Assembly: GCA_029856045.1 (NCBI GenBank)
Contig: JAHQWG010000048.1
Span: 1-64,000, forward strand
Reading direction: 5' to 3'
DNA: 64,000 bases
DNA from: Promethearchaeia archaeon
GTDB taxonomy: Archaea; Asgardarchaeota; Lokiarchaeia; Sigyniarchaeales; SOKP01
The notes beneath the pieces were generated by a model. That model ran no database searches. It had not been told where the DNA came from and saw only the letters and a list, made by a program, of their open reading frames with translations. Shown here one piece after another: positions 1 to 64,000 of this stretch. The position numbers and the translations under genes were made by a program. Numbering within the stretch: position 1 is the stretch's first letter; each line of letters opens with the position of its first letter.

Positions 1-994
1 GTATTAAGTTATATTATTTCATATTTTTTATTAGATTGTATCTCTTTTTATTTTATTTATATCGGATTAAATCGAGAAAAAACTCAAAATCAGAAAATAA
101 AATAAAAATAAAAATGAAAATAAAAGATTACTGAATAAGGTTATTCAGAAGGATTTAATTTTATTTTGTTTACCAATTTTTACGAGTAATTTATTTTACT
201 TTTTAAATACTAGATTTGGCACATTAATGTTGAGTGGTTTAAATGATGGTTCTTCGGAGATTTTTCATTTATCTTTAACTTTGTCTATATATTTAATTGC
301 TTTGCTGGGAGTAACTGTAAATGAATTATTATTTCCGTATGAATCTGCGGCATTTTATCACAATAATCAAAAAAAAATAAAGGAGATTTATAAATTAATT
401 TTTACTTTTGTTGCAGTAATAATTATTCCATTGTTATTGGTATGTATAACAGCTTCGAATCTAATTCTTGGGATTATTTATCCTGCTTATTTCACATCTT
501 ATCCTGTATTTGTAGATATTTTTCAATTGATGTTAATAGGAGGTTTTTTTTATAGTTTGAACCAATTTACGGCAAAATTTCTCTTAGCAAAGGGATTAAC
601 TATTAGATTTTTAATTATCCAGATAATTGGTGGATCATTAAATGCTTTATTTTTGATAATTTTTATTCCTTTAATTGGAGTATATTCTGCTATTTGGGGA
701 TTTATTATATCAATGGGGGTAATGTTTATCTTATATTTTTATAGTATATCTAGAATCATTAACTTATCGTTGTGGCAATTTAAATTGCTTCAATTATTTA
801 TATCCATCCTTATTGTTATTTTTGAATTTCTTATTTTAAAATTTGGTTTTGGGATAGATAATTTTTTAGTAGGGACAGCCTGTCTATTATCATATATTAT
901 TCTTTTATTCGGATTTAGAATTTTAAAATTTAAGGAATTGACAAAATTTTTCAATGATTTAAGAATTATGATTTTTAAAAGCAAAAAGGTTTGA
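1..994 (+). pseudogene. Polysaccharide/oligosaccharide flippase (Wzx/MATE-like), cut by window edge and frameshifted
   Basis: Two reading frames together look like one lipid-linked glycan flippase. Frame 1 from the window edge encodes a hydrophobic segment and a charged loop and stops at 103-105. The next frame is open from 101 and carries on with another charged loop, a Pro-containing first helix and about seven hydrophobic segments to a TGA at 992-994. The join lies in an A/T homopolymer tract (about 94-120), in the place where such transporters have the cytoplasmic loop between their two halves. The first ATG in the second frame (227) falls inside a membrane segment, so it is not a natural start. 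Either a real frameshift or an indel error explains this. The family is inferred from hydropathy and from the neighbouring glycosyltransferases; no diagnostic catalytic residue exists. Confidence 0.6.
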
Positions 995-997
995 GAT

Positions 998-2107
998 CTG
1001 AATAATTCAATAAATGTTTGTTATTTTGGGACTTATACAAAAGATACTATTCGAAATAGAGTCTTAATTAAAGGTTTAATTAACAACGGTATTAATGTAT
1101 TTGAATGTAATGAGAGAAGTCCAACATTATTAGAACTAAATAAAGGAAAATATATCATTAATTCTTTTGCACGTGTTTTAAAATTATTAAGGAAATTTAT
1201 AAATAGATATGATATTGATGTAGTAATTGTTGGGTATCCCGGATTTGATTCTGTGCTTCAAGTGAAGCGATTAACCAATAAACCCATTATTTATGACCCA
1301 TTTATTTCTTCTTATTTATCTTATGTTTATGATTACAAATATGTTAATGAAAAATCTCTATTAGCAAAATTATATTATTTTATTGATTATTTTTCATTTA
1401 AGCAAGCAAATTTAATATTAACGGATACCAAAATCCATGGAAAGATCTTTTCTAAATTTTTTAACCAAAACAAGGAGAAATTTGAGACTGTTTTGGTAGG
1501 TTCTGATTCCGATATTTTTTTTCCTCAAGGTCACAAGAACGAGAGTGATAAATTTATAATTGGTTTTTATGGTAAATATCTTCCGTTGCAGGGGGTAAAG
1601 ATCATAATAGCAACCGGAAAAATTCTAAAAAAATATCCAGAAATTAAGTTTGAAATTATTGGAGGGAGCCCAGAAAATAAGTTATACCGAGAGATTTTTA
1701 GATATAAAATTAAAAATAAGTTGGATAATATAGAATTAATACCACCTGTTCCGTTAAGTCAATTGCCGGAGAAAATTGCAAGATCTGATATACAGCTTGG
1801 AATTTTTGGGGGTACCTTAAAATCTAAAATTGTAATTCCAAATAAGGTCTATTCTGCCTTAGCAATGAAAAAGCCTGTTATTACTGCAAATAGCTTAGCA
1901 GTAAGGGAACTTCTGACTCATGAAGAAAATGTTTATTTATGCAAAAATGCAGATATTGATTCATTAGTTAGTGCGATTATTAAATTATACGAGGATAAAA
2001 ATTTAAGGGACAGCATTGCTCGAAATGGCTTTAAATTATTTAAAAAATATTTAACTCCTCAAATAATAGGAGCAAATTTAAAAGATATAATTATAAACTT
2101 ATTGTAA
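998..2107 (+). CDS. GT4-family glycosyltransferase, possible CTG start
   Basis: A Rossmann-type GT-B glycosyltransferase that probably adds a sugar to a lipid-linked or surface glycan in the cytoplasm. The C-terminal half has the GT4 pattern: a first strand followed by a short 'GKYLPLQG' loop, a 'GGSPEN' turn and 'NKVYSALAMKKPVI', the usual donor-site helix. The first ATG/GTG/TTG in frame is GTG at 1253, but that would delete most of the acceptor domain. The upstream reading 'NVCYFGTYT', typical of a GT4 first strand, is in frame back to the flippase stop at 992-994. The only near-start codon before it is CTG at 998, seven bases after AGGT. From there the length is 369 residues, normal for the family. 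The family is fairly sure; the start is inference. Confidence 0.75.
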   Translation: MNNSINVCYFGTYTKDTIRNRVLIKGLINNGINVFECNERSPTLLELNKGKYIINSFARVLKLLRKFINRYDIDVVIVGYPGFDSVLQVKRLTNKPIIYDPFISSYLSYVYDYKYVNEKSLLAKLYYFIDYFSFKQANLILTDTKIHGKIFSKFFNQNKEKFETVLVGSDSDIFFPQGHKNESDKFIIGFYGKYLPLQGVKIIIATGKILKKYPEIKFEIIGGSPENKLYREIFRYKIKNKLDNIELIPPVPLSQLPEKIARSDIQLGIFGGTLKSKIVIPNKVYSALAMKKPVITANSLAVRELLTHEENVYLCKNADIDSLVSAIIKLYEDKNLRDSIARNGFKLFKKYLTPQIIGANLKDIIINLL

Positions 2108-2134
2108 AAAAAATATTTATTTAGAGCTGTTAAC

Positions 2135-2827
2135 ATGATCGAAATTGTTCAAAAATTCATAAGAACAAAATTAATTTCAAAATATATGAATTTTATAGTA
2201 ATTAATTTACCAAGGTTTATCAGAGTTAAAATTAAATACATTTCCGAATTAAATTATTGGTATATTAGATCTAGAATAGAGGGAAAAGAGGTATTTATTC
2301 AAGAAGAATCCTTAAGAAATACTTTCATGCGATATTGTAGTAGGTTAGAAGTAAATAAAAATACATTTAAGGATAAAATCGTAATTGATGTTGGTTGTGG
2401 CCCTCGTGGGACCCTTCATTATTTTAATGCAAAATTGAAAATTGGTGCTGATCCTTTAGCGAATTTTTATCGAAAATTTTTTAATGTAGATAAGCAAGAC
2501 ATGATTTACATAAATTCTGAAGCAGAAAATATACAATTGGATGATAATTTTGCGGATTTTGTTATTTCAGTGAATGCATTAGATCATGTTGAGAATTTTA
2601 AACAAACAATTAAAGAGATTTACCGTATTCTTAAACCAGAAGGAATTATTATATTCCAATTGAATTTCAACAAAAAACCTACTGTTAATGAACCAATTTT
2701 ATTAGATTATTCGACAGTTAAAAATGAATTAGAAGAATTTTTCACTTACAAAGTGGTAAAAGAAACGGAGATTTCATTGTATATTACTGAAAAAAGCATC
2801 GTTGTTAAAGGTAAAAAAAAATCTTAA
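2135..2827 (+). CDS. SAM-dependent class I methyltransferase
   Basis: A 230-residue methyltransferase of the Methyltransf_11 type. Motif I 'VIDVGCGPRG' (about residues 83-92) binds SAM. An acidic loop follows ('GADPL'), then 'DFVISVNALDHVEN' for motif IV and 'LKPEGIIIFQLN' for the post-motif strand. The N-terminal 70 residues are basic and contain two short hydrophobic stretches, perhaps contacting membrane lipid. It lies 27 bp behind a glycosyltransferase, in a run of same-strand glycan genes, so methylation of a sugar or lipid carrier is the likeliest job. The substrate cannot be read from sequence. Confidence 0.8.
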   Translation: MIEIVQKFIRTKLISKYMNFIVINLPRFIRVKIKYISELNYWYIRSRIEGKEVFIQEESLRNTFMRYCSRLEVNKNTFKDKIVIDVGCGPRGTLHYFNAKLKIGADPLANFYRKFFNVDKQDMIYINSEAENIQLDDNFADFVISVNALDHVENFKQTIKEIYRILKPEGIIIFQLNFNKKPTVNEPILLDYSTVKNELEEFFTYKVVKETEISLYITEKSIVVKGKKKS

Positions 2828-2961
2828 TGACAAACATTTTTACGGATGCTGTAACAAAAGAAGGATAAATATCTAACGCTTATTATGTTAGGAAAAAATT
2901 TAAAACATATAAGCTTGAACATATTATAAAATATCATTAAAACGGAATTTCTTTAGACCCA

Positions 2962-4110
2962 ATGAAAATTTTACATATTATGGCATATTCGCTAGATTAT
3001 ATCGGGGGTTATTCAATATATTGTCGGAATTTAATCAGAAATCTAATTTCACAAGGTATAGAATGTGAAGTATTAACCTCAAATTATAAGCGGATTTCTA
3101 AAAAAAACGATTACATTGATTCCGATGGAGTTAAAATAATAAGTAAAACCTATTTTGGAAATCTTTTTGGTATTAATCCGATGTTGAATATTTTACCATT
3201 TCTAAGTAAACACTATATAGATTATGATATTATTCACGCTCATTCATATATTTTTTTTAGTTCAATCCAAGCAGCATTATTTCGGAAAATTCGCAAGTTT
3301 CCATTGGTTCTTCAATTACATGGTGGAATTCAAACTGATGCTTTTTATACTTCAAATTTATTTGAAAATCTTCAACTTTTATTCAAGAAAATAATATTTG
3401 ATCCAGTTTTTGGAAGATTTACTTTAAAAATTCCAGATTCTTTGGTATCAGTCTCAAATATAGACTTACAAACCGTTTTAAAAAAATTTAAGGTGAAACG
3501 GGAGAATAATTATTGGATTCCAAATGGGGTAAATACATCTCACTTCAAACCACTTGATGGAGTTAAAAAGAGATATGTAACTTTTATTGGTCGCTTAAGT
3601 TATATTAAGGGTTTTGATTTATTTTTGAAAATAATTGAAAAAATTTATAAAAAAAATCAAAATATTGAATTTCTTGTTGTTGGAGATGGTCCATTAGAAT
3701 ATATGCTCCATTCTTTTAAAAAGAGAATTCCCATTAGACATTATCATAGAGTTCCATATGAAAAGATGATTGAAATTTATAATCAATCAAAAATTTTATT
3801 GATTTCATCTCGATATGAGGGGATGCCTTCGACAATGCTGGAAGCAATGGCCTGTGGAACGCAGGTTGTATCTTCTAAAATTGGGGGTATTCCTGAAGTA
3901 ATTAAGGATGAAAATTACGGGTTTTTGTTTGACATAAATAATTTAAGGGAAGTTTCAGAAATTTGTCTAAAATTAATTGGGAATGAAAAAAAAGGAATTA
4001 CAAGTTCTAAAAAAATTAGAGAATACGTTAAAAAGAATTTTTCCTGGGAAATAATTACAGAGAAAATGATTAGAGTTTATAATGATTTGATAAAGGCGAA
4101 GTTTGACTAA
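2962..4110 (+). CDS. GT4-family glycosyltransferase
   Basis: A 382-residue retaining GT-B glycosyltransferase. The N-terminus 'MKILHIMAYSLDYIGGYSIYCRNLI' region has the Gly-rich acceptor loop of GT4 enzymes. The donor domain shows 'FIGRLSYIKGFDLF' (around residue 210), 'VVGDGPLE', and the E-x7-E motif in 'EGMPSTMLEAMACG' (Glu286 and Glu294), followed by 'IGGIPEVI'. These contact the nucleotide-sugar. ATG at 2962 begins exactly at the first beta strand. The gene follows the methyltransferase after about 130 bp and precedes a GT2 gene on the same strand, supporting a role in building a surface glycan. Donor and acceptor sugars are unknown. Confidence 0.88.
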   Translation: MKILHIMAYSLDYIGGYSIYCRNLIRNLISQGIECEVLTSNYKRISKKNDYIDSDGVKIISKTYFGNLFGINPMLNILPFLSKHYIDYDIIHAHSYIFFSSIQAALFRKIRKFPLVLQLHGGIQTDAFYTSNLFENLQLLFKKIIFDPVFGRFTLKIPDSLVSVSNIDLQTVLKKFKVKRENNYWIPNGVNTSHFKPLDGVKKRYVTFIGRLSYIKGFDLFLKIIEKIYKKNQNIEFLVVGDGPLEYMLHSFKKRIPIRHYHRVPYEKMIEIYNQSKILLISSRYEGMPSTMLEAMACGTQVVSSKIGGIPEVIKDENYGFLFDINNLREVSEICLKLIGNEKKGITSSKKIREYVKKNFSWEIITEKMIRVYNDLIKAKFD

Positions 4111-4234
4111 GCAATAAAAATTTTTAATAAAAAAATTCAATAATTTTAATAAAGAGAACTTACAATATATAATAATATTATAAATATTTAGTTGATTAAT
4201 CAAATAGTTTCTAATACAAAATAGTGCCTCAATT

Positions 4235-5065
4235 TTGACGAAAGAACTCGTAGAACCATTAATTAGAACAAGTTATATTTCAAATGGATTGAGTCAACTT
4301 GATCGTGCAATAAAAATAATAATTCCCATCTATAATGAAGAAAATTCGATAACAAATTTAATCAAAAGAATCCAGTATACATTTTCTAAATTGAATGAAA
4401 AGGTTGATATAATTTGTATTGATGATGGTTCAATCGATAAAACAAGAGAAATTTTAGATAAATTAGATATAACACTCTTATGTAATGAAAGAAATCTAGG
4501 AAAGGGAGAGGCATTAAAAAAAGGTTTTGAATTTTGTGATTATTATGATACAATAATCACTCTTGATGGAGATGGAGAGCACTGTCCAGAAGATATTCCT
4601 AAATTATTAAAAACTCTTAGAAATAAAGAAGTAGATATAGTTATAGGGTCTCGATTTTTAAATACACAAAATGGAAATGGTAGCTATTTAGAAAATAAGA
4701 AATATCTGTCTCAATTAAGAAAAGTTGGAAATCAGTTATTTTCAATAATTGGTACGATGGTTACACAAAAATATATTTCCGACACCCAAAGTGGATTTAG
4801 AGCCTTTGGACCAAATATTGTTCATAATTTGAATCTTAAATCCTCGGGTTTTGAAATAGAAACAGAAATTATAATAGAAGCACTAGAAAAAGATTATACG
4901 ATTAAAGAAGTTGCTATTAATAATGGAGAAGCTCACAGAGATTCGTATATGAATCTTGTATTAGATAGTATTAAAATTGGACTTACTTTTTTTAGCGGAA
5001 TTTTTCCAAAGAAGCTTAAATTTATCCTTAGGTTTCTGACTGCTAAAATGAATAAAATAAGATAA
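4235..5065 (+). CDS. GT2 glycosyltransferase, dolichol-phosphate sugar transferase-like
   Basis: A GT-A family 2 enzyme of 276 residues, resembling dolichol/polyprenyl-phosphate mannosyl- or glucosyltransferases. Visible motifs are 'IIIPIYNEENS' at the first strand, 'IDDGSIDKT', 'NLGKGEALKKGFE', the metal-binding DxD in 'LDGDGEHCPEDI' (about residue 110), 'IVIGSRF', and 'DTQSGFRAF' near the end. No transmembrane anchor is seen at the C-terminus. TTG at 4235 is the first usable start and adds about 28 residues before the first strand. In archaea such enzymes charge dolichol phosphate, and the next gene is a GT-C-like membrane protein that could use such a lipid-linked sugar. Confidence 0.85.
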   Translation: MTKELVEPLIRTSYISNGLSQLDRAIKIIIPIYNEENSITNLIKRIQYTFSKLNEKVDIICIDDGSIDKTREILDKLDITLLCNERNLGKGEALKKGFEFCDYYDTIITLDGDGEHCPEDIPKLLKTLRNKEVDIVIGSRFLNTQNGNGSYLENKKYLSQLRKVGNQLFSIIGTMVTQKYISDTQSGFRAFGPNIVHNLNLKSSGFEIETEIIIEALEKDYTIKEVAINNGEAHRDSYMNLVLDSIKIGLTFFSGIFPKKLKFILRFLTAKMNKIR

Positions 5066-5096
5066 TTATTAAGATACGATATTTTAATAATCATTA

Positions 5097-7298
5097 ATGA
5101 ATTTTATTGAATTCATAATTAAGAACAGAATTTTAAATAAGTGTAAATCAAAATCAGAGAAATTTATTTTTCTAATTGTAAGAAATTTTGATTTCTTGGT
5201 TAATTTTTTTCTAGTTTTAAGTATATTTTTAATTACCATTAATTTTTTCGGTTTTAATTTAAATTCATTGTTTATTTTAGTTCCAAGTGTGTTTCTTATT
5301 TATTTTATTCCTGGATACCAACTGTTCTTCAGAATTTTTGAATATAAATATAATTTCATTGAAAAAATCGCATTAACATTAATATTTAGTATGATTTTTA
5401 ATATTTTGATTGGAATAATTGGGGGATATTTAGGCATATTGATATCGGGTTTATTTTATATGATCTGTATTCTTATAGCATTTTATTTTTCTATGTTTTT
5501 AAATAAATGTATTAGAAAAACTGCACTTATTAAACAAAATGATGTAATGCATATTGGGAATTTAATTCCTAAAAATTTCTTACTATTTATTGTTTTTCTT
5601 GTATTATTTGCATTTTTCTCATTTTTACGATATCCCTTATTATTTGGAGATGATCCTTGGTTCCATTTAATTTTAACTAACGAGATTATTGAAACAGGAA
5701 AAATTCCATTTGAATCATATAGAGGATTAAATGGATTACATCTTATGGGAGCTGTTATACATTTATTTTCTGGATATCCAACTATTGAAATAGTTCGATA
5801 TTATCCAATTATTAATTATATAATTTCTGGCTTAATAGGATTGATAGTATTTAAAAAAATTTTTAAAAACGATCAAGTTGGAATACTTGGCTCATTTTTA
5901 TTATTAATTAGCCCCTATCGTTTTGATTTACAATTAAGTCAATATTCTCCTACTGCTTTGGGTTTATTAGTATTTCTATTTATGATGTTTTTTTATATTG
6001 AGCGTATTAAAGATTTTAAATTTGAGATTAAACAGTCTATAATAAGCTATATTTTCATAGGCATCGGTTTTTTTGCATTAATTTTTATTTCTGATATAAG
6101 TGCAATTTTATTTTTAGGTTTATTCATCTTTATTTCGTTTTTTTTTACAATTCTTGATAAAAAAAAAATCATTGATTTGGGGTTTTTTGCTCTCTTATTT
6201 CTAATTTATGTAGTGTATAATATTATTGGCTTTCAAACAATTATTGTTGAAAGCTTTTTGGTTGATCTATCATTGCCTATATATCTTTTCCCAATTCTTG
6301 GTGTAATTGGGGTTAGTTTAATATTTTTAATTAGTAAATATTCATCTGAACCAAAAGGGAAGTTTAAATCCTGGTTAAATGCAGAACTAAATACAAGTAT
6401 TTTAAAAAAGGTTAGTTTGATATATTTGAAACCAATTTTAATCGTATTAATCTTAATACTTCCGATTTTTATATCAATTTTGATCACAATCAGTTTTACT
6501 ATATCTTATGATTTTTTATATATATTTACATACATAGTGATTCCTATAACAATTATTGTTGCTTCCATGATCTTATCTGTTTTTGGAGTTATTATTTATC
6601 GTAAGAAGCATTTAGATGGCACATTAATATATCTTTGGACATATTATTCAATTTTGATTCTAGTAGTTTATTTGATTTATGATTTATTATTTATCAAATA
6701 TATGTTATGGATACGACTGATCACATATTCGAGTATTGGATTAATATGCGCAGAAATGGCATATTTATTTTATTTATATCAAGATAAATTCTTTAAACCA
6801 AAAACATACAAAAAGTTTTATTTAATTGTTTTTAATTTAACACTTATCAGTTCATTATTGACTACTTTAAATGCAACTGGGTTTAAAAAAGGTTATGAAA
6901 TCTCAAGTGCTCAATGGTTTGGGAGATATTTAAGTAAAGAGAGTTCTTTCCTGACCGGGTTTAGATGGAATTATATTCTAGATTATTATTCAGGAGAAAA
7001 TCAAAGTATTTATTTTAATGAAGCATTTCTTTTATTTCCGTCTAATCAAATAAATAAAACCAGTTTTAACAATTTAAGGCAATTTCAACAAGAATTAAAT
7101 GAAACTGATTTATTTTTATTGTTAGATGATAAGCAGATTACGGAAGGAATATTTGGTGATGTAATCGGAATTAATTTAGGGAAGTTAAATTCTACAATGT
7201 TAAAAGAATATTATAATTTACCCTATTTAAATAGAATATTTACATCAAAAAATGCAATAAATCAATCGGTTCAGGTTTATTGGCTTAATAGAAATTAA
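5097..7298 (+). CDS. Large multi-spanning membrane protein, GT-C glycosyltransferase-like
   Basis: A 733-residue protein with about 12 hydrophobic segments. After roughly 180 residues a soluble loop reads 'FGDDPWFHL' and is followed by 'TGKIPFESY'. This acidic, Asp-containing first external loop is typical of GT-C enzymes (PMT, AglB/STT3 and related families), where it binds metal and the lipid-phosphate sugar. The C-terminal ~150 residues are less hydrophobic and probably extracellular. It starts 31 bp after the GT2 gene. I infer transfer of a dolichol-linked sugar to a surface glycan or protein. A WWDxG motif of true oligosaccharyltransferases is not seen, so it is probably not AglB. Confidence 0.6.
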   Translation: MNFIEFIIKNRILNKCKSKSEKFIFLIVRNFDFLVNFFLVLSIFLITINFFGFNLNSLFILVPSVFLIYFIPGYQLFFRIFEYKYNFIEKIALTLIFSMIFNILIGIIGGYLGILISGLFYMICILIAFYFSMFLNKCIRKTALIKQNDVMHIGNLIPKNFLLFIVFLVLFAFFSFLRYPLLFGDDPWFHLILTNEIIETGKIPFESYRGLNGLHLMGAVIHLFSGYPTIEIVRYYPIINYIISGLIGLIVFKKIFKNDQVGILGSFLLLISPYRFDLQLSQYSPTALGLLVFLFMMFFYIERIKDFKFEIKQSIISYIFIGIGFFALIFISDISAILFLGLFIFISFFFTILDKKKIIDLGFFALLFLIYVVYNIIGFQTIIVESFLVDLSLPIYLFPILGVIGVSLIFLISKYSSEPKGKFKSWLNAELNTSILKKVSLIYLKPILIVLILILPIFISILITISFTISYDFLYIFTYIVIPITIIVASMILSVFGVIIYRKKHLDGTLIYLWTYYSILILVVYLIYDLLFIKYMLWIRLITYSSIGLICAEMAYLFYLYQDKFFKPKTYKKFYLIVFNLTLISSLLTTLNATGFKKGYEISSAQWFGRYLSKESSFLTGFRWNYILDYYSGENQSIYFNEAFLLFPSNQINKTSFNNLRQFQQELNETDLFLLLDDKQITEGIFGDVIGINLGKLNSTMLKEYYNLPYLNRIFTSKNAINQSVQVYWLNRN

Positions 7299-7319
7299 AT
7301 TATTTTTAATTTAAAACAA

Positions 7320-8375
7320 TTAAAAAATTATTTTATTTTTTTTTGTCCAATTAATTAATTTTTCTATTCCTTCTTGAGGATTTATTTTTGGGTTCCAATT
7401 GAGTTTTTGTTTTGCTTTGGATATATCAGAGATGTAAACCTTTTGATCACTTGGTCTCCAATCAAAAAATTCTATTTTTGTTTTTTTGTTTAATTTAGTT
7501 TTAAGTAAAGAGATTAACTCAAGTAAAGAAAGAGTATTTTCCTTTCCACCACCCATACAAAATACTTCATGTTTTAATTTTTGAGAATTTTTAATGAAAT
7601 TATCATATGCATCAATTAAATCAGATACATATAATAAATCGCGAACTTGTTTTCCATCTCCAAATATATTGATTTTTTTATCTAATATTGCTGAAATCAC
7701 AAAATGCGCAACCCAACCTTGATCTTCAAACCCAAACTGCCTTGTTCCATAAATACAGGACATTCTAAACACACCAGTTTTTAATCCATATATGTGTCCA
7801 TATTCTTGAACATAAACATCAGCACAAAATTTAGAAGCGCCGTATGGAGTATGTTCGCATAAATCTGTAGAAAATTCCTCAGATATGCCATTTTTATATT
7901 CTGAAGTAAATACATATCTTGTTTCTTTTTCCTCAATATCACATTCATTAACGTTATTTCCGAATACTTTATTTGTAGAACAAAATACTATTGCAGGACT
8001 TGAATTCGAAATTCTAACAGCTTCCAATATATTATATGTACCAATTAAATTATTCTCGAAATCTTCTTTTGGATTAGTTACTGAAGTGGTTACAGCAGTT
8101 TGTCCAGCAGTGTGAATTATCGCATCAATTTTAATTTTTTTAAATAAATCCTTTAAAAATTTGAAATTTCTTATATCTTCTTGGTAGAACTCGATATTCT
8201 TATATTGATGTAAATAATTCCAATTATACATTGCATTTTTATCATCTTTATGCAACAATCTTGCACGGGATAAATTATCAATTACATAGACTTTGTTATT
8301 TTTTTGTTTTGCATAATATTCAGCCACGTGTGAGCCAATAAAACCTCCACCTCCAGTAACAACGATTTGATTCAT
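7320..8375 (-). CDS. CDP-paratose 2-epimerase-like NAD-dependent epimerase
   Basis: An extended short-chain dehydrogenase/reductase of 351 residues. It has the N-terminal 'GGGGFIGSHV' dinucleotide loop and the acid 'DNLSRARL' after strand 2. The catalytic Tyr-x3-Lys is in 'TPYGASKFCAD', and the Ser/Thr in 'FCSTNKVFGN'. The pair 'STNKVFG' and 'GTRQFGFEDQGWVAHFV', then 'GDGKQVRDLLYVSDLIDAY', is characteristic of CDP-paratose/CDP-tyvelose 2-epimerases rather than GalE. It lies convergent to the GT-C gene, with only 21 bp between stops. It probably supplies an unusual dideoxy- or deoxy-sugar nucleotide; the exact substrate is inference. Confidence 0.78.
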   Translation of the reverse strand: MNQIVVTGGGGFIGSHVAEYYAKQKNNKVYVIDNLSRARLLHKDDKNAMYNWNYLHQYKNIEFYQEDIRNFKFLKDLFKKIKIDAIIHTAGQTAVTTSVTNPKEDFENNLIGTYNILEAVRISNSSPAIVFCSTNKVFGNNVNECDIEEKETRYVFTSEYKNGISEEFSTDLCEHTPYGASKFCADVYVQEYGHIYGLKTGVFRMSCIYGTRQFGFEDQGWVAHFVISAILDKKINIFGDGKQVRDLLYVSDLIDAYDNFIKNSQKLKHEVFCMGGGKENTLSLLELISLLKTKLNKKTKIEFFDWRPSDQKVYISDISKAKQKLNWNPKINPQEGIEKLINWTKKNKIIF

Positions 8376-8803
8376 AACAAAAAAAAATTACTTTATAATA
8401 TTTGGTTTTCTATTAAATTAATTAATTTTCTTAACTATAGAAATTAAAATTGCCCATAATAATTAAATTTTCCACATAGTCCAATAAATTATTCAAATAT
8501 TCGAAATTAAATGTAGAGTCTCATAAGATTTTAAAAATGATTAGAACTTGAAAAATACATAAATACACAAATCGATAAAGATCAATTAAAAATTATATCA
8601 CCCAATAAAAAGAAAAATAAACTATTAGAAAATTAAATTTTATAAACTTGAGTTCGCATTATTATATTACGAAAAGAATGAAATAAGAAATTATAGGAAC
8701 TCTCAAAAATCATAAGGACTTATATTTAAATTTCAAAAAAGATGCTAAAAATCATTCAATTTCGAATAATTATCGCGCAGAGTTATATTAAAGGTTTTAG
8801 AAA
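8376..8803. other. Intergenic region, AT-rich
   Basis: About 430 bp lie between divergent genes. I see no open frame, RNA fold or repeat that stands out. A TATA-like stretch (tatatttaaa, 8721-8730) lies about 75 bp upstream of the next gene and could be its promoter. Confidence 0.5.
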
Positions 8804-9490
8804 ATGAATCTTAGATTAGAAGAAGAAAATATTAAATTCATTAAAAAAAACGAAAAACAAGAAAAATTAATAAAATATATTAAAAATTTTATAAAAAAAA
8901 ATCAATCTAAATTTAAAAATATTGATTCCATATTGGTTTTTGGTTCTTTAACTTCTGGAACTTTTACTGATGAGAGTGACATTGATATTTGCATATTTTT
9001 TAAAAAAAATATTCCGAAATCTATAGAAAATAATGTATTTAATAATTTTTTAGATTTAGAAAAAAAAATAGATCGATTAGTCCAATGTATTTTTATTTAT
9101 CCTGAAGAAATTGAAAATTGGGATTCAAATTTTATTGAAAATATTTTAGCTGAGGGCCGTTTAATATATGGATCTTCGAATTTTTTGGAGATTCCCTTTA
9201 AATTTTTGAAATTAAAACCATATTTAATTATAAAATTCAATTTAAGAGAGTTAGATAAATCTTCTAAAATGAAAATAAAAAGAATGTTGTATGGTTATCA
9301 AACCAAAAAGAGATATTCAAAAAAACTATATCAATATCAAAAAAATGGATTAGTACAAGAATTGAAAGGATTTAAATTAGGGCGAGGAGCTTTTCTTATT
9401 CCTGAAGAGTTTTTATGGTTAATTGAGGCAAAATTTAATAAATATAATATAAAGTTTACACATTTTCGAGTATGGCTTCAGAAAGAATAA
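8804..9490 (+). CDS. MNT-type nucleotidyltransferase-domain protein
   Basis: A 228-residue protein with a pol-beta/MNT nucleotidyltransferase fold near its N-terminus. The signature is 'LVFGSLTSGTFTDESDIDICIFF', giving the Gly-Ser followed after about 11 residues by the Asp-x-Asp metal ligands (about residues 47-62). A third acidic strand follows around 'KKIDRLVQCIF'. The C-terminal ~100 residues are very basic and not recognised. No HEPN partner is adjacent, unlike the two other MNT genes in this window, so it may be a stand-alone or RNA-directed enzyme. ATG at 8804 gives a natural helix start. Confidence 0.7.
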   Translation: MNLRLEEENIKFIKKNEKQEKLIKYIKNFIKKNQSKFKNIDSILVFGSLTSGTFTDESDIDICIFFKKNIPKSIENNVFNNFLDLEKKIDRLVQCIFIYPEEIENWDSNFIENILAEGRLIYGSSNFLEIPFKFLKLKPYLIIKFNLRELDKSSKMKIKRMLYGYQTKKRYSKKLYQYQKNGLVQELKGFKLGRGAFLIPEEFLWLIEAKFNKYNIKFTHFRVWLQKE

Positions 9491-9523
9491 ATTATTTTGG
9501 GCATCTTTAAAAATTAGGAAAAT

Positions 9524-10303
9524 TTAATAAAAGAATTCATGCTGTGGATAAATATCTTCAATTTTTTTTTTTAATAAAGTAAATTCATCGCCTGTAATCT
9601 TTACTATTTTTGGGATTTTTCCAACCTGTCCTACTTTTTCCTCCCTACTAATAAAAGCTCCGAATACACCCTCGATGTCATCCACTAGATCTAAACCTTT
9701 TTTTATCGATTTTTCAATATCTGCTCCTTTTACGATATTTGCTATTCTTGTTGCAGCAGCATCAGCAAGAGTCGCATTTTTTGCGAAAATAGTTACGAGA
9801 TCTGCTTCTCCAAAACTAATAGCATGACCAATTTTAGCGGAACTTGAGCCTATACCAGAAGGAGAATCGTTTTTAGTTATAAGGAAACCTAATTTTCCAC
9901 CCAGTAGATTTTTTCCTGCATATAATCCAACTTTAATGGATTCTACTGAATTAATCGAAATTTCTCCACCATTTTCAACAACTGCGATTTTCAATGGATA
10001 TAATTCCTCTCTCATCTTCATCATTTTTACCATTATATCTGCCAAAGCGCCAGCAACTGCTGCCATCGGACCAACATCGCATATTGTTGAGTATTCAACC
10101 ATTATCTCAATAATTTCAGGAGGATTTTTCACTTTTATGGGTGAAAGAGTTTTCAAGAAAATCTCATTTTTAAATACAAACTTCTCAAGAATTTTTCTAT
10201 GTTTATAAAATGATTCAATTCCAAATCTTAATGCTTTCCTAGATTCAGAAATTACTGTGACATCAGATTCTTTTTCAATAAAGTGAAATGAGAATTTTTT
10301 CAT
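9524..10303 (-). CDS. UPF0280 family protein (ApbE-like fold)
   Basis: A 259-residue member of UPF0280 (COG2122), a family related to FAD:protein FMN transferase ApbE and common in archaea, with no settled function. Supporting stretches are 'GPMAAVAGALADIMV' (about 77-91), 'VENGGEISI', 'SPSGIGSSSAKIGHAISFGEADLV' in pieces, and 'ATLADAAATRIANIV'. These match the conserved Gly-rich and Ala-Asp-Ala blocks of the family. The gene is convergent with the nucleotidyltransferase gene and divergent from the roadblock-like gene. ATG at 10303 starts directly on a predicted strand. Confidence 0.82.
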   Translation of the reverse strand: MKKFSFHFIEKESDVTVISESRKALRFGIESFYKHRKILEKFVFKNEIFLKTLSPIKVKNPPEIIEIMVEYSTICDVGPMAAVAGALADIMVKMMKMREELYPLKIAVVENGGEISINSVESIKVGLYAGKNLLGGKLGFLITKNDSPSGIGSSSAKIGHAISFGEADLVTIFAKNATLADAAATRIANIVKGADIEKSIKKGLDLVDDIEGVFGAFISREEKVGQVGKIPKIVKITGDEFTLLKKKIEDIYPQHEFFY

Positions 10304-10557
10304 TAAGATTTAAACCAATTAAATTAAATTAGAAATTTGAATAAATTTTTAAATTGAAAAATCAACTAAACAAATAATCTTGTATATTAAAAGAATTGAA
10401 TTAAAATAAAAATTATAGTAATAAAAATTTGGATTGAATATAAAAAGAGAAACGACATTTTGTAAAAAAATTTATAATATTATATTTACATGATTTACGT
10501 ATAAGGGTAAATTATTTTTATTGCTCATATCTCAATATTCCACAGAATGATTCCCAG

Positions 10558-11052
10558 ATGTCCGAAGAAGATAAATATAGTAAAATTGTAAAACAAATTA
10601 AATCAGAATTGGAAACCAATACTTTAATCGCAAATAAATATGGTGTAATATTAGGTTCTGAAATTGAAGATTTGAATAAAGGAAAAATTATTCCGCCAGA
10701 AATTTTGGATTTGATAAATCAGAGAGCGAAATTCGCTAAAAGTCTTAAATTGAAAGAAATATATTCAATAATTTTAGAAAGCGAAAAAGCTTTTTTCTTA
10801 ATTACTAAAACTAGTGAATTAATTTTACTAGCGCAATTAAAAAAAAGTGTAGATTTATCACAACTTATTCCAAGTGTAAAAAAGTTTCTCGAAAAATTAG
10901 CAGTGGGTATTGCAAAAAAACTTGAAATTGATGAATTTTCAAAATTTGAATTCGTAAAAGAAATAATTAAGTTAGATGATTCATTAAAAACAGATGAACA
11001 AAGGCAGCTAAAATTTAATATTATTAAAGATTTAATTAAATATATTTCATAA
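10558..11052 (+). CDS. Roadblock/LC7-like domain protein (probable)
   Basis: A 164-residue acidic/basic protein. The part from about residue 20 to 125 fits a roadblock-type fold: 'NKYGVILGSEI' as the paired strand after the first helix, a helix, 'IYSIILESEKAFFLITKT', then 'ELILLAQLKKSVDLSQLI' and a long amphipathic helix 'VKKFLEKLAVGIAKKL'. Roadblock proteins form dimers that act as platforms for small GTPases, and many Asgard genomes place them beside GTPase genes. The next gene, 61 bp downstream on the same strand, is a longin-GTPase, which strengthens the call. The assignment rests on pattern and context; a profile search is needed to confirm it. Confidence 0.55.
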   Translation: MSEEDKYSKIVKQIKSELETNTLIANKYGVILGSEIEDLNKGKIIPPEILDLINQRAKFAKSLKLKEIYSIILESEKAFFLITKTSELILLAQLKKSVDLSQLIPSVKKFLEKLAVGIAKKLEIDEFSKFEFVKEIIKLDDSLKTDEQRQLKFNIIKDLIKYIS

Positions 11053-11113
11053 ATTTGTATAAATAAATTTAAAACGTGTATTATAAGTTAAAAGTATAAG
11101 ATTTAATATTTAG

Positions 11114-13105
11114 GTGAATATTATTCTAAGGCAAGTTTATATTTATAAAGAGGGTGAATTGATATATTCCTGTCAGTTTGGCAAGGCATTAACGCAAGAA
11201 GATTTTACTAGTTTGTTCAAACAACTACGTAAAGATGCTATGGCTGCACCAAGTGATAAGATTGAATATCATGATTATTATAAATATAGAATCACATACG
11301 CTACAGAAAAAAAATTAGATTTAATGTTTCTATTTGTAACCGGTTTAACTGATTCATCCAAAGATATTAAAACTGAATTGCTTAGATGTAAAAGGGAATT
11401 TCTGAATCTTTTTGGGGATATAATCAAAACTGAATTTGATTCTAAAACTTTTGAAGTATTTGACCCAACAATTGATGTAATTCATAAAAATTTACGCCCC
11501 AAAATTTCACTCGTAGGATTTTCTGGTGTTGGAAAGACAACAATAACTAGATTAATTAGGGCTGAAGAAATACCGATGGAACATATCCCTACTATAACTG
11601 GAGATATAGCAACTATAAAAATAGGGAAATTACACTTTCACTTATGGGATTTTGCAGGACAAGAACAGTTTAGCTATTTATGGAATAACTTTGTTAAAGG
11701 TAGTGACGCAGTCCTTCTCATTACAGATTCAACTTTAGAAAATATAGAAAAAAGTAGATTTTTCCTCGATTTAATAAAAGATGAAGCACCCCACGCACAT
11801 ACTGCAATAATTGGAAACAAACAAGATCTTTCAGATGCTCTTCCTGTAACAGAAATTGAGAATATTTTAGGTTTAAAAACTTATAAAATGATTGCAAATA
11901 AAAATGAAAATCGGGATAAAATGATTACAATAATTGCTGATATCCTTGAAATGAGTTCAGAAGTAAGCCCCTTATTGAAACCATTGATTGAGAGAGATAA
12001 ATTATTACAAGACGCTGAATTATCACTTAATGAAGGCAATTTCCAAAATTCTTTAACCTTATTTGAAAAAATTGCGGATTTATGTCTTGATTTAGGTGAT
12101 GATAGTTTAGGAAATGAATTTAATGAAAAAGCCCAGAAGATTAAAGAAATTTTAGTAAAGATGGAAACAACACCAGTTGAGATTGTTAAACCAAAGGAAG
12201 AAGGAGTTCAACCTGCATCGGTAAAATCAACATCACCTGAACCCAAAGTTGCTCCTAAACCGGCGATTCCTAAACCACCAGTAATAATAATACCAGATGC
12301 AGCTGAACCTAAAGCTGCTCCTAAACCGGCGATTCCTAAATCACCAGCAATAAAAAAACCAAGTGTACCAGAACCTAAAGCTGCTCCAAAACCAGCGATT
12401 CCTAAACCACCAGCAATAAAAAAACCAAGTGTACCAGAACCTAAAGCTGCTCCAAAACCAGCGATTCCTAAACCACCAACAATAAAAAAAACAACTGTAC
12501 CTGAATCCAAAGTTGCTCCAAAACCAACTTCACCTAAATCACAATCCACACAGCCAAAATTAACAATTAATCTCGCAGATTTTAAAATTAAACCCCGTCC
12601 AACAAATATCTTATCCGCAAAAACCACCGGACCTAAACAATCATTAACGGTCAGTCCGTTTAGTGCTATAAAACAAGAAGAAACTCAACCAAAACCATAC
12701 ACTACTAAACCCAAATCACCATATCAACAACCCTTGCCTGATTCTAAGAGACCATCTCCGCCAATGCAAATACCACAGCCACCCATCCCACCGAAAGCTC
12801 CCCCTCAAACCTCTATTCCAAAGCCTATGACTCAACCAACACCAGCTAAAACCAAACCCCCAATAACAATCATAAGTGACCAAGGAGGTACACAAAAAGA
12901 TGAACTTGAAAAAACTTTAATGGATTTAAAGATTAAATTTGCAAATATTTCTAAAATGGAACTCGACCTTGATATGAAAGAAATTTCAGGGGAAATAACC
13001 TCAGAAGAGTTTAATGAGAAATCACAAAAAATTAAAGCCATAAAAGAGAATATTTCAAAACAAATTGAAGATATTCAGAATCTGTTAAATAGTTTTAGCG
13101 CATAG
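11114..13105 (+). CDS. Longin-like domain / Arf-Ras-type small GTPase / proline-rich tail
   Basis: A 663-residue multidomain protein. Residues 1-105 ('QVYIYKEGELIYSCQFG' onward) resemble a longin domain, the fold of SNARE and adaptor N-termini. Residues 130-280 are a GTPase: P-loop 'GFSGVGKTT' (135-143), switch I threonine near 160, 'DFAGQE' (179-184) with the catalytic Gln, and 'NKQD' (235-238). A helical pair around 295-350 looks TPR-like. Residues ~360-590 are Pro/Lys/Ala-rich with tandem 22-residue repeats, like SH3 or profilin ligands. A C-terminal coiled coil closes the protein. No prenylation cysteine is present. The GTG at 11114 lies inside an AGGTGA Shine-Dalgarno-like sequence; ATT at 11123 is the alternative start. 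Confidence 0.82.
   Translation: MNIILRQVYIYKEGELIYSCQFGKALTQEDFTSLFKQLRKDAMAAPSDKIEYHDYYKYRITYATEKKLDLMFLFVTGLTDSSKDIKTELLRCKREFLNLFGDIIKTEFDSKTFEVFDPTIDVIHKNLRPKISLVGFSGVGKTTITRLIRAEEIPMEHIPTITGDIATIKIGKLHFHLWDFAGQEQFSYLWNNFVKGSDAVLLITDSTLENIEKSRFFLDLIKDEAPHAHTAIIGNKQDLSDALPVTEIENILGLKTYKMIANKNENRDKMITIIADILEMSSEVSPLLKPLIERDKLLQDAELSLNEGNFQNSLTLFEKIADLCLDLGDDSLGNEFNEKAQKIKEILVKMETTPVEIVKPKEEGVQPASVKSTSPEPKVAPKPAIPKPPVIIIPDAAEPKAAPKPAIPKSPAIKKPSVPEPKAAPKPAIPKPPAIKKPSVPEPKAAPKPAIPKPPTIKKTTVPESKVAPKPTSPKSQSTQPKLTINLADFKIKPRPTNILSAKTTGPKQSLTVSPFSAIKQEETQPKPYTTKPKSPYQQPLPDSKRPSPPMQIPQPPIPPKAPPQTSIPKPMTQPTPAKTKPPITIISDQGGTQKDELEKTLMDLKIKFANISKMELDLDMKEISGEITSEEFNEKSQKIKAIKENISKQIEDIQNLLNSFSA
12239..12568 (+). 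repeat. 66-bp tandem coding repeat (proline-rich linker)
   Basis: Four clear units of 66 bp start at 12239, 12305, 12371 and 12437; a fifth, more divergent copy starts at 12503. Each encodes 22 residues of the type EPKAAPKPAIPKPPAIKKPS followed by V-P. The two middle units are nearly identical at the DNA level, which points to recent slippage or unequal exchange. It is in frame within the GTPase gene, so it lengthens a flexible linker. Confidence 0.95.
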
Positions 13106-13140
13106 AAAATTATAGAATAAATTCCTTAAAATTACATATA

Positions 13141-13190
13141 TGCAGAAATATTTTATAACACTTTTTCTTTCTCATTTTTTTTTTTTATGC
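13141..13190 (+). terminator. T-rich transcription stop after the longin-GTPase gene
   Basis: The stretch after the stop codon holds two pyrimidine runs, the second with twelve consecutive T. Oligo-T tracts of this kind are the usual archaeal terminators. Confidence 0.4.
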
Positions 13191-13220
13191 ATAAAATTTA
13201 TGTTTTCAATTTGCAACTTT

Positions 13221-13237
13221 CCAAATATTTATATATT
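13221..13237 (+). promoter_or_regulatory. TATA box/BRE of the dodecin gene
   Basis: 'ccaaatatttatatatt' fits a purine/C-rich BRE followed by a TATA box. It lies about 50-65 bp upstream of the dodecin ATG, directly after the T-rich stop of the previous gene, so dodecin should be an independent transcript. Confidence 0.45.
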
Positions 13238-13288
13238 CGAAAATAAAAATTAACATTACCATAAAATTCTAATAAGAGTGATAATAAA

Positions 13289-13495
13289 ATGCCTGTTTAT
13301 AAATCAATTGAAATTGTTGCAACTTCAGATAAAAATTGGGCTGAGGCCGTAAAAGAAGGTTATGCCGAAGCAAAAAAGAGTTTAAAAGGTATTAGAAATA
13401 TATCCATAATTCAATCTGATGTTAAAGTAAAAGAAGATAAAGATGAACTAATCTATCGAGTAAGAATGCAAATAAATTTTGAACTTGAGAAATAA
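13289..13495 (+). CDS. Dodecin, flavin-binding storage protein
   Basis: A complete 68-residue dodecin, the usual size. Family features are 'YKSIEIVATSDKNWAEAVKEGY' in short pieces: the first strand, the conserved Ser/Asp-x-x-W turn with the flavin-stacking Trp (about residue 18) and a following helix. 'IRNISIIQSDVKVKEDKDELIYRVRMQINFEL' supplies the last two strands, with the conserved Tyr-Arg. Dodecins assemble into 12-mers that sequester riboflavin or FMN. The gene has its own promoter and T-rich terminator, so it is monocistronic. Confidence 0.9.
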   Translation: MPVYKSIEIVATSDKNWAEAVKEGYAEAKKSLKGIRNISIIQSDVKVKEDKDELIYRVRMQINFELEK

Positions 13496-13506
13496 ATAAT
13501 TAATAG

Positions 13507-13541
13507 CATTTTTTTTTTTCTCTCGTGTCTTTTTTTTTTTA
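13507..13541 (+). terminator. Double oligo-T terminator after dodecin
   Basis: Two runs of eleven or more T, separated by a short C/T/G spacer, start about 12 bp after the dodecin stop codon. This is a typical archaeal oligo-T terminator and isolates dodecin from the aspartate kinase gene. Confidence 0.55.
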
Positions 13542-13608
13542 TTTAGAAAACAAAAGGGTTATTTATTTTAAATTATTAATTATTAGAATAAGCCGGGTAT
13601 ATTGATAA

Positions 13609-15012
13609 ATGGCAATTGTTATAATGAAATTTGGCGGTAGCTGCTTACAAGACGTAGACTCATTTAAAAACATACTTAATATTACAGAAATTTATAAAGA
13701 GCATAAAAAAGTTTATGTAGCCTCCGCATTTAAAGGGATCACGGATTTATTATTAGATATCGGCAAAAAAGCAGAAATGGGAATTGATATTGATAAAAAT
13801 ATTGCTTTTATCGAAAAAAAAAATTATGATATAATCGATGAAATTTTTGGTGATAATGAAGAATATGCAAATGTCGCTAAAATATATATTGATAAGAAAA
13901 TTAGCGAACTCGAAGATGCATTAATTGATGTTAATGAGTTTGGATTTGAGCCATTTTATCAAGATTATGTTCTAAGTTTTGGTGAGATCTTTTCTACTTA
14001 CATTTTACATCTATATCTTAAAATAAATGGATATAATGTAGTGTTTATCCCTGCAAATGAATTGATAATAACTGATGATAATTTCGGGAATGCTTTTCCA
14101 CTTTATAAATATACACAAAACCGAATTAGGAAGAAAATGATCCCACTCCTGGATAATCCAAATGACATTACAATATTTTGTATTACCGGGTTTATTGGTC
14201 GAAATAAAATCGGCTATATAACCACACTAGGTCGAGGTGGCTCCGATTATACAGCGACAATTCTCGCCCATACAATTTATGATAGCTGTAAATTTAAAGA
14301 TATTACAGTTATTCTCTGGAAGAATGTTGATGGACTGCTTGTTTCTGACCCAAAATATATAAATAATTCCAAACCACAATTAGTTAAAATTCTAGATTAT
14401 AACGAAGCAAAAGAAATGGCATTTTTTGGGGCAAAGATTCTGCACCCGAAATGTCTGGAAGCAATAGAACCATATAAAATCCCCTTAGAGATTAGAAATT
14501 TTAATAACCCTCTCGAGAAATCTCAATTTACCATAATTTCGGAAAAAACAGACAAATCAAATATAAAAGGAATCTCCACCGTCGAAGAAGTTGCAATGAT
14601 AACCGTTTCTTCGGGAAGTATGGTCGAGGTTCCTGGTGTTCTTGCCAAAATATTTAACATTATGGGAGATAATAAAATAAATGTTTCTTTAGTTGCTCAA
14701 AGCTCCAGTGAAATTAATACCACATTTATTGTAGATGTGAATGATGGAAAAAAAGCATCAAATTTAATTAAAGAAAATGAATTCTTCAAGAATTTCTTTG
14801 ATATAAAAATTGAGTCTGTAGGAATACTTGCAGTCATTGGATTACAAGTTCTTGATACAAAAATTAAGGCACGTATCTTTAATGCTCTTAGTTCAAATGA
14901 TATCAATGTTAAATCAATTTCACAATCCGCCCAAGGATTGAACATATCATTGGTTATTAATAAAGAGGATATCGAAAAAGCTGTAAATTGCCTCCACGAG
15001 GAATTTCAGTAG
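13609..15012 (+). CDS. lysC: Aspartate kinase with C-terminal ACT domains
   Basis: Phosphorylates L-aspartate, the first step toward Lys, Thr and Met. Of 467 residues, the first ~300 are the amino-acid-kinase domain: 'VIMKFGGSCLQDVDSF' (the K-F-G-G-S/T substrate loop), 'GRGGSDYTATILA' (about residues 204-216), 'WKNVDGLLVSDPK' and 'EMAFFGAKILHPK'. Two ACT domains follow ('SMVEVPGVLAKIFNIMG' and 'IKARIFNALSSNDINVKSIS'), as in lysine- or threonine-inhibited enzymes, so allosteric feedback is likely. The length is normal. ATG at 13609 sits directly before the first strand. It stands apart from other biosynthetic genes of the pathway. Confidence 0.93.
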   Translation: MAIVIMKFGGSCLQDVDSFKNILNITEIYKEHKKVYVASAFKGITDLLLDIGKKAEMGIDIDKNIAFIEKKNYDIIDEIFGDNEEYANVAKIYIDKKISELEDALIDVNEFGFEPFYQDYVLSFGEIFSTYILHLYLKINGYNVVFIPANELIITDDNFGNAFPLYKYTQNRIRKKMIPLLDNPNDITIFCITGFIGRNKIGYITTLGRGGSDYTATILAHTIYDSCKFKDITVILWKNVDGLLVSDPKYINNSKPQLVKILDYNEAKEMAFFGAKILHPKCLEAIEPYKIPLEIRNFNNPLEKSQFTIISEKTDKSNIKGISTVEEVAMITVSSGSMVEVPGVLAKIFNIMGDNKINVSLVAQSSSEINTTFIVDVNDGKKASNLIKENEFFKNFFDIKIESVGILAVIGLQVLDTKIKARIFNALSSNDINVKSISQSAQGLNISLVINKEDIEKAVNCLHEEFQ

Positions 15013-15079
15013 TTAAATTCCACGTTTCCACTTATTGATTGAATTAAAATTAAATTAAAAAAAAAGAAAAATATTATAA

Positions 15080-15567
15080 TTAATATCTCGTTCTAACTGA
15101 TGTAATTCGTAGTTTTGCTTTTGTATTTTCTTCTTTATCTTGTAAAATATTATATTCAGTTTTCTGTGGCAGATTGATCTTAAATTTATGCTCAGAAACA
15201 GTTTGATCTTTTTTCCCCTTATCTTGTTCTCTTAAGAGAACTGAAACTTCCAACTCATTATCTTTCCCCGAACGAATTGTTTTAAATTGAGTCCATAAAT
15301 TCATATCAGATTTTGAAGTAAATGATTGATTTTTTTGCAACTTAATAACAACCTTGTCCGGAAAAGGTGCTTTCATCATCTTTTCCCCATCAATCTTAAA
15401 ATAAAATTCTCCAACTCGACCCAAAGAATCATAATCCTTTAGAGTTTTTAAGGAGATTAAATCTATACTAACTTGATACCTTTCTTTCTCCGTTGCCCCT
15501 TTGGTAAATGATTCTCCTTTAGCATGCGTTTTTTCCCTTTTACATAAACTCTTCTTCCCATAACCAT
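15080..15567 (-). CDS. Unknown beta-rich protein with an apparent frameshift near its N-terminus
   Basis: The main frame is open from 15080 up to a stop at 15572-15574. It reads as a small beta-sandwich-like protein with 'ERYQVSIDLISLKTLKDYD' followed by 'GRVGEFYFKIDG', a pattern reminiscent of C2 domains (a weak, unverified resemblance). No ATG lies in that frame; TTG at 15424 would remove the first strands. In the next frame, ATG at 15567 or 15561 encodes a short basic N-terminus and meets the main frame at a GGGAAAAAAC run (about 15528-15537). A -1 shift there would give a continuous protein of about 162 residues. Indel error, real mutation and programmed slippage are all possible. It is convergent with aspartate kinase. 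Confidence 0.5.
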
Positions 15568-15764
15568 CAAATTACTTAAATTCATTTAAAAATAGAATTA
15601 TGTAAATAGATAAGAATATATAAAATATAAAAAATTTTGCTTAAAAGAAAATAAGTTTGCAATTACTACACAATTTGGTTCAAATTGAATTTAAAAAATT
15701 AGATAGTGTAAAAAATAATAAACCAAAACTGTAAATTTTAAAAAGATAAAACTTAAACTGGGAA

Positions 15765-16295
15765 TTATTGGCCTGAACGAGATTTAATAATTCGTCGGGT
15801 CAATTCACCAAAAGCTTCCTCAACGTGCACTCCAGTCTTAGCAGATGTTTCAATGTAAATTGAATTCTCAGCCTCAGCAAATCTTTTTGCTTCCTCTCTG
15901 TCAATCACTTCCCCAACATCCTCAATTAAATCAACTTTATTACCTGCAAGAACAAATGGTATATGTTCTCCGGCAAATTGCCGAATCTCCGCTAACCATT
16001 TTCGAATTTCAGCATAAGTCTGTGCCCTTGAGAGATCGAAAACTAGAAGAACTCCCGCTGCACCCTTATAAAACGTGCTTCTAATGAACTCAAATCTTTG
16101 TTGCCCCCCAATATCCCATATGCTCAACGTTGCAATCTCGTCTCCATCATAATTAACATCCTTTGTTAAAATATCAACACCAACAGTTAGTTTATAGTTT
16201 GTAGCAAATCGATTCTTGATAAAACGCTGAACCAAGGAAGTTTTTCCTACTGCGGCAGCACCGCATAAAAGAACTTTAAGCTTATATGAAGACAT
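15765..16295 (-). CDS. Rab/Ras-like small GTPase
   Basis: A single-domain small GTPase of about 176 residues. It has the P-loop 'GAAAVGKTSL' near residue 12, a switch I region with 'YKLTVGVDILTKDV', 'WDIGGQQRF' for G3, 'AGNKVDL' for G4 and 'ETSAKTG' for G5. The G3 box has Gly-Gly-Gln, with the catalytic Gln kept. These match Rab/Ras families more than Arf. The C-terminus is basic and lacks a prenylatable cysteine, so membrane attachment must be different if it occurs. ATG at 16295 follows a GGTTGATT sequence; the in-frame TTG two codons earlier is less likely. It is monocistronic. Confidence 0.9.
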   Translation of the reverse strand: MSSYKLKVLLCGAAAVGKTSLVQRFIKNRFATNYKLTVGVDILTKDVNYDGDEIATLSIWDIGGQQRFEFIRSTFYKGAAGVLLVFDLSRAQTYAEIRKWLAEIRQFAGEHIPFVLAGNKVDLIEDVGEVIDREEAKRFAEAENSIYIETSAKTGVHVEEAFGELTRRIIKSRSGQ

Positions 16296-16516
16296 AATCA
16301 ACCAATTCCTATGAATTAAGTTATCACATTATTATTTTAGTTATAATGTTATTATTTAAATTATATCACAATATAAAAATACTTTTTTATTAGATTTATA
16401 TTCTTATAATCAATTTCGAATTTTTAAATTATTTCTTTTTGCCTTTATAAATATAGAAGTATAGAGGATGATCTTGCAATTTTTCACTTTTTAAACATTT
16501 CTTTTTATAAAATTAA

Positions 16517-17491
16517 TTAAATTGCATAATTTCTACTTTTGGACCATTCAATATAATCCTTAAGCCCTGATTGAATATCATATTTTGGCTCAAATTTTAA
16601 AATTTTATTCGCTTTTTTAATATCCGCAAAACTATCTCGAATATCACCTGGTCTGGGATCCGTATGATCAACCCTTAAATGCTCTTTCCCGCATACTTCT
16701 TTCATAATAGCTGCAAGTTTATTTACTGTAATTGGAGAGCTCGCTCCTATATTGAACATCTCACCTGAAATATTCTTCGTTGCCCCGGCAAGCAAATTTG
16801 CATCTACCACATCTTTAATGTAAGTGAAATCCCGACGCTGCTCCCCATCTCCAAACACAATCGGATTTTCATTCCGGTATATCCGCCCCAGCCAAATCGG
16901 TATAACTCCGCTATACGTTGAGTCCTTCTGTCTCGGACCATAAACATTGAAATACCTTAACGCTACGGTGTTTAAACCATAAACCTTAAAATAGGCATAA
17001 AGATACTTCTCACACGCCAACTTTGCTACGCCATAAGGAGAAATTGGGATAAGATTCATATCCTCCCTTTTCGGTAAGGTCGGTGTATCCCCATAAACCG
17101 ATGAACTCGAGGCAAAAATGATTGCTTCTACGTCCCGAATCCTCGCAGCATTCAAAATATTGAGCGTGCCACCAACATTCACCTCATTGCAAGTAATTGG
17201 CATCTTGATAGATTGCGGAACACTCGTAAATGCAGCCTCATGATAAATGATATCAATATCCTCGCACACCTCCAATAAAAACCCAAAATCCCGAATATCA
17301 GCCTTGTGAAATGTGAAATTCGGATTTTGCAGCGCACCACCCAAATTTTCCATACGACCGTTGAATAAATTATCAAGCCCAATTACATGTGCTCCTTTCT
17401 CCAAGAGTGTATCGGTCAAATTGCTGCCGATAAACCCTGCAGCACCTGAAACTAAAATTTTTATCCCGTCTAAATCTAAAATGTAAATCAC
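16517..17491 (-). CDS. NAD-dependent UDP-sugar 4-epimerase-like enzyme (GalE/WbpP type)
   Basis: An extended SDR of 324 residues that interconverts nucleotide sugars using bound NAD. Landmarks are 'GAAGFIGSNLTD' (NAD loop), 'LDNLFNGR', 'ASSSSVYGDTP' with the catalytic Ser, 'SPYGVAKLACEKY' with Tyr-x3-Lys, 'RYFNVYGPRQ' and 'GDGEQRRDFTYIKDVV'. The sequence best fits UDP-glucose/UDP-GlcNAc 4-epimerase-like archaeal enzymes. The nominal GTG start lies in TTAGGTGA; an ATT six bases later (17482-17480) shares the spacing seen at three other genes and would leave only a few residues before the first strand. Substrate not determinable. Confidence 0.85.
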   Translation of the reverse strand: MIYILDLDGIKILVSGAAGFIGSNLTDTLLEKGAHVIGLDNLFNGRMENLGGALQNPNFTFHKADIRDFGFLLEVCEDIDIIYHEAAFTSVPQSIKMPITCNEVNVGGTLNILNAARIRDVEAIIFASSSSVYGDTPTLPKREDMNLIPISPYGVAKLACEKYLYAYFKVYGLNTVALRYFNVYGPRQKDSTYSGVIPIWLGRIYRNENPIVFGDGEQRRDFTYIKDVVDANLLAGATKNISGEMFNIGASSPITVNKLAAIMKEVCGKEHLRVDHTDPRPGDIRDSFADIKKANKILKFEPKYDIQSGLKDYIEWSKSRNYAI

Positions 17492-17536
17492 CTAATTGAA
17501 AAAATCATTGCTATTATTATAAATTTCCCTTTTTAA

Positions 17537-18214
17537 AGAAAGAAAGAAAAATCTGTAATCGCTCCCGAACCAGAAATAGCTCCAGGACCAGTAAAAACAT
17601 CTAAACCAATAAAGGCACCAGAGCTGATAATTCCATCGCTAAAGATTCCCGGGCATGTTCCAATTGAAGAATTTGAGGAGACTATACCAACCACTACGGA
17701 TGAAGGTATATTAAAGGCGTAAAAAGACATTTATAAAGGTATTTCCAAATTTAAGGCACTTGAGGTACCAGAGGTGCTCGAGAAAGTTGATTTAACTCAT
17801 AAATTAGATACATTTAGAGAGAGATCGTCCGAAATCGCAAAAAAGATTTAAATTATAAAGAGGAAATTAGCGCGGTCGGAAAATTCTCTTGCGGATTTCA
17901 AATCGAGCAATACATCCTTAGAATTAGAATTACGGGATATTTTAAAGCAGATTGCGAAAATTAAGGAACTTATTGAATATCAAGAGTTAATTCAGAAGAG
18001 AGAAGTGGAACGAGAGTATGTTTCCAGTGCTGAAACAAAAGTTATAACTATATCAAAATCTATGGGCAGAAGGCGTTGTCCAAAATGCGGTAATAGCGAT
18101 AAATTTATGATAAGGGAAATGATTGATAAAGAGAATATTATTTTGGATTATCCACGTGTATATAGTGAAATATTCAGGTGCGAGCTCTGCGGAGTTGAGC
18201 GGCGTGAAAAATGA
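17537..18214 (+). pseudogene. Decayed gene: proline-rich linker, coiled coil and C-terminal zinc ribbon
   Basis: One frame holds a continuous protein-like reading interrupted by TAA at 17720-17722 and TAA at 17849-17851, with no start codon. It begins with a Pro/Lys/Ala-rich linker ('EPEIAPGPVKTSKPIKAPE'), passes through a charged coiled coil, and ends with a well-formed zinc ribbon ('RRCPKCGNSDKF', then 'FRCELCGVERREK'). The intact 3' part (from GTG 18005) could still be read as a 69-residue zinc ribbon. The head is missing where the epimerase begins on the other strand, so the 5' end was probably lost. The Pro-rich linker recalls the GTPase at 11.1 kb. Original function unknown. Confidence 0.65.
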
Positions 18215-18246
18215 ATTTTAAAAATAATTTGCTATTTTTAACATTT

Positions 18247-18315
18247 TTAACTTGTATTAAATATAATTTGCCATTGAAAATAATTTTTTAATTCTTCAGA
18301 GACTTTTTGACGTGT
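18247..18315 (-). pseudogene. Fragment of an epimerase C-terminus
   Basis: Read on the minus strand, this stretch gives KVSEELKNYFQWQIIFNTS and a stop. It closely matches the end of the intact epimerase at 19.5 kb (KVSEGLKHHYQWQI...). The DNA of 18264-18307 matches 19532-19575 at about 39 of 44 positions by eye. Nothing of the rest of the gene is present, so it is a truncated duplicate. Confidence 0.75.
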
Positions 18316-18359
18316 TTAATTTTCCGCTCTCATCTTAATATATTTTTAAATCAAATGAT

Positions 18360-18977
18360 GTGAAAAATATAAAATTAAATTTAGAATATATATTATTAGA
18401 TTATAAAAAAGATGTAAAAAAAGTTTCAATTTCTAAAATGGATGATTTTAATTCAAATTTTTCCCAAGCAAGAAAGTGGATTTTAAGTTTTATTGGAGAT
18501 ATAAATCGAATAAAAAGAAGTTTTGATTTCGAGGATTATTCTGATGCTATTTTTAGAACTCAATTTGCTGTTGAGAAACTTAATAAAGCTATTTTAATTT
18601 TATTTGGATTAAAAATTAAAAAAACTCATACTCCATCAGATGCTATTAATGAAGACTTAATTTCTGAAAGAATAAAGATTTTAGATGAAGAAACAGAGAA
18701 ATTGTTATCAAAAATAACAAAGTCAACTAGAAAATTTGAAAAATTAGGGACTACTCCAAGATATGGGTTTGTTAGAGATAACGAACTAGTATTACCAGAG
18801 GAGCTTTATTCTTCAAAAGAGGATATAGAGCATTTGTTAAATGAATTCTTAACAATTTCAGAGGATTTTTTAATATTACTTAAAGGAAAATTTTCAAAAA
18901 ATGAGACAATTAAAGTGATTATAAAAAAATTAAGCAAATGTGTAGGAGAATATAAAGCATGGATAGAGAAAAAATAA
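18360..18977 (+). CDS. HEPN-domain protein, partner of the following nucleotidyltransferase
   Basis: A 205-residue, largely helical protein. Residues ~30-110 ('ARKWILSFIGDINRIKRSFDFEDYSDAIFRTQFAVEKLNKAILI') fit the four-helix HEPN fold, with the helix-helix pattern of PF05168-type members. A clear R-x4-H catalytic motif is not seen, so RNase activity is uncertain; a His sits in 'KKTHTPSDAI'. The gene overlaps the MNT nucleotidyltransferase gene by 19 bp, the usual sign of translational coupling in HEPN/MNT modules, many of which act as toxin-antitoxin pairs. GTG at 18360 is the chosen start. The pair lies between two copies of a duplicated border. Confidence 0.65.
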   Translation: MKNIKLNLEYILLDYKKDVKKVSISKMDDFNSNFSQARKWILSFIGDINRIKRSFDFEDYSDAIFRTQFAVEKLNKAILILFGLKIKKTHTPSDAINEDLISERIKILDEETEKLLSKITKSTRKFEKLGTTPRYGFVRDNELVLPEELYSSKEDIEHLLNEFLTISEDFLILLKGKFSKNETIKVIIKKLSKCVGEYKAWIEKK

Positions 18978-19459
18978 ACTTAGATTTCATTCAAAATGGA
19001 TACTTTAGTAAGCGTATTAATAGATATATTGAAAGGTTATTAGATTTAAATGAAATAAATGTTTTTGGTGTGTTGCTTTTTGGGTCAGTAGCTCGAGGGG
19101 AAGAAAAGAGGAATAATGAATATACCAGTGATATTGATCTTCTTATAATAATAGAGGAGCAAGGTTTGCCTGAAAAACATATTGATCGTATCTCATTTGA
19201 AGTTGAATTAATGTTTGGCTATGATCAAGGTATTGAAGCAATATGGTGGAATTTATCTGAACTTAATACTGCTTTAAGTAATAAAATGCCGATGATTTTG
19301 GATGCCATGGATGAGGGAAAAATATTATACGATCCAAATAAAATTTTAAAAAATGCTCGTAAATCTTTATTAAAAGAATTAAAATTAATTGGAGTTAGAA
19401 AAAGGAAGAATTCATGGGTTTGGCCCTTAGAGAAAATTGGGGATAAAATTATTTTTTAA
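18959..19459 (+). CDS. MNT nucleotidyltransferase of a HEPN/MNT pair
   Basis: A 166-residue minimal nucleotidyltransferase. The signature is 'LLFGSVARGEEKRNNEYTSDIDLLIII' in pieces: Gly-Ser near residue 41, a rather long loop, and the Asp-x-Asp metal site near residue 55. A third acidic residue probably lies on the strand 'ISFEVELMF'. In characterised HEPN/MNT systems this subunit adds AMP groups to the HEPN partner and silences it. The 19-bp overlap with the HEPN gene supports joint translation. The C-terminal 60 residues are basic and unassigned. Confidence 0.75.
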   Translation: MDREKINLDFIQNGYFSKRINRYIERLLDLNEINVFGVLLFGSVARGEEKRNNEYTSDIDLLIIIEEQGLPEKHIDRISFEVELMFGYDQGIEAIWWNLSELNTALSNKMPMILDAMDEGKILYDPNKILKNARKSLLKELKLIGVRKRKNSWVWPLEKIGDKIIF

Positions 19460-19465
19460 AAAAGC

Positions 19466-19498
19466 ATAATTATTTTGGATTATCTTCGAGTATATGGC
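19466..19498 (+). pseudogene. Scar of the zinc-ribbon gene 3' end
   Basis: The frame reads IIILDYLRVYG, matching NIILDYPRVYS inside the zinc ribbon of the decayed gene at 18.1 kb. The DNA of 19469-19495 matches 18137-18163 at 24 of 27 bases by eye. Together with the epimerase fragment, it shows that both borders of the HEPN/MNT pair come from a duplicated zinc-ribbon/epimerase junction. Confidence 0.6.
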
Positions 19499-19505
19499 AA
19501 AAAAT

Positions 19506-20480
19506 TCAACTTCTAAACGTTGCATTAAAGCTAATTTGCCATTGATAATGATGTTTTAATCCTTCGGAGACTTTTATTTTTGGCGAATATTCTAAGATTT
19601 TTTTTGCTTTCTCGACGTTAGAGTATGTGATATCGACATCACCCAGTTGTTTCTCAATAAATTGAATTTTCTTCTGTTTATTTGCGATGGAATACATTTG
19701 CTCAACTAATTGATTTACGGTTATTGGACTCGAGCAGCCGAGATTGAATACCTCTCCAACTGCCTCTGGTTTTTCTCCTGCAGCGATTACTCCATTAATT
19801 ATATCTGATATATATGTAAAATCTCTAAGTTGTTCTCCATCCCCAAATATGGTTATCCTATGGTTATTAAGGATGAAATCAAAAAATTTTCGAATTGCCA
19901 TATCGGGGCGTTGGCGGGCGCCATACACGGTAAAAAAGCGTAGTGAGGTGATTGGTAGTCCATATAATCTGTGGTAAAACTCGGCGTATTTTTCGCAGCA
20001 TAGTTTTGACACGGCGTATGGTGAGATTGGGTTTTTGGGGTGGTTTTCATCTACAGGGGTATATTCCGGGTTGCCATACACGGAGGATGAGGAGGCATTT
20101 ACAATTTGTTTTATATTTTTATTTAAACAGAATTCAAATAATTTGACGGTTGATTTGATATTGTTGTCCATTACTTCTATTGGATGGATAATTGAATAGC
20201 GTACGCCTGCTTGAGCCGCCAGATGGAATATTATATCGATGTCATGCTCAATTTCTTGTAGAGTAGAATCATTTCTGAGGTCTTTCTTAATTAAAATGAA
20301 GTCTTTTCTGTTCTCATATTTTTGAGTTAAATCGAGCAAATTTTTTTCTTTCCCGGTGTAATATTCATTGAAGTTATCGATTAGTATTAAGAAATTTCCG
20401 TTTCCGATTAGTCTTTCAGATAGGTGTGAGCCTATAAAACCGGAGGCTCCAGTTATCAGGATATTTTTATTTTTTATCAT
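19506..20480 (-). CDS. NAD-dependent nucleotide-sugar epimerase (UDP-glucuronate 4-epimerase-like)
   Basis: An extended SDR of 324 residues. It has 'GASGFIGSHLSERL' for NAD, 'IDNFNEYYTGKEKN' (an FN-x-YY loop common in UDP-glucuronate 4-epimerases), 'HLAAQAGVRYSI', 'ASSSSVYGNPEYTP', Tyr-x3-Lys in 'ISPYAVSKLCCEKY', 'RFFTVYGARQRPDMA' and 'GDGEQLRDFTYI'. The 'AGVRYS' and 'YGPxxRPDMA'-type blocks favour UDP-glucuronate/galacturonate interconversion over GalE. A truncated relative of its 3' end lies at 18.25 kb. It is divergent from the giant coiled-coil gene. Product probably feeds surface glycans. Confidence 0.85.
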   Translation of the reverse strand: MIKNKNILITGASGFIGSHLSERLIGNGNFLILIDNFNEYYTGKEKNLLDLTQKYENRKDFILIKKDLRNDSTLQEIEHDIDIIFHLAAQAGVRYSIIHPIEVMDNNIKSTVKLFEFCLNKNIKQIVNASSSSVYGNPEYTPVDENHPKNPISPYAVSKLCCEKYAEFYHRLYGLPITSLRFFTVYGARQRPDMAIRKFFDFILNNHRITIFGDGEQLRDFTYISDIINGVIAAGEKPEAVGEVFNLGCSSPITVNQLVEQMYSIANKQKKIQFIEKQLGDVDITYSNVEKAKKILEYSPKIKVSEGLKHHYQWQISFNATFRS

Positions 20481-20652
20481 TGATTCATCGTTAAAATTGT
20501 TTACACTATTAAATTTATAAACGGTGTGATTAGTTTTTTACTATAAAAAATAAATATTCAAGATTTAAAATATTAATATTATCGGAGTTATTTATTCTTA
20601 AACTAAGATAATATTATTTTCCAAATTATTTCATAAATCAAGGTATTTTTAA

Positions 20653-23600
20653 ATGTTTGAGAAACCATCACCCCAGCAATTAGCCGAGGAGGCAGTTCGG
20701 CATTTAGATTTAGCCGAGAAATTTGAATCTCAGGAGAATTGGGCAAAAGCTATTGAAGAGTATTCAAAAGCTGTTGATTTATTAAAGCGGAGTGGATTAC
20801 TATCGCTTCATATTGATGATATAAATGAGCGAATTAGGCATTTGACTCAAATATCTCAACAAAACAAGGCTTTGCAGCGAAAGAAAGCCGAAGCTGAGTT
20901 TTCTGGTTTAAGGGATGAAGCATTTCACTTTTTGGATAAGGCAAAGTCTTTAGAAGTCAATGGTCGTTATCAAGAAGCCATATCTTGTTATTCTTCTGCT
21001 ATAAAGTTATTGGAACAGGCTAAATGGGATGAGAGTTTATTAGGACAAATCAAGTTAAAACTTGAAAAATTAGTGGGAATCTTCAAACAACAACAAATTA
21101 TGGCCCATCAAAGAGCATTACAGACTGAACAGGCACCTATTAAGGTTGAAAAGTCTTTTGGAGCTCCGGAAACCACAATTGTTCCTGCAGGACTTGATAA
21201 ACGAAGTAAATTACGAATGGAATTTGAGACTCAAAAACGAAAGGAAGAGGATATACAAAATAGTGCATTTGAAGCGATTGATATGGGTAAAAAGCTTTTA
21301 GAGGAAAAGAATTTCAACGTAGCAAAATCAAAATATCTCGAAGCTTTAGACCTATTGAGATCTATTGGATGGACTGATGAAAATTTGTCTTATTTGTATG
21401 GTGATATTGATTCCGTTGAAAGGCAGAGGGTAGCATTTGAAAAGGTGGAAGGTCAGAAAGTTGAACAGGCTGCAAGAGATACACCCCAACCAATTATTTC
21501 GGAGATATATCCTCAGAAAGAAATAGTTCCAGAAATTATGGACGTACAATCAAAAACAATAATGAAATATGAAGCGAAAAAAAGACGTGAGGATGAGGTT
21601 CAAAAGAAAGCATTTGAATTGATGGATGAGGGAGAGCGTTTAATAAAGGTCAAGGAATTTGATGAAGCCATGGAAAAGTATGGTATGGCTGGGCAGCTCT
21701 TAGAATCTATTGGGTGGGCTGATCAATTAGTTCATATTAATAAAATCATTGATAAGATAAATAAAGATAGAGTAAATTATAAGAAATTGCAGACACAGCA
21801 AATTAAAGCAAAAAAAGAAGCGGTTACTGCACCAGTCCCTGAAATCTCAGCAAAAGCAAAAGCAGATATTGAAGTTAAAAAGCAGAAAATAGTAGAGTTT
21901 GAAGAACGAAAAAAGCATGAAGAGAGTATTCAAAAAGAAGCTTTTAAGATGATTGATATTGCAAAACGATTTGAGCGAGATAAGCAATATGACGGGGCAA
22001 TCGAGAATTTTAATGGAGCAATTGATTTATTACAATCAATAGGGTGGACTGATTATGTTAAACCAATATACAAGTTCATCTCGGATATTAGAAGAAGACA
22101 AGAAAATGAACAGAAAGTACTCGAGGAGAAAAAATCTCGAGAGAAAGAATATTTAAAATTCCAAGAAATTATAAAAAAGCATGAAAAGATTCAAACGGAG
22201 CAGGGATTAGAGGGAATTTCCCTAAAACAGAAAGAGCTTGAAAAGACACGAGAAATAGATCACGCAAAAGAGAAAAAAGCTTTTAATGTAATAAATGAAG
22301 CCGATGAATTGGTAAGAAAAGGCAGTTATGAAAAGGCAATAAAAACTTATAAAAAGGCACATGATATTTTTAGAGAGATAGGTTGGGTTGAACAAATTGC
22401 GACAATTGAAACTACAATAAATACAGTTCAACATAAATATAGAGAATTTTTAAAAAATGACGAGAAAGCCACGGAATTAAAAGTTAAGCGTGCTGTAGAA
22501 GATGAAGAATTTCGAAAAACAATTGCCGAGCAGATTCGAAAAGAAAGGGAAAAGTTAGAGAAGAAAAAGATCGAAATTAGAGAATATGAAACAGAGATTG
22601 AATATCGGAAGAAAAGAAAGGTTGAAGCTTTTAAAATTTTAGATGAGGCAGAAGAATATACATTGCGTGGGGATTTTGATGTTGCCATAGAAAAATATTA
22701 CATGGCATCAATGATTTTTGTAGAAATTCAATGGACTGATGAATTATCACTCATTCAAAGTGTTATTAGAAATCTTGAAAATAAAAAGAAAGAAAGGAGG
22801 CTTTTAAGTCTAAAGGAGAGAGAAGATGGGTTAAAAAGAGAAAAGGAAACAAAAGAATTTCAAGCCAAAATTTCTGAACAATTAAGAGAGGAACGTGAGA
22901 AGTTAAGAGAAAAAGAGATTACAGTTAGAGAATATGAAAAAGAAGTGAAATATCGGGAAAAACAAAAGGATAAAGCATTTAAGATCTTAGATGATGCTCA
23001 AAAATTAACAATCAGTGGAGATTTTGATGAAGCTATAGAAAAATATGAAGTAGCTTCGATTATTTTTGCAGAAATTCAATGGGATGATGAGTTGGCACTT
23101 ATCCAGAATGCAATTCGAGATCTTGAGAATAATAAGAAGGAAAGAGAATTAAGGGAACAAAAGATTCGAGAAGAGTTATTGAAACGTGAGCAAGAAACAC
23201 AAGAATTTCAGAATATGATTGCTAAAGAATTAAGGATAGAGCGTGAAAAGTTAAGAGAAAGTCAAATTACGTTAAGAGAATATGAACAAGAAGTAGATTA
23301 TCGTGAGAATCGAAAAAATGAAGCTTTTGATATTTTAGATGCTGCAAAGATGTTAATAATGAGGGGGGATTTAGATGCTGCGATTGAAAAATATCATGAG
23401 GCATCAATTATTTTTGCTGAAATTCGGTGGACAGAAGAGTTGGCACTTATTCAAGGTGCAATACGCAAACTTGAGCAAAAAAAGAAAGAGAAAGAACTTT
23501 GGGAACAAATTGTAAGAGAGGAATCTATCAAAAAGGAACAAGAAGTAAGAGAATTTCAGCATGAAATTGCTTTAATCAAGAGTCAACAAGAAGAGAAAGT

Positions 23601-26600
23601 AAAATTTGCACAATATATTCAAGAGCAGAAAGAAATCTTATCAGAGCAGAAATTAAAGAAACAAGAAGAAGCATTGAAAATGCTTGAGACTTCATATGAA
23701 CATATAAGTAATGGAAATTTAGATGAGGCTATTAGAATTCATAAATCGGCAATAGAAATTCTTAATCAAATTGGTTGGAAAAGTCCTTATCTTAGGGTAA
23801 TTAAAGATACACTGGAGAATTTAAATAGACGTAAGATTGAAATCGTACAAAAGCTACAGCGCCAGAAGGAATTAACAGTTAAACATGAAGCTGAAGAAAG
23901 AGAATTTCAAGCGAGAATTACTCATAATATTGAGTTAGAAAAGAAAAAAATGTATGTTAAAAAAATCGCGACTCAGACTAAAGAACGATTACTTGCTTAT
24001 CGAGAAAAAGAGCGTATTGAAGCATTTGATGTAATGAATAAGGCGGAGATTTTAACAAAACGTGGAAATTTTGATGAATCTTTAGATCTTTATCGTCAAG
24101 CTGATATTATTTTAAGTGAAATTCAATTCCCCTCACATGCTGTTAAAGAAATGATACAGAAAATTAAATTGAAACAAAAGGAACAAAAAGAATTATTACA
24201 GAAAGAAAGAAAGATTCAAATTCATAGGCAATTAGAAGAGGCAACATTTCAAAAAGAAATTACTCGTCGGTTAGCATTTGAGAGAGAGAAGATGATAGTG
24301 AAGAAAATAGCTATCGAAACACGCGAGAAAATAGAAGTATATCGTGAGCAAAAACGAGAGGAAGCATTTAAGATATTAGATGAGGCAGAAGATTTAACAA
24401 AAACTGGAAATTTTGAGTTGGCAATTAATAGATATCGAAATGCTATGCTTCTTTTAAGTAAAATACAATATCCTGTTGATTCGATTCATGAAATGATAGG
24501 AAAGGTTCGTTTAAAAAAGATTGAACAAGAAGAAATTAAACGAAGAGAAATTGACCTAGCAGCCCGAAGAGAGATAGAATCAAGAGAATTTCGGGAGAAA
24601 ATTGCTTGGGAATTAAGAAGAGAGAGTGAGAGATTAGCAAGAAGGACAATTGCTCTCATAGAATATGAAGCTGAAGTAGAATATCGTGAAGATAGAAAAA
24701 AGGAAGCTTTTGATGTGTTAGATTCGGCAAAGTTATTAACACTTAGAGGTGATTTTGATGCATCTATTGAGAAATATCGGGAAGCTTCTATAATATTAGC
24801 GGAAATACAATGGACAAAAGAATTAACACTTATTCAAAATACAATTCGCCAACTGGAAAATAGAAAGAAAGAACGAGAACTTTGGGAACAACAATATCGA
24901 GAAGAAGCAATTAAACGAGAGATTGAAGAGAGAGAATTTCAAGAAAAAATTACTGAAATTTCAAGAAAGGAGCGTGAAAAATTAAGAGAAAAAGAGATTG
25001 CACTTAGGGAATATGAACAAGAAAAAGAATATCGAGAAAAAAGGAGGGATGAGGCATTTAAGATTTTGGATAAAGCAGAAAAATTTACTATTGCTGGAGA
25101 TTTTGATGTAGCTATAGAAAAATATCATGAGGCATCTATTATTTTCGCTGAAATACAATGGACAGAGGAGTTAGCACTTATTCAGAATGCAGTTCGTGAT
25201 CTTGAATATAAAAAGAAAGAACGGGTATTTTGGGAACAAAAAGCTCGAGAGAATGCAATTTGGAGGGAATTAGAAGCAAAGAAATTTCAAACAGATATTA
25301 CTGAGGCATTAAAAAAGGAGCATGAAAGATTAAAGGAAAAAGAGATTGCAATCAGAGAATATGAAAAAGAAGTAAAATATCGGGAGATGAGAAAAGAAGA
25401 AGCATTTCATATTTTAGATTCGGCACAAATTTTAACAATGAGGGGAAATTTTGATGAGGCTATTGAGAGATATCATGAAGCCTCAATAATTTTAGCAGAA
25501 ATTCAATGGATAGAAGAATTAAATCATATTCAAAATGCAATTAGTGAGCTTAATAAGAAAAAGAAAGAAAGAGAGCTTTGGCAACTAGAATTAAGAGAAG
25601 CAGCACTCAAACAAGAGCATGAAATAAGAGAATTTCAGCATAAAATTTCTATAATGAAAAAGAGTGAAGAAGATAAAGTAAAAATGGCACAATTTATTCA
25701 AGAACAACAAGGGGTTTTATCAGAACAACAATTAAAAAAGCAAAATGAAGCGTTGAAGATGCTTGAAGTTGCAGATACTCATATAAAAAGAGGTCAATTA
25801 GATGATGCTATTGAAATTTATAGGTTAGCAGTAGATATTTTTAATAAGATAGGATGGAAGGGTTCTTATCTTAAAGTAATACAAGACACATTTGATAATT
25901 TAACTCAACGAAAATTTGAAGTTGAACAAATAAAACAACATCAAATTCAATTAGCAGCTCAACGTGAAGCAGAAGAAAGAGAATTTCAAGCTAAAATTAC
26001 TCGAAGTATAGAATCCGAAAAGAAGAAAATGCTGGCAAAAGAAATTGCTATTCAAACTCAGGAACAAATAATTGCTCATCGAGAGAAAAGACGTAACGAA
26101 GCATTTGATAATATGGATAAAGCAGAGGAATTAACTAAAACTGGAAAATTTGATGAATCATTAACACTTTATCGCCAAGCTGATATAATATTAAGTGAAA
26201 TTCAATTTCCATCATATGCGGTAAGAGAAATGATACAGAAAATCAAGATAAAGCAAAAGGAACAAGTGGAATTACGTCAAAAAGAGAGAGAAATTCAAAT
26301 AAAAAGACAACAAGAAGAAGAAGCATTTCAAAGAGAAGTTGCTCGTCAGGTAGCGCTTGAGAGAGAGAAGATGAAAGTGAAGGAAATCGAAATTGAGACT
26401 CAAGAAAATGTAAGAGCATACCGAGAAAAACGTCGAAATGAAGTATTTAATATATTAGATGAGGCGGAACTCTTAACAAAAAGAGGTAACTTAGATTTAG
26501 CCATTGATACTTATCGTAAAGCCGCTCTTTATCTAACTGAAATTCAATATCCGGTTGATGCAATTTATGAAATGATTAGTAAACTTCGCATTAAAAAAAT

Positions 26601-29436
26601 AGAACAAGATCAAATGAAACAGCAAGAAATTGAAGCATCTACTCGAAGAGAGCTTGAATATAGACGTTTTCAGGAAGAGATTGCTCAAGCATTGAAAAGA
26701 GAAGAGGAAAGACTCAAAGAAAAAGAAATTAAGCTTAGAGAATATGAAAAAGAAAAGGAATATCGTGAAAAAATAAAGGATGAAGCATTCATTATTTTAG
26801 ATAAGGCAAAACAATTTACGGCTAGGGGAAATTTTGATGCCGGTATAGAGAAGTATCACGAGGCTTCAATAATTTTAGCTGAAATTCAATGGACAGAGGA
26901 ATTAAGAAATATTCAAAATGCCATTCGAGAACTTGAAAAGAGAAAGAAGGAAAGAGAACTTTGGGAGCAAAAAGCTCGAGAAGAAGCACTTAAGAGGGAA
27001 CAAGAAGCGAGAGAATTTCAATACAATATTTCGCAAATGAAAGCAATGAACGAAGAAAAAATAAAAATGGCTCAATTTATTCAAGAGCAACAAAAGGTTT
27101 TATCAGAGAGAAATTTTTTAAAGCAAAATGAAACGCTAAAAATGCTTGAAGTTGCAGATGCACATATAAAAAGAGGTAAATTAGATGATGCTATTGAAAT
27201 ATACATGTCTGCTATGAAAATTTTTAATGAAATAGGGTGGAAAGGACCATATTTAAAATTAATTCAAGATACACTAGATAATTTAAATAAGCGTAAATTC
27301 GAAATTGAACAAATTAAACAACAAAAAATTGAGTTAGAAGTTAAACGTGATGCAGAGGAGAGAGATTTTCAAGCAAAAATTGCACAAGGTATAGAGATAC
27401 AAAAACAAAAAATGCTAGCAAAAAAAATTGCTATTCAAACTCAAGAAGAAATATTTGCCCATCGTGAAAATAGGCGTAAAGAAGCATTTGATATTATAGA
27501 TAAAGCTGAAAAGATGACGAAAGAAGAAAATTTTGATGATGCGTTAAGGCTATACCGTCAAGCCGACATATTTTTGAGTGAAATTCAATTCCCATCAAAC
27601 ATTGTAAAAGAAATGATACCGAAAATTAAATTAAAACAAAGGGAACAAGAAGATTTACGGCAAAGAGAAAGAGAGATTCAAATTCAAAAACAATTAGAAG
27701 AGGAGGGATTTCAAAGGGAAATTGCTTATCATATAAAGCTTGAGAAAGAAAAAATGAGGTCAAAAAAGACTACACTTGAAGCACAAGAAATAATTAAAGA
27801 TTATCGCGAACAAAGAAGAGAAGAAGCATTTAGAGTGCTAGAAGAGGCAGAACAATTAACCAACTCCGGAAAATATGAATTGGCAATTGGTACTTATAGA
27901 AATGCCATGTTAATTCTTAGCGAGATTCAATATCCTACCGATTCAATTAATGAGATGATTAAAAAAGTTCAGAATAAAAAATTAGAGCAAGAACATCTTA
28001 AACATATAGAAATGGAAGCAGTGCTCCAAAGAGAGCAAGAAGAAAAGTACCTTGAAGAAGAGATTGCCCAAAAAGTTCAGTTAGAACAAGGAAGAATGAT
28101 GGAGAAGTTAAAAGCTATTGTATCACGTGAAAAAATACAAGTACGTTTTGAACAACGAAGAGAAGAAGCATTCAAGGTATTAGAAGAAGCAGAACAATTA
28201 ATTAAAACTGATAAATTTGATGAAGCAATTGAAACATACCGAAAAGCTTCATTAATTCTAAGTGAAATTCAATATCCCTTAGAGTCAATTAATGAGATGA
28301 TCAGAAAATTACAAATGAGAAAATCCGAACAAGCACAGATTATTCAACAAGAAAAAGAAGCACGACTCCAGAGAGAAAGTGAAGAAGCCGAACTTAGAAG
28401 AATTATTGAAGAGCGTCAGCGTCAAGAAGAGGAGATGAAAAGAGCAAAATATTTGGCTCTAAAGCAAAGGGAGGAATTAATTAAAAAAGTAGAAAGTCGT
28501 AGAGAAGTTGCATTTTCCCTATTGGAGAATGCTGATAAATTTTTAAAGCAATTCCCTCCTGATTTTGATAAATCAATTGAGTTGTATTTAGAAGCAAGAA
28601 ATGTTCTTTTAGAGATAAATTGGGAGCCAGAAATTGCGAATTTAGACGCTATGATCAGAAGTTTAAGAGAAGAAAAACAAAAATTTATCATTCAACAAAA
28701 ACAAGAAGAAGAGGCTCGAATTCGTGCTGCTGAAGAATATGAGAAATTTAACCAAGAAATTCTAAGAAAAAAGTTAGAAGTTCAAAGAGTTCAAGAAGTA
28801 CAACGGATGAAACTTGAAGCATTTAAATTTGAACAAGAACAACGAGAAAAACTTCAACAAGAGGGTTTTAATCTTCTTGATGATGCGAAAAAATCAGTTT
28901 TAATGCATCAGTTTAATTTTGCTTACGAGCAATTTGATCAGGCTATTGAAAAATTTAAGAGGATTGGTTGGTTTGAACAGATAAAATATATTGAAAAGGA
29001 AATAGAGACCACTAAGAAATTAGAAGAAAATGCAATAAAAGCACAAGAAGAAGTTAAAAGAGCTCAAGAGGCACTCTTAAAACAAAAAGGATTGGAAGAC
29101 CAGCGGCGAATAGAAGAAGAGACAATAAAAATACATTCAGTCAAGGAAATTACAGCAATTTCAGATGACATTATCAAATCGTTAAGACAACAACGATTAG
29201 AACAAGAAAGTACTCAAGTTGTTTCTAAAGAACAAATTAAATCAGATGCTGCAAGTTTTGCAAAAGAGTTAACAAAAATGATTAAAATCAAACAAGATTT
29301 GATGGCTGAAATTGCAAAAGCTGAAGAAGACGAGAAAGAAAAAACAACAGAGAAAGAAAAACAAAAAACTAAGGAAGAACTTAAAGAACTACATAAGTGG
29401 ATAAAAGATGCTGCCAAAAAATCAAAGAAAAAATAA
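20653..29436 (+). CDS. Giant 2,927-residue TPR-like and coiled-coil repeat protein
   Basis: About 25 modules of ~115 residues follow each other. Each has a TPR-like helical hairpin ('GDFDVAIEKYHEASIIFAEI' is typical), then a highly charged Glu/Lys/Arg/Gln helix predicted to form a long coiled coil. No catalytic motif, signal peptide or membrane segment is visible. From the modules' sequences, four types repeat in order (see the repeat entry), so the gene grew by duplication of blocks. A cytoplasmic scaffold or cytoskeleton-like filament is plausible but not shown. ATG at 20653 follows AAGGT with eight bases between. The reading frame has no interruption over 8.8 kb, which argues that it is expressed and selected. 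Confidence 0.8.
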   Translation: MFEKPSPQQLAEEAVRHLDLAEKFESQENWAKAIEEYSKAVDLLKRSGLLSLHIDDINERIRHLTQISQQNKALQRKKAEAEFSGLRDEAFHFLDKAKSLEVNGRYQEAISCYSSAIKLLEQAKWDESLLGQIKLKLEKLVGIFKQQQIMAHQRALQTEQAPIKVEKSFGAPETTIVPAGLDKRSKLRMEFETQKRKEEDIQNSAFEAIDMGKKLLEEKNFNVAKSKYLEALDLLRSIGWTDENLSYLYGDIDSVERQRVAFEKVEGQKVEQAARDTPQPIISEIYPQKEIVPEIMDVQSKTIMKYEAKKRREDEVQKKAFELMDEGERLIKVKEFDEAMEKYGMAGQLLESIGWADQLVHINKIIDKINKDRVNYKKLQTQQIKAKKEAVTAPVPEISAKAKADIEVKKQKIVEFEERKKHEESIQKEAFKMIDIAKRFERDKQYDGAIENFNGAIDLLQSIGWTDYVKPIYKFISDIRRRQENEQKVLEEKKSREKEYLKFQEIIKKHEKIQTEQGLEGISLKQKELEKTREIDHAKEKKAFNVINEADELVRKGSYEKAIKTYKKAHDIFREIGWVEQIATIETTINTVQHKYREFLKNDEKATELKVKRAVEDEEFRKTIAEQIRKEREKLEKKKIEIREYETEIEYRKKRKVEAFKILDEAEEYTLRGDFDVAIEKYYMASMIFVEIQWTDELSLIQSVIRNLENKKKERRLLSLKEREDGLKREKETKEFQAKISEQLREEREKLREKEITVREYEKEVKYREKQKDKAFKILDDAQKLTISGDFDEAIEKYEVASIIFAEIQWDDELALIQNAIRDLENNKKERELREQKIREELLKREQETQEFQNMIAKELRIEREKLRESQITLREYEQEVDYRENRKNEAFDILDAAKMLIMRGDLDAAIEKYHEASIIFAEIRWTEELALIQGAIRKLEQKKKEKELWEQIVREESIKKEQEVREFQHEIALIKSQQEEKVKFAQYIQEQKEILSEQKLKKQEEALKMLETSYEHISNGNLDEAIRIHKSAIEILNQIGWKSPYLRVIKDTLENLNRRKIEIVQKLQRQKELTVKHEAEEREFQARITHNIELEKKKMYVKKIATQTKERLLAYREKERIEAFDVMNKAEILTKRGNFDESLDLYRQADIILSEIQFPSHAVKEMIQKIKLKQKEQKELLQKERKIQIHRQLEEATFQKEITRRLAFEREKMIVKKIAIETREKIEVYREQKREEAFKILDEAEDLTKTGNFELAINRYRNAMLLLSKIQYPVDSIHEMIGKVRLKKIEQEEIKRREIDLAARREIESREFREKIAWELRRESERLARRTIALIEYEAEVEYREDRKKEAFDVLDSAKLLTLRGDFDASIEKYREASIILAEIQWTKELTLIQNTIRQLENRKKERELWEQQYREEAIKREIEEREFQEKITEISRKEREKLREKEIALREYEQEKEYREKRRDEAFKILDKAEKFTIAGDFDVAIEKYHEASIIFAEIQWTEELALIQNAVRDLEYKKKERVFWEQKARENAIWRELEAKKFQTDITEALKKEHERLKEKEIAIREYEKEVKYREMRKEEAFHILDSAQILTMRGNFDEAIERYHEASIILAEIQWIEELNHIQNAISELNKKKKERELWQLELREAALKQEHEIREFQHKISIMKKSEEDKVKMAQFIQEQQGVLSEQQLKKQNEALKMLEVADTHIKRGQLDDAIEIYRLAVDIFNKIGWKGSYLKVIQDTFDNLTQRKFEVEQIKQHQIQLAAQREAEEREFQAKITRSIESEKKKMLAKEIAIQTQEQIIAHREKRRNEAFDNMDKAEELTKTGKFDESLTLYRQADIILSEIQFPSYAVREMIQKIKIKQKEQVELRQKEREIQIKRQQEEEAFQREVARQVALEREKMKVKEIEIETQENVRAYREKRRNEVFNILDEAELLTKRGNLDLAIDTYRKAALYLTEIQYPVDAIYEMISKLRIKKIEQDQMKQQEIEASTRRELEYRRFQEEIAQALKREEERLKEKEIKLREYEKEKEYREKIKDEAFIILDKAKQFTARGNFDAGIEKYHEASIILAEIQWTEELRNIQNAIRELEKRKKERELWEQKAREEALKREQEAREFQYNISQMKAMNEEKIKMAQFIQEQQKVLSERNFLKQNETLKMLEVADAHIKRGKLDDAIEIYMSAMKIFNEIGWKGPYLKLIQDTLDNLNKRKFEIEQIKQQKIELEVKRDAEERDFQAKIAQGIEIQKQKMLAKKIAIQTQEEIFAHRENRRKEAFDIIDKAEKMTKEENFDDALRLYRQADIFLSEIQFPSNIVKEMIPKIKLKQREQEDLRQREREIQIQKQLEEEGFQREIAYHIKLEKEKMRSKKTTLEAQEIIKDYREQRREEAFRVLEEAEQLTNSGKYELAIGTYRNAMLILSEIQYPTDSINEMIKKVQNKKLEQEHLKHIEMEAVLQREQEEKYLEEEIAQKVQLEQGRMMEKLKAIVSREKIQVRFEQRREEAFKVLEEAEQLIKTDKFDEAIETYRKASLILSEIQYPLESINEMIRKLQMRKSEQAQIIQQEKEARLQRESEEAELRRIIEERQRQEEEMKRAKYLALKQREELIKKVESRREVAFSLLENADKFLKQFPPDFDKSIELYLEARNVLLEINWEPEIANLDAMIRSLREEKQKFIIQQKQEEEARIRAAEEYEKFNQEILRKKLEVQRVQEVQRMKLEAFKFEQEQREKLQQEGFNLLDDAKKSVLMHQFNFAYEQFDQAIEKFKRIGWFEQIKYIEKEIETTKKLEENAIKAQEEVKRAQEALLKQKGLEDQRRIEEETIKIHSVKEITAISDDIIKSLRQQRLEQESTQVVSKEQIKSDAASFAKELTKMIKIKQDLMAEIAKAEEDEKEKTTEKEKQKTKEELKELHKWIKDAAKKSKKK
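22600..28300 (+). repeat. Higher-order coding repeat (AAABCD, AAABCD, ABCDD)
   Basis: Module type A ends 'AEIQWTEEL', B has 'IKRGxLDDAIEIY...IGWK', C has 'LYRQADIILSEIQFPS', D has 'SEIQYPxDSI'. Hairpins start near 22647 (A), 23690 (B), 24040 (C), 24380 (D), 24720 (A), 25760 (B), 26110 (C), 26450 (D), 26800 (A), 27140 (B), 27500 (C), 27840 (D) and 28180 (D). The AAABCD block has a period of about 2,070 bp; single modules are about 345 bp. Earlier modules (20.65-22.6 kb) and the last two are more divergent. Confidence 0.8.
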
Positions 29437-29460
29437 TTCCTAATTTTAATTTATAAAGGT

Positions 29461-31050
29461 TTAAATTTTTTTTATTTCAATAACAGATTTATTAAGATCT
29501 CTGTGTAGATAGATTATTCCAATTATCATTAGAGCCGAAATTGCTACTATAATTAATAATCGATAATCAAAAATTATTGATAATAAAAAATTTCCTGAAC
29601 CACTGCCAAATATCAATTTTACAACTAAGAAATAATCATGATTGCTTGGTACAAAAATTCCACATCTTCTATAAAAATCAAATTGGTTAATAGTTGAAGC
29701 AGTTATTATAGGTTCTCCATAATAATTAGGTGTGGTATCAAAAATATAAAGCTCTGCTTCTGCATCATTTAATAAGGCTAAATCAAAAAAATAATGCATT
29801 CCACCTTGTAAGTTAATTTTTCTGCACCACACTTTTTTTTGATTAGAATTATCTCCTAAGGAAAAACAAACACTATTATTATTTTCAAAACTTACATATT
29901 GGTCCAATGCATCTAGAGCAGCATAACCTTGAACCATTCCCCATCCTTGATAATTATCTTTTATAACTCTTGGATAAATAGTCTTTAAGGAAGTTAAAGA
30001 AATAATACTTTTTACTTCAAGGGGTGTTAAAGAAAAGTCTTTTTCAAGCATTAATGATGCTAAGCCGCTAACCATAGGAGCTGCTGCAGATGTCCCAGAA
30101 GCGTACATATAGGTATTATTTCTCCCAAGATGGTCCTTTGTAGCTCCATATATACTAACAGCGGGTGCGCATAAATCTGGTTTGATAATATTTTCACTAG
30201 AAGGACCTTTACTGCTTTTTGAATACATCATACCGTTGTTTTTCACACCACCGACACCAATAACCGATTTTGCATCAGCAGGAGAATTAATTGTTTGAAA
30301 ACCTGTTCCCTCTCCCCCATCATTTCCTACAGCAGCAACCACAACAATTCCAGCTTCCACCAAGGATTCTGTGATTGAATTTAAGAGTATAATTGAATCA
30401 CTATCTGAGGAAGCTTCTACTCCAAAGCTCATACTCACTATTTTTATATTATATTTATTTTTATTTTCAAGAACCCAATTAATCCCATTTTCGATGGTTT
30501 GAATAGAAGATATTAATTCATCTTCCTCTTCAGAGTATTCAAATACTTTTATAGACACCAACTTTGCATCAGGGGCTACTCCAAGGTATTGTGGTGAATT
30601 CCCTACTGCAATTGATGATACATATGTTCCATGAGAATCAATATCTTCTGGACTTTTTTCTATTTGAGTAAAAGCATCATAAAACGCTATAATTTTTTCA
30701 TTCCAAGATTGGGTTCCATTATTTGTGAAAACTTCATGATACGGATAAATTCCCGTGTCGATTATTGCGATAGTTGAATTTTCTCCGCTTAAATCTTGAT
30801 CAATAAAAGATCTATTTACGCTAATCAAATCACTCACTTGAAATTGAGAAATATCTGCTACCTTAAAGGGTGCTTGATTGGTTTGAAGATTTAAATTATA
30901 ATTTGGATTTAATGAAAAAGTTATTTGATTTAAATGAATCATTAGAAAAAGATGGGGAGAATTAAGCCAGATTACTATTAACCAGAAGAAAATCAATTTT
31001 TTATTTAAAAATGGTTTGCACCTATTTGAATAGTGAAACATGAATTGCAC
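29461..31050 (-). CDS. Membrane-anchored subtilisin-like serine protease (S8)
   Basis: A 529-residue secreted protease. An N-terminal hydrophobic segment (about residues 18-40) is a signal or anchor. The S8 catalytic triad is visible: Asp98 in 'IAIIDTG', His140 in 'DSHGTYVSS', and the Ser in 'ASGTSAAAPMVSGLA' (about residue 345). The oxyanion Asn is in 'AAVGNDGGEG'. After the catalytic domain comes a ~100-residue beta-rich stretch, then a C-terminal membrane helix ('LLIIVAISALMIIGIIYL') with a short basic tail. It is thus probably held on the outer face of the membrane. Its start is divergent from the E1 gene, 99 bp away. Confidence 0.9.
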   Translation of the reverse strand: MQFMFHYSNRCKPFLNKKLIFFWLIVIWLNSPHLFLMIHLNQITFSLNPNYNLNLQTNQAPFKVADISQFQVSDLISVNRSFIDQDLSGENSTIAIIDTGIYPYHEVFTNNGTQSWNEKIIAFYDAFTQIEKSPEDIDSHGTYVSSIAVGNSPQYLGVAPDAKLVSIKVFEYSEEEDELISSIQTIENGINWVLENKNKYNIKIVSMSFGVEASSDSDSIILLNSITESLVEAGIVVVAAVGNDGGEGTGFQTINSPADAKSVIGVGGVKNNGMMYSKSSKGPSSENIIKPDLCAPAVSIYGATKDHLGRNNTYMYASGTSAAAPMVSGLASLMLEKDFSLTPLEVKSIISLTSLKTIYPRVIKDNYQGWGMVQGYAALDALDQYVSFENNNSVCFSLGDNSNQKKVWCRKINLQGGMHYFFDLALLNDAEAELYIFDTTPNYYGEPIITASTINQFDFYRRCGIFVPSNHDYFLVVKLIFGSGSGNFLLSIIFDYRLLIIVAISALMIIGIIYLHRDLNKSVIEIKKI

Positions 31051-31149
31051 TTATCCATAAAAAATTGATTTAATATTTGAATAAAAATAAAAGTTAATAA
31101 TTATATGAATTACGTAATTTTATTTTTAATCCAATAAGTTGTAGTTATT

Positions 31150-32742
31150 ATGGAACCAAGGGAAAAAAGGGAATTTTCCTTAGAAGAAAGGAAGATGTAT
31201 GCTCGTCAGCAGCTCGTTGAAGGCTGGGATCAAGAGACTATAAAGAATAGTTGTGCTTTGATTATTGGAGTGGGAGCTCTCGGGTGCGAGATTGCTAAGG
31301 ATTTAGCTTTAATGGGTATAGGAAAATTAATTTTAGTTGATATGGATAAAATTGAAACCTCAAATCTCTCAAGACAAATGTTATTTCATGCAGGAGATGA
31401 GGGGAGAACAAAAGTTGAGGTTGCTGCAGAGCGTTTAAAATTGATGGCTCCGTTTCTCGAAGTTGAGTATTATTTTGATAAATTACAAAATCTTCCAATG
31501 AAGGTGTATGAAGAATCGGATGTTATTATTGCTGCATTAGATAACGTTAGGGCAAGAATGGATTTAAACAAGATTGCTTTAAGATTAAAAAAACCAATGG
31601 TGGAGTCTGGTACGGTAGGATTTGAAGGTCATGTTCAAAACATTATCCCAAAAGGCTCAAATATAAAATTTCATAAGAGAGAAAAAGTTATAGATGAAAT
31701 AGTGCAAGAAAAATTATGGAATTTATCAGAAGAAGAATATACTGAATATTTTGCTGCTCAAGAAAGTATAGAAAAGCTTGAGGAGCGAATAGTTCTATTA
31801 AAATCTCAATTTATGGAGCCTGTTGTTGAAAAAGTACGAAAACAAGTTGAAAATGAGTTTGATGAAAAATATTCTGAAGATTATCTTGATCAAACAGCTT
31901 GTTATAGGTGCCTAGTTCCTATTCCACCACCTGATGATAAATTAATTGCAGCATGCACATTAAAGGGTATTCCGAGAAATAGAAATCATTGTGTTTTAAA
32001 AGCAGAGTTAAATTTTGAAAAGAAACATGGACGGATGCCAGATTTGGATAATGATGAGGATATATACAAATTAATGGAATTATCTCAAGAGGAATTAAAA
32101 TTATTACGAGAACGAGTTTTTAAGGAAAACGTCTCTGATGAGCAGTTATCAACATTATCAGAAGAAGAAATTCGAGAGTGGAAAATCAATATTCAAGATA
32201 CATTCGGTCAAGATTATGTATTTGAAGATATGGAAAATATTTTAGGAAATAAAATCGCTGCCGTTCAGACAGTTAGTTCAATTATCGCAAGTATTCAGTC
32301 CCAAGAGGCATTAAAATTAATATTTAGAGCAAAGGGAAGAGATATTGGGCCCCCCATGGATCCTCCGTATGTTAATTATAGCGGAATTTATGGAATATTC
32401 GAACAAGTCCCAGTGTTTAAGAGAAAAGATTGCATTGATTGTGGGGATATTGAAGGAGAGGAAAATGTTAGTATTGTGGTTCCATTTAATTCAAAGGTTA
32501 AAGATATTTTTAATGCACTAGATGTTTCTGGTTATAAATTCGATACCGAAAAGTGGATGATCACAAATTCAATGAATAAGGAGATTCTTTGGCACCCCTC
32601 AATTCCCACATTTAAAGATCCTGAAGCTCTATTACAAAGCTTAAAAATAACGAGTAATGACGTTGTAACACTCACACCTTTAAGTAAAGATGTAAGTAAA
32701 TTAGAAATAAAGAAATATAACGTAATCGTTTCCTATTTATAA
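31150..32742 (+). CDS. Eukaryote-like ubiquitin-activating E1 enzyme (UBA2/UBA3-like)
   Basis: A 530-residue E1 with the full set of eukaryotic-type features. The ThiF/MoeB adenylation core has 'IIGVGALGCEIAKDLALMG' (about 38-56), the nucleotide Asp in 'LVDMDKIETSNLSRQMLF' and 'AALDNVRARMDLN'. Zinc pairs are Cys251/Cys254 and Cys428/Cys431. The catalytic Cys is probably Cys269 in 'ACTLKGIPRNRNHC', which aligns by eye with the active-site stretch of UBA2 and UBA3. The last ~90 residues look like a ubiquitin-fold domain that recruits E2. A coiled insertion (175-249) precedes the first zinc pair. An E2 gene lies 0.75 kb away. It should adenylate a ubiquitin-like protein; none is in this window. 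Confidence 0.92.
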   Translation: MEPREKREFSLEERKMYARQQLVEGWDQETIKNSCALIIGVGALGCEIAKDLALMGIGKLILVDMDKIETSNLSRQMLFHAGDEGRTKVEVAAERLKLMAPFLEVEYYFDKLQNLPMKVYEESDVIIAALDNVRARMDLNKIALRLKKPMVESGTVGFEGHVQNIIPKGSNIKFHKREKVIDEIVQEKLWNLSEEEYTEYFAAQESIEKLEERIVLLKSQFMEPVVEKVRKQVENEFDEKYSEDYLDQTACYRCLVPIPPPDDKLIAACTLKGIPRNRNHCVLKAELNFEKKHGRMPDLDNDEDIYKLMELSQEELKLLRERVFKENVSDEQLSTLSEEEIREWKINIQDTFGQDYVFEDMENILGNKIAAVQTVSSIIASIQSQEALKLIFRAKGRDIGPPMDPPYVNYSGIYGIFEQVPVFKRKDCIDCGDIEGEENVSIVVPFNSKVKDIFNALDVSGYKFDTEKWMITNSMNKEILWHPSIPTFKDPEALLQSLKITSNDVVTLTPLSKDVSKLEIKKYNVIVSYL

Positions 32743-32758
32743 AACTTTCATTTATACT

Positions 32759-33382
32759 TCATTTTTTACTCCTTGCTTTCCTAATATTTGCAATGAATTT
32801 ATCAATCAAGTAAGTTTTTATTTTAGCATTTTTTCCTGCTTCCATATCAAACTCAGAATCTCCTACATAAATAGCTTGTTTGCTAGAAATATTAAAGTGT
32901 TTCAGAATTTTATAAAGACCTTCAGGATTAGGTTTCCATTCAACAACATCTTCTCTTCCTACAATATATTGGAATTTTCCCAAGAGATTTTGTTTAGTTA
33001 AAATAGAAAAAATTGTTGAGCGAAAGTTCAAAGAAAAAATTGCAAATTTTATATCTGAATTCAATCCCAACTCTTCTAAATTCTCGATAAAAAAAACTAT
33101 TTCTTCAAAGAATGAATATTCTTTTATATTTTCTCTTTCAAATTTTTCAATAGTTCGAATATAAGATTCAATTAAATCGGGATCTCCTCTCGCTACAACT
33201 TTTTGTAAACCCAAAGTAATTCTGTTAAATGCTTGATCTTCTCCAAAATCATCCATATATTTATCACTAAGTAATTTACGCAAAGCATCCCAATCTACAT
33301 GTAGTTTTACAAGAGTTCCATCAAAATCAAAGACCACTACTCGCAAATCTTTTGGAAAATCCAATAATTCACTTAGCAACAT
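32759..33382 (-). CDS. HAD-superfamily phosphatase
   Basis: A 207-residue haloacid-dehalogenase hydrolase of the phosphoglycolate-phosphatase type. Motif I is 'VVFDFDGTLVKLHVDW' with the nucleophile Asp, motif II the Ser in 'FAIFSLNFRS', motif III the Lys near 'VEWKPNPEGL', motif IV 'YVGDSEFDMEAG'. The helical cap sits between residues ~25 and 95. It is convergent with the E1 gene, 16 bp apart, and lies between E1 and E2, although nothing links it to ubiquitin chemistry. Substrate unknown. Confidence 0.85.
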   Translation of the reverse strand: MLLSELLDFPKDLRVVVFDFDGTLVKLHVDWDALRKLLSDKYMDDFGEDQAFNRITLGLQKVVARGDPDLIESYIRTIEKFERENIKEYSFFEEIVFFIENLEELGLNSDIKFAIFSLNFRSTIFSILTKQNLLGKFQYIVGREDVVEWKPNPEGLYKILKHFNISSKQAIYVGDSEFDMEAGKNAKIKTYLIDKFIANIRKARSKK

Positions 33383-33491
33383 TTAATATTTTAATTATTA
33401 TTTTTTTATTCATTTATTATTTTGTAGGATTAATTTTTAAAAGGAAAAAAAAGAAAAAGGAAGTCATTAAAGATATTTCTATAAAAAATTC

Positions 33492-34001
33492 CTAATCCAT
33501 TGCGTATTTTTTCGTCCAGTTCTCTGCTTTCTTATCAAATTTCGATTTTTGTTTAAAATATTGCTCTCCTGCTTCATGATTTAAAGGATCGCCGGGATTA
33601 AAAAATGGTGGTTCCACATGCATCATTCCCTTCAATGCTTCGACAATATTTGTTAATGTTTTAGAAGGAGTCCACCCCGAAGCCCCAGTAGAGGCATCAA
33701 CCTTACCGACTAGATCGGGATTAATAAGATCAAGACAAATATTCAATTTTCCTGGTGGAATTGAAGAGTCGATATTAGGATGCCACATTAAAGTATGAGC
33801 ATATACATATGGAGGTGCAAAAGGATAGTTCTCGGGCATTTTTATCTCGAATAAAAATTTACCTCCTGAATACGGAATTCCTGGCTTTCCTATTATTGAA
33901 AGCCTAAGGTGGTCTATTGATCTTCCCCAAGGTTCGATAATAACGAATTGATTATCTTTAAATGCCTCAAGCGCCTCTGCATAATCAGTTTCTTCTCTAA
34001 T
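33492..34001 (-). CDS. Ubiquitin-conjugating enzyme E2 (UBC fold), start probably ATT
   Basis: A complete UBC domain of 169 residues when read from ATT at 34001-33999. It shows 'GIPYSGGKFLFEI', the Pro-rich 'PENYPFAPPYVY', 'HPNI' (about 74-77), the catalytic Cys89 in 'KLNICLDLI', 'GWTPSKTLTNIVEAL' and 'PGDPLNHEAG'. These are the standard E2 landmarks, at normal spacing. A short insertion after the Cys (about 95-108) is unusual. ATG at 33839 would remove the first two strands. Upstream, TTAGGTG is followed in frame by TAA, AAA and then ATT, so no ATG/GTG/TTG start exists for the full domain. It should take the ubiquitin-like protein from the E1 nearby. Confidence 0.88.
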   Translation of the reverse strand: MREETDYAEALEAFKDNQFVIIEPWGRSIDHLRLSIIGKPGIPYSGGKFLFEIKMPENYPFAPPYVYAHTLMWHPNIDSSIPPGKLNICLDLINPDLVGKVDASTGASGWTPSKTLTNIVEALKGMMHVEPPFFNPGDPLNHEAGEQYFKQKSKFDKKAENWTKKYAMD

Positions 34002-34173
34002 TTTTTACACCTAATAAGTTTAATTGTAATCTCAATTTAAAATTAAATTAAAAATAATTATGTTAAGTAATTTTATAATATTAGAATATAGTTAAAAATG
34101 TATTTAATATATAAACATGCTAATTTTTTTGCAAAATTTTCTAAATTCGGACCCTTACGCGAGTTAAATTGTC

Positions 34174-34193
34174 ATTATTCTTTATAGAATAAT
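34174..34193 (+). repeat. Perfect 7-bp hairpin upstream of TnpB
   Basis: ATTATTC, six bases, GAATAAT: a small perfect inverted repeat that ends four bases before the TnpB start codon. IS200/IS605-type ends carry such subterminal hairpins, but it may also only mask the start codon. No second hairpin of the same sequence was noticed at the other end. Confidence 0.45.
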
Positions 34194-34197
34194 AATT

Positions 34198-35499
34198 GTG
34201 AATCTAACTCAAAAAATTCGAATATTTCCCTCAAAGAATCAAAAACTGATTCTGTGGGATTTGTCGGAAAAATGTCGATTAATATATAATTTTGCGTTAG
34301 CTGAAAGAATAGAAAATTGGAATAAAAACAAATATAAGCCAAAAGACGACAAAAAATATATATCTTATTTAGAGCAACAAAATAAATTAACTTTACTTAA
34401 AAAGAAATATCCTGAATATAAATGGGTTTATTCTAAAGTTTTACAAATGATATTGAAAAGACTCAACTCTGATTATAAATCGTTTTTTACGAAATGGATA
34501 AATGGAGATAAACAAGCTCGACCACCTAAATTTAAATCAAAAAAAAGATTTACAACAATCTGTTATAATCAGAGTGGTTTCAAATTAGAAAAGAAAGTGA
34601 TACAATTTTCGCATAAACACCCTTCAAAAATTCCATTAATATTTTCTCTTAAATATCCTTATTGTGCTGTTGAAATTGTTAAACAGGTGGAAATTTTTAA
34701 AGATTTCCAAAATCGATGGTTTATTTCTATTACATATGAAGTTCAAGCACTAAAATACAAAGATAACGGGCTATATCAAGCAATTGATTTAGGAGTTTCA
34801 AATATTGTATCTGCGGTGAATTTGCACTCTAAATTTATTCAAATTAAAAATAAAAGAGCAGATCTCTATTGGAAAAAGAAAATAGAAAGCATTCAATCAA
34901 GGCGAGACCACTGTAAAAAATATAGTAAAAAGTGGAGAAAATATCATTACAAATTCAGGAAGATGCATCAAAAGTGTGCTTATCAAATGCGTGATTTTCA
35001 ACATAAAATTTCAAAACATATTGTGACACATACCAAAGCAAATACAATAATTGTCGGAGACCTAAATGTGAAAGAGATGGCTAAAAAGAAAAAATCTATG
35101 GGAAATGCTCAAAAAAATAAAGCTAACAAAACTTTAAACTATTCTGTTAACAATACGGGATCGTTGGGTCGTTTTGTCGAATTCTTAATTTACAAGGCGA
35201 GACTTGTAGGGAAAAGAGTTATAAGAATTGACGAATCGTATACTACTCAACGATGTTCAATTTGTGGAAAGCTTAAAAAAAGAAATCTTTCCGAAAGAAT
35301 TATTCAATGCGATTGTGGAAATTATCTTGATCGTGATCTTAATTCTGTGATCAACATTATGATTAAATTTTTGAAACATAAGCATTGTTACGTATTCCTA
35401 TCGCATCAACCCTCCTTGAACGAGGAATCCTTTCTACAAAAAAAGGATTTGCTACGATACACAGCCCCATCCGTAGTAAAAGTGATGGCGGACTCGTAG
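34198..35499 (+). mobile_element. tnpB: Solitary TnpB (IS1341-type RNA-guided nuclease), intact
   Basis: A 433-residue OrfB/TnpB with no TnpA transposase nearby. The N-terminal wedge-like domain runs to ~190. The RuvC-I Asp197 is in 'AIDLGVSNI'. The usual RuvC-II Glu is replaced: the motif reads 'IIVGDLNVKEM' with Gly287-Asp288. A Glu at 328 in 'GRFVEFLIYKA' could take over, as described for TnpBs with a rearranged catalytic site. The zinc finger is 'CSIC...CDCG', and the RuvC-III Asp is in 'YLDRDLNS'. The last ~35 residues overlap predicted RNA stems, as expected when the omega-RNA shares the 3' end of the gene. GTG is the start codon. Confidence 0.9.
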
Positions 35500-35510
35500 T
35501 GATACTAAAA
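35405..35510 (+). ncRNA. Putative omega-RNA 3' end overlapping TnpB
   Basis: Three stem-loops are visible: CCTC/GAGG (35411-35414 with 35422-35425), AATCCTTT/AAAGGATT (35426-35433 with 35442-35449), and CTACGA/TCGTAG (35452-35457 with 35494-35499). The last encloses CCATC/GATGG (35467-35471 with 35484-35488). The TnpB stop codon lies inside the last stem. TnpB guide RNAs end in such stems, with the guide taken from the flanking DNA, here starting about 35500. Inferred from position and folding by eye. Confidence 0.5.
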
Positions 35511-35681
35511 AATTAGAAATATTTACTAATTTTTCAGTAAGTTCAATAATACATCTCGATTTTTATTAATAAATCTTTTTAATAAATTTTTAGTTTAGTT
35601 AATTTCCTTACCATTTAATTTAATGGACCAATGAAATATTTTTAAGAATATATTTAATAAATAGCTTAGTATTATTACCAA

Positions 35682-36128
35682 TTGGTTAATATGGGAAAAG
35701 AATTACCTAAGGAACATTTAAAGGAAAGAATTTTAAAATTTTTGAATAAGAGGAAGGTTTTAGTCTTATGCACATGCAATAACAATATTCCTCGCGCAAC
35801 TCCGCTTGATTTCTACAATGATGGATTAGACATATATATGACACCTGCAGGTGGAGCGAAAGTTAAAAATCTAAAAGTGAACCCTATAGCAAGTATAGGA
35901 ATATATACACCACTGTCCGAAGGTGAGATTCAAGGATTGCAAATAACATCAACTAAAATAAGATTTATTTATCCTGAGGATGATGATTATGAACATGCGA
36001 GAAAGATTGTTAAAAGGAAAGCTAAAATGTTTTTGAAGATAATTCCTGAAAAAATCGATTATTTAGATTATTCTTTAAGTAAAGAGGGATATTCAAGGTT
36101 TCAAGTTTTAGAACTGAAGGTAGATTAG
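35682..36128 (+). CDS. Pyridoxamine 5'-phosphate oxidase-like FMN-binding split-barrel protein
   Basis: A 148-residue split-barrel flavoprotein. The first strands 'KVLVLCTCNNNIPRATPLDFYNDGLDIYMTPAGGAKVKNLKVNP' follow the family pattern in order: a short hairpin, the Pro-rich turn, and the phosphate-binding 'K-x2-NL' region before 'NPIASIGI'. Such proteins use FMN or F420 in redox reactions. The length fits a single-domain member. It follows the TnpB element after about 180 bp and has a likely promoter of its own. ATG at 35691, three codons further on, is a possible alternative to 35682. Substrate unknown. Confidence 0.75.
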   Translation: MVNMGKELPKEHLKERILKFLNKRKVLVLCTCNNNIPRATPLDFYNDGLDIYMTPAGGAKVKNLKVNPIASIGIYTPLSEGEIQGLQITSTKIRFIYPEDDDYEHARKIVKRKAKMFLKIIPEKIDYLDYSLSKEGYSRFQVLELKVD

Positions 36129-36248
36129 AAGAAGTAAATCTTGGATTATTATCTATAAATATTTTTTAAGCTAAGTTTTATAAAAGACTTATAAACTGAC
36201 AAAAATTAAGTATTTTATAATTTTTTAAAAAAAATGGTTTATTAAAAA

Positions 36249-37598
36249 TTGGTTACAAAAATTGTAGTCATTGGAATGGGATATGTTGGAATTCCTATGG
36301 CAGTACTTTTAGCGGATATTGAAGATTTTCAAGTCTTAGGAATACAACGTCGCTCAGAAAGGTCTGGTTGGAAAATTGATTACCTTAATGCTGGAAAGAA
36401 TCCATTCGAGGGTGAAGAACCTGGGCTCGATAAATTAATTGCCAGAGTAGTAAAAAATAAAAAATTTCGGGTTATTGATGATTATTCAGTTTGTAAGAAT
36501 GCAGATTATATTTTAATTGATGTTCAAACTCCCGTAGATGCAAAAAAGATACCTCGTTATGAATCCTTAAAAAAAGTTTCAGAAAATATATCGAAAAATT
36601 TATCCAAAGGGACTACTATAATAATTGAATCAACTGTAGCTCCTGGAACAACCGATTATTTTGTAAAACCAATTTTGGAAGAGGGAAGTGGTTTAGAAAG
36701 GGGTAAAGACTTCTATCTGGTATTTTCATTTGAAAGACTAATGCCTGGAGCGTTAATTGATTATATTGTGAATATGCCAAGAGTAATTGGTGGAGGCTGT
36801 GAAGAAGCAAATAAGCGAGCATTAGCATTATATAGTCGCGTGATAAAATCTGAACTTCATTTTACAGATACATTGACCGCAGAATTAACTAAAGTTATAG
36901 AAAACACATATAGAGATATTAATATCGCATTTTCAAACGAAATGGCATTATTATGCGAAGATTTTAATCGAAATATTTTTGAAATTATCAATCTTATCAA
37001 TATGAGAAAAGATAGAATGATGCATATACCTGGTTCAGGCGTTGGAGGTCATTGTTTGACGAAAGATCCATGGTTATTAGTTCATGGACATGATAAATAC
37101 ACAGAAAAGAAGTATTGTACAAAAATGGTGCCACTCTCAAGAAAAGTTAATGAATTTATGCCAGTTCATACAAGTGAGTTGCTTAATGAAGCTTTTATGG
37201 AAGCAGGAATAAAAGAAAACCCTTTTAAAATTGCAATTTTAGGAGTTGCATATAAAGCAGATTGTGATGATACCAGAAATACTCCCGTAGTATCGATTGT
37301 TGAAAAGGTTAGACGTCTATTTTCATATAATAAAATCGAAATCATTGCTCATGATCCATATGTTAAAACGAAGGACTATAATAATTCGGAATTGACAAGA
37401 GATCTTGATAAAGCAGTAACGGATGCTGATGGAATAATTATCGCTACAAATCATAGTATGTATAAACATTTAGATTTAGATGACATCAGAAAGAAAATGA
37501 GGCATCCCGTAATTATTGATGGTCGCAATATTCTTACAAAAAAAGAATGCCAAGACCATGGTTTTATCTATAGAAAAGTCGGAGAAGGACCAAATTAA
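36249..37598 (+). CDS. UDP-glucose/GDP-mannose dehydrogenase family enzyme (UDP-ManNAc dehydrogenase-like)
   Basis: A 449-residue NAD-dependent dehydrogenase that oxidises a UDP-sugar to the uronic acid. It has 'VVIGMGYVGIPMAVLLA' for NAD, the central 'LTKVIENTYRDINIAFSNE' helix, the catalytic Cys in 'GSGVGGHCLTKDPWLL' (about residue 274), and the C-terminal domain with 'AILGVAYKADCDDTRNTP'. The PG-V-GG-HC-x4-D block suits UDP-N-acetylmannosamine dehydrogenase better than UDP-glucose dehydrogenase. TTG at 36249 is the first start; the sequence before it has TAA in frame. It may provide uronic acids for the surface glycan. Confidence 0.82.
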   Translation: MVTKIVVIGMGYVGIPMAVLLADIEDFQVLGIQRRSERSGWKIDYLNAGKNPFEGEEPGLDKLIARVVKNKKFRVIDDYSVCKNADYILIDVQTPVDAKKIPRYESLKKVSENISKNLSKGTTIIIESTVAPGTTDYFVKPILEEGSGLERGKDFYLVFSFERLMPGALIDYIVNMPRVIGGGCEEANKRALALYSRVIKSELHFTDTLTAELTKVIENTYRDINIAFSNEMALLCEDFNRNIFEIINLINMRKDRMMHIPGSGVGGHCLTKDPWLLVHGHDKYTEKKYCTKMVPLSRKVNEFMPVHTSELLNEAFMEAGIKENPFKIAILGVAYKADCDDTRNTPVVSIVEKVRRLFSYNKIEIIAHDPYVKTKDYNNSELTRDLDKAVTDADGIIIATNHSMYKHLDLDDIRKKMRHPVIIDGRNILTKKECQDHGFIYRKVGEGPN

Positions 37599-37683
37599 TC
37601 CTAACTTCTCTTTTTAGAAAAACTAAAAAATAAATATTAATTTACACATATTAATTGATATTTGTTGGAAAAAATTATAACAA

Positions 37684-37815
37684 CCCCTGGTAGCTCAGTG
37701 GTAGTAGCGCACGGCTGTAGATTTTTATCGCGTATTGAGAAAAAGATCAATGAAAATACGTCAGCTAAAGCGAATAGATACCGTGTGGTCGCTGGTTCAA
37801 ATCCGGCCCAGGGGA
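37684..37815 (+). tRNA. tRNA-Tyr (anticodon GTA) with a 59-nt intron
   Basis: The acceptor stem CCCCTGG (37684-37690) pairs with CCAGGGG (37808-37814), with discriminator A. The anticodon stem CACGG (37710-37714) pairs with CCGTG (37781-37785). The loop CTGTAG holds GTA. The T arm is GCTGG/CCGGC around TTCAAAT. C1-G72 is the archaeal/eukaryal tyrosine identity pair. An intron of 59 nt (37721-37779) follows position 37, the usual place, and contains a CGTATT/AATACG helix. The D stem has one mismatch. CCA is not encoded. Confidence 0.93.
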
Positions 37816-37853
37816 CTTTCTATTTTTTTTTATTTTTAGAAAACTTAGAAAAT

Positions 37854-38942
37854 TTAAAGCTTTTCAGTTGATTTCTCCCATTTTTTAAATTCTGAGTCAA
37901 GTGTTGCGATAAAATCATCTGTTTTATCTACATCGAACTCTATTATATCTTTATCAATTTTAAAATTAAATTCCTCAGCCCAATCAAAAATAAAGTCCCA
38001 TAGATCGCTTTCTTTCATCTTAAGAACCTCAGCCATCCGAGATACCTCCAATCGCCGTGATACTCTAACTATTGTCGCCAACTTTGCTAGCCTTTGTTGT
38101 TGTAGCTGCTCTTGTTGTTGTTCTTCCGTGATGGGTTGTAATTTTTCTGGAACTGCTTTTATTTCTTTTTCCATTGGTGTGATGGGTTGTAATTTTTCTG
38201 GAACTGCTTTTATTTCTTTTTTAGTCGGTCTAAATTTATATAAGCTTATCGTAACAACAATATATCCGCACCAAGTGATTTGTATTGGAAACATATAGTA
38301 AAACCTTAAAATACCTGTTGTGATTATTAATAATATGCATCCAAGTATCCCAAATACAATAGAACTATTTACTTTTAACAATTGTGCAAATAAAATTGAG
38401 AGAAAAATGAAAAGGGGGCTACTCCATAAAAGAATGAGATAGAAAAAAGAATAGGGGGCTACTCCATAAAACACTGTTAGTATAAAAATTATAAGAAAGA
38501 TTAAATGAATTAATCCTATCCTGCGAAATATTCGTTTGTATTTTTCCTGAATAACCGAATATGTTAATGTATCCTTTAATTCCATCAATTTATATAAATA
38601 TAAGTTAATTGTAACCAAATAAAAACCAACAAATAAAGGTAATAATACTACATCAGCAGAACCAAAAAAAGCATCACCAATAATCAGGTTAATTCCAATT
38701 CCAATACATCCAAGTGCCCCTGATACTATAGCTTTATTTACTCTTGTAAAAAAAGCAAATATAATTGAAAGAAAAATAAAAAAAAGACCTTGCCAGCCAC
38801 CATAAACGAAAAGCATATATCCCCCTCCAGGTGGGATTGGTAAAAACGCGACTATTATAAAAAATATAATAACGATTAAATGTTTTAATCCAATGTTGCG
38901 AAACTTCTGTTTATTTTTCTCATTATCCAATAAATTTCTCAC
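37854..38942 (-). CDS. Multi-spanning membrane protein with a C-terminal winged-helix-like domain
   Basis: A 362-residue protein. The first ~235 residues form two similar blocks of about four membrane helices each; both blocks have a 'IGLxHLIxxIIFI' helix, so an internal duplication is likely. A Lys/Glu/Pro linker with an exact 14-residue repeat (KEIKAVPEKLQPIT) follows, then a Gln-rich helix. The last ~90 residues ('LATIVRVSRRLEVSRMAEVLKMKESDLWDFIFDWAEEF' region) look like a winged helix, similar to the end of PCI domains. The function is unknown; a membrane-bound sensor or scaffold is possible. Confidence 0.6.
   Translation of the reverse strand: MRNLLDNEKNKQKFRNIGLKHLIVIIFFIIVAFLPIPPGGGYMLFVYGGWQGLFFIFLSIIFAFFTRVNKAIVSGALGCIGIGINLIIGDAFFGSADVVLLPLFVGFYLVTINLYLYKLMELKDTLTYSVIQEKYKRIFRRIGLIHLIFLIIFILTVFYGVAPYSFFYLILLWSSPLFIFLSILFAQLLKVNSSIVFGILGCILLIITTGILRFYYMFPIQITWCGYIVVTISLYKFRPTKKEIKAVPEKLQPITPMEKEIKAVPEKLQPITEEQQQEQLQQQRLAKLATIVRVSRRLEVSRMAEVLKMKESDLWDFIFDWAEEFNFKIDKDIIEFDVDKTDDFIATLDSEFKKWEKSTEKL
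38128..38221 (-). repeat. 43-bp perfect direct repeat, 51-bp period, in coding sequence
   Basis: Positions 38128-38170 and 38179-38221 are identical by eye. Both lie in frame in the linker of the membrane protein and encode the same 14 residues, so the duplication is recent. Confidence 0.9.
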
Positions 38943-39319
38943 CGAATAATTTAAATTATTAATTAATCCTTTCTGATCAATTATAATATTTGATTATATC
39001 AAATTTAATTTATTCCAAATCTGTATAAATATTTTTTAAAAATTTATGTAGCAAACCATATAGCGAATTAAGTGGAATTGATATTATTTACTCAGTTATT
39101 AATAATTAATATTTCCATAGGGAGCAAGGATGCCCTAATATTTCTAACAATTTTTATATTGATATTGCCCAATTCTTAGAAGTTAATGGAATTCTTATTT
39201 AATTTTAAGGATTAAACTTTTTATGAGTTAAATTTCTGCGCAAATTTTATTTTCTTTAATAATAATACTTTATAATAATCTAAATTTGCTAATCTTAAAA
39301 AAAAAAATTAGGAGCAAAC
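38943..39319. other. Intergenic region, divergent promoters expected
   Basis: About 375 bp between divergent genes. No open frame, stable hairpin or repeat was noticed. An AGGAG sequence at the far end (about 39310) is the ribosome binding site of the following hydrolase. Confidence 0.5.
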
Positions 39320-40252
39320 TTGCTAAAAAACAATGATAAGATTGATATAAACGATTTAGAAATCAATCCTTTATTACAACAACTTAGGGAAAACCCTATT
39401 GCAGGGAATGGAGAAAATCATTATTTCACAAGTTTTGATGGGGCAAAAATTTTTTATCGAGTTTGGAGACCGATTATTAAGATAAATAAGATTTTAATTG
39501 TAAGTCATGGGATGGGGGGACATGGAGAGTTTTTTGTGCTCTTGGCGGATAAAGTATTTAATGAAGGAATTATGGTTATCGCTCCAGATTACAGGAATCA
39601 TGGTCATTCGGATGGAAAAAAAGGAGATTTAAAGAGATTTAATTATATTTTACAAGATCTTCATGAATTCATAAATTATATTTCTGAGCAATATCCAGAT
39701 ACGCCAATTTATTTGTTGGGAGAAAGCATGGGCGGTGCAGTCAATATAAATTATGTAGCAGAATACCCTGAAAATTTAACTGGAATGATTTTATTTTCTC
39801 CAGCTGTGAAAATAGAATTTTCACTAAAGAGAAGAATATTATTGATACTTATTGCACTACCTTTACTAATTTTAAGAATTTTTGCACCAAGTTCAAGTAT
39901 AATTGGCGCAAGAGGAAGTGAGGATGAGGGAATTAGGAACCCCATTCATCAACAATATGATAAAACAGATCCAAATCATTTAAAAAAGATATCAGCACGA
40001 TATTTAATTCAACTTTTAAAATATATTCGCAAATCAGTCTCAAAGGCTTCAAAAATAAATATTCCTACTGTAATTTTTCAAGGAACATCAGATGTGGAAG
40101 TTTCACAAGAGGGGGTTTCTAAATTTTTTGAAAGACTAAATTCAGATATGAAAGAGTTGTATTTAATTGAGGGAGGTTATCATTGTCTTTTGACAGATCC
40201 AGATTTTCAAGATAAATGGCATATTTTAATTGAATGGTTAAAAAAGCATTAG
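39320..40252 (+). CDS. Alpha/beta hydrolase, monoacylglycerol-lipase-like
   Basis: A 310-residue serine hydrolase. The oxyanion stretch is 'IVSHGMGGHGEFF', then 'DYRNHGHSDGKKGDL', and the nucleophile elbow 'LLGESMGGAVNIN' with Ser in G-x-S-x-G. A cap region with hydrophobic helices follows ('RRILLILIALPLLILRIF', perhaps touching membrane). The Asp is in 'IFQGTSDVEVS' and the His in 'EGGYHCLLTDPD'. The HG-HS-G and G-x-S-M-G-G patterns are those of monoacylglycerol lipases/lysophospholipases. A TTG start is supported by AGGAG five bases upstream. Confidence 0.87.
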   Translation: MLKNNDKIDINDLEINPLLQQLRENPIAGNGENHYFTSFDGAKIFYRVWRPIIKINKILIVSHGMGGHGEFFVLLADKVFNEGIMVIAPDYRNHGHSDGKKGDLKRFNYILQDLHEFINYISEQYPDTPIYLLGESMGGAVNINYVAEYPENLTGMILFSPAVKIEFSLKRRILLILIALPLLILRIFAPSSSIIGARGSEDEGIRNPIHQQYDKTDPNHLKKISARYLIQLLKYIRKSVSKASKINIPTVIFQGTSDVEVSQEGVSKFFERLNSDMKELYLIEGGYHCLLTDPDFQDKWHILIEWLKKH

Positions 40253-40321
40253 TAAAGGATTATTTATTATTTGTTATTTGACTATCTAAGACTAGATGTT
40301 AAAAAAAAATTGATTTTCGAA

Positions 40322-41245
40322 ATGAAAGATAAAAGAACTGCGGTTGTTGGAGCGGGATGGTTTGGTCGAGCGCATATAAGGAATTATAATCAACTTTCCA
40401 AATTAGTTGCTGTTTGTGATGCAAATAAAGAGAATTTAGAGCTTGTGAAAACACTTTATGATAATATTAACGTTTATACTAATGTAGATGATATGATTAA
40501 AAGTGAAGATATTGATGCAGCTAGTGTAGTTACACCACCATCAAATATTCCAGCAATATCTAGGAAATTTGCTGAGAAAGGTATAGATGTATTGATGGAG
40601 AAGCCAATGGCATTAAGATTATCTGATTTAGAACAATTTAAAGAATTTACAAATTGCCGTATCATGCCTGGTTTTATTGAATTATATAACCCCGTTTTTG
40701 ATAAACTATTAGAGAATCTTCCAGAGATTGGTGAGATCATTACTGTTGCCTCAAAAAGGATAGGTCTTTATCCCAAAAGAGATTGGAATATGGGAGTTAT
40801 TTTGGATTTATCAATTCATGATATTTATTTGCAAGAGAGAATTCTAGGTGAAGTAAAAAATGCTATTGGAATGGTAAATCGGTTTGTTGATAACAAACAT
40901 GAGGATGCGGCATTTATTTTATTAGATTTTGGAAAAGCAAAAGGTTCAATTGAATCTAATTGGTATACTCCAACAAAATTTCGAAGAATGTATGTTCATG
41001 GAGCTAATGGAACTATTGAGATAAATTTTATATCTCAAACATTTAATTTTCAAAAAGGTTTGAATTTATTGGGAGACAACCCAGCGACTAAGGATGAGAC
41101 ATATTCTCCATTAAAACTGGAAGAACCATTAAAAAGGGAAATCTTAAATTTCCTATATGATAAGGATAAAGATATTAAGGTAACTCTAGATGATGGAATA
41201 CGAGCTCTAAAGATTGCATTGGAAGTTATTGAGAAAGCAAATTAA
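40322..41245 (+). CDS. Gfo/Idh/MocA-family NAD(P)-dependent oxidoreductase
   Basis: A ~307-residue dehydrogenase acting on a sugar or nucleotide sugar. Dinucleotide binding is through 'AVVGAGWFGRAHIRNY'. 'DVLMEKPMALRLSDLE' holds the family's E-K-P motif with the catalytic Lys, and 'LDLSIHDIYLQERILG' the conserved His-Asp region. ATG at 40322 starts right before the first strand; an in-frame TTG 17 codons upstream would add an unlikely leader. It follows the hydrolase by 70 bp on the same strand and may be co-transcribed. Confidence 0.87.
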   Translation: MKDKRTAVVGAGWFGRAHIRNYNQLSKLVAVCDANKENLELVKTLYDNINVYTNVDDMIKSEDIDAASVVTPPSNIPAISRKFAEKGIDVLMEKPMALRLSDLEQFKEFTNCRIMPGFIELYNPVFDKLLENLPEIGEIITVASKRIGLYPKRDWNMGVILDLSIHDIYLQERILGEVKNAIGMVNRFVDNKHEDAAFILLDFGKAKGSIESNWYTPTKFRRMYVHGANGTIEINFISQTFNFQKGLNLLGDNPATKDETYSPLKLEEPLKREILNFLYDKDKDIKVTLDDGIRALKIALEVIEKAN

Positions 41246-41326
41246 AAATGGAAAGATTAATTATTAATAAATTATTGGATTAAATTAAGTCTTGATAAAC
41301 TTTTAGAAGAACTGGTGAATTAGAAA

Positions 41327-41746
41327 TTGCCTGAAGATGAAAAAGAGGAACATGAATTGGAGAAAATTCGAATGAATAAATTAAAAATGATGTTGGAAAG
41401 ACAAAAGATACACGAAATTCAAAATGTACAAGAAAAACAGATTTATGATAAAATTGATGTGATATTTCGTGCAATTCTCAGCCCCGATGCTTATAATCAT
41501 TTAATTAATTTAAAAAATTCAGATCCAAAAGTTTATTGGGCGATCTTTAATACTTTAGTGACTCCAAGTGTAATTGAACAGATCGATTTATTATTAATGA
41601 TAATCAATGAAGGAAATGCCTTATTAAGAAGAATGCCTCTTGAAACTATCGTATATCTAGAAAGAAAGTTTAAAGGGACAAAGATATCAATTAAAGTCAA
41701 AAGACGAGACGAGGAAGCTGTTGACCTATCGTCTTATTTAAAATAG
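41327..41746 (+). CDS. PDCD5/TFAR19-family DNA-binding protein
   Basis: A 139-residue protein with the PDCD5 layout: a charged N-terminal helix ('RMNKLKMMLERQK'), then a core with 'IFRAILSPDAYNHLINLKNSDPK' in pieces, a second helix pair and a basic end 'TKISIKVKRRDEE'. The block 'L-S-P-x-A-x2-x-L-x2-L' is the most conserved part of archaeal PDCD5 proteins, which bind DNA and are homologous to human PDCD5. It is longer at the N-terminus than most. A TTG start, nine bases after GGTG, is chosen. Probably linked to the oxidoreductase only by proximity. Confidence 0.75.
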   Translation: MPEDEKEEHELEKIRMNKLKMMLERQKIHEIQNVQEKQIYDKIDVIFRAILSPDAYNHLINLKNSDPKVYWAIFNTLVTPSVIEQIDLLLMIINEGNALLRRMPLETIVYLERKFKGTKISIKVKRRDEEAVDLSSYLK

Positions 41747-41772
41747 ATGGATTTTTAAAAAAAATACATTAA

Positions 41773-42327
41773 TTATTGTTCTCTTCCTGAAATAATTGCA
41801 GTCACTTTATAACTATTATTATTTATCTTTTCTCCGTCAATTGAAAAAAATTGAAATGCAAATGGTCGTTTAAAGATTTGTTCGACCATATATCCATAGG
41901 AACTTATTGTAAAAATAAAAAGTCGTTTAGAGATACTCTCAACAGAAACATCAAGATTTAATTCATGTAGGACCTCCTTTAAGGTCTCAATTTCTTTTTC
42001 GTTATATTGATAAGAAAATACAAGTTTGAAATCTACTGGCGTTGGAGCTTCAGGATCATCATATGTAAGGTCAGATTTTCGAAAAGGAAAAAGTGTAGAT
42101 AAATAAAAATTGAAAAATTCACGATAATGATTTTTTAAGAGATAAGAGATTTTGAACCCCTCAGCATATTTTGGCCAATGTTCTCTCATGGCTTCAAATA
42201 ATTTGGGATAATTTTTTTTCTTTCGTTCGCTTTCTTTTTTTAAAAATAATAATAGCTTATTCTCTATTGGTTTAAACTCACATTCTTTTCCAACTCGTAA
42301 TAAAAATTGCTTAAAGCGAACGGACAT
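41773..42327 (-). CDS. Hypothetical protein, 184 residues
   Basis: Not recognised. The protein is soluble, basic in the first 60 residues ('KKESERKKKNYPKLFEAMREHW' area) and mixed alpha/beta afterwards. A beta-alpha-beta section 'VDFKLVFSYQYNEKEIETLKEVLHEL' precedes a strand-rich end. No cysteine pairs, P-loop or membrane segment. It is convergent with the PDCD5 gene (26 bp apart). ATG at 42327. Confidence 0.6.
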   Translation of the reverse strand: MSVRFKQFLLRVGKECEFKPIENKLLLFLKKESERKKKNYPKLFEAMREHWPKYAEGFKISYLLKNHYREFFNFYLSTLFPFRKSDLTYDDPEAPTPVDFKLVFSYQYNEKEIETLKEVLHELNLDVSVESISKRLFIFTISSYGYMVEQIFKRPFAFQFFSIDGEKINNNSYKVTAIISGREQ

Positions 42328-42627
42328 AATTTTCTTGATAAATTAAGTTAATTTATGATATATTTTTAGACAGTAAGAACTTAATTCTTATGTTAACACC
42401 TATTAAGATCTATTAAATTTTATTTTTTTTGATTTTATATTTAGTTATATTATGAAAATATTATATTACGCCTTTTTTTATCTTCTTGTTATAAATTTTG
42501 AATATTTTTTTGATAAGTAAATTTATTTAAATTTAAAATGGAATTTAAAGTAAATATTATTATGCAAATATAGTTAATTCATTCCTATTGAATGATATTA
42601 CACTTTATTAATCCTTGAGAATAAATT
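42328..42627. other. Intergenic region, AT-rich
   Basis: 300 bp between divergent genes. Only low-complexity A/T sequence is visible; no hairpin or open frame supports a feature. Confidence 0.5.
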
Positions 42628-44118
42628 ATGAAAAGACACATAACTTCTCTATTATTAATTATACTCTTATTTTTCAATGTCATAATTGTTGGAAATTCTT
42701 TAGTCTGTGCAAATGAGAATGAAACAATTGATGAGACAATAGTAAATGTAAGAGCAAAAAATATTTTTCTACAGACTAAATTATTTTTATATGAAATAGA
42801 AAACGGATTAAAAGGAGTTGGATATGATGATTATATCGGGTTAATTGATATTGAAGCAGAAAATAATTCATATGCCCAAGAAAAAATCTTTACATTGGCT
42901 GCGTTTTATCATAAATATTTTATATCAGGAACTACGATGACTTATGCATGGGCAGAAAATGAGCTATTAACACCATTACAATCAAATTTTTGGAAATATC
43001 ACAAGATTTTGAGAGCGGAAAGTGAAGAAAATGGGAGTAAATATTTTACAATTGATAGTATGATTGCTTTAGAATTTTTATCAAGTGCATATCGTGATTC
43101 TCAAAACAATATTATTAAAAACCAATTAATAGAACCTTTATTCATTCAGCGAGAATCTATGAAGGCAAATAATACACTTGAATATCACGGTCCCTCTCAA
43201 TCTGATCATTTAGCATTCTGGACTGCAATTGAAGGAGTAGGTTATGAAACAGATCTTAATTCTTATCATAAATATATATCTGGAGGAGATCCGAATCTTC
43301 AATATTGCTTAGCGAATACCTCTTTATGGGCAATTGCAGGTATGCTAAATTATGGATTGTTGGGTAGAGAAACTTCAATCGATGTTGAGAAAGAAGTTTT
43401 TAATGCATCTCTTAACGATGCTCAAAAAACAATGAAATATCTTGAAGATATATTATTTATTAATGGAACTGGGTTTAAAGAATATAATATTGCTTCAACA
43501 GATAAAATCATCTTCAGAACGCAAGCTCTATCATTATTATCTTATGCAAGACTATATCAAGCCACTGGAAATGTGGTATATATTGATAAAGCAGAGAATG
43601 TTATCGTTAATATTATAAAACCTTATTTTATTGATTCTGAAGAAGGGGGAGCTGTTTTATGGTTTAACTCAACTTCAGGAATAGGTGCAAATATTAAAGA
43701 AGGTTATGGGAACGCACTCTATGCATATAGTTTAATTGAATTATATAAGGCAACTGGCAGAGAAAGATATTTAATACTATCTTTGGAAGTAATTAATTTC
43801 TTAAATAATTATATGTATAAAAAAAGCGCTGATGGATTAATCGAAGGATATATAGAATATATTCGAAAAAATGGAACAATTTACGATCCCCCCGGATTTC
43901 TCAGTAATACAACTAGATTGTGGAAAACAAATGCACTTATATTTTATGTTAATGAGGAAATATATTCCACCTATAGACCTTTGCATGTTAAATACATATT
44001 ATGGATGATTATCGGCATAACAACTGTAATTGGAGTAATAATAATTATAAATATCGCCGTTAAACGAAAAATTGTCTATAAAAATTTATCCAAATCAACA
44101 AAAATTTTGACTAAATAA
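42628..44118 (+). CDS. Secreted, membrane-anchored alpha-helical (six-hairpin-like) protein
   Basis: A 496-residue surface protein. It has a signal peptide (basic start, then 'LLLIILLFFNVIIVG', cleavage near 'SLVCANEN') and a C-terminal membrane helix ('ILWMIIGITTVIGVIIIINIAV') with a basic tail. The outer part is made of regularly spaced helices with aromatic/acidic loops ('TYAWAENELLTPLQ', 'FRTQALSLLSYARLYQATGN', 'EGYGNALYAYSLIELYKATGR'), as in (alpha/alpha)6 toroids of the six-hairpin glycosidase and thioredoxin-domain-associated families. A sugar-processing role outside the cell is a guess; catalytic acids were not identified. Confidence 0.6.
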   Translation: MKRHITSLLLIILLFFNVIIVGNSLVCANENETIDETIVNVRAKNIFLQTKLFLYEIENGLKGVGYDDYIGLIDIEAENNSYAQEKIFTLAAFYHKYFISGTTMTYAWAENELLTPLQSNFWKYHKILRAESEENGSKYFTIDSMIALEFLSSAYRDSQNNIIKNQLIEPLFIQRESMKANNTLEYHGPSQSDHLAFWTAIEGVGYETDLNSYHKYISGGDPNLQYCLANTSLWAIAGMLNYGLLGRETSIDVEKEVFNASLNDAQKTMKYLEDILFINGTGFKEYNIASTDKIIFRTQALSLLSYARLYQATGNVVYIDKAENVIVNIIKPYFIDSEEGGAVLWFNSTSGIGANIKEGYGNALYAYSLIELYKATGRERYLILSLEVINFLNNYMYKKSADGLIEGYIEYIRKNGTIYDPPGFLSNTTRLWKTNALIFYVNEEIYSTYRPLHVKYILWMIIGITTVIGVIIIINIAVKRKIVYKNLSKSTKILTK

Positions 44119-44439
44119 TTCTAATCGAATTTTTATTTTCTCTTTAATATTAAATGTAAAACCCATTTCTAAGAGTTATTTAATCTTAGATTTTAAAAAG
44201 TTTTAAGAACATGCTCTATTATTTATTTTTTTTTAATTCTCTTATTTTTTCTACTTTTAACTAAATTCCATTAATTTATCGTGTTGAATAGTTATGAACA
44301 AAAAATAAAAATTCGGTGGATAATTGAGAAAAAAAATTAAAAATAAACATAATTTTTATTTGATAATTGTGACAATATTTAAAAACATATAGAGAGAGAT
44401 CTATACATTTAATTAAACTTCATATGGGTGTAATAATCT
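44119..44439. other. Intergenic region
   Basis: About 320 bp, T-rich after the upstream stop and A-rich near the next gene. A GGGTG (44426-44430) nine bases before ATT 44440 may be the ribosome binding site of the following gene. Nothing else seen. Confidence 0.4.
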
Positions 44440-47286
44440 ATTAAACGAAACAATTTTAAATTAGTCTTATTGATCTCTTTGATCATTTTTTTTAGTGGCT
44501 TCACAGCTATTTCTCTCTATAATAACATCAATTTATTGAAGGATAGTGTCGTCGAAGATTTAGAGAGATTTTCAGATGAATTAAAAATTTCTGCTTGGAA
44601 TTGGAGCACGACCAAGGTTGTCTCCACGGAAAGCACAGAGGATTCTGGATATCCAACAATCGCAGTGGACGGTTCCGGAAACGTGCACATCGCATGGTAT
44701 GATGAGACGGAATATGGTGGATCGGGAGATGATTGGGATATATTTTATAAGCACTGGAACATGACCACGGCGAACTGGACTACGACGGAGGTGATCTCCA
44801 CGGAAGGCACTAATGTTTCTTATACTCCAACAATAGCAGTTGACGATTACGGAAACGTATTTATTGCATGGGAAGATCTTGCGGATTATAACAATTCGGG
44901 AGTGGACCGTGATATATTTTATAAGTATTGGAACGCGACTACGGCGACCTGGACCACAACCGAAGTCGTTTCCACGGAAAGTACTGGTTCTTCTTATTTT
45001 TCAACAATGGCAGTGGACGGTTCAGGAAACGTACATATTGCGTGGAATGATTATACGAATTATAAAAGTTCAGGAGGGGATCTTGACATATTTTATAAGT
45101 ATTGGAACGCAACCACGGCGACTTGGAACACGACCGAGGTGGTCTCCACGGAAAGTACTGCTTTTTCTTCAGAGCCAACAATAGCAGTGGACGGTTTCGG
45201 AAACGTATATATTGCGTGGGAGGATCAAACGGATTATAAAAGTTCAGGAGCGGACAATGATATATTTTATAAGTATTGGAACGCGACTACGGCGACTTGG
45301 AATACGACCGAGGTCATCTCTAATGAAAGCACTAGTGATTCTTGTTCTCCAACATTAGCAGTGGACGGTTCCGAAAACGTGCACATTGCGTGGCATGATG
45401 AGACGGAATATGGTGGATCGGGAGATGATTGGGATATTTTTTATAAGTATTGGAACGCAACCACGGCGAACTGGACTACGACGGAAGTGATCTCCACCGA
45501 AAGCACTGATGATTCTTTTTCTCCAACATTAGCAGTGGACTTTTTGGGAAAATTGCACATTGCATGGCAGGATGAAACGAATTATGGCGGTTCGGGAGGT
45601 GATTATGACATATTTTATAAACACTGGAACGCGACCACGGCGACTTGGACCACGACCGAGGTAATCTCCACGGAAAGCGCTGGTAATTCTCATTCTCCAA
45701 CAATAGCAGTGGACTTTTTGGGAAAAGTGCATATTGCATGGACTGATAAAACGAATTATGGCGGTTCGGGAGGCGATGATGATATATTTTATAAAAAATT
45801 CATATTATCTCCATCGGATCCATCAATAGTAATAAATAATGGAGATGCGAGTACAAATTCCACCTTAGCGAATCTCACGCTCTCGGCGGATGGAGCAGAA
45901 GAAATGTGTTTTAGAAATGGGACATCCATATTTTGGACTAATTGGGAAGCATACGCCACAACAAAACAACTATATTTAGAAGGCTCTACAAATAATACGG
46001 GATATTCAATCTATGTGAAATTTCGAAATGCAACAGGAGTATCTCCCCAAGTCGGTGATAGCATTTTATTTTTAATTTTCACACCCTTGAATCCATCAAT
46101 AATTATAAATAACGGAGATGCAAGTACAAATTCCACCTTAGTGAATCTCACGCTTTCAGTGGATGGAGCAACAGAAATGTGCTTCAAAAATGGGACGGAT
46201 GTTACATGGACCAGTTGGGAGGCGTATATTACGACAAAACAGTTGTATTTAGAAGGGTCTACAAATAATACGCAATATTCAATCGATGTGAAGTTTCGAA
46301 ATGCAACAGGAGAGACCTCCCCAGTTGGTGATAGCATCCTCTATTTAATTTTCACACCATTGAATCCATCAATAATTATAAATAATGGAGATGCAACTAC
46401 TGATTCTGTCTTAGTGACTCTCACGCTCTCGGCGGATGGAGCAACAGAAATGTGCTTTAGAAATTGGACGGGTGGTTCATGGACCAGTTGGGAGGCGTAT
46501 AGTACAACAAAACAGTTGTATTTAGAAGGCTCTACAAACAATACGGAATATTCAGTCTATGTGAAATTTCGAAATGCAGCAGGAGAAACTTCCCCAGTCG
46601 GTGATAGCATCCTATATTTAATTTTCACACCATTAAATCCATCAATAGTAATAAATAATGGAGATGCAACTACTGATTCTATCTTAGTGAATTTAACGCT
46701 CTCGGCGGATGGAGCAACAGAAATGTGCCTTAGAAATGGGACGGGTGGTGCCTGGACCAGTTGGGAGGCGTATAGTACAACAAAACAGTTGTATTTAGAA
46801 GGCTCTGTAAACAATGTGGTATATTCAATCTATGTGAAATTTCGAAATGCAATAGGAGAGATTTCCCCAGTCGGTGATAGTATCCTATTCTTAATTTACA
46901 CACCATCGAATCCATCAATAATTATAAATAATGGAGATGCGAGTACTGATTCTACCTTAGTAACTCTCACACTCTCGGTGGATGGAGCAGACGAAATGTG
47001 TTTCAGAAATGGAACAACTGGTACATGGACCAGTTGGGAGTCGTATGGTACAACAAAACAGTTATATTTAGAAGGCTCTGTAAACAATATGGAATATTCA
47101 ATTTATGTGAAATTTCGAAATGCATTAGGAGATACTTCCCCAGTCAGTGATAACATTCTATATTTGATCACGGAAGAAACGGTAATCCCTGGATATCCAG
47201 TCGGATTTATTATCATTTCATTACTTGCAGGAATAGGAGTAATTGTAATTCTTAATAAATCTAAGAGAATAAAATTGAGAAACTAA
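44440..47286 (+). CDS. Surface protein: seven-bladed propeller, five Ig-like repeats, C-terminal anchor
   Basis: A large extracellular protein of about 948 residues. A hydrophobic signal segment ('LVLLISLIIFFSGFTAI') is followed by seven repeats of ~58 residues with 'IAVDGSGNVHIAW' and an Asp-Ile-Phe-Tyr-Lys strand, fitting one seven-bladed beta-propeller. Five repeats of ~90 residues follow ('IINNGDA...EMCFRNGT...W-x-W/S-W-E-A-Y') and look like Ig-type beta sandwiches. An 'IPGYPVGFIIISLLAGIGVIVIL' anchor with a basic tail ends it. TTG at 44470 would cut off the basic n-region; ATT at 44440 restores it. Probable adhesion or S-layer-associated role. Confidence 0.75.
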   Translation: MKRNNFKLVLLISLIIFFSGFTAISLYNNINLLKDSVVEDLERFSDELKISAWNWSTTKVVSTESTEDSGYPTIAVDGSGNVHIAWYDETEYGGSGDDWDIFYKHWNMTTANWTTTEVISTEGTNVSYTPTIAVDDYGNVFIAWEDLADYNNSGVDRDIFYKYWNATTATWTTTEVVSTESTGSSYFSTMAVDGSGNVHIAWNDYTNYKSSGGDLDIFYKYWNATTATWNTTEVVSTESTAFSSEPTIAVDGFGNVYIAWEDQTDYKSSGADNDIFYKYWNATTATWNTTEVISNESTSDSCSPTLAVDGSENVHIAWHDETEYGGSGDDWDIFYKYWNATTANWTTTEVISTESTDDSFSPTLAVDFLGKLHIAWQDETNYGGSGGDYDIFYKHWNATTATWTTTEVISTESAGNSHSPTIAVDFLGKVHIAWTDKTNYGGSGGDDDIFYKKFILSPSDPSIVINNGDASTNSTLANLTLSADGAEEMCFRNGTSIFWTNWEAYATTKQLYLEGSTNNTGYSIYVKFRNATGVSPQVGDSILFLIFTPLNPSIIINNGDASTNSTLVNLTLSVDGATEMCFKNGTDVTWTSWEAYITTKQLYLEGSTNNTQYSIDVKFRNATGETSPVGDSILYLIFTPLNPSIIINNGDATTDSVLVTLTLSADGATEMCFRNWTGGSWTSWEAYSTTKQLYLEGSTNNTEYSVYVKFRNAAGETSPVGDSILYLIFTPLNPSIVINNGDATTDSILVNLTLSADGATEMCLRNGTGGAWTSWEAYSTTKQLYLEGSVNNVVYSIYVKFRNAIGEISPVGDSILFLIYTPSNPSIIINNGDASTDSTLVTLTLSVDGADEMCFRNGTTGTWTSWESYGTTKQLYLEGSVNNMEYSIYVKFRNALGDTSPVSDNILYLITEETVIPGYPVGFIIISLLAGIGVIVILNKSKRIKLRN
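44608..45800 (+). repeat. Seven ~174-bp tandem repeats encoding propeller blades
   Basis: The DNA repeats closely, unit after unit (for example gcagtggacggttccgg and tattttataagtattgga recur), with a period near 174 bp. The segment is richer in G+C than its surroundings. Confidence 0.85.
45811..47180 (+). repeat. Five ~270-bp tandem repeats encoding Ig-like domains
   Basis: Units begin near 45819, 46093, 46363, 46638 and 46911 with ccatcaataattataaata or a close variant. They remain highly similar at the DNA level, indicating recent expansion. Confidence 0.85.
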
Positions 47287-47819
47287 CTTCCAAAAAGAGA
47301 ACTGGAAATTGCTTTTTTAAATTATAACTCTTTTCCTTTTCGTATAAATCAAGCTACTAATTCATTGCATTTAAGAGAGTTATTTAAAACTTGAATTTTT
47401 TCCATGATATTAAGAGCACATGAAAAATCCATTTAAGGGTATAATATCCAATTGATATGAAGGAGAAATCTTATAGCATGTGAAATTATCTAATGCGTTA
47501 TATTAATCAATACAAAAATATTAGAAATTATATTAATTACCAAATTTTCATAAATATTTGTAAGGTTAAATTTATAAAATAAGATAAAGAATTCTTTCTA
47601 AAGTGATTAGATAAATGTAAAAATAACCCAATAAATTATATACATCATTTTTTACCTCCTTTTTTCGAGTAAATTCAATTTTATATTAGATAAAAATTTT
47701 CAATACTTCCATTTTATAAAAAATTAATCTCCAGAAAGACTATGATTAAAAGAGAAAAAATCCTTAAAATATTCAAAGAATATAAAATTTTCTAATAAAA
47801 GAGTGAAAATAAGATAGAT
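47287..47819. other. Intergenic region, 533 bp
   Basis: AT-rich with several T-runs (for example around 47640-47665) that could end the surface-protein transcript. No credible open frame or RNA fold was found. Confidence 0.45.
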
Positions 47820-48113
47820 ATGATTAGGAAAGAAGAAATTTTAAAAACTCTAAAAAAGTTTAAACAAGAAGTGAAAAAGAAATATAAAGTAAGAGAATTA
47901 GGTCTTTTTGGCTCATACATAAATGAAAAACAAAAAGAAAGTAGTGATATTGATATTCTTGTAGAATTTGATGAAAAAGCTGACCTTTTCGATCTTATAA
48001 GACTTTCGCTATTTCTTGAGGAAAAATTAAATAAGAAAGTTGATATTGTTCCAAAAAGTGCATTAAGGGAGGAGATTAAGGAGAATATCCTTCAAAAGGT
48101 AATATATGCATGA
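47820..48113 (+). CDS. mntA: MntA-type nucleotidyltransferase antitoxin
   Basis: A 97-residue minimal nucleotidyltransferase with 'LGLFGSYINEKQKESSDIDILVEF': the G-S-x10-D-x-D motif of MntA antitoxins, and the third Asp in 'KKVDIVPKSAL'. In described HepT/MntA systems it transfers AMP from ATP to a tyrosine of the HepT toxin and so inactivates it. The stop overlaps the HepT start by four bases (ATGA), as usual. ATG at 47820 is preceded by a purine-rich sequence. Confidence 0.88.
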   Translation: MIRKEEILKTLKKFKQEVKKKYKVRELGLFGSYINEKQKESSDIDILVEFDEKADLFDLIRLSLFLEEKLNKKVDIVPKSALREEIKENILQKVIYA

Positions 48114-48412
48114 GAAATTATAGAATCTACTTAAAGGACATATTTAATGCATTAGAAAGCATAGAAAAATTCATACAAGAGATGAATTTTGAAGAGTTTA
48201 AGAAAGACGATAAAACCTCAAGCGCTGTTATTAGAAAGTTTGAAATAATTGGGGAAGCTGCAAAAAATATTTCAGAAGGGTTAAAACAAAAATATCCTCG
48301 AGTTCCATGGAAAGAAATGGCAGGAATGAGAGATAAATTGATTCATTTTTATTTTGGAGTGGATTATAAATTAGTTTGGATGACGATAAAAGAAAGGTTA
48401 ATCAAAATTTAA
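48110..48412 (+). CDS. hepT: HepT-type HEPN ribonuclease toxin (DUF86)
   Basis: A 100-residue four-helix HEPN protein. It carries the complete R-x4-H-x-Y motif in 'RDKLIHFYF' near residue 77, where Arg and His form the RNase site and Tyr is the AMPylation target. 'IRKFEIIGEAAKNIS' and 'YPRVPWKEMAGMRDKL' are diagnostic of the family. It overlaps the antitoxin gene by four bases, the reverse gene order of the HEPN/MNT pair at 18.4 kb. Length is slightly short of the typical 110-140, with an early stop after 'MTIKERLIKI'. Confidence 0.88.
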   Translation: MRNYRIYLKDIFNALESIEKFIQEMNFEEFKKDDKTSSAVIRKFEIIGEAAKNISEGLKQKYPRVPWKEMAGMRDKLIHFYFGVDYKLVWMTIKERLIKI

Positions 48413-48529
48413 TTTTCTCTTTAATAATAATTATAAAATCAATCTCTCTTCCGCCACCTCCTTGAATCATAATCAATTTTTTAAAAGTATAAAAATGAAA
48501 TTAAAATAAAACAAAGCATATGATTATTT

Positions 48530-49744
48530 ATGGAAAAAAAGGTGGGATTACTATATTCAGAAGACTTCATAACATATAATTTCGGTAAAACACACCCTCT
48601 AAAACCAATAAGATTAGAATTAACTTATAAATTATTTAAGGAGCTTGGTCTTATGTCCCACCCTAAAATTGAGATTATTGCTCCAGAAATGGCAACCGAG
48701 CAAGATTTGATGATGCTGCATTCGGAAGAATATATAAAAGCTGTAAAAAAATTAAGTGAAGATCCAGCTAATCCAACCGTTAAAGGTTGGAAATACGGTT
48801 TAGGTCCGGGAGATAATCCAATTTTTAAAGGAATGTATGAAGCTTCCGCTTTAATCGCGGGTGCAAGTATTAAAGCTGCTGAAATGATCATGAATCAATC
48901 TGAAAATTATGAGGTAATTTTCAATCCTGCTGGAGGCTTGCATCATGCACATAAAGATCAAGCGTCAGGATTTTGTATTTTTAATGACGTGGCTTTAGCT
49001 ATCAAGAAAATGAAAATAATAAAACCCGATATAAGAATCACATATTTAGATATTGATGCACACCATGGGGATGGCGTACAATGGTTTTATTATAATGATC
49101 CTAATGTTTTAACTATATCTTTTCATGAAAGTGGAAGGTATCTATTCCCCGGAACTGGCGATGTAAATGAAATTGGAGATGGAGATGGGAAATATTTCTC
49201 TATTAATTTTCCGTTATTACCTGGTTTTTACGATGATTTATATCTAAACCTTCTAAGAACCATTATTCCAGAAATCCTTAATATATATAAACCAGATGTT
49301 TTAGTTACACAACTTGGTGTAGATGCTTATAATATGGACCCCCTTACTCAATTGGGTTTATCTCTTTCAGGTTACCGCGAAATTGCTAAAGAGATACACC
49401 AATATAGCAAAAAATATTGTAAAAATAAATGGCTCGCCGTTGGCGGAGGAGGCTATTTAGTAACGGTTGTTCCTCGGGCTTGGTCAATTTTTCTTGCAGA
49501 AATGCTTGACGTTAAGCTCAATAATGATCTTCCTACAGAATGGAAAAATGAATGCCAAAAAAATGCTGCAGATGAAATAGCTCCAACAACAATGTTCGAT
49601 AAAAATGATAAGTTGGTATTAGAACTTTTTTCCCACACAGAATTGAAAAAAAGAATGATGGATTATTATAACATGTTAATGAAAGTTAGTCGTGAAAAAT
49701 ATATACCTAATTTAAAAAACGCCGTAGAAAAGTTGAATTTTTAA
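48530..49744 (+). CDS. AcuC-type (class I-like) deacetylase
   Basis: A 404-residue zinc deacetylase of the arginase/HDAC fold, close to acetoin-utilisation AcuC. Visible are 'GGLHHAHKDQASGFCIFNDVALA' in pieces (active-site His pair and F-C-x-F-N-D), 'LDIDAHHGDGVQWFYY' with zinc Asp and His, 'SFHESGRYLFPGTG', 'VTQLGVDAYNMDPL' with the second zinc Asp, and 'VGGGGY'. In an archaeon it could deacetylate proteins, acetyl-CoA synthetase, polyamines or histones; the substrate cannot be told. Start ATG follows a short AT-rich leader. Confidence 0.92.
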   Translation: MEKKVGLLYSEDFITYNFGKTHPLKPIRLELTYKLFKELGLMSHPKIEIIAPEMATEQDLMMLHSEEYIKAVKKLSEDPANPTVKGWKYGLGPGDNPIFKGMYEASALIAGASIKAAEMIMNQSENYEVIFNPAGGLHHAHKDQASGFCIFNDVALAIKKMKIIKPDIRITYLDIDAHHGDGVQWFYYNDPNVLTISFHESGRYLFPGTGDVNEIGDGDGKYFSINFPLLPGFYDDLYLNLLRTIIPEILNIYKPDVLVTQLGVDAYNMDPLTQLGLSLSGYREIAKEIHQYSKKYCKNKWLAVGGGGYLVTVVPRAWSIFLAEMLDVKLNNDLPTEWKNECQKNAADEIAPTTMFDKNDKLVLELFSHTELKKRMMDYYNMLMKVSREKYIPNLKNAVEKLNF

Positions 49745-49935
49745 AACAAAAAAAAATAAAATCATCAATAATTACTAGAAAAAGAGTATATCTAAAAAAA
49801 AATAAAAAAAAAAATCAGTAAAATATTTACTTTAATTTATTTATCTTTAATAACACGTTAATTATAATAAAATTATTTGTTTCTAAAATTGGCGTCAAAT
49901 TTAGATTTTTTTTACATTAATATGTACATTGTCGA

Positions 49936-49958
49936 TTTTCCCGTTTTTCTCGGGAAAA
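49936..49958. promoter_or_regulatory. Perfect 8-bp inverted repeat next to a TATA box
   Basis: TTTTCCCG, seven bases, CGGGAAAA. The palindrome lies just before the TATA-like sequence ctttaaatag (49964-49973), the position of a repressor or activator site in archaea. It could instead be a stem ending an upstream transcript. Confidence 0.45.
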
Positions 49959-49994
49959 GAAAAACTTTAAATAGTTTTCGAGTTCATATAGAAC

Positions 49995-50145
49995 TTAAGA
50001 AGTTTAAAACTTTGATTTAAATATTCGGATACTGGAGAAATAAAAATGTATTCTTATACCTCAACCCTTAACCCTATTGTTAGAAACTACATCTCCCTCA
50101 TTCTAGAATAGTTTTTAAATTATTTCTTCAAACCGAATATCTCCC
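49995..50145 (+). ncRNA. Possible structured small RNA or leader
   Basis: From a start about 25 bp after the TATA box, the sequence can close a long hairpin: ATATTCGG (about 50021-50028) pairs with CCGAATAT (about 50134-50141). The enclosed part is richer in C than its surroundings. It encodes no protein and is followed by a T-rich stretch. It could be a free RNA or the leader of the peptidase gene. No known RNA family recognised. Confidence 0.25.
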
Positions 50146-50264
50146 TTTTCCTTATTACGCCGACATTTTTAATCATTTTACCAAATTTAAAAATCTAGTT
50201 TGAATTATCAAGAAATTGTAAAAATACTTCTTTTTTCTAGATTTTTATTTTATATCTCTCCTTT

Positions 50265-51380
50265 ATGATAAATATGAGAATTAAAAAACTTTTTTTGAAT
50301 GAGAAAATTACTTCTAACCAAATAAAGGTCGATGCGTTTTATATTAAGAAACAAGAGAATTTATTATACTTACTGGGCTTAAAAATTGAATCCGATTCAC
50401 TTTTACTAATACCAAATGTGGATTTTAAAAATTTTAGTATTCCAAAATTTTTTGTTACTGAATTGGATTATGAGCTGACTCATTTGAAGCTTAAGGACTT
50501 GGGTATTTCAGATAAGTTAGAGTTGGTAAAGATACCTAAGGGAAATCCGGATTTTGTTAAAAAGGAATTAGGTAAATTAAAGCTAAGAAGATTAGGATTT
50601 GAAGATGGATTCGTATCATATAATAATTATAAAGAATTAAAGGAAAAATTTAAAGATATTAAGTTTGAAGGAATATCGAGCATAATCCAAGAAGCACGCA
50701 TGAGCAAAGATGAAGATGAGATTATAAAAATAAAGGAAGCTGCCAGAATAGGAGATATTGGTCTTAAGGCTGCGATTGAAAATACTAAAGTTGGAATTAC
50801 TGAATTGGACCTTGCCGCGGAGGCTGAATATTATATGAGAAAAAATGGTTCAAGTAGGGTGGCATTTGAAACGATTGTTGCTTCAGGTGAAAGGTCTTGG
50901 TTTCCCCACGGTACTTCAACTTCACGAAAGATAAAAGATGGAGATATAATTACTATAGATATTGGAGCGGTATATGATGGATATTGCTCTGATATGACGA
51001 GAACTTTTATTCATGGAAAAGTCTCGGATGAGAAAGCGGAAATTATTAACTTTGTTAATAAGGCACAACAAGCTGTTTTAGACGTTATTAAGGCAGGTGA
51101 GAAATGTTCAGAAATGGACCGCATTGCACGTGATTCGTTTAATGAAGATGGAGTTGCAGAGTATTTTATTCATGGATTGGGGCATGGGGTAGGGATTGAT
51201 ATTCACGAAGATCCCTATTTAAACACAACCTCAAAATTCGTTTTAAAAGAAAATATGGTTGTAACAGTCGAACCAGGAATTTATATACCTGGGAAAGGCG
51301 GTTCTCGCACAGAGGATTTAATAGTTGTTAAAGAAAACGGTTTCGAGTGTTTATCTAAATCAGAAGTTAAGCATTATTAG
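50265..51380 (+). CDS. Xaa-Pro aminopeptidase/dipeptidase (M24)
   Basis: A 371-residue two-domain metallopeptidase that removes residues next to proline. The N-terminal creatinase-like domain (1-140) precedes the pita-bread domain. Metal ligands are visible: the two Asp in 'DIGAVYDGYCSDMTR', His in 'FIHGLGHGVGIDIHE', Glu in 'VTVEPGIYI' and Glu in 'GSRTEDLIVV'. The size matches archaeal PepQ-like enzymes. ATG at 50265 or the ATG three codons later can serve. It follows the regulatory-looking intergenic region and precedes a longin-GTPase gene on the same strand. Confidence 0.92.
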   Translation: MINMRIKKLFLNEKITSNQIKVDAFYIKKQENLLYLLGLKIESDSLLLIPNVDFKNFSIPKFFVTELDYELTHLKLKDLGISDKLELVKIPKGNPDFVKKELGKLKLRRLGFEDGFVSYNNYKELKEKFKDIKFEGISSIIQEARMSKDEDEIIKIKEAARIGDIGLKAAIENTKVGITELDLAAEAEYYMRKNGSSRVAFETIVASGERSWFPHGTSTSRKIKDGDIITIDIGAVYDGYCSDMTRTFIHGKVSDEKAEIINFVNKAQQAVLDVIKAGEKCSEMDRIARDSFNEDGVAEYFIHGLGHGVGIDIHEDPYLNTTSKFVLKENMVVTVEPGIYIPGKGGSRTEDLIVVKENGFECLSKSEVKHY

Positions 51381-51554
51381 TGAAAAAAAACTCGGGATCT
51401 TTTGAATAAAACTAGATATTGATTTTTTTTTATATTTTGGACTTTTTAAAGTTTAAGTATTTATATTAGAAGAGTTATTAATGGGTTAGAGCCGATTAAG
51501 ACAAAATAAATTCGAATAAAGATATATATAAAATAATTGAAGATTTTTATAAAG

Positions 51555-52604
51555 ATGGAAAAAAACCCAATTAGAGGAATTATTTATTCGCAATTCCATG
51601 AAATCGAAGGTCCAACAACACTGTTATGGGAACCTGATGGTTTATCTGAAGATATAAAAAGGTTGGTCAATAATAAATCAATTTCTCTACTAAGAGGTGA
51701 AAGTGGATTAATTCCCAAATCGTTAATTATCATTCCATTCCCATCCTTTAACCTAAAAAGTATTGTAAAATATTTACTTGTTAAAGATAGAAGTTATCCG
51801 GGAGGATTTCGAGTTTCTGCGATCAATTTACTATTCAATGATATTGAGGATGTTATTTTTTACAAGTATCATAGAAATTTTGAATCAGTTTTTAAGAAAA
51901 TTACTAAAAAAATCACTCAATTAGAAAAATCGAGAGCCGGTATAAAATTGATTGCAGGAGAACTAAAGATTTTTAAAATTGATTTATTAAATTTAATAAA
52001 AGAACTGCGAGATGAAGAAATTTCCACTTTCCATGGAGAGGAATTTCCTGAAACTAAAGTGGATTTATCTAAATTTAGTGATTTTAGATTTAAGTTAATT
52101 ATTTGCGGCGATCCAGAGGTTGGAAAGACCTCAGCGGTCTTAAGATTCACGGATAAAGCGTTTAAGAGAACCTATCTTCCAACAATTGGGGTAAATGTAA
52201 GCGAGAAAGAAGTTCAATTAAAAGAATTTAACATAGAAATCGCTTTTACGATTTGGGATATAGCTGGGCAACAAAAATTCCAATCTATGAGAAAACATTT
52301 CTATACTGGAGCTGAAGGCGTGTTTTTAATGTTTGATTTAACAAGTCACGAATCTTTTCAGAATATATCTAATTGGTATGAAGATATTAAATTAAAATTA
52401 AAGGATGATTTTGTAGGTTTTTTATTAGGAAACAAAAGAGATTTAGTTACTGAGAGAAGAGTAGGTATAGAAGAGATACATAAACTCGCAAAAGATTTGA
52501 ATATGGATTATATAGAGACATCTGCTTTAACGGGGATAAATATTGATAAGGCCTTTTATGATATGAGTAAGGCTATAGTCTCGCTTAATGAGTTAAAATC
52601 TTAA
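51555..52604 (+). CDS. Longin-type domain fused to a Ras-like small GTPase
   Basis: A ~349-residue protein. The N-terminus 'RGIIYSQFHEIEGPTTLLWEPDG' in pieces has the F-H-x2-x-G-P strand-turn of the longin domains of NPRL2, folliculin and DENN proteins, all regulators of small GTPases. A linker of helices follows to about residue 180. The GTPase domain has the P-loop 'CGDPEVGKTSAV', 'YLPTIGVNV' with the switch-I Thr, 'IWDIAGQQKF', 'LGNKRDL' and 'ETSALTG'. No C-terminal cysteine. ATG at 51555 is preferred over the TTG six codons upstream. The cis pairing suggests the longin part controls or locates the GTPase; this is inference. Confidence 0.85.
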   Translation: MEKNPIRGIIYSQFHEIEGPTTLLWEPDGLSEDIKRLVNNKSISLLRGESGLIPKSLIIIPFPSFNLKSIVKYLLVKDRSYPGGFRVSAINLLFNDIEDVIFYKYHRNFESVFKKITKKITQLEKSRAGIKLIAGELKIFKIDLLNLIKELRDEEISTFHGEEFPETKVDLSKFSDFRFKLIICGDPEVGKTSAVLRFTDKAFKRTYLPTIGVNVSEKEVQLKEFNIEIAFTIWDIAGQQKFQSMRKHFYTGAEGVFLMFDLTSHESFQNISNWYEDIKLKLKDDFVGFLLGNKRDLVTERRVGIEEIHKLAKDLNMDYIETSALTGINIDKAFYDMSKAIVSLNELKS

Positions 52605-52627
52605 AATTAGAAATAAAATGGAAAGGA

Positions 52628-53443
52628 TTATGACACATCAACTAATTTTGTTATTCTATTGATTGTTGTATCTAGAAAAGTACTATCTTCGATTTTTAAT
52701 TCAATCGCATTTTGAGGACAAATTAGAACACATCTTCCACATCCTCTGCATTCATTACTAATAGTGGCATGTTTATTAATTAATTTGATTGCATCAACAA
52801 AGCATATATTTTTAGTGCATGTTCCGCAACCTACGCATTTCTCAGTAACTTTAATGGAGACACCAGGCATCTTTGTAAATTTTTCTCCAATTTCTGATTT
52901 GACATGAGGTAATATTCTATAAAGACAACAGCATGGACAACAATTACAGATACTTAAAAGCTTATTTCCCGGGTTAACATTTAGCCAAGACGAATCTAAC
53001 TTATTTCTGCCTATTAAATGAACAAGACCGGCTTCTCGACAGCGTCTCACATGTTCTAATGCTTCCTCTTTTGTAACACGACGTCCTAGTTGTGGATTGA
53101 TGCCCATTACGGCTTCTCCAAGAAAGAGACAACCAAGATTAATAGGATAATCTTTACATTTCATGGAATCTCGACATATACAGAAATTCATGATCCAATG
53201 ATAATTGGCTTTCTCAATGAAATATTCGACTATTTTAGATGGTAATATTATTTCATCCTGAGGCTCCAAGCTTTCATTAATTTGTATTACTTTATCCTTG
53301 GGCAAAAAAATTATATTATCGCCCTCAAAGAGCATCTTCTCAATTAATTTTCCTATGATTGGAACCCTTGTCATCTTAGCAATAATAATTATATGAGGAA
53401 ATGTCTTTTTTAGAATTTCTACAAACCATAATGGACGTGCCAT
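52628..53443 (-). CDS. Ferredoxin-like protein with two 4Fe-4S clusters
   Basis: A 271-residue iron-sulfur protein. The C-terminal part carries two clusters of the bacterial ferredoxin type, 'CVGCGTCTKNIC' and 'CRGCGRCVLICP', at about residues 200-250. Before them, Cys-rich stretches 'FCICRDSMKC' and 'CNCCPCCCLY' suggest a further metal site. An N-terminal stretch is mildly hydrophobic ('FPHIIIIAKMTRVPIIG'). Such proteins shuttle electrons in archaeal redox complexes, and similar ones often stand alone. It is convergent with the GTPase gene and 29 bp after the TrmB regulator gene, with which it may form an operon. Confidence 0.82.
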   Translation of the reverse strand: MARPLWFVEILKKTFPHIIIIAKMTRVPIIGKLIEKMLFEGDNIIFLPKDKVIQINESLEPQDEIILPSKIVEYFIEKANYHWIMNFCICRDSMKCKDYPINLGCLFLGEAVMGINPQLGRRVTKEEALEHVRRCREAGLVHLIGRNKLDSSWLNVNPGNKLLSICNCCPCCCLYRILPHVKSEIGEKFTKMPGVSIKVTEKCVGCGTCTKNICFVDAIKLINKHATISNECRGCGRCVLICPQNAIELKIEDSTFLDTTINRITKLVDVS

Positions 53444-53472
53444 ATTATATCATTATTGTTGTGTAATAGAAA

Positions 53473-54276
53473 TTAGATATTTATTTTTTTAGCCGTATTA
53501 TATAAGTAGCTATAATAATATGTTGCAGCGGGTCCAAAGGCAAGGTGGTCTGTAACTATTCCAAAATATGAAATTTTTTCAAAGAATTGTTGAGAAAAGA
53601 TTAAAAATGCGTTTTTTCCACCATCAATAACAATACCATTTCCAAATATTTGATCTCTTTCTCTAACTTCTGCAATTTCGGTGTATTTTGTTAAAATTTC
53701 TTTATAACTATCATCTTTAACTGATTTTTCTTCAACTAATAGTTTGATTTCAATAACGCCTCTTGCACGAGCCTTCTTTATTGGTTCATAACAATCTACT
53801 AAAAATTCCAGGTCTGGAGAAGCAAAAGATATCGATTTTTTTGCTAGTTTAAATAGACTTAAGACAGTATTTAAACAAGTTTCCTTACCTCTATGTATAT
53901 AAAGTGCTATTTTAATTGGACTTTTTTGGCTTTGATATATTGGATTTAACTCTCTTATAACAAGATTAGAATCTTCTTCATAATCTTTTAACATTTGCTG
54001 TTTGGCAATTAATAAGGCTTCATCGGGTGATTTTGCATGATATTTTGAGGGTCTAGATTCTTCTTCTTTTATAATAAAAGATTTTTCTTTTTCCAAAATG
54101 CTTAAAATATTATAAATTCGGGAATATGGAACACCAGATACATCAGAAAGATTGCGTGCATCCATAGCTCCCTCTGAAACAAGTGCTAAATAGATAGAAA
54201 TTTCATAATCCGTCAAACCAATTCTCTTTAGACTTTCTTTGACATTTTCTGGAATTCCACTTTCTTCTTGCTCCAT
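53473..54276 (-). CDS. TrmB-family transcriptional regulator
   Basis: A 267-residue regulator. The winged helix 'LKRIGLTDYEISIYLALVSEGAMDARNLSDVSGVPYSRIYNIL' (in pieces, about 10-55) is diagnostic of TrmB, with the recognition helix at 'VPYSRIYNIL' and 'PSKYHAKSPDEAL' after the wing. The C-terminal half has the effector-binding type of fold seen in TrmB-like proteins ('KSISFASPDLEFLVDCYEP'), perhaps of the PLD-like class. It is upstream of the iron-sulfur gene on the same strand and divergent from the isomerase gene, either of which it may control. Confidence 0.87.
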   Translation of the reverse strand: MEQEESGIPENVKESLKRIGLTDYEISIYLALVSEGAMDARNLSDVSGVPYSRIYNILSILEKEKSFIIKEEESRPSKYHAKSPDEALLIAKQQMLKDYEEDSNLVIRELNPIYQSQKSPIKIALYIHRGKETCLNTVLSLFKLAKKSISFASPDLEFLVDCYEPIKKARARGVIEIKLLVEEKSVKDDSYKEILTKYTEIAEVRERDQIFGNGIVIDGGKNAFLIFSQQFFEKISYFGIVTDHLAFGPAATYYYSYLYNTAKKINI

Positions 54277-54506
54277 TTTTTTATAACCTTTTCATTAAAG
54301 GTAATCCTAATTTTTTCTTAAGATTAATTCAAAAATAAATTAATTAAATATTAATAGTTTTTCTGTACTATTAAAAGTTCATCACTTTATTATTTAAGAG
54401 TAATTTTAATAACTTAAAATTATTGAGGGAGAGATCGATAAAAGGATTAGATATAAAAGGGGCACAAAATAAATTTCTTTTAGAGAAATTAAAGATGTTA
54501 TAAGTT

Positions 54507-55691
54507 ATGGTTGATGAGTTAGATATTTTAACAAAAAAATTAGAGGAAAGAAATATTAAAATTGAAATGGTTCTTCAAAAACTAGACATTTTCAAGATTG
54601 CAACGCCATCTTGGGGTTATTCAGAAGGTGGAACTAGATTTCATATATTTCGGGATAAATTTGCAGCAAGAGATTTAATGGAGAGGCTAGATGATGCAGC
54701 GCAGGTGAACAAATTTACAGGGATTGCGCCAGATGTTGCTATTCATATACCATGGGATAAAGTTGATGCATTCAATGAGATTGCCGATTATACTCAGAAT
54801 TTAGGTCTAAAAATAACAGCAATAAACCCAAACTTATTTCAAGAAGAAGAATATAAATTTGGAAGCATAACCAATTCTAAACCAGAGATTAGAGAGAAGG
54901 CGATTGGCCATATCATGGAATGTATTGATATTGGTCGAATTTTAAGGATTCCTTATCTAAGTCTTTGGTTCGCCGATGGGACAAATTTTCCCGGTCAGGG
55001 AGATTTTATAAAACGAAAAAAGTGGATGTTACAATCACTTCGAGAGGTTTATTCAGCAATGCCTGATTTTATGAATATGTTATTAGAATATAAGTTTTTT
55101 GAGCCTGCCTATTATCACACGGATTTACCAGATTGGGGACAATCCTATATATTTTGTAAGAATCTGGGAGAAAGAGCAAAGGTTTTAGTGGATTTGGGGC
55201 ACCATCCTCAAGGGACAAATATTGAATTCATTATTGCAAATCTGATAGATGAAGATATATTAGGAGGATTTCATTTAAATTGTAGAAAATATGGCGATGA
55301 CGATTTAACAACAGGTTCATTGAATATATATGAATTATTTCTAATTTTTCATGAATTAATTAAAGGGAATGCTGATGATTACAGAAAGACCGCATTTATG
55401 TTGGATCAAAGTCATAATATTAAACCAAAGATCGAAGCAATGATTCAATCAGTAATTTCTACACAAGAAATATATACTAAAGCTCTTACAATTGATAATG
55501 AACGTTTAGAAGAAGCCCAGGAAAATCAAGATATTATCAGAGCAGAATCATGTTTAAAAGAAGCATTTTTTACAGATGTCAGTTCAATATTACTAAAATA
55601 CAGAGAGGATAAAGATATACCAAGAAATCCTCTTAAGATGTTTATAGATTCTGGATATAAAGCTCAAATATCAAAAAAAAGAAATATCTAA
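54507..55691 (+). CDS. Sugar isomerase of the L-rhamnose isomerase (RhaI-like) family
   Basis: A 394-residue TIM-barrel enzyme. It has 'ATPSWGYSEGGTRFHIF' near the start, then 'VAIHIPWDKVDAFNEI', 'YLSLWFADGTNFPGQ' and metal-ligand regions 'EYKFFEPAYYHTDL', 'VLVDLGHHPQGTNIEFI' and 'GFHLNCRKYGDDDL'. These agree with the Pseudomonas-type L-rhamnose isomerase family, which interconverts ketoses and aldoses with Mn or Co. The gene lies divergent from a TrmB regulator, a class that often controls sugar metabolism. The actual sugar is uncertain. Confidence 0.82.
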   Translation: MVDELDILTKKLEERNIKIEMVLQKLDIFKIATPSWGYSEGGTRFHIFRDKFAARDLMERLDDAAQVNKFTGIAPDVAIHIPWDKVDAFNEIADYTQNLGLKITAINPNLFQEEEYKFGSITNSKPEIREKAIGHIMECIDIGRILRIPYLSLWFADGTNFPGQGDFIKRKKWMLQSLREVYSAMPDFMNMLLEYKFFEPAYYHTDLPDWGQSYIFCKNLGERAKVLVDLGHHPQGTNIEFIIANLIDEDILGGFHLNCRKYGDDDLTTGSLNIYELFLIFHELIKGNADDYRKTAFMLDQSHNIKPKIEAMIQSVISTQEIYTKALTIDNERLEEAQENQDIIRAESCLKEAFFTDVSSILLKYREDKDIPRNPLKMFIDSGYKAQISKKRNI

Positions 55692-55887
55692 AAAAAGAGA
55701 ACAATATTTATTACTGAATTAATAAAAAAATATATTTTAACTATTTAATTCCACAATTTTTTCTTATTTGATATATCTTATTTTTAAAAATTAATTTTTT
55801 TATTTATGAAATTGAAAATTTTTATATAGAAAGTAAATTTCATTTTCCATAGTATAAGTAAGTTTATCAAAAAATAACATAATAAAA

Positions 55888-56337
55888 ATGGAAGTTGTTA
55901 AAAAAATGGACCCTATTGATATAAGAATTTTAGAAGAATTAAAAGATAATTCTAGAAAGTCTTTTAATGATATTGCTGAAAGTGTTGGCAGAACTGAGGC
56001 AACTGTTCGAAGAAGAGTTAATCATTTGAAAGAGGGTGGAGTAATAAAAAGGTTTACAATTGTATATGAAGCAGATAGTAAACCCAAAATAAAGGCAACT
56101 GTAAAAATTGAGCCAGATTTTAAGAGGATAAAAGAAATTTGTGCAGCACTTTCGAAAATTGAAGAGGTTACTGATATCTGGCGCCTAAGTGGAGATTGTG
56201 GTATCTTTTTAAAAGTTGAAATTGATTCTATAGAGAAATTTAATCCATTAATCGAAACAAAAATCTCACAAATTGATGGAATATCTATTAAAGAAACATG
56301 TTTTATCACACAGGAGATAAAGAGTAAATTTCTTTAG
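55888..56337 (+). CDS. Lrp/AsnC-family transcriptional regulator
   Basis: A 149-residue Lrp-type regulator. The helix-turn-helix is 'IDIRILEELKDNSRKSFNDIAESVGRTEATVRRRVNHL' in pieces (about 7-45), followed by 'EGGVIKRFTIVYE'. The C-terminal RAM domain forms beta-alpha-beta repeats ('VTDIWRLSGDCGIFLKVEI'), for oligomerisation and amino-acid sensing. It lies 163 bp upstream of a LeuA-family gene, so regulation of amino-acid synthesis is plausible. ATG at 55888 or the Met at codon 7 can start it. Confidence 0.92.
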   Translation: MEVVKKMDPIDIRILEELKDNSRKSFNDIAESVGRTEATVRRRVNHLKEGGVIKRFTIVYEADSKPKIKATVKIEPDFKRIKEICAALSKIEEVTDIWRLSGDCGIFLKVEIDSIEKFNPLIETKISQIDGISIKETCFITQEIKSKFL

Positions 56338-56500
56338 TTTCTTCTGCCGCTTTCATTTGCCCTTCACTAGCTAAGGGTTTTTAATACCCAACTCAATTTT
56401 TATATCTTCTTCTTTTATTTTAATTACAGCTTGTTTTATAAAAGATAAAAATAATAAAATATTTTCTAGTTTAACAGTTTGAAATCATCTATAAATTAAA

Positions 56501-57832
56501 ATGAGCTATAAATTCACAAAAGAGGAATTATCAAAATTACTTTTTGATTATAATTCCCTTAAAGATGTGCTCCCTATATATAAACCTTCAAAAGTATATA
56601 TTTGGGATGAAACTTTACGTGATGGCGAGCAATCTCCTGCAGTCTTCCTTACATTGGATGAAAAAATCCATCTTTCAAAACTTCTTGATGAAGCTGGAGT
56701 AAAATTGATAGCAGTAGGTTTTCCTGCTGTCTCTAAATCGGAAAAAGATATTGTTAGGGCATTAATGAGAGAGAAACATAACAATGCATCTATATTAGCT
56801 ATTGCAAGACCAAAAAAAGAAGATATTGATGCTTGTATCGATAGTGATGCAAAAGAGATTGTAATTTTTATGCCAATTTCCGATTTTTTTATGAAACTAC
56901 TAAAATTGGATGAAGAGCAAGAATTGTCAATAATCGAAGAAGCGATTATTTATGCTAAAGATCATGGTTTAAAGGTAAATTGGGTATCTGAAGATTGTAC
57001 AAGAGCAAAATTGGCCCATATCTTTAATGTGTTCAACACAGCGATAGACACTGGTGCGGATCGTATTGTAATAGGTGATACTGTTGGCGTATTAACTCCA
57101 TATTCAACAAGATTCCTCGTCAACCAGATTATGGAAAATGTAATAAGAAAAAATAAAAACACGGCAGATATTGGAATACATTGCCATGATGATTTCGGAT
57201 TAGCCACAAGTAATACCATTGTAGGAGTATTTGAGGGTTGTGTTTATCCTCATACATGCATTAATGGTTATGGCGAAAGGGCTGGAAATGCAGCTCTCGA
57301 AGAGGTTGTTTTAATATTGGAAAGGAATGGAATTGATACTGGTATAAAAATGGACAAATTAATGGAGTTAAGTGAAATAACAGAGAAATATTTTAGCCAA
57401 CCCCTCGCCTTAAATAAAGCAATAGTTGGACGTTATGCCTTTTCTCATGAAAGTGGACTTCACATCGCAGGAATTCTTGCACATCCTTTAAGTTATGAAC
57501 CAATAAATCCAAAAATAATTGGTAGACGACGAAAATTTTATCTTGGAAAGGGGAGTGGTTCTCATTCAATTATTAACGCAATTAAAGAGAAGATTAAAGT
57601 ACTTGATTTAGATATTCCTGATGAGATTATTAAAAAGATTGTAGCTGCAGTAAAAGCAGCCCATGAAGAATCGAGTAAGGGAGATATACAAAAAAGTTTT
57701 CAAATAATAAAGAAAGAGTTAGATAAGATATCCAAGGGAGTTTCTGATAAAGATTTTTTTGATATTGTTAATAAATATGCCCAACCATATGTACCTGATG
57801 AATTTAAGCCAAAAAAAAAAATAAACGAATAG
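56501..57832 (+). CDS. 2-isopropylmalate/homocitrate synthase-family enzyme
   Basis: A 443-residue Claisen-condensing enzyme of the LeuA/NifV/AksA family, joining acetyl-CoA to a 2-oxo acid. It has 'WDETLRDGEQSPAVFLT' with the catalytic Arg-Asp, 'GDTVGVLTP', 'IGIHCHDDFGLATSNT' with the metal-binding H-x-H region, 'NGYGERAGNAALEEV', and 'SHESGLHIAGILAHPLSYEP'. The C-terminal end is short, without a full LeuA allosteric domain, favouring homocitrate-synthase or methanogen-type relatives, but the substrate cannot be fixed by eye. Confidence 0.85.
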   Translation: MSYKFTKEELSKLLFDYNSLKDVLPIYKPSKVYIWDETLRDGEQSPAVFLTLDEKIHLSKLLDEAGVKLIAVGFPAVSKSEKDIVRALMREKHNNASILAIARPKKEDIDACIDSDAKEIVIFMPISDFFMKLLKLDEEQELSIIEEAIIYAKDHGLKVNWVSEDCTRAKLAHIFNVFNTAIDTGADRIVIGDTVGVLTPYSTRFLVNQIMENVIRKNKNTADIGIHCHDDFGLATSNTIVGVFEGCVYPHTCINGYGERAGNAALEEVVLILERNGIDTGIKMDKLMELSEITEKYFSQPLALNKAIVGRYAFSHESGLHIAGILAHPLSYEPINPKIIGRRRKFYLGKGSGSHSIINAIKEKIKVLDLDIPDEIIKKIVAAVKAAHEESSKGDIQKSFQIIKKELDKISKGVSDKDFFDIVNKYAQPYVPDEFKPKKKINE

Positions 57833-57970
57833 AATGATATTATTATCAGTTTTCTCGTTAGAAGATGATTTTAATAAACAGTTGTAATAAAAATTTTAAT
57901 AAATAGTTAGAAATTTATTTGAAATTTTTTATTAAATATTTAGTATTCATTATTTTTATGAGAGATTTCA

Positions 57971-59551
57971 ATGTCTAAACAAGAAGATATAATTGCTGGA
58001 AAGTTAATTGGTAAAACAACAACACACACGGTTAATTTGTTAATTGTGGATAAAAATGTAGGACGAAATGATCATTTGGTAATTTATACTGATTCTGATA
58101 GTAATGAAGACAAAAATTATTATTTATTTAAGATAATTGATATCTGGAATGATAAACAAGGATTAATGGCAACACTAAAAGTTCTCGGCCATATGCCGAA
58201 AAGACCCTTTAAGATTGGAACAGAAGTTTATCTTGCTAAAAAGAAGCAAATCATAGAAACTTTAGGGATTGATAATCCCGAAGAAGAATCATTATATTTT
58301 GGGTCACTACTCGGTTATTCTAAATATGATGTGCACTTATTAATAAAAAATTTTGGTAGAATTTTTATTACGGGTAAATCTGGCTCGGGTAAATCATATA
58401 CTATGGGAGTGTTAATTGAAGAATTCCTCAAAAAAGGAATCCCTGTAGTCATTTTTGATCGACATGGTGAATATTCAAGTTTAAAAATTTCTAGAGAAAT
58501 TTCAGAATCTGATGAAGAAATCCCTGCTGAAGATTCAGAACCTGAATATTGGGATATAAGTAAATCTTCAGAACCAATTGAAGAATTAACAAGTATTACT
58601 TCAGATTCCGAAATGGAAATTCCAATTGAAGAATTAGAAAAGGAAAAAATAAATCCCAGTGAATTTGTTGAAAAAATAATAGAATTTGCTGATTTGAATA
58701 TGAATGAGGGAGCGGATGTGGACATAAAATACATTTTTTCTTTAGATGCAACTGATTTAGTATCTTCAAATTTATGTACAATTATAAATTTTAGAGGTTT
58801 ACCATTGGAACTTCAAGAGGTTATTGCCAATGATATTCTTATGAAATTATATAATGCAAGCACCTCAAAACAAATTCAGCCATTCTATCTTTTTATAGAT
58901 GAGGCTCATCTTTTTGCAGGTAAAAAAAAAACAGACACATCTGAAACTGTAAAACTATTTTCTCAAGAAGGAAGGAAATTTGGAGCAAATCTCGTTATCT
59001 CTACTCAAAAACCCCAATTATTAGATGTTACGATAAGAGGTCAGGCAGGAACATGGATAATACATCAATTAACTGATATTAGAGATGTTGATATAACTGT
59101 TTCAAGTGCTGAAGATTTAGGTCCAGAATATAAAGAAGAAATTCAAAGATTAGACCCAGGTGAATGTATAATTTGTGGCGATGCCGTTAAGATAGCACCG
59201 TTATTTCTAAAAATTAGAAAACGAAAAACCGAACATGGAGGTATAGGATTTAATCCTCTCGATTTTCTTTCCAAAGACACTATTGAAGATATAAAGAAGA
59301 AAAGACTAAAAATTTTAGAAGCCAAATCAGAAGGTGAATTGGCAGAAGCGGAAAATCTCTTTCAAAAATATTTTACTGGAAAAGAAATACAAAAATCGGC
59401 TAAAGAAATAGAACTTTTAACAAAAATGATTGAAGAATTAGATGCTGAAGTTAAAATATGGAAAGATAAATATAAAAAACAAAAAGAAAAGGCAAATAAA
59501 GCTACAAAATTAGCAGAAGAAGCTTTAATTGAAGCAAAGAGAAAATCTTAA
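57971..59551 (+). CDS. herA: HerA-type hexameric DNA-translocating ATPase
   Basis: A 526-residue FtsK/HerA ATPase. The N-terminal HAS-barrel (1-100) precedes Walker A 'ITGKSGSGKSYTMGVL' (about 130-145) and 'VVIFDRHGEYSSL', where the His-Gly-Glu is typical of HerA. Walker B is 'FYLFIDEAHLFAG' (about 306), then the sensor 'LVISTQKPQLLD' and the arginine finger region. An acidic insertion (180-240) is unusual. The C-terminal ~100 residues are a Lys/Glu coiled coil. HerA normally works with NurA in DNA end resection, but no NurA, Mre11 or Rad50 gene is adjacent. Confidence 0.85.
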   Translation: MSKQEDIIAGKLIGKTTTHTVNLLIVDKNVGRNDHLVIYTDSDSNEDKNYYLFKIIDIWNDKQGLMATLKVLGHMPKRPFKIGTEVYLAKKKQIIETLGIDNPEEESLYFGSLLGYSKYDVHLLIKNFGRIFITGKSGSGKSYTMGVLIEEFLKKGIPVVIFDRHGEYSSLKISREISESDEEIPAEDSEPEYWDISKSSEPIEELTSITSDSEMEIPIEELEKEKINPSEFVEKIIEFADLNMNEGADVDIKYIFSLDATDLVSSNLCTIINFRGLPLELQEVIANDILMKLYNASTSKQIQPFYLFIDEAHLFAGKKKTDTSETVKLFSQEGRKFGANLVISTQKPQLLDVTIRGQAGTWIIHQLTDIRDVDITVSSAEDLGPEYKEEIQRLDPGECIICGDAVKIAPLFLKIRKRKTEHGGIGFNPLDFLSKDTIEDIKKKRLKILEAKSEGELAEAENLFQKYFTGKEIQKSAKEIELLTKMIEELDAEVKIWKDKYKKQKEKANKATKLAEEALIEAKRKS

Positions 59552-59574
59552 GAATTTAAATGCTTCGATTACAC

Positions 59575-60957
59575 TTATTTTTTTTTAAGTAATTTTTTAA
59601 TCTCTTCAATTTTATTGGTAGCATTTTCTAAATCATACTTCAATTTTTTCATTTGTTTATTGTAATCATTTTGTTTAATTTTTCCGTCTCCTTTCTTTTT
59701 CTTAAGGAAGTTAATTAAATTCTTAACTGAATTTATTTTACTCTCTAATCCTTCTAATTCAGCATTTAATTCTTTTTTAGACTGTTTCTTTTTTGTTGAA
59801 GGCATTCCTTTCGGTCTTGGGGGTAACGGCTTTTCAGTTGATGGTTTTTTAGGTAATTCAGTTAATTCTGATAATTCATTGTCCTCTTCAACGGTTTCCG
59901 CTTCAACTTCTCTTTTTAATTTCTCAAAATCTATTCCAAGATCTGGGGCTTCTTCTAACTGTGGCGGTTGTTGAACCTTTTCTTGCATTTCTTTGATTGC
60001 CTGTAATTCAATGATTTCATCTTCTGATCCGATTACTGAATCTATTAATTTATTTACAACATCACTTAAAGCATTTAATTCATCTAATACTGAATACAGA
60101 GTCTGTATAAGGTCACTTTTTGAGGAGATTTTAATTTCTGACTTTACCGTAATTGGGGAATACATTTGAGAACCAACCTCCCCTTCAGCATCAGAAAGTG
60201 AAGGATGTAAACTTGAACCATAACCCAGTCCAGGTTTTTTGGATGGAATTGTAGAAATCCCTTTTTTCTTCATTGTTAATCGATATTCAGAAATCAACCA
60301 AGTAAATAAATTTAAGGCAAGTTTTTTATGTTGATCATTTTCAATTCCACAGCCAATCTCATCTCTAAATATTTCATAACTACCAATTGCACATACTAAT
60401 CCATTATCAGCTTCTGATACAATTATCAAAGGAACTGAGAAGGGATCTGCATCTTGATCACTCATTGCAATTGGAACAGAACCCCCAATTGTTGTAAGAG
60501 AACAACCCGCACGATAGCAAATTTCATTAATTTCTTCAGTGATTTGATGAGGTGGTGTAAATGTAGAGGCTTTTGGTAAATTTTCCATGCCATAATTATT
60601 AGGTGAAAGCACTTGATCATTTTCAAATGTAATTCCAAACCGTTCCGCTAGAGCGGAAAGGTTAGTTTGACGACCCTTATCACCTCCAGCATGACTTAAT
60701 AATAATAATCCACCACCATCTTCTCTCACCCAATTCTCAATCTCATTTATTTCCTGAGGTGCAATCTTTGCAAAATCAGGACAAGCAAACACCAAAATAT
60801 CGTAAGGTTTTAGAGTTTTATGGGTAATTGGAAATTCTGAAAATTGATATGATTCAAAACCTTGAGAATCCAAGAGTTGTTTTATCGTTTTGTAGTTGAT
60901 ATCAATTCTCCCTCTTGGTTTATGGCTCTCATTCCAAGCTATGAAATTTCCAACCAA
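59575..60957 (-). CDS. IFT52-like GIFT-domain protein with coiled-coil tail
   Basis: A 460-residue protein. Residues 1-225 agree with the GIFT domain of eukaryotic IFT52: 'NESHKPRGRIDINYKTI', 'LLLLSHAGGDKGRQTNLSAL' with 'AERFGITFENDQVLSPNNY', then 'VCAIGSYEIFRDE' and 'HKKLALNLFTWL'. Each has a counterpart of the same order and spacing in human IFT52 as I recall it. The fold is also found in bacterial GldG/DUF4350 proteins. Residues ~225-355 form a linker with an acidic coiled coil; the end (380-460) is a Lys-rich helical pair. It is convergent with HerA. A eukaryotic-type scaffold is an inference from the domain. Confidence 0.7.
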   Translation of the reverse strand: MVGNFIAWNESHKPRGRIDINYKTIKQLLDSQGFESYQFSEFPITHKTLKPYDILVFACPDFAKIAPQEINEIENWVREDGGGLLLLSHAGGDKGRQTNLSALAERFGITFENDQVLSPNNYGMENLPKASTFTPPHQITEEINEICYRAGCSLTTIGGSVPIAMSDQDADPFSVPLIIVSEADNGLVCAIGSYEIFRDEIGCGIENDQHKKLALNLFTWLISEYRLTMKKKGISTIPSKKPGLGYGSSLHPSLSDAEGEVGSQMYSPITVKSEIKISSKSDLIQTLYSVLDELNALSDVVNKLIDSVIGSEDEIIELQAIKEMQEKVQQPPQLEEAPDLGIDFEKLKREVEAETVEEDNELSELTELPKKPSTEKPLPPRPKGMPSTKKKQSKKELNAELEGLESKINSVKNLINFLKKKKGDGKIKQNDYNKQMKKLKYDLENATNKIEEIKKLLKKK

Positions 60958-61075
60958 TTGTTAAAAGTCACCTTTTTTCATTAAAAATAAAAATTATATA
61001 AATAATCAATAAATCTTCTTGCTTTAATCTTTATTTTTATTTCATTTAAAATTTTATTTCAATTCTGACGTTTAA

Positions 61076-62200
61076 TTATTTATCATTGTTTAAAACTAGT
61101 TGGCATTTATCGCCAATCATCAAATTATCTTTAGAAAGATTATCAATTTTAACATAACTCCCGATAATTGAATTTTCTGTAATTATATTTGAGAGATAGG
61201 CGCCATCTTCGATTATGCAATTTTTTAAGATACATTTCTTTAATTTACAATTTTTACCAATCGAAACATATGGTCCAATAATAGAATGAGTAATTTCAGT
61301 GTTTTCTTCAATATTTACTGGTGTGTTAATTACGCTATATTTGAAATTTCCATATTGTGTTGGGGATTTTTCATTTATTTGAGCCATATGCTCTAATATA
61401 TAGCGGTTGCCTTTCAAAAGTTCGGTAGTTCTCCCAAAATCCAAAATCCCTTTTTTCAATTCGACTGCAGCGATTTTGTAGTTTTGATCTATCAAATCTT
61501 GAAGTGCTGGAGTCATATAAATTTCACCAGAATCTTCAGATTTGTTGTCCAAATAATTTTTTATGTTGTTAAATAAAGCTTTGGTTGTTTTTCTACTAAA
61601 TGCATAGATTCCTGCGATTGCCAGATCAGAGATAAATTCCTTAGGCTTCTCAACCAAATTCTTGATTATCATATTATCATCAACAGACACAATTCCATAA
61701 GAACTAGCTTCTTCTTTTGGAACTCTCATAACGGTTATTATTCCATCCACATCTGATTCATAATATCGATATAAAATAAATGAATACTCATCAAGTGGAA
61801 TCATATCACCTAAGAAAATCAAACATCCATCTTTTTTTTCATTTATACTTTTTTTATTTAAATCATCTTCTTGAAAATTGAATTGTTTCTTGGCTAGATA
61901 AATAGCTTCGCCGAGACCCCAATAATATGGTACATCTCCATCAAAACCTCTGGGAGTTTGTTCAATAAATGTTAAATTAAAATCCTTTGAGTAATTTTTA
62001 TTTATGTAATCAATTATTTGCTCTTTCTTATAACCAACGATCAATATTAATTCGGTACTCTGATCGAATGTGTCTTTTAATTTATCTAAAATGTGATCTA
62101 AGACAGTCTTTCCTGCAACTTTGATAAAAGCCTTAGGTTTCTTAAAAGTAAAAGGTCTTAAACGCGTTCCTGTGCCTGCTATTGGTCCAATAATTTTCAT
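61076..62200 (-). CDS. Sugar-phosphate nucleotidyltransferase with left-handed beta-helix
   Basis: A 374-residue nucleotidyltransferase that makes NDP-sugar from a sugar 1-phosphate. 'GPIAGTGTRLRPFTFKKPKAFIKVAGK' in pieces is the signature loop with G-x-G-T-R-x-R-P and the catalytic Lys. 'FLGDMIPLDEYS' supplies the metal Asp, 'GIVSVDDNMIIKNLVEKP' the sugar site. The C-terminal ~100 residues contain hexapeptide repeats ('NTEITHSIIGPYVSIGKNC'), a left-handed beta helix as in UDP-GlcNAc or thymidylyl enzymes. It may feed the epimerases and glycosyltransferases of the window. Confidence 0.88.
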   Translation of the reverse strand: MKIIGPIAGTGTRLRPFTFKKPKAFIKVAGKTVLDHILDKLKDTFDQSTELILIVGYKKEQIIDYINKNYSKDFNLTFIEQTPRGFDGDVPYYWGLGEAIYLAKKQFNFQEDDLNKKSINEKKDGCLIFLGDMIPLDEYSFILYRYYESDVDGIITVMRVPKEEASSYGIVSVDDNMIIKNLVEKPKEFISDLAIAGIYAFSRKTTKALFNNIKNYLDNKSEDSGEIYMTPALQDLIDQNYKIAAVELKKGILDFGRTTELLKGNRYILEHMAQINEKSPTQYGNFKYSVINTPVNIEENTEITHSIIGPYVSIGKNCKLKKCILKNCIIEDGAYLSNIITENSIIGSYVKIDNLSKDNLMIGDKCQLVLNNDK

Positions 62201-62267
62201 ATTAAGGATACAATTCTTTCTATGCTATTTTTATAAAAAAATCTTTAAAATTTAAAACTATTTTTAT

Positions 62268-63044
62268 TCAATAAAACTCTGATTTATCCGAATCAAAAAT
62301 GCGTTGAAGAGTCCCAAATAAAATGTCTAAACCATCCTCTCTTAACGTTGTGATTGGAATTAATTCAGATGTAGAGCCGAGTTGAGAAAATACTTCGGAT
62401 ATTAAAAGAGATAATTCACGTATTAAACCTTTTTCCCTTTCATTGGTAGCTTCACTTAATTTTTGAAAGTCTGTGCTCCACTCGAGAACCATATCAATTA
62501 AATCATCATCTAATAAATCGATTTTGGAAAGAGCGTTAATTTGTGGAATATTTATAAAACGATATTGAACTGAAGCAGCTAATAGCAGGGTAGAAATAAA
62601 CCCATTCGGTCGTTTTACCATATTGGAATCAAATAAAAAAGTTGTTGATCTCTGAACATCACCGAAACCTAAGGAACTTGCGATAATTGGACCCACTTCC
62701 CTGAAAGCAAATAATTCTAACTGACCTGCAGTGTCAATTAAAACCCAATCAGGTTGATATTGACCGATTTCATACTTAATATCGTCAATAAAATTTATCA
62801 TTAGATCCGAGGCTAAAACCATCCCTCCATTTGGACCTAAATTATACTTCCTCATAACTTCATCTAACGTGATATAATCCCTTATATCAATCTCTGGATT
62901 AAACTTTAAATCTAAAGCTCCCGGATCCAAGTTAATTGCAATTACAGTTATTTCTGAATCTCTCATCGAGATGTAGTGTTTTAACTGAGCAACCAATGTG
63001 GATTTTCCGCTTCCGGCAGGTCCGATTACATAATTAAATAACAT
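62268..63044 (-). CDS. GPN-loop GTPase
   Basis: A 258-residue GPN GTPase, a family shared by archaea and eukaryotes (Gpn1-3, used in assembling RNA polymerase II). It has the P-loop 'GPAGSGKSTLVAQL', 'NLDPGALDLKFNPEIDIRD', the family-defining 'NLGPNGGMV' that enters the neighbouring subunit, 'VLIDTAGQLELF' for G3, and 'NALSKIDLL' for G4. Length fits the single archaeal form. ATG at 63044 starts on the first strand. It lies just behind the nucleotidyltransferase on the same strand (67 bp), possibly co-transcribed. Confidence 0.93.
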   Translation of the reverse strand: MLFNYVIGPAGSGKSTLVAQLKHYISMRDSEITVIAINLDPGALDLKFNPEIDIRDYITLDEVMRKYNLGPNGGMVLASDLMINFIDDIKYEIGQYQPDWVLIDTAGQLELFAFREVGPIIASSLGFGDVQRSTTFLFDSNMVKRPNGFISTLLLAASVQYRFINIPQINALSKIDLLDDDLIDMVLEWSTDFQKLSEATNEREKGLIRELSLLISEVFSQLGSTSELIPITTLREDGLDILFGTLQRIFDSDKSEFY

Positions 63045-63285
63045 TGGGCTTGAAAATTGTGATTTGCTCTGTAATAAGTAAAATAATCTTTTAAAGATTA
63101 TAAAATCTATTGATACGATTTGTATTTTATTTTTTACTCAATGAAAATTATTCTATATTTAATAAATTCATTAAAAGAAGGATATTATTGAGTCGCTCTA
63201 ATGCAATTAAAGAGAGTAGAGATGAAAAATATTAGAATTATTTGTGAAAAAAAATATAAATGAAAAGAAAATTCTAAAAAAAAGC

Positions 63286-63295
63286 ATTTATATTT
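63286..63295 (+). promoter_or_regulatory. TATA box of the small zinc-ribbon gene
   Basis: 'atttatattt' in an A-rich context lies about 45 bp upstream of the TTG at 63339 and is the best promoter candidate in this 290-bp intergenic region. Confidence 0.35.
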
Positions 63296-63338
63296 GTAAA
63301 ACCTATTATACTTAGGTATAAGAAGGGTTTCTACCGAT

Positions 63339-63494
63339 TTGAGAAATAAACAAACCATATTGAATGATAAAACAGGTTTAAAATTATGCGAAAAGTGTGG
63401 AAGTATATTAGTTAACCGCGTATTAATCTTAAAAAACGGCAGAAAACAGAAAATACATCAGTGCATTGTCTGTAGGCATTGGTATCCCGTTTAA
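63339..63494 (+). CDS. Small zinc-ribbon protein, 51 residues
   Basis: A short open frame with a strong protein-like pattern: 'LCEKCGSILVNRV' and 'QCIVCRHWYPV', two Cys-x2-Cys knuckles about 27 residues apart joined by a basic strand ('KNGRKQKIH'). This is a rubredoxin-like zinc ribbon. A TTG start after GAAGGG is the likeliest. A TATA-like box lies upstream. Ribbons of this size in archaea are often RNA- or DNA-binding, but nothing specific can be said. Confidence 0.65.
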   Translation: MRNKQTILNDKTGLKLCEKCGSILVNRVLILKNGRKQKIHQCIVCRHWYPV

Positions 63495-63590
63495 ACTATT
63501 ATATTTTAATTTTAAAATATTTATTATTTCTTAGAAAATTTTAAATTTCTAAGATTTTATTTATTTAATAAAATTATTATTCTTAAATAG

Positions 63591-63854
63591 GTGATAAAAA
63601 TTAATCTTGAATCTACTGTAAGTGATAAAGGATTAACCACAATACCAAAGGAGATCCGAAAAAAACTCAATATTAAAAAGGGAGATAAATTATATTGGAT
63701 TTTTAAAGAACAAGAAAGAACTGAATTAATTGTTATTAAAAAACCACTTAAATTTCTAAAAGGAAGATATGCTCAAAAGGATCTAACTTATGAGAAACTA
63801 GAACACAAAGCTGATGAACTAATTGAAAAAAAGGTGGAAAATAAATCCCGCTAA
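63591..63854 (+). CDS. AbrB/MazE/SpoVT-like antitoxin
   Basis: An 87-residue swapped-hairpin DNA-binding protein. 'STVSDKGLTTIPKEIRKKLNIKKGDKLYW' in pieces (about 8-36) is the AbrB signature with the conserved T-I-P-x-E-I-R and the L-x-I-x-x-G-D-K turn. The basic tail binds the toxin in VapBC-type pairs. The GTG start at 63591 is part of ATAGGTGAT; ATT at 63600, six bases after AGGTG, is the other candidate. The next gene overlaps its 3' end and looks like a PIN toxin, so it forms a toxin-antitoxin pair. Confidence 0.82.
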   Translation: MIKINLESTVSDKGLTTIPKEIRKKLNIKKGDKLYWIFKEQERTELIVIKKPLKFLKGRYAQKDLTYEKLEHKADELIEKKVENKSR

Positions 63855-64000
63855 TCGAATTAGATTTAATGATTGGATTAGTTTCTAAAACTGATAGATT
63901 TCATGAACTTTCAATAAAGATTTTTGATAAGATTAAAAAAAATTACATTAAAAATGTGTATATTCCATCTAGCGCATATTTAGAATATGAATTACTGCTA
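63845..64000 (+). CDS. PIN-domain (VapC-like) toxin, cut by the window end
   Basis: The first ~52 residues of a PIN-domain protein: 'IELDLMIGLVSKTDRFHELS' holds the first catalytic Asp of the family at the end of strand 1, followed by a helix and 'NVYIPSSAYLEYELLL', where the Ser and Glu fit the second strand and catalytic acid. It overlaps the antitoxin end. The frame is closed upstream at 63842-63844 and contains no ATG/GTG/TTG before the Asp, so ATC at 63845 (seven bases after GGTGG) is the probable start; ATG at 63869 would lose the Asp. Probably a tRNA/rRNA-cleaving toxin. Confidence 0.7.
   Translation, partial: MPLIELDLMIGLVSKTDRFHELSIKIFDKIKKNYIKNVYIPSSAYLEYELLL

What the first reader, a model, noticed from the sequence alone, without database searches (positions are those of the whole stretch)
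33999..34013. Recurrent TAGGTG-N6-ATT start signal: AUU may be a true start codon here
Seen: four genes have AGGTG, exactly six bases, then ATT in frame: longin-GTPase (AGGTG 11112-11116, ATT 11123), epimerase (minus, AGGTG 17493-17489, ATT 17482), E2 (minus, AGGTG 34012-34008, ATT 34001) and AbrB (AGGTG 63589-63593, ATT 63600). Known: AGGTGA is complementary to the 3' end of 16S rRNA, and six bases is a good Shine-Dalgarno spacing. In the E2 gene the GTG is followed at once by TAA, so GTG cannot be the start and ATT is the only obvious one. Inference: in the other three, the annotated GTG is ribosome-binding sequence and AUU starts translation. AUU starts are rare and known mostly from bacterial infC.
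Basis: partly seen in the sequence, partly recalled or inferred. Interest (0 to 1): 0.75.

Follow-up and report, generated by a model that had tools for sequence, protein, structure and literature searches.

The report
Asgard genes starting with AUU codons
In a Lokiarchaeon and its relatives, some genes, including a ubiquitin-conjugating enzyme, a small GTPase and the start-codon-checking factor aIF1 itself, begin at AUU (or AUC/AUA) instead of AUG behind a ribosome-binding site, which suggests a control of translation like the one known for bacterial IF3.

Summary
AUU is a real start codon for at least two of the four genes. E2: the start column of 62 orthologues is ATG 27, ATT 15, ATC 10, TTG 8, GTG 2 and nothing else; nine of the 25 ATT/ATC genes have no in-frame ATG/GTG/TTG upstream. 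Longin-GTPase: ATT 18, ATA 4, ATC 1, ACG 1, ATG 6 in 30 genomes; 20 of the 24 near-cognate genes lack any canonical start upstream. The epimerase is likely but not forced; AbrB is undecided. It is gene-specific, not a genome-wide signal: bulk counts show no excess, 2 of 14 syntenic families use it, perhaps 1-2% of genes. Following the lead, the initiation-fidelity factor aIF1 has no canonical start in 30 of 36 sequences of the window's family (conserved ATT/ATC; ATA in the own genus); another Asgard family uses CTG/GTG, never ATG. This parallels bacterial infC (AUU) and eukaryotic eIF1 (poor context), both autoregulated through start-codon discrimination. Near-cognate initiation in Lokiarchaea is well supported; the aIF1-controlled circuit is inference. 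No earlier report was found in the held papers.

The parts
33492..34001 (-). Ubiquitin-conjugating enzyme (E2, UQ_con) reading frame from ATT 34001; the annotatable ATG start at 33839 would lose 54 residues
   Evidence: Pfam UQ_con 7.5e-25 over residues 22-162; orthologues align from residue 1
33999..34001 (-). ATT start codon of E2
   Evidence: Start column of orthologues holds only ATG/ATT/ATC/TTG/GTG; no in-frame canonical start upstream; 72% of differences at third codon positions from codon 2 on, flat upstream
34005..34007 (-). In-frame TAA directly after the GTG of the SD; excludes a GTG start
   Evidence: Sequence; the same in L041 and L042
34008..34012 (-). Shine-Dalgarno AGGTG of E2
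   Evidence: Complementary to the 16S 3' end; duplex energy -6.3 kcal/mol
11123..13105 (+). Longin-type GTPase (Arf/Ras/Roc domain) reading frame from ATT 11123
   Evidence: Pfam Arf 6.3e-21; 30 orthologues
11123..11125 (+). ATT start codon of the GTPase
   Evidence: Start column ATT 18, ATA 4, ATC 1, ACG 1, ATG 6 in 30 genomes; 20 of 24 near-cognate ones have no canonical start upstream
11112..11117 (+). Shine-Dalgarno AGGTGA of the GTPase
17480..17482 (-). Probable ATT start of the NAD-dependent epimerase (frame 16517-17482); a GTG start at 17491 is not excluded
   Evidence: TAG-GTG-N6-ATT kept in three same-genus genomes, with changing codons between GTG and ATT; other orthologues carry ATG near that column
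17488..17493 (-). Shine-Dalgarno AGGTGA of the epimerase
63600..63602 (+). Possible ATT start of the AbrB/MazE-like antitoxin (frame to 63854); undecided against GTG 63591
   Evidence: Pfam MazE_antitoxin 1.9e-9; same AGGTGATAAAAATT in G004
63589..63594 (+). Shine-Dalgarno AGGTGA of the antitoxin

Best explanation
A small, gene-specific set of genes in Lokiarchaeia starts translation at near-cognate codons (AUU, AUC, AUA, once ACG). The ribosome is placed by a strong Shine-Dalgarno sequence (GGUGA/AGGUG), and the ordinary CAU initiator tRNA is presumed to start with methionine despite the mismatch. In the window this holds for E2 (34001) and the longin-GTPase (11123), probably for the epimerase, possibly for AbrB. 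The start-codon-fidelity factor aIF1 itself uses such a start across the family. The most likely purpose is feedback: aIF1 rejects near-cognate starts, so abundant aIF1 lowers its own synthesis and that of the other AUU genes, as IF3 does with the AUU of infC in bacteria. Shown here by sequence: the start position, the lack of alternatives, conservation and repeated switching with AUG, the strong SD, and the near-cognate start of aIF1. Inferred: the initiator tRNA used, methionine as first residue, low expression, and the feedback. The confidence given is for the near-cognate start itself; the feedback part alone I put at about 0.45.
For: E2 start column contains only initiator-type codons: all 10 Leu/Val codons there are TTG/GTG, which make up 11.8% of Leu/Val codons in these genomes. 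No canonical in-frame start upstream in 9 of 25 near-cognate E2 genes and 20 of 24 longin-GTPases. Third-position bias begins right after the ATT in E2: 72% against 30% upstream. On the E2 tree the start type changed at least 6 times on well-supported branches. A third gene, an MglA-like GTPase (G000:C36:152493), has the start column ATG 16, TTG 9, ATT 5, GTG 2, ATC 1 before an invariant Pro. SD pairing energy, median: E2 ATT/ATC -9.7, E2 ATG -4.0, genome ATG -2.7 kcal/mol. aIF1: 30 of 36 family sequences have no canonical start, with conserved AAGGTTGTGA-N9-ATT/ATC. The initiator tRNA found carries CAU. aIF1 destabilises initiation complexes on non-AUG mRNA in S. solfataricus (PMC6237735).
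Against: No expression, ribosome-profiling or N-terminal data were available. The genome-wide excess is modest: 37 ATH codons at SD distance against 6 in a shifted window, but other codons also rise from 55 to 118 (Fisher p 0.001). The link between near-cognate start and strong SD in E2 rests on 6 phylogenetically independent pairs, same direction in about 4, opposite in 0 at the -6 threshold, which is not significant by itself. The aIF1 spacing (GTGA-N9-ATT) is longer than the usual one. Own-genus aIF1 and longin genes also hold an in-frame GTG inside the SD.
Confidence: 0.88

Rival explanations
1. The GTG inside AGGTG is the real start codon (the conventional annotation), and the ATT is codon 4.
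For: GTG is in frame in three of the four window genes; GTG is a normal archaeal start.
Against: In E2 the GTG is followed by TAA. In most longin-GTPase orthologues the same SD is followed by an in-frame TGA at -9. In several E2 orthologues the GTG is one base out of frame while the ATT stays. GTG is not enriched at SD distance in this genome (5 seen, 4.7 expected).
Confidence: 0.05
2. Translation starts at the next canonical codon downstream, and the region after the ATT is not protein.
For: This is what automatic gene callers would do (E2 first ATG at 33839).
Against: Codons 2-13 of E2 show strong third-position bias. The start would fall 19-71 codons into E2; for aIF1 it would remove the conserved ICPxC zinc motif, and for the MglA-like GTPase the P-loop.
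Confidence: 0.02
3. The first codon is made conventional or reached in another way: mRNA splicing, programmed frameshifting or RNA editing of AUU to AUG.
For: Archaeal mRNA introns and recoding exist (established knowledge; recoding reviewed in PMC8211752).
Against: The SD sits directly before the ATT and stops lie between, in dozens of sequences; no ATG lies nearby in any frame for the family aIF1 genes. The column swaps freely among ATG, TTG, ATT and ATC, which editing would not need.
Confidence: 0.03
4. AUU starts are near-neutral: weak starts tolerated in genes needing little protein, with no regulation by aIF1. (A rival to the purpose, not to the start codon.)
For: E2 and the MglA-like GTPase switch between ATG, TTG, GTG and ATT/ATC. 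Weak starts tend to be paired with strong SDs in prokaryotes generally (PMC5622118).
Against: Longin-GTPase and aIF1 keep near-cognate starts across nearly the whole family although ATG is one mutation away. aIF1 is precisely the factor that screens start codons.
Confidence: 0.4
5. A dedicated second initiator tRNA (for example with a GAU anticodon) reads AUU/AUC.
For: E2 uses ATT and ATC but never ATA.
Against: ATA and ACG occur in longin-GTPase and ATA/CTG in aIF1. The tRNA-Ile GAU found looks like an elongator (G1-C72) and the one initiator found has CAU. The tRNA search was incomplete (25 genes).
Confidence: 0.03

Closest known systems
Bacterial infC (initiation factor IF3), AUU start with translational autocontrol
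   Same: A conserved AUU start in a gene for the factor that screens start codons (here aIF1 in Lokiarchaeia). Butler 1987 and Brombach & Pon 1987 are cited in PMC9845219.
   Different: Archaeal aIF1 (SUI1 family), not IF3; other genes (E2, GTPases) share the start type; autocontrol not tested.
Eukaryotic eIF1 (SUI1), AUG in poor context, autoregulated
   Same: Homologous factor; expression limited by its own suboptimal start (Ivanov 2010, cited in PMC6237735).
   Different: Here the codon itself is non-AUG and placed by an SD, in an archaeon; no Kozak context.
GUG/UUG starts compensated by strong Shine-Dalgarno sequences in prokaryotes
   Same: Weaker start codon goes with stronger SD (PMC5622118).
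   Different: There a switch from AUG to AUU was seen once in 61,358 AUG starts; here ATT/ATC/ATA recur and are conserved in a whole clade.
Non-AUG starts in chloroplast genes
   Same: Conserved non-AUG starts in particular genes, proposed as translational control (PMC9845219).
   Different: Organelle of bacterial descent; other codons and other genes.

Membership tests
Near-cognate (AUU-type) initiation | No usable ATG/GTG/TTG in frame before the conserved N-terminus | tested here: met
   E2: 9 of 25 near-cognate genes, window included; longin 20 of 24; aIF1 30 of 36
Near-cognate (AUU-type) initiation | Orthologues carry ATG/TTG/GTG at the same column | tested here: met
Near-cognate (AUU-type) initiation | Ribosome-binding site at proper spacing | tested here: met
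   the aIF1 spacing is longer than usual
Near-cognate (AUU-type) initiation | Protein begins with Met at that codon | not testable with these tools
   Needs N-terminal peptides
infC-type autoregulated fidelity factor | Gene encodes a factor that discriminates against non-AUG starts | tested here: met
   aIF1 identified by Pfam SUI1; its function is taken from PMC6237735, not measured here
infC-type autoregulated fidelity factor | That gene has a discriminated start codon, conserved | tested here: met
infC-type autoregulated fidelity factor | Changing the start to AUG abolishes feedback | not testable with these tools
   Experiment proposed
infC-type autoregulated fidelity factor | Homology to IF3 | tested here: not met
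   aIF1 is SUI1 family; the claim is 'works like', not 'is a'
Ordinary GTG start (E2, longin) | GTG in frame with an open frame to the protein | tested here: not met
   TAA after GTG in E2; in-frame TGA in most longin orthologues. It is met for the window longin itself, the epimerase and AbrB

The most novel reading that the evidence does not exclude
Asgard archaea run an initiation-fidelity circuit: aIF1, itself started at AUU/AUC/AUA (or CUG/GUG in another Asgard family), sets the output of a regulon of near-cognate-start genes that includes ubiquitin and small-GTPase machinery. IF3, eIF1 and aIF1 would then all control themselves through their own poor start, in all three domains.
Probability: 0.45. 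Interest if true: 0.9.

Novelty: new variant of a known kind. Interest (0 to 1): 0.76.

Why it matters
It would show that non-AUG, non-NTG starts are a stable, conserved part of gene expression in the archaea closest to eukaryotes, and that the homologue of eIF1 already has a poor start codon there, as IF3 does in bacteria. That makes the origin of start-codon-fidelity control testable. Practically, gene callers limited to ATG/GTG/TTG will truncate or miss such genes (E2 by 54 residues; aIF1 could be lost or cut), including proteins used in arguments about eukaryote origins. Shine-Dalgarno sequences are described as rare in Lokiarchaea (PMC7531240, PMC12993045); these genes are a class that clearly uses them.

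Tried and rejected
Bulk motif counting: genome-wide AGGTG-N6-ATT gives no excess over the reversed pattern, and a loose SD criterion gives only a weak excess of ATT/ATA at SD distance; abandoned for orthologue alignment. GAU-anticodon initiator: considered because E2 lacks ATA, dropped because ATA and ACG occur in other genes and the one initiator found is CAU. The first aIF1 pattern search failed through my own error in the pattern (one base short) and was repeated. The pairwise scan of reciprocal best hits was noisy and one script crashed; useful cases are the G016 roadblock-like protein (ATT, no canonical start for about 100 codons) and an ATA/ATA pair between G004 and G016. aIF1 starts outside Asgard archaea were not checked.

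Full report
What was checked. The four AGGTG-N6-ATT sites are real and at the given coordinates. The 16S rRNA of this genome ends in GGATCACCTCCT, so AGGTGA is a Shine-Dalgarno (SD) sequence. The window lies in a 3.34-Mb genome whose closest named relatives are Candidatus Lokiarchaeota MAGs (Promethearchaeota). In the window ATT follows AGGTG at N6 ten times, against a mean of 3.1 at other spacings. Genome-wide the motif is not in excess (143 against 163 for the reversed pattern). The motif alone therefore proves nothing; orthologous starts do.

E2. 63 related loci were fetched from named genomes. With the window, the start column of 62 distinct sequences is ATG 27, ATT 15, ATC 10, TTG 8, GTG 2, and no other codon. 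All ten Leu/Val codons are TTG/GTG, although these are 11.8% of Leu/Val codons in these genomes, so this is an initiator column and not an ordinary Ile/Leu/Val site. Nine of the 25 ATT/ATC genes, the window's included, have no in-frame ATG/GTG/TTG between the start and the preceding stop. In the others the only candidate is almost always the GTG of the SD. That GTG lies 9 bases upstream in some orthologues and 10 (out of frame) in others. Differences between near-cognate orthologues fall on third codon positions in 72% of cases from codon 2 to 13, and are flat upstream. On the protein tree the start type changed at least six times on well-supported branches.

Longin-GTPase. In 30 genomes the start column is ATT 18, ATA 4, ATC 1, ACG 1, ATG 6. 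In 20 of the 24 near-cognate genes there is no in-frame canonical start upstream; usually the SD itself supplies an in-frame TGA nine bases before the start. Only the window's own genus keeps an in-frame GTG. Two of the six ATG genes are in the window's family, and the four orthologues read from outside the family all start with ATG. That near-cognate starts persist in almost the whole family, one mutation from ATG, argues for selection (inference).

Epimerase and AbrB. For the epimerase three same-genus genomes keep TAG-GTG-N6-ATT while the two codons between change, and other orthologues have ATG at about this place; AUU is likely, GTG not excluded. For AbrB the one other genome seen has the identical AGGTGATAAAAATT; undecided.

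How general. In a syntenic block over about 20 genomes, 2 of 14 gene families with at least five orthologues use near-cognate starts as a rule, and one more does in one species; most of the rest keep ATG. In 2.03 Mb from three genomes, ATH codons at SD distance from a strong SD with no nearby canonical start number 37, against 6 for a shifted window (other codons 118 against 55; Fisher p 0.001). The list contains false cases. I estimate 1-2% of genes. Further cases in the own genome include an MglA-like GTPase whose start column in 33 genomes is ATG 16, TTG 9, ATT 5, GTG 2, ATC 1 before an invariant proline, and, from one genome only, TFE (ATC), a CbiQ-type transporter subunit (ATC) and an AMP-binding enzyme (ATT).

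The SD. Pairing with the 16S end is strong in near-cognate genes: median -9.7 kcal/mol for E2 with ATT/ATC, -4.0 for E2 with ATG, -2.7 for ATG genes genome-wide. The sequences are related, so those p-values are inflated; the test on independent pairs points the same way (about 4 same, 0 opposite, of 6 at the -6 threshold) but is not significant. The same trade-off is known for GUG/UUG in prokaryotes (PMC5622118).

aIF1. The SUI1-family factor aIF1 has no canonical start in 30 of 36 sequences of the window's family. The conserved layout is AAGGTTGTGA, with one or two in-frame stops (TGA, TAA), then ATT (once ATC)-AAA-GAC-GAC-...-ATTTGTCC, the ICPxC motif. The own genus has ATA with a GTG inside the SD, and G003 ATA without one. 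ATA also occurs in other Asgard families (f2, f7, f12, and G133 in f22 where its sisters have ATG). In family f8 the column is CTG (9) or GTG (8), never ATG, in the 17 sequences read. Several other families have ATG. aIF1 destabilises initiation complexes on non-AUG mRNA, and eIF1 limits its own synthesis through a poor context (both from PMC6237735). IF3 does so through the AUU of infC (Butler 1987, cited in PMC9845219).

Mechanism, shown and inferred. Shown by sequence: start position, absence of alternatives, exchange with ATG, strong SD, poor start of aIF1. Inferred: initiation by the CAU initiator tRNA found in the genome, Met as first residue, reduced output, and feedback by aIF1 on itself and on the other genes. 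I hold the near-cognate start itself at about 0.95 for E2 and longin, and the aIF1 circuit at about 0.45.

Novelty. Searches of the held papers for AUU, non-AUG or near-cognate starts in archaea, Asgard or Lokiarchaea gave no report of this. The library lacks most subscription papers and all preprints. Non-AUG initiation is a known kind; its conserved use in an Asgard clade, and in aIF1, appears to be a new variant.

Noticed in passing
G000:C27:190734-191059 (L304) and aIF1 loci L298-L327: aIF1 lacks a canonical start codon across the family; became part of the main argument.
   Followed up: yes
G000:C27:277210-277785: TFE (TFIIE-alpha) appears to start at ATC after TTAGTGATTTCTT; orthologues found but their DNA could not be fetched.
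   Followed up: partly
G000:C27:220557-220656: Initiator tRNA-Met (CAU) gene carries an intron of about 21 bases; many tRNAs here are intron-bearing, for example the tRNA-Tyr at window 37684-37816.
   Followed up: no
window 63591-64000: AbrB/MazE-like antitoxin followed closely by another open frame, consistent with a toxin-antitoxin pair at the window end.
   Followed up: no
G001:C222:16454-16779 and G149:C133:10086-10177: Second aIF1 paralogues with a different, stronger SD (GAGGTGA, GGGAGGTGA) and ATT codons about 6-9 bases on.
   Followed up: no
L247, G016:C10:369862-370365: Roadblock-like protein upstream of the longin-GTPase starts at ATT behind GAGGAGGT in G016, with no canonical start for about 100 codons, while most orthologues have ATG.
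   Followed up: partly
G004:C10:268722-269258 (-) and G016:C10:12131-12667 (-): Orthologous pair, 60% identical, both with ATA after AGGAAGTGATTA and no ATG for 13 codons; function not identified.
   Followed up: no
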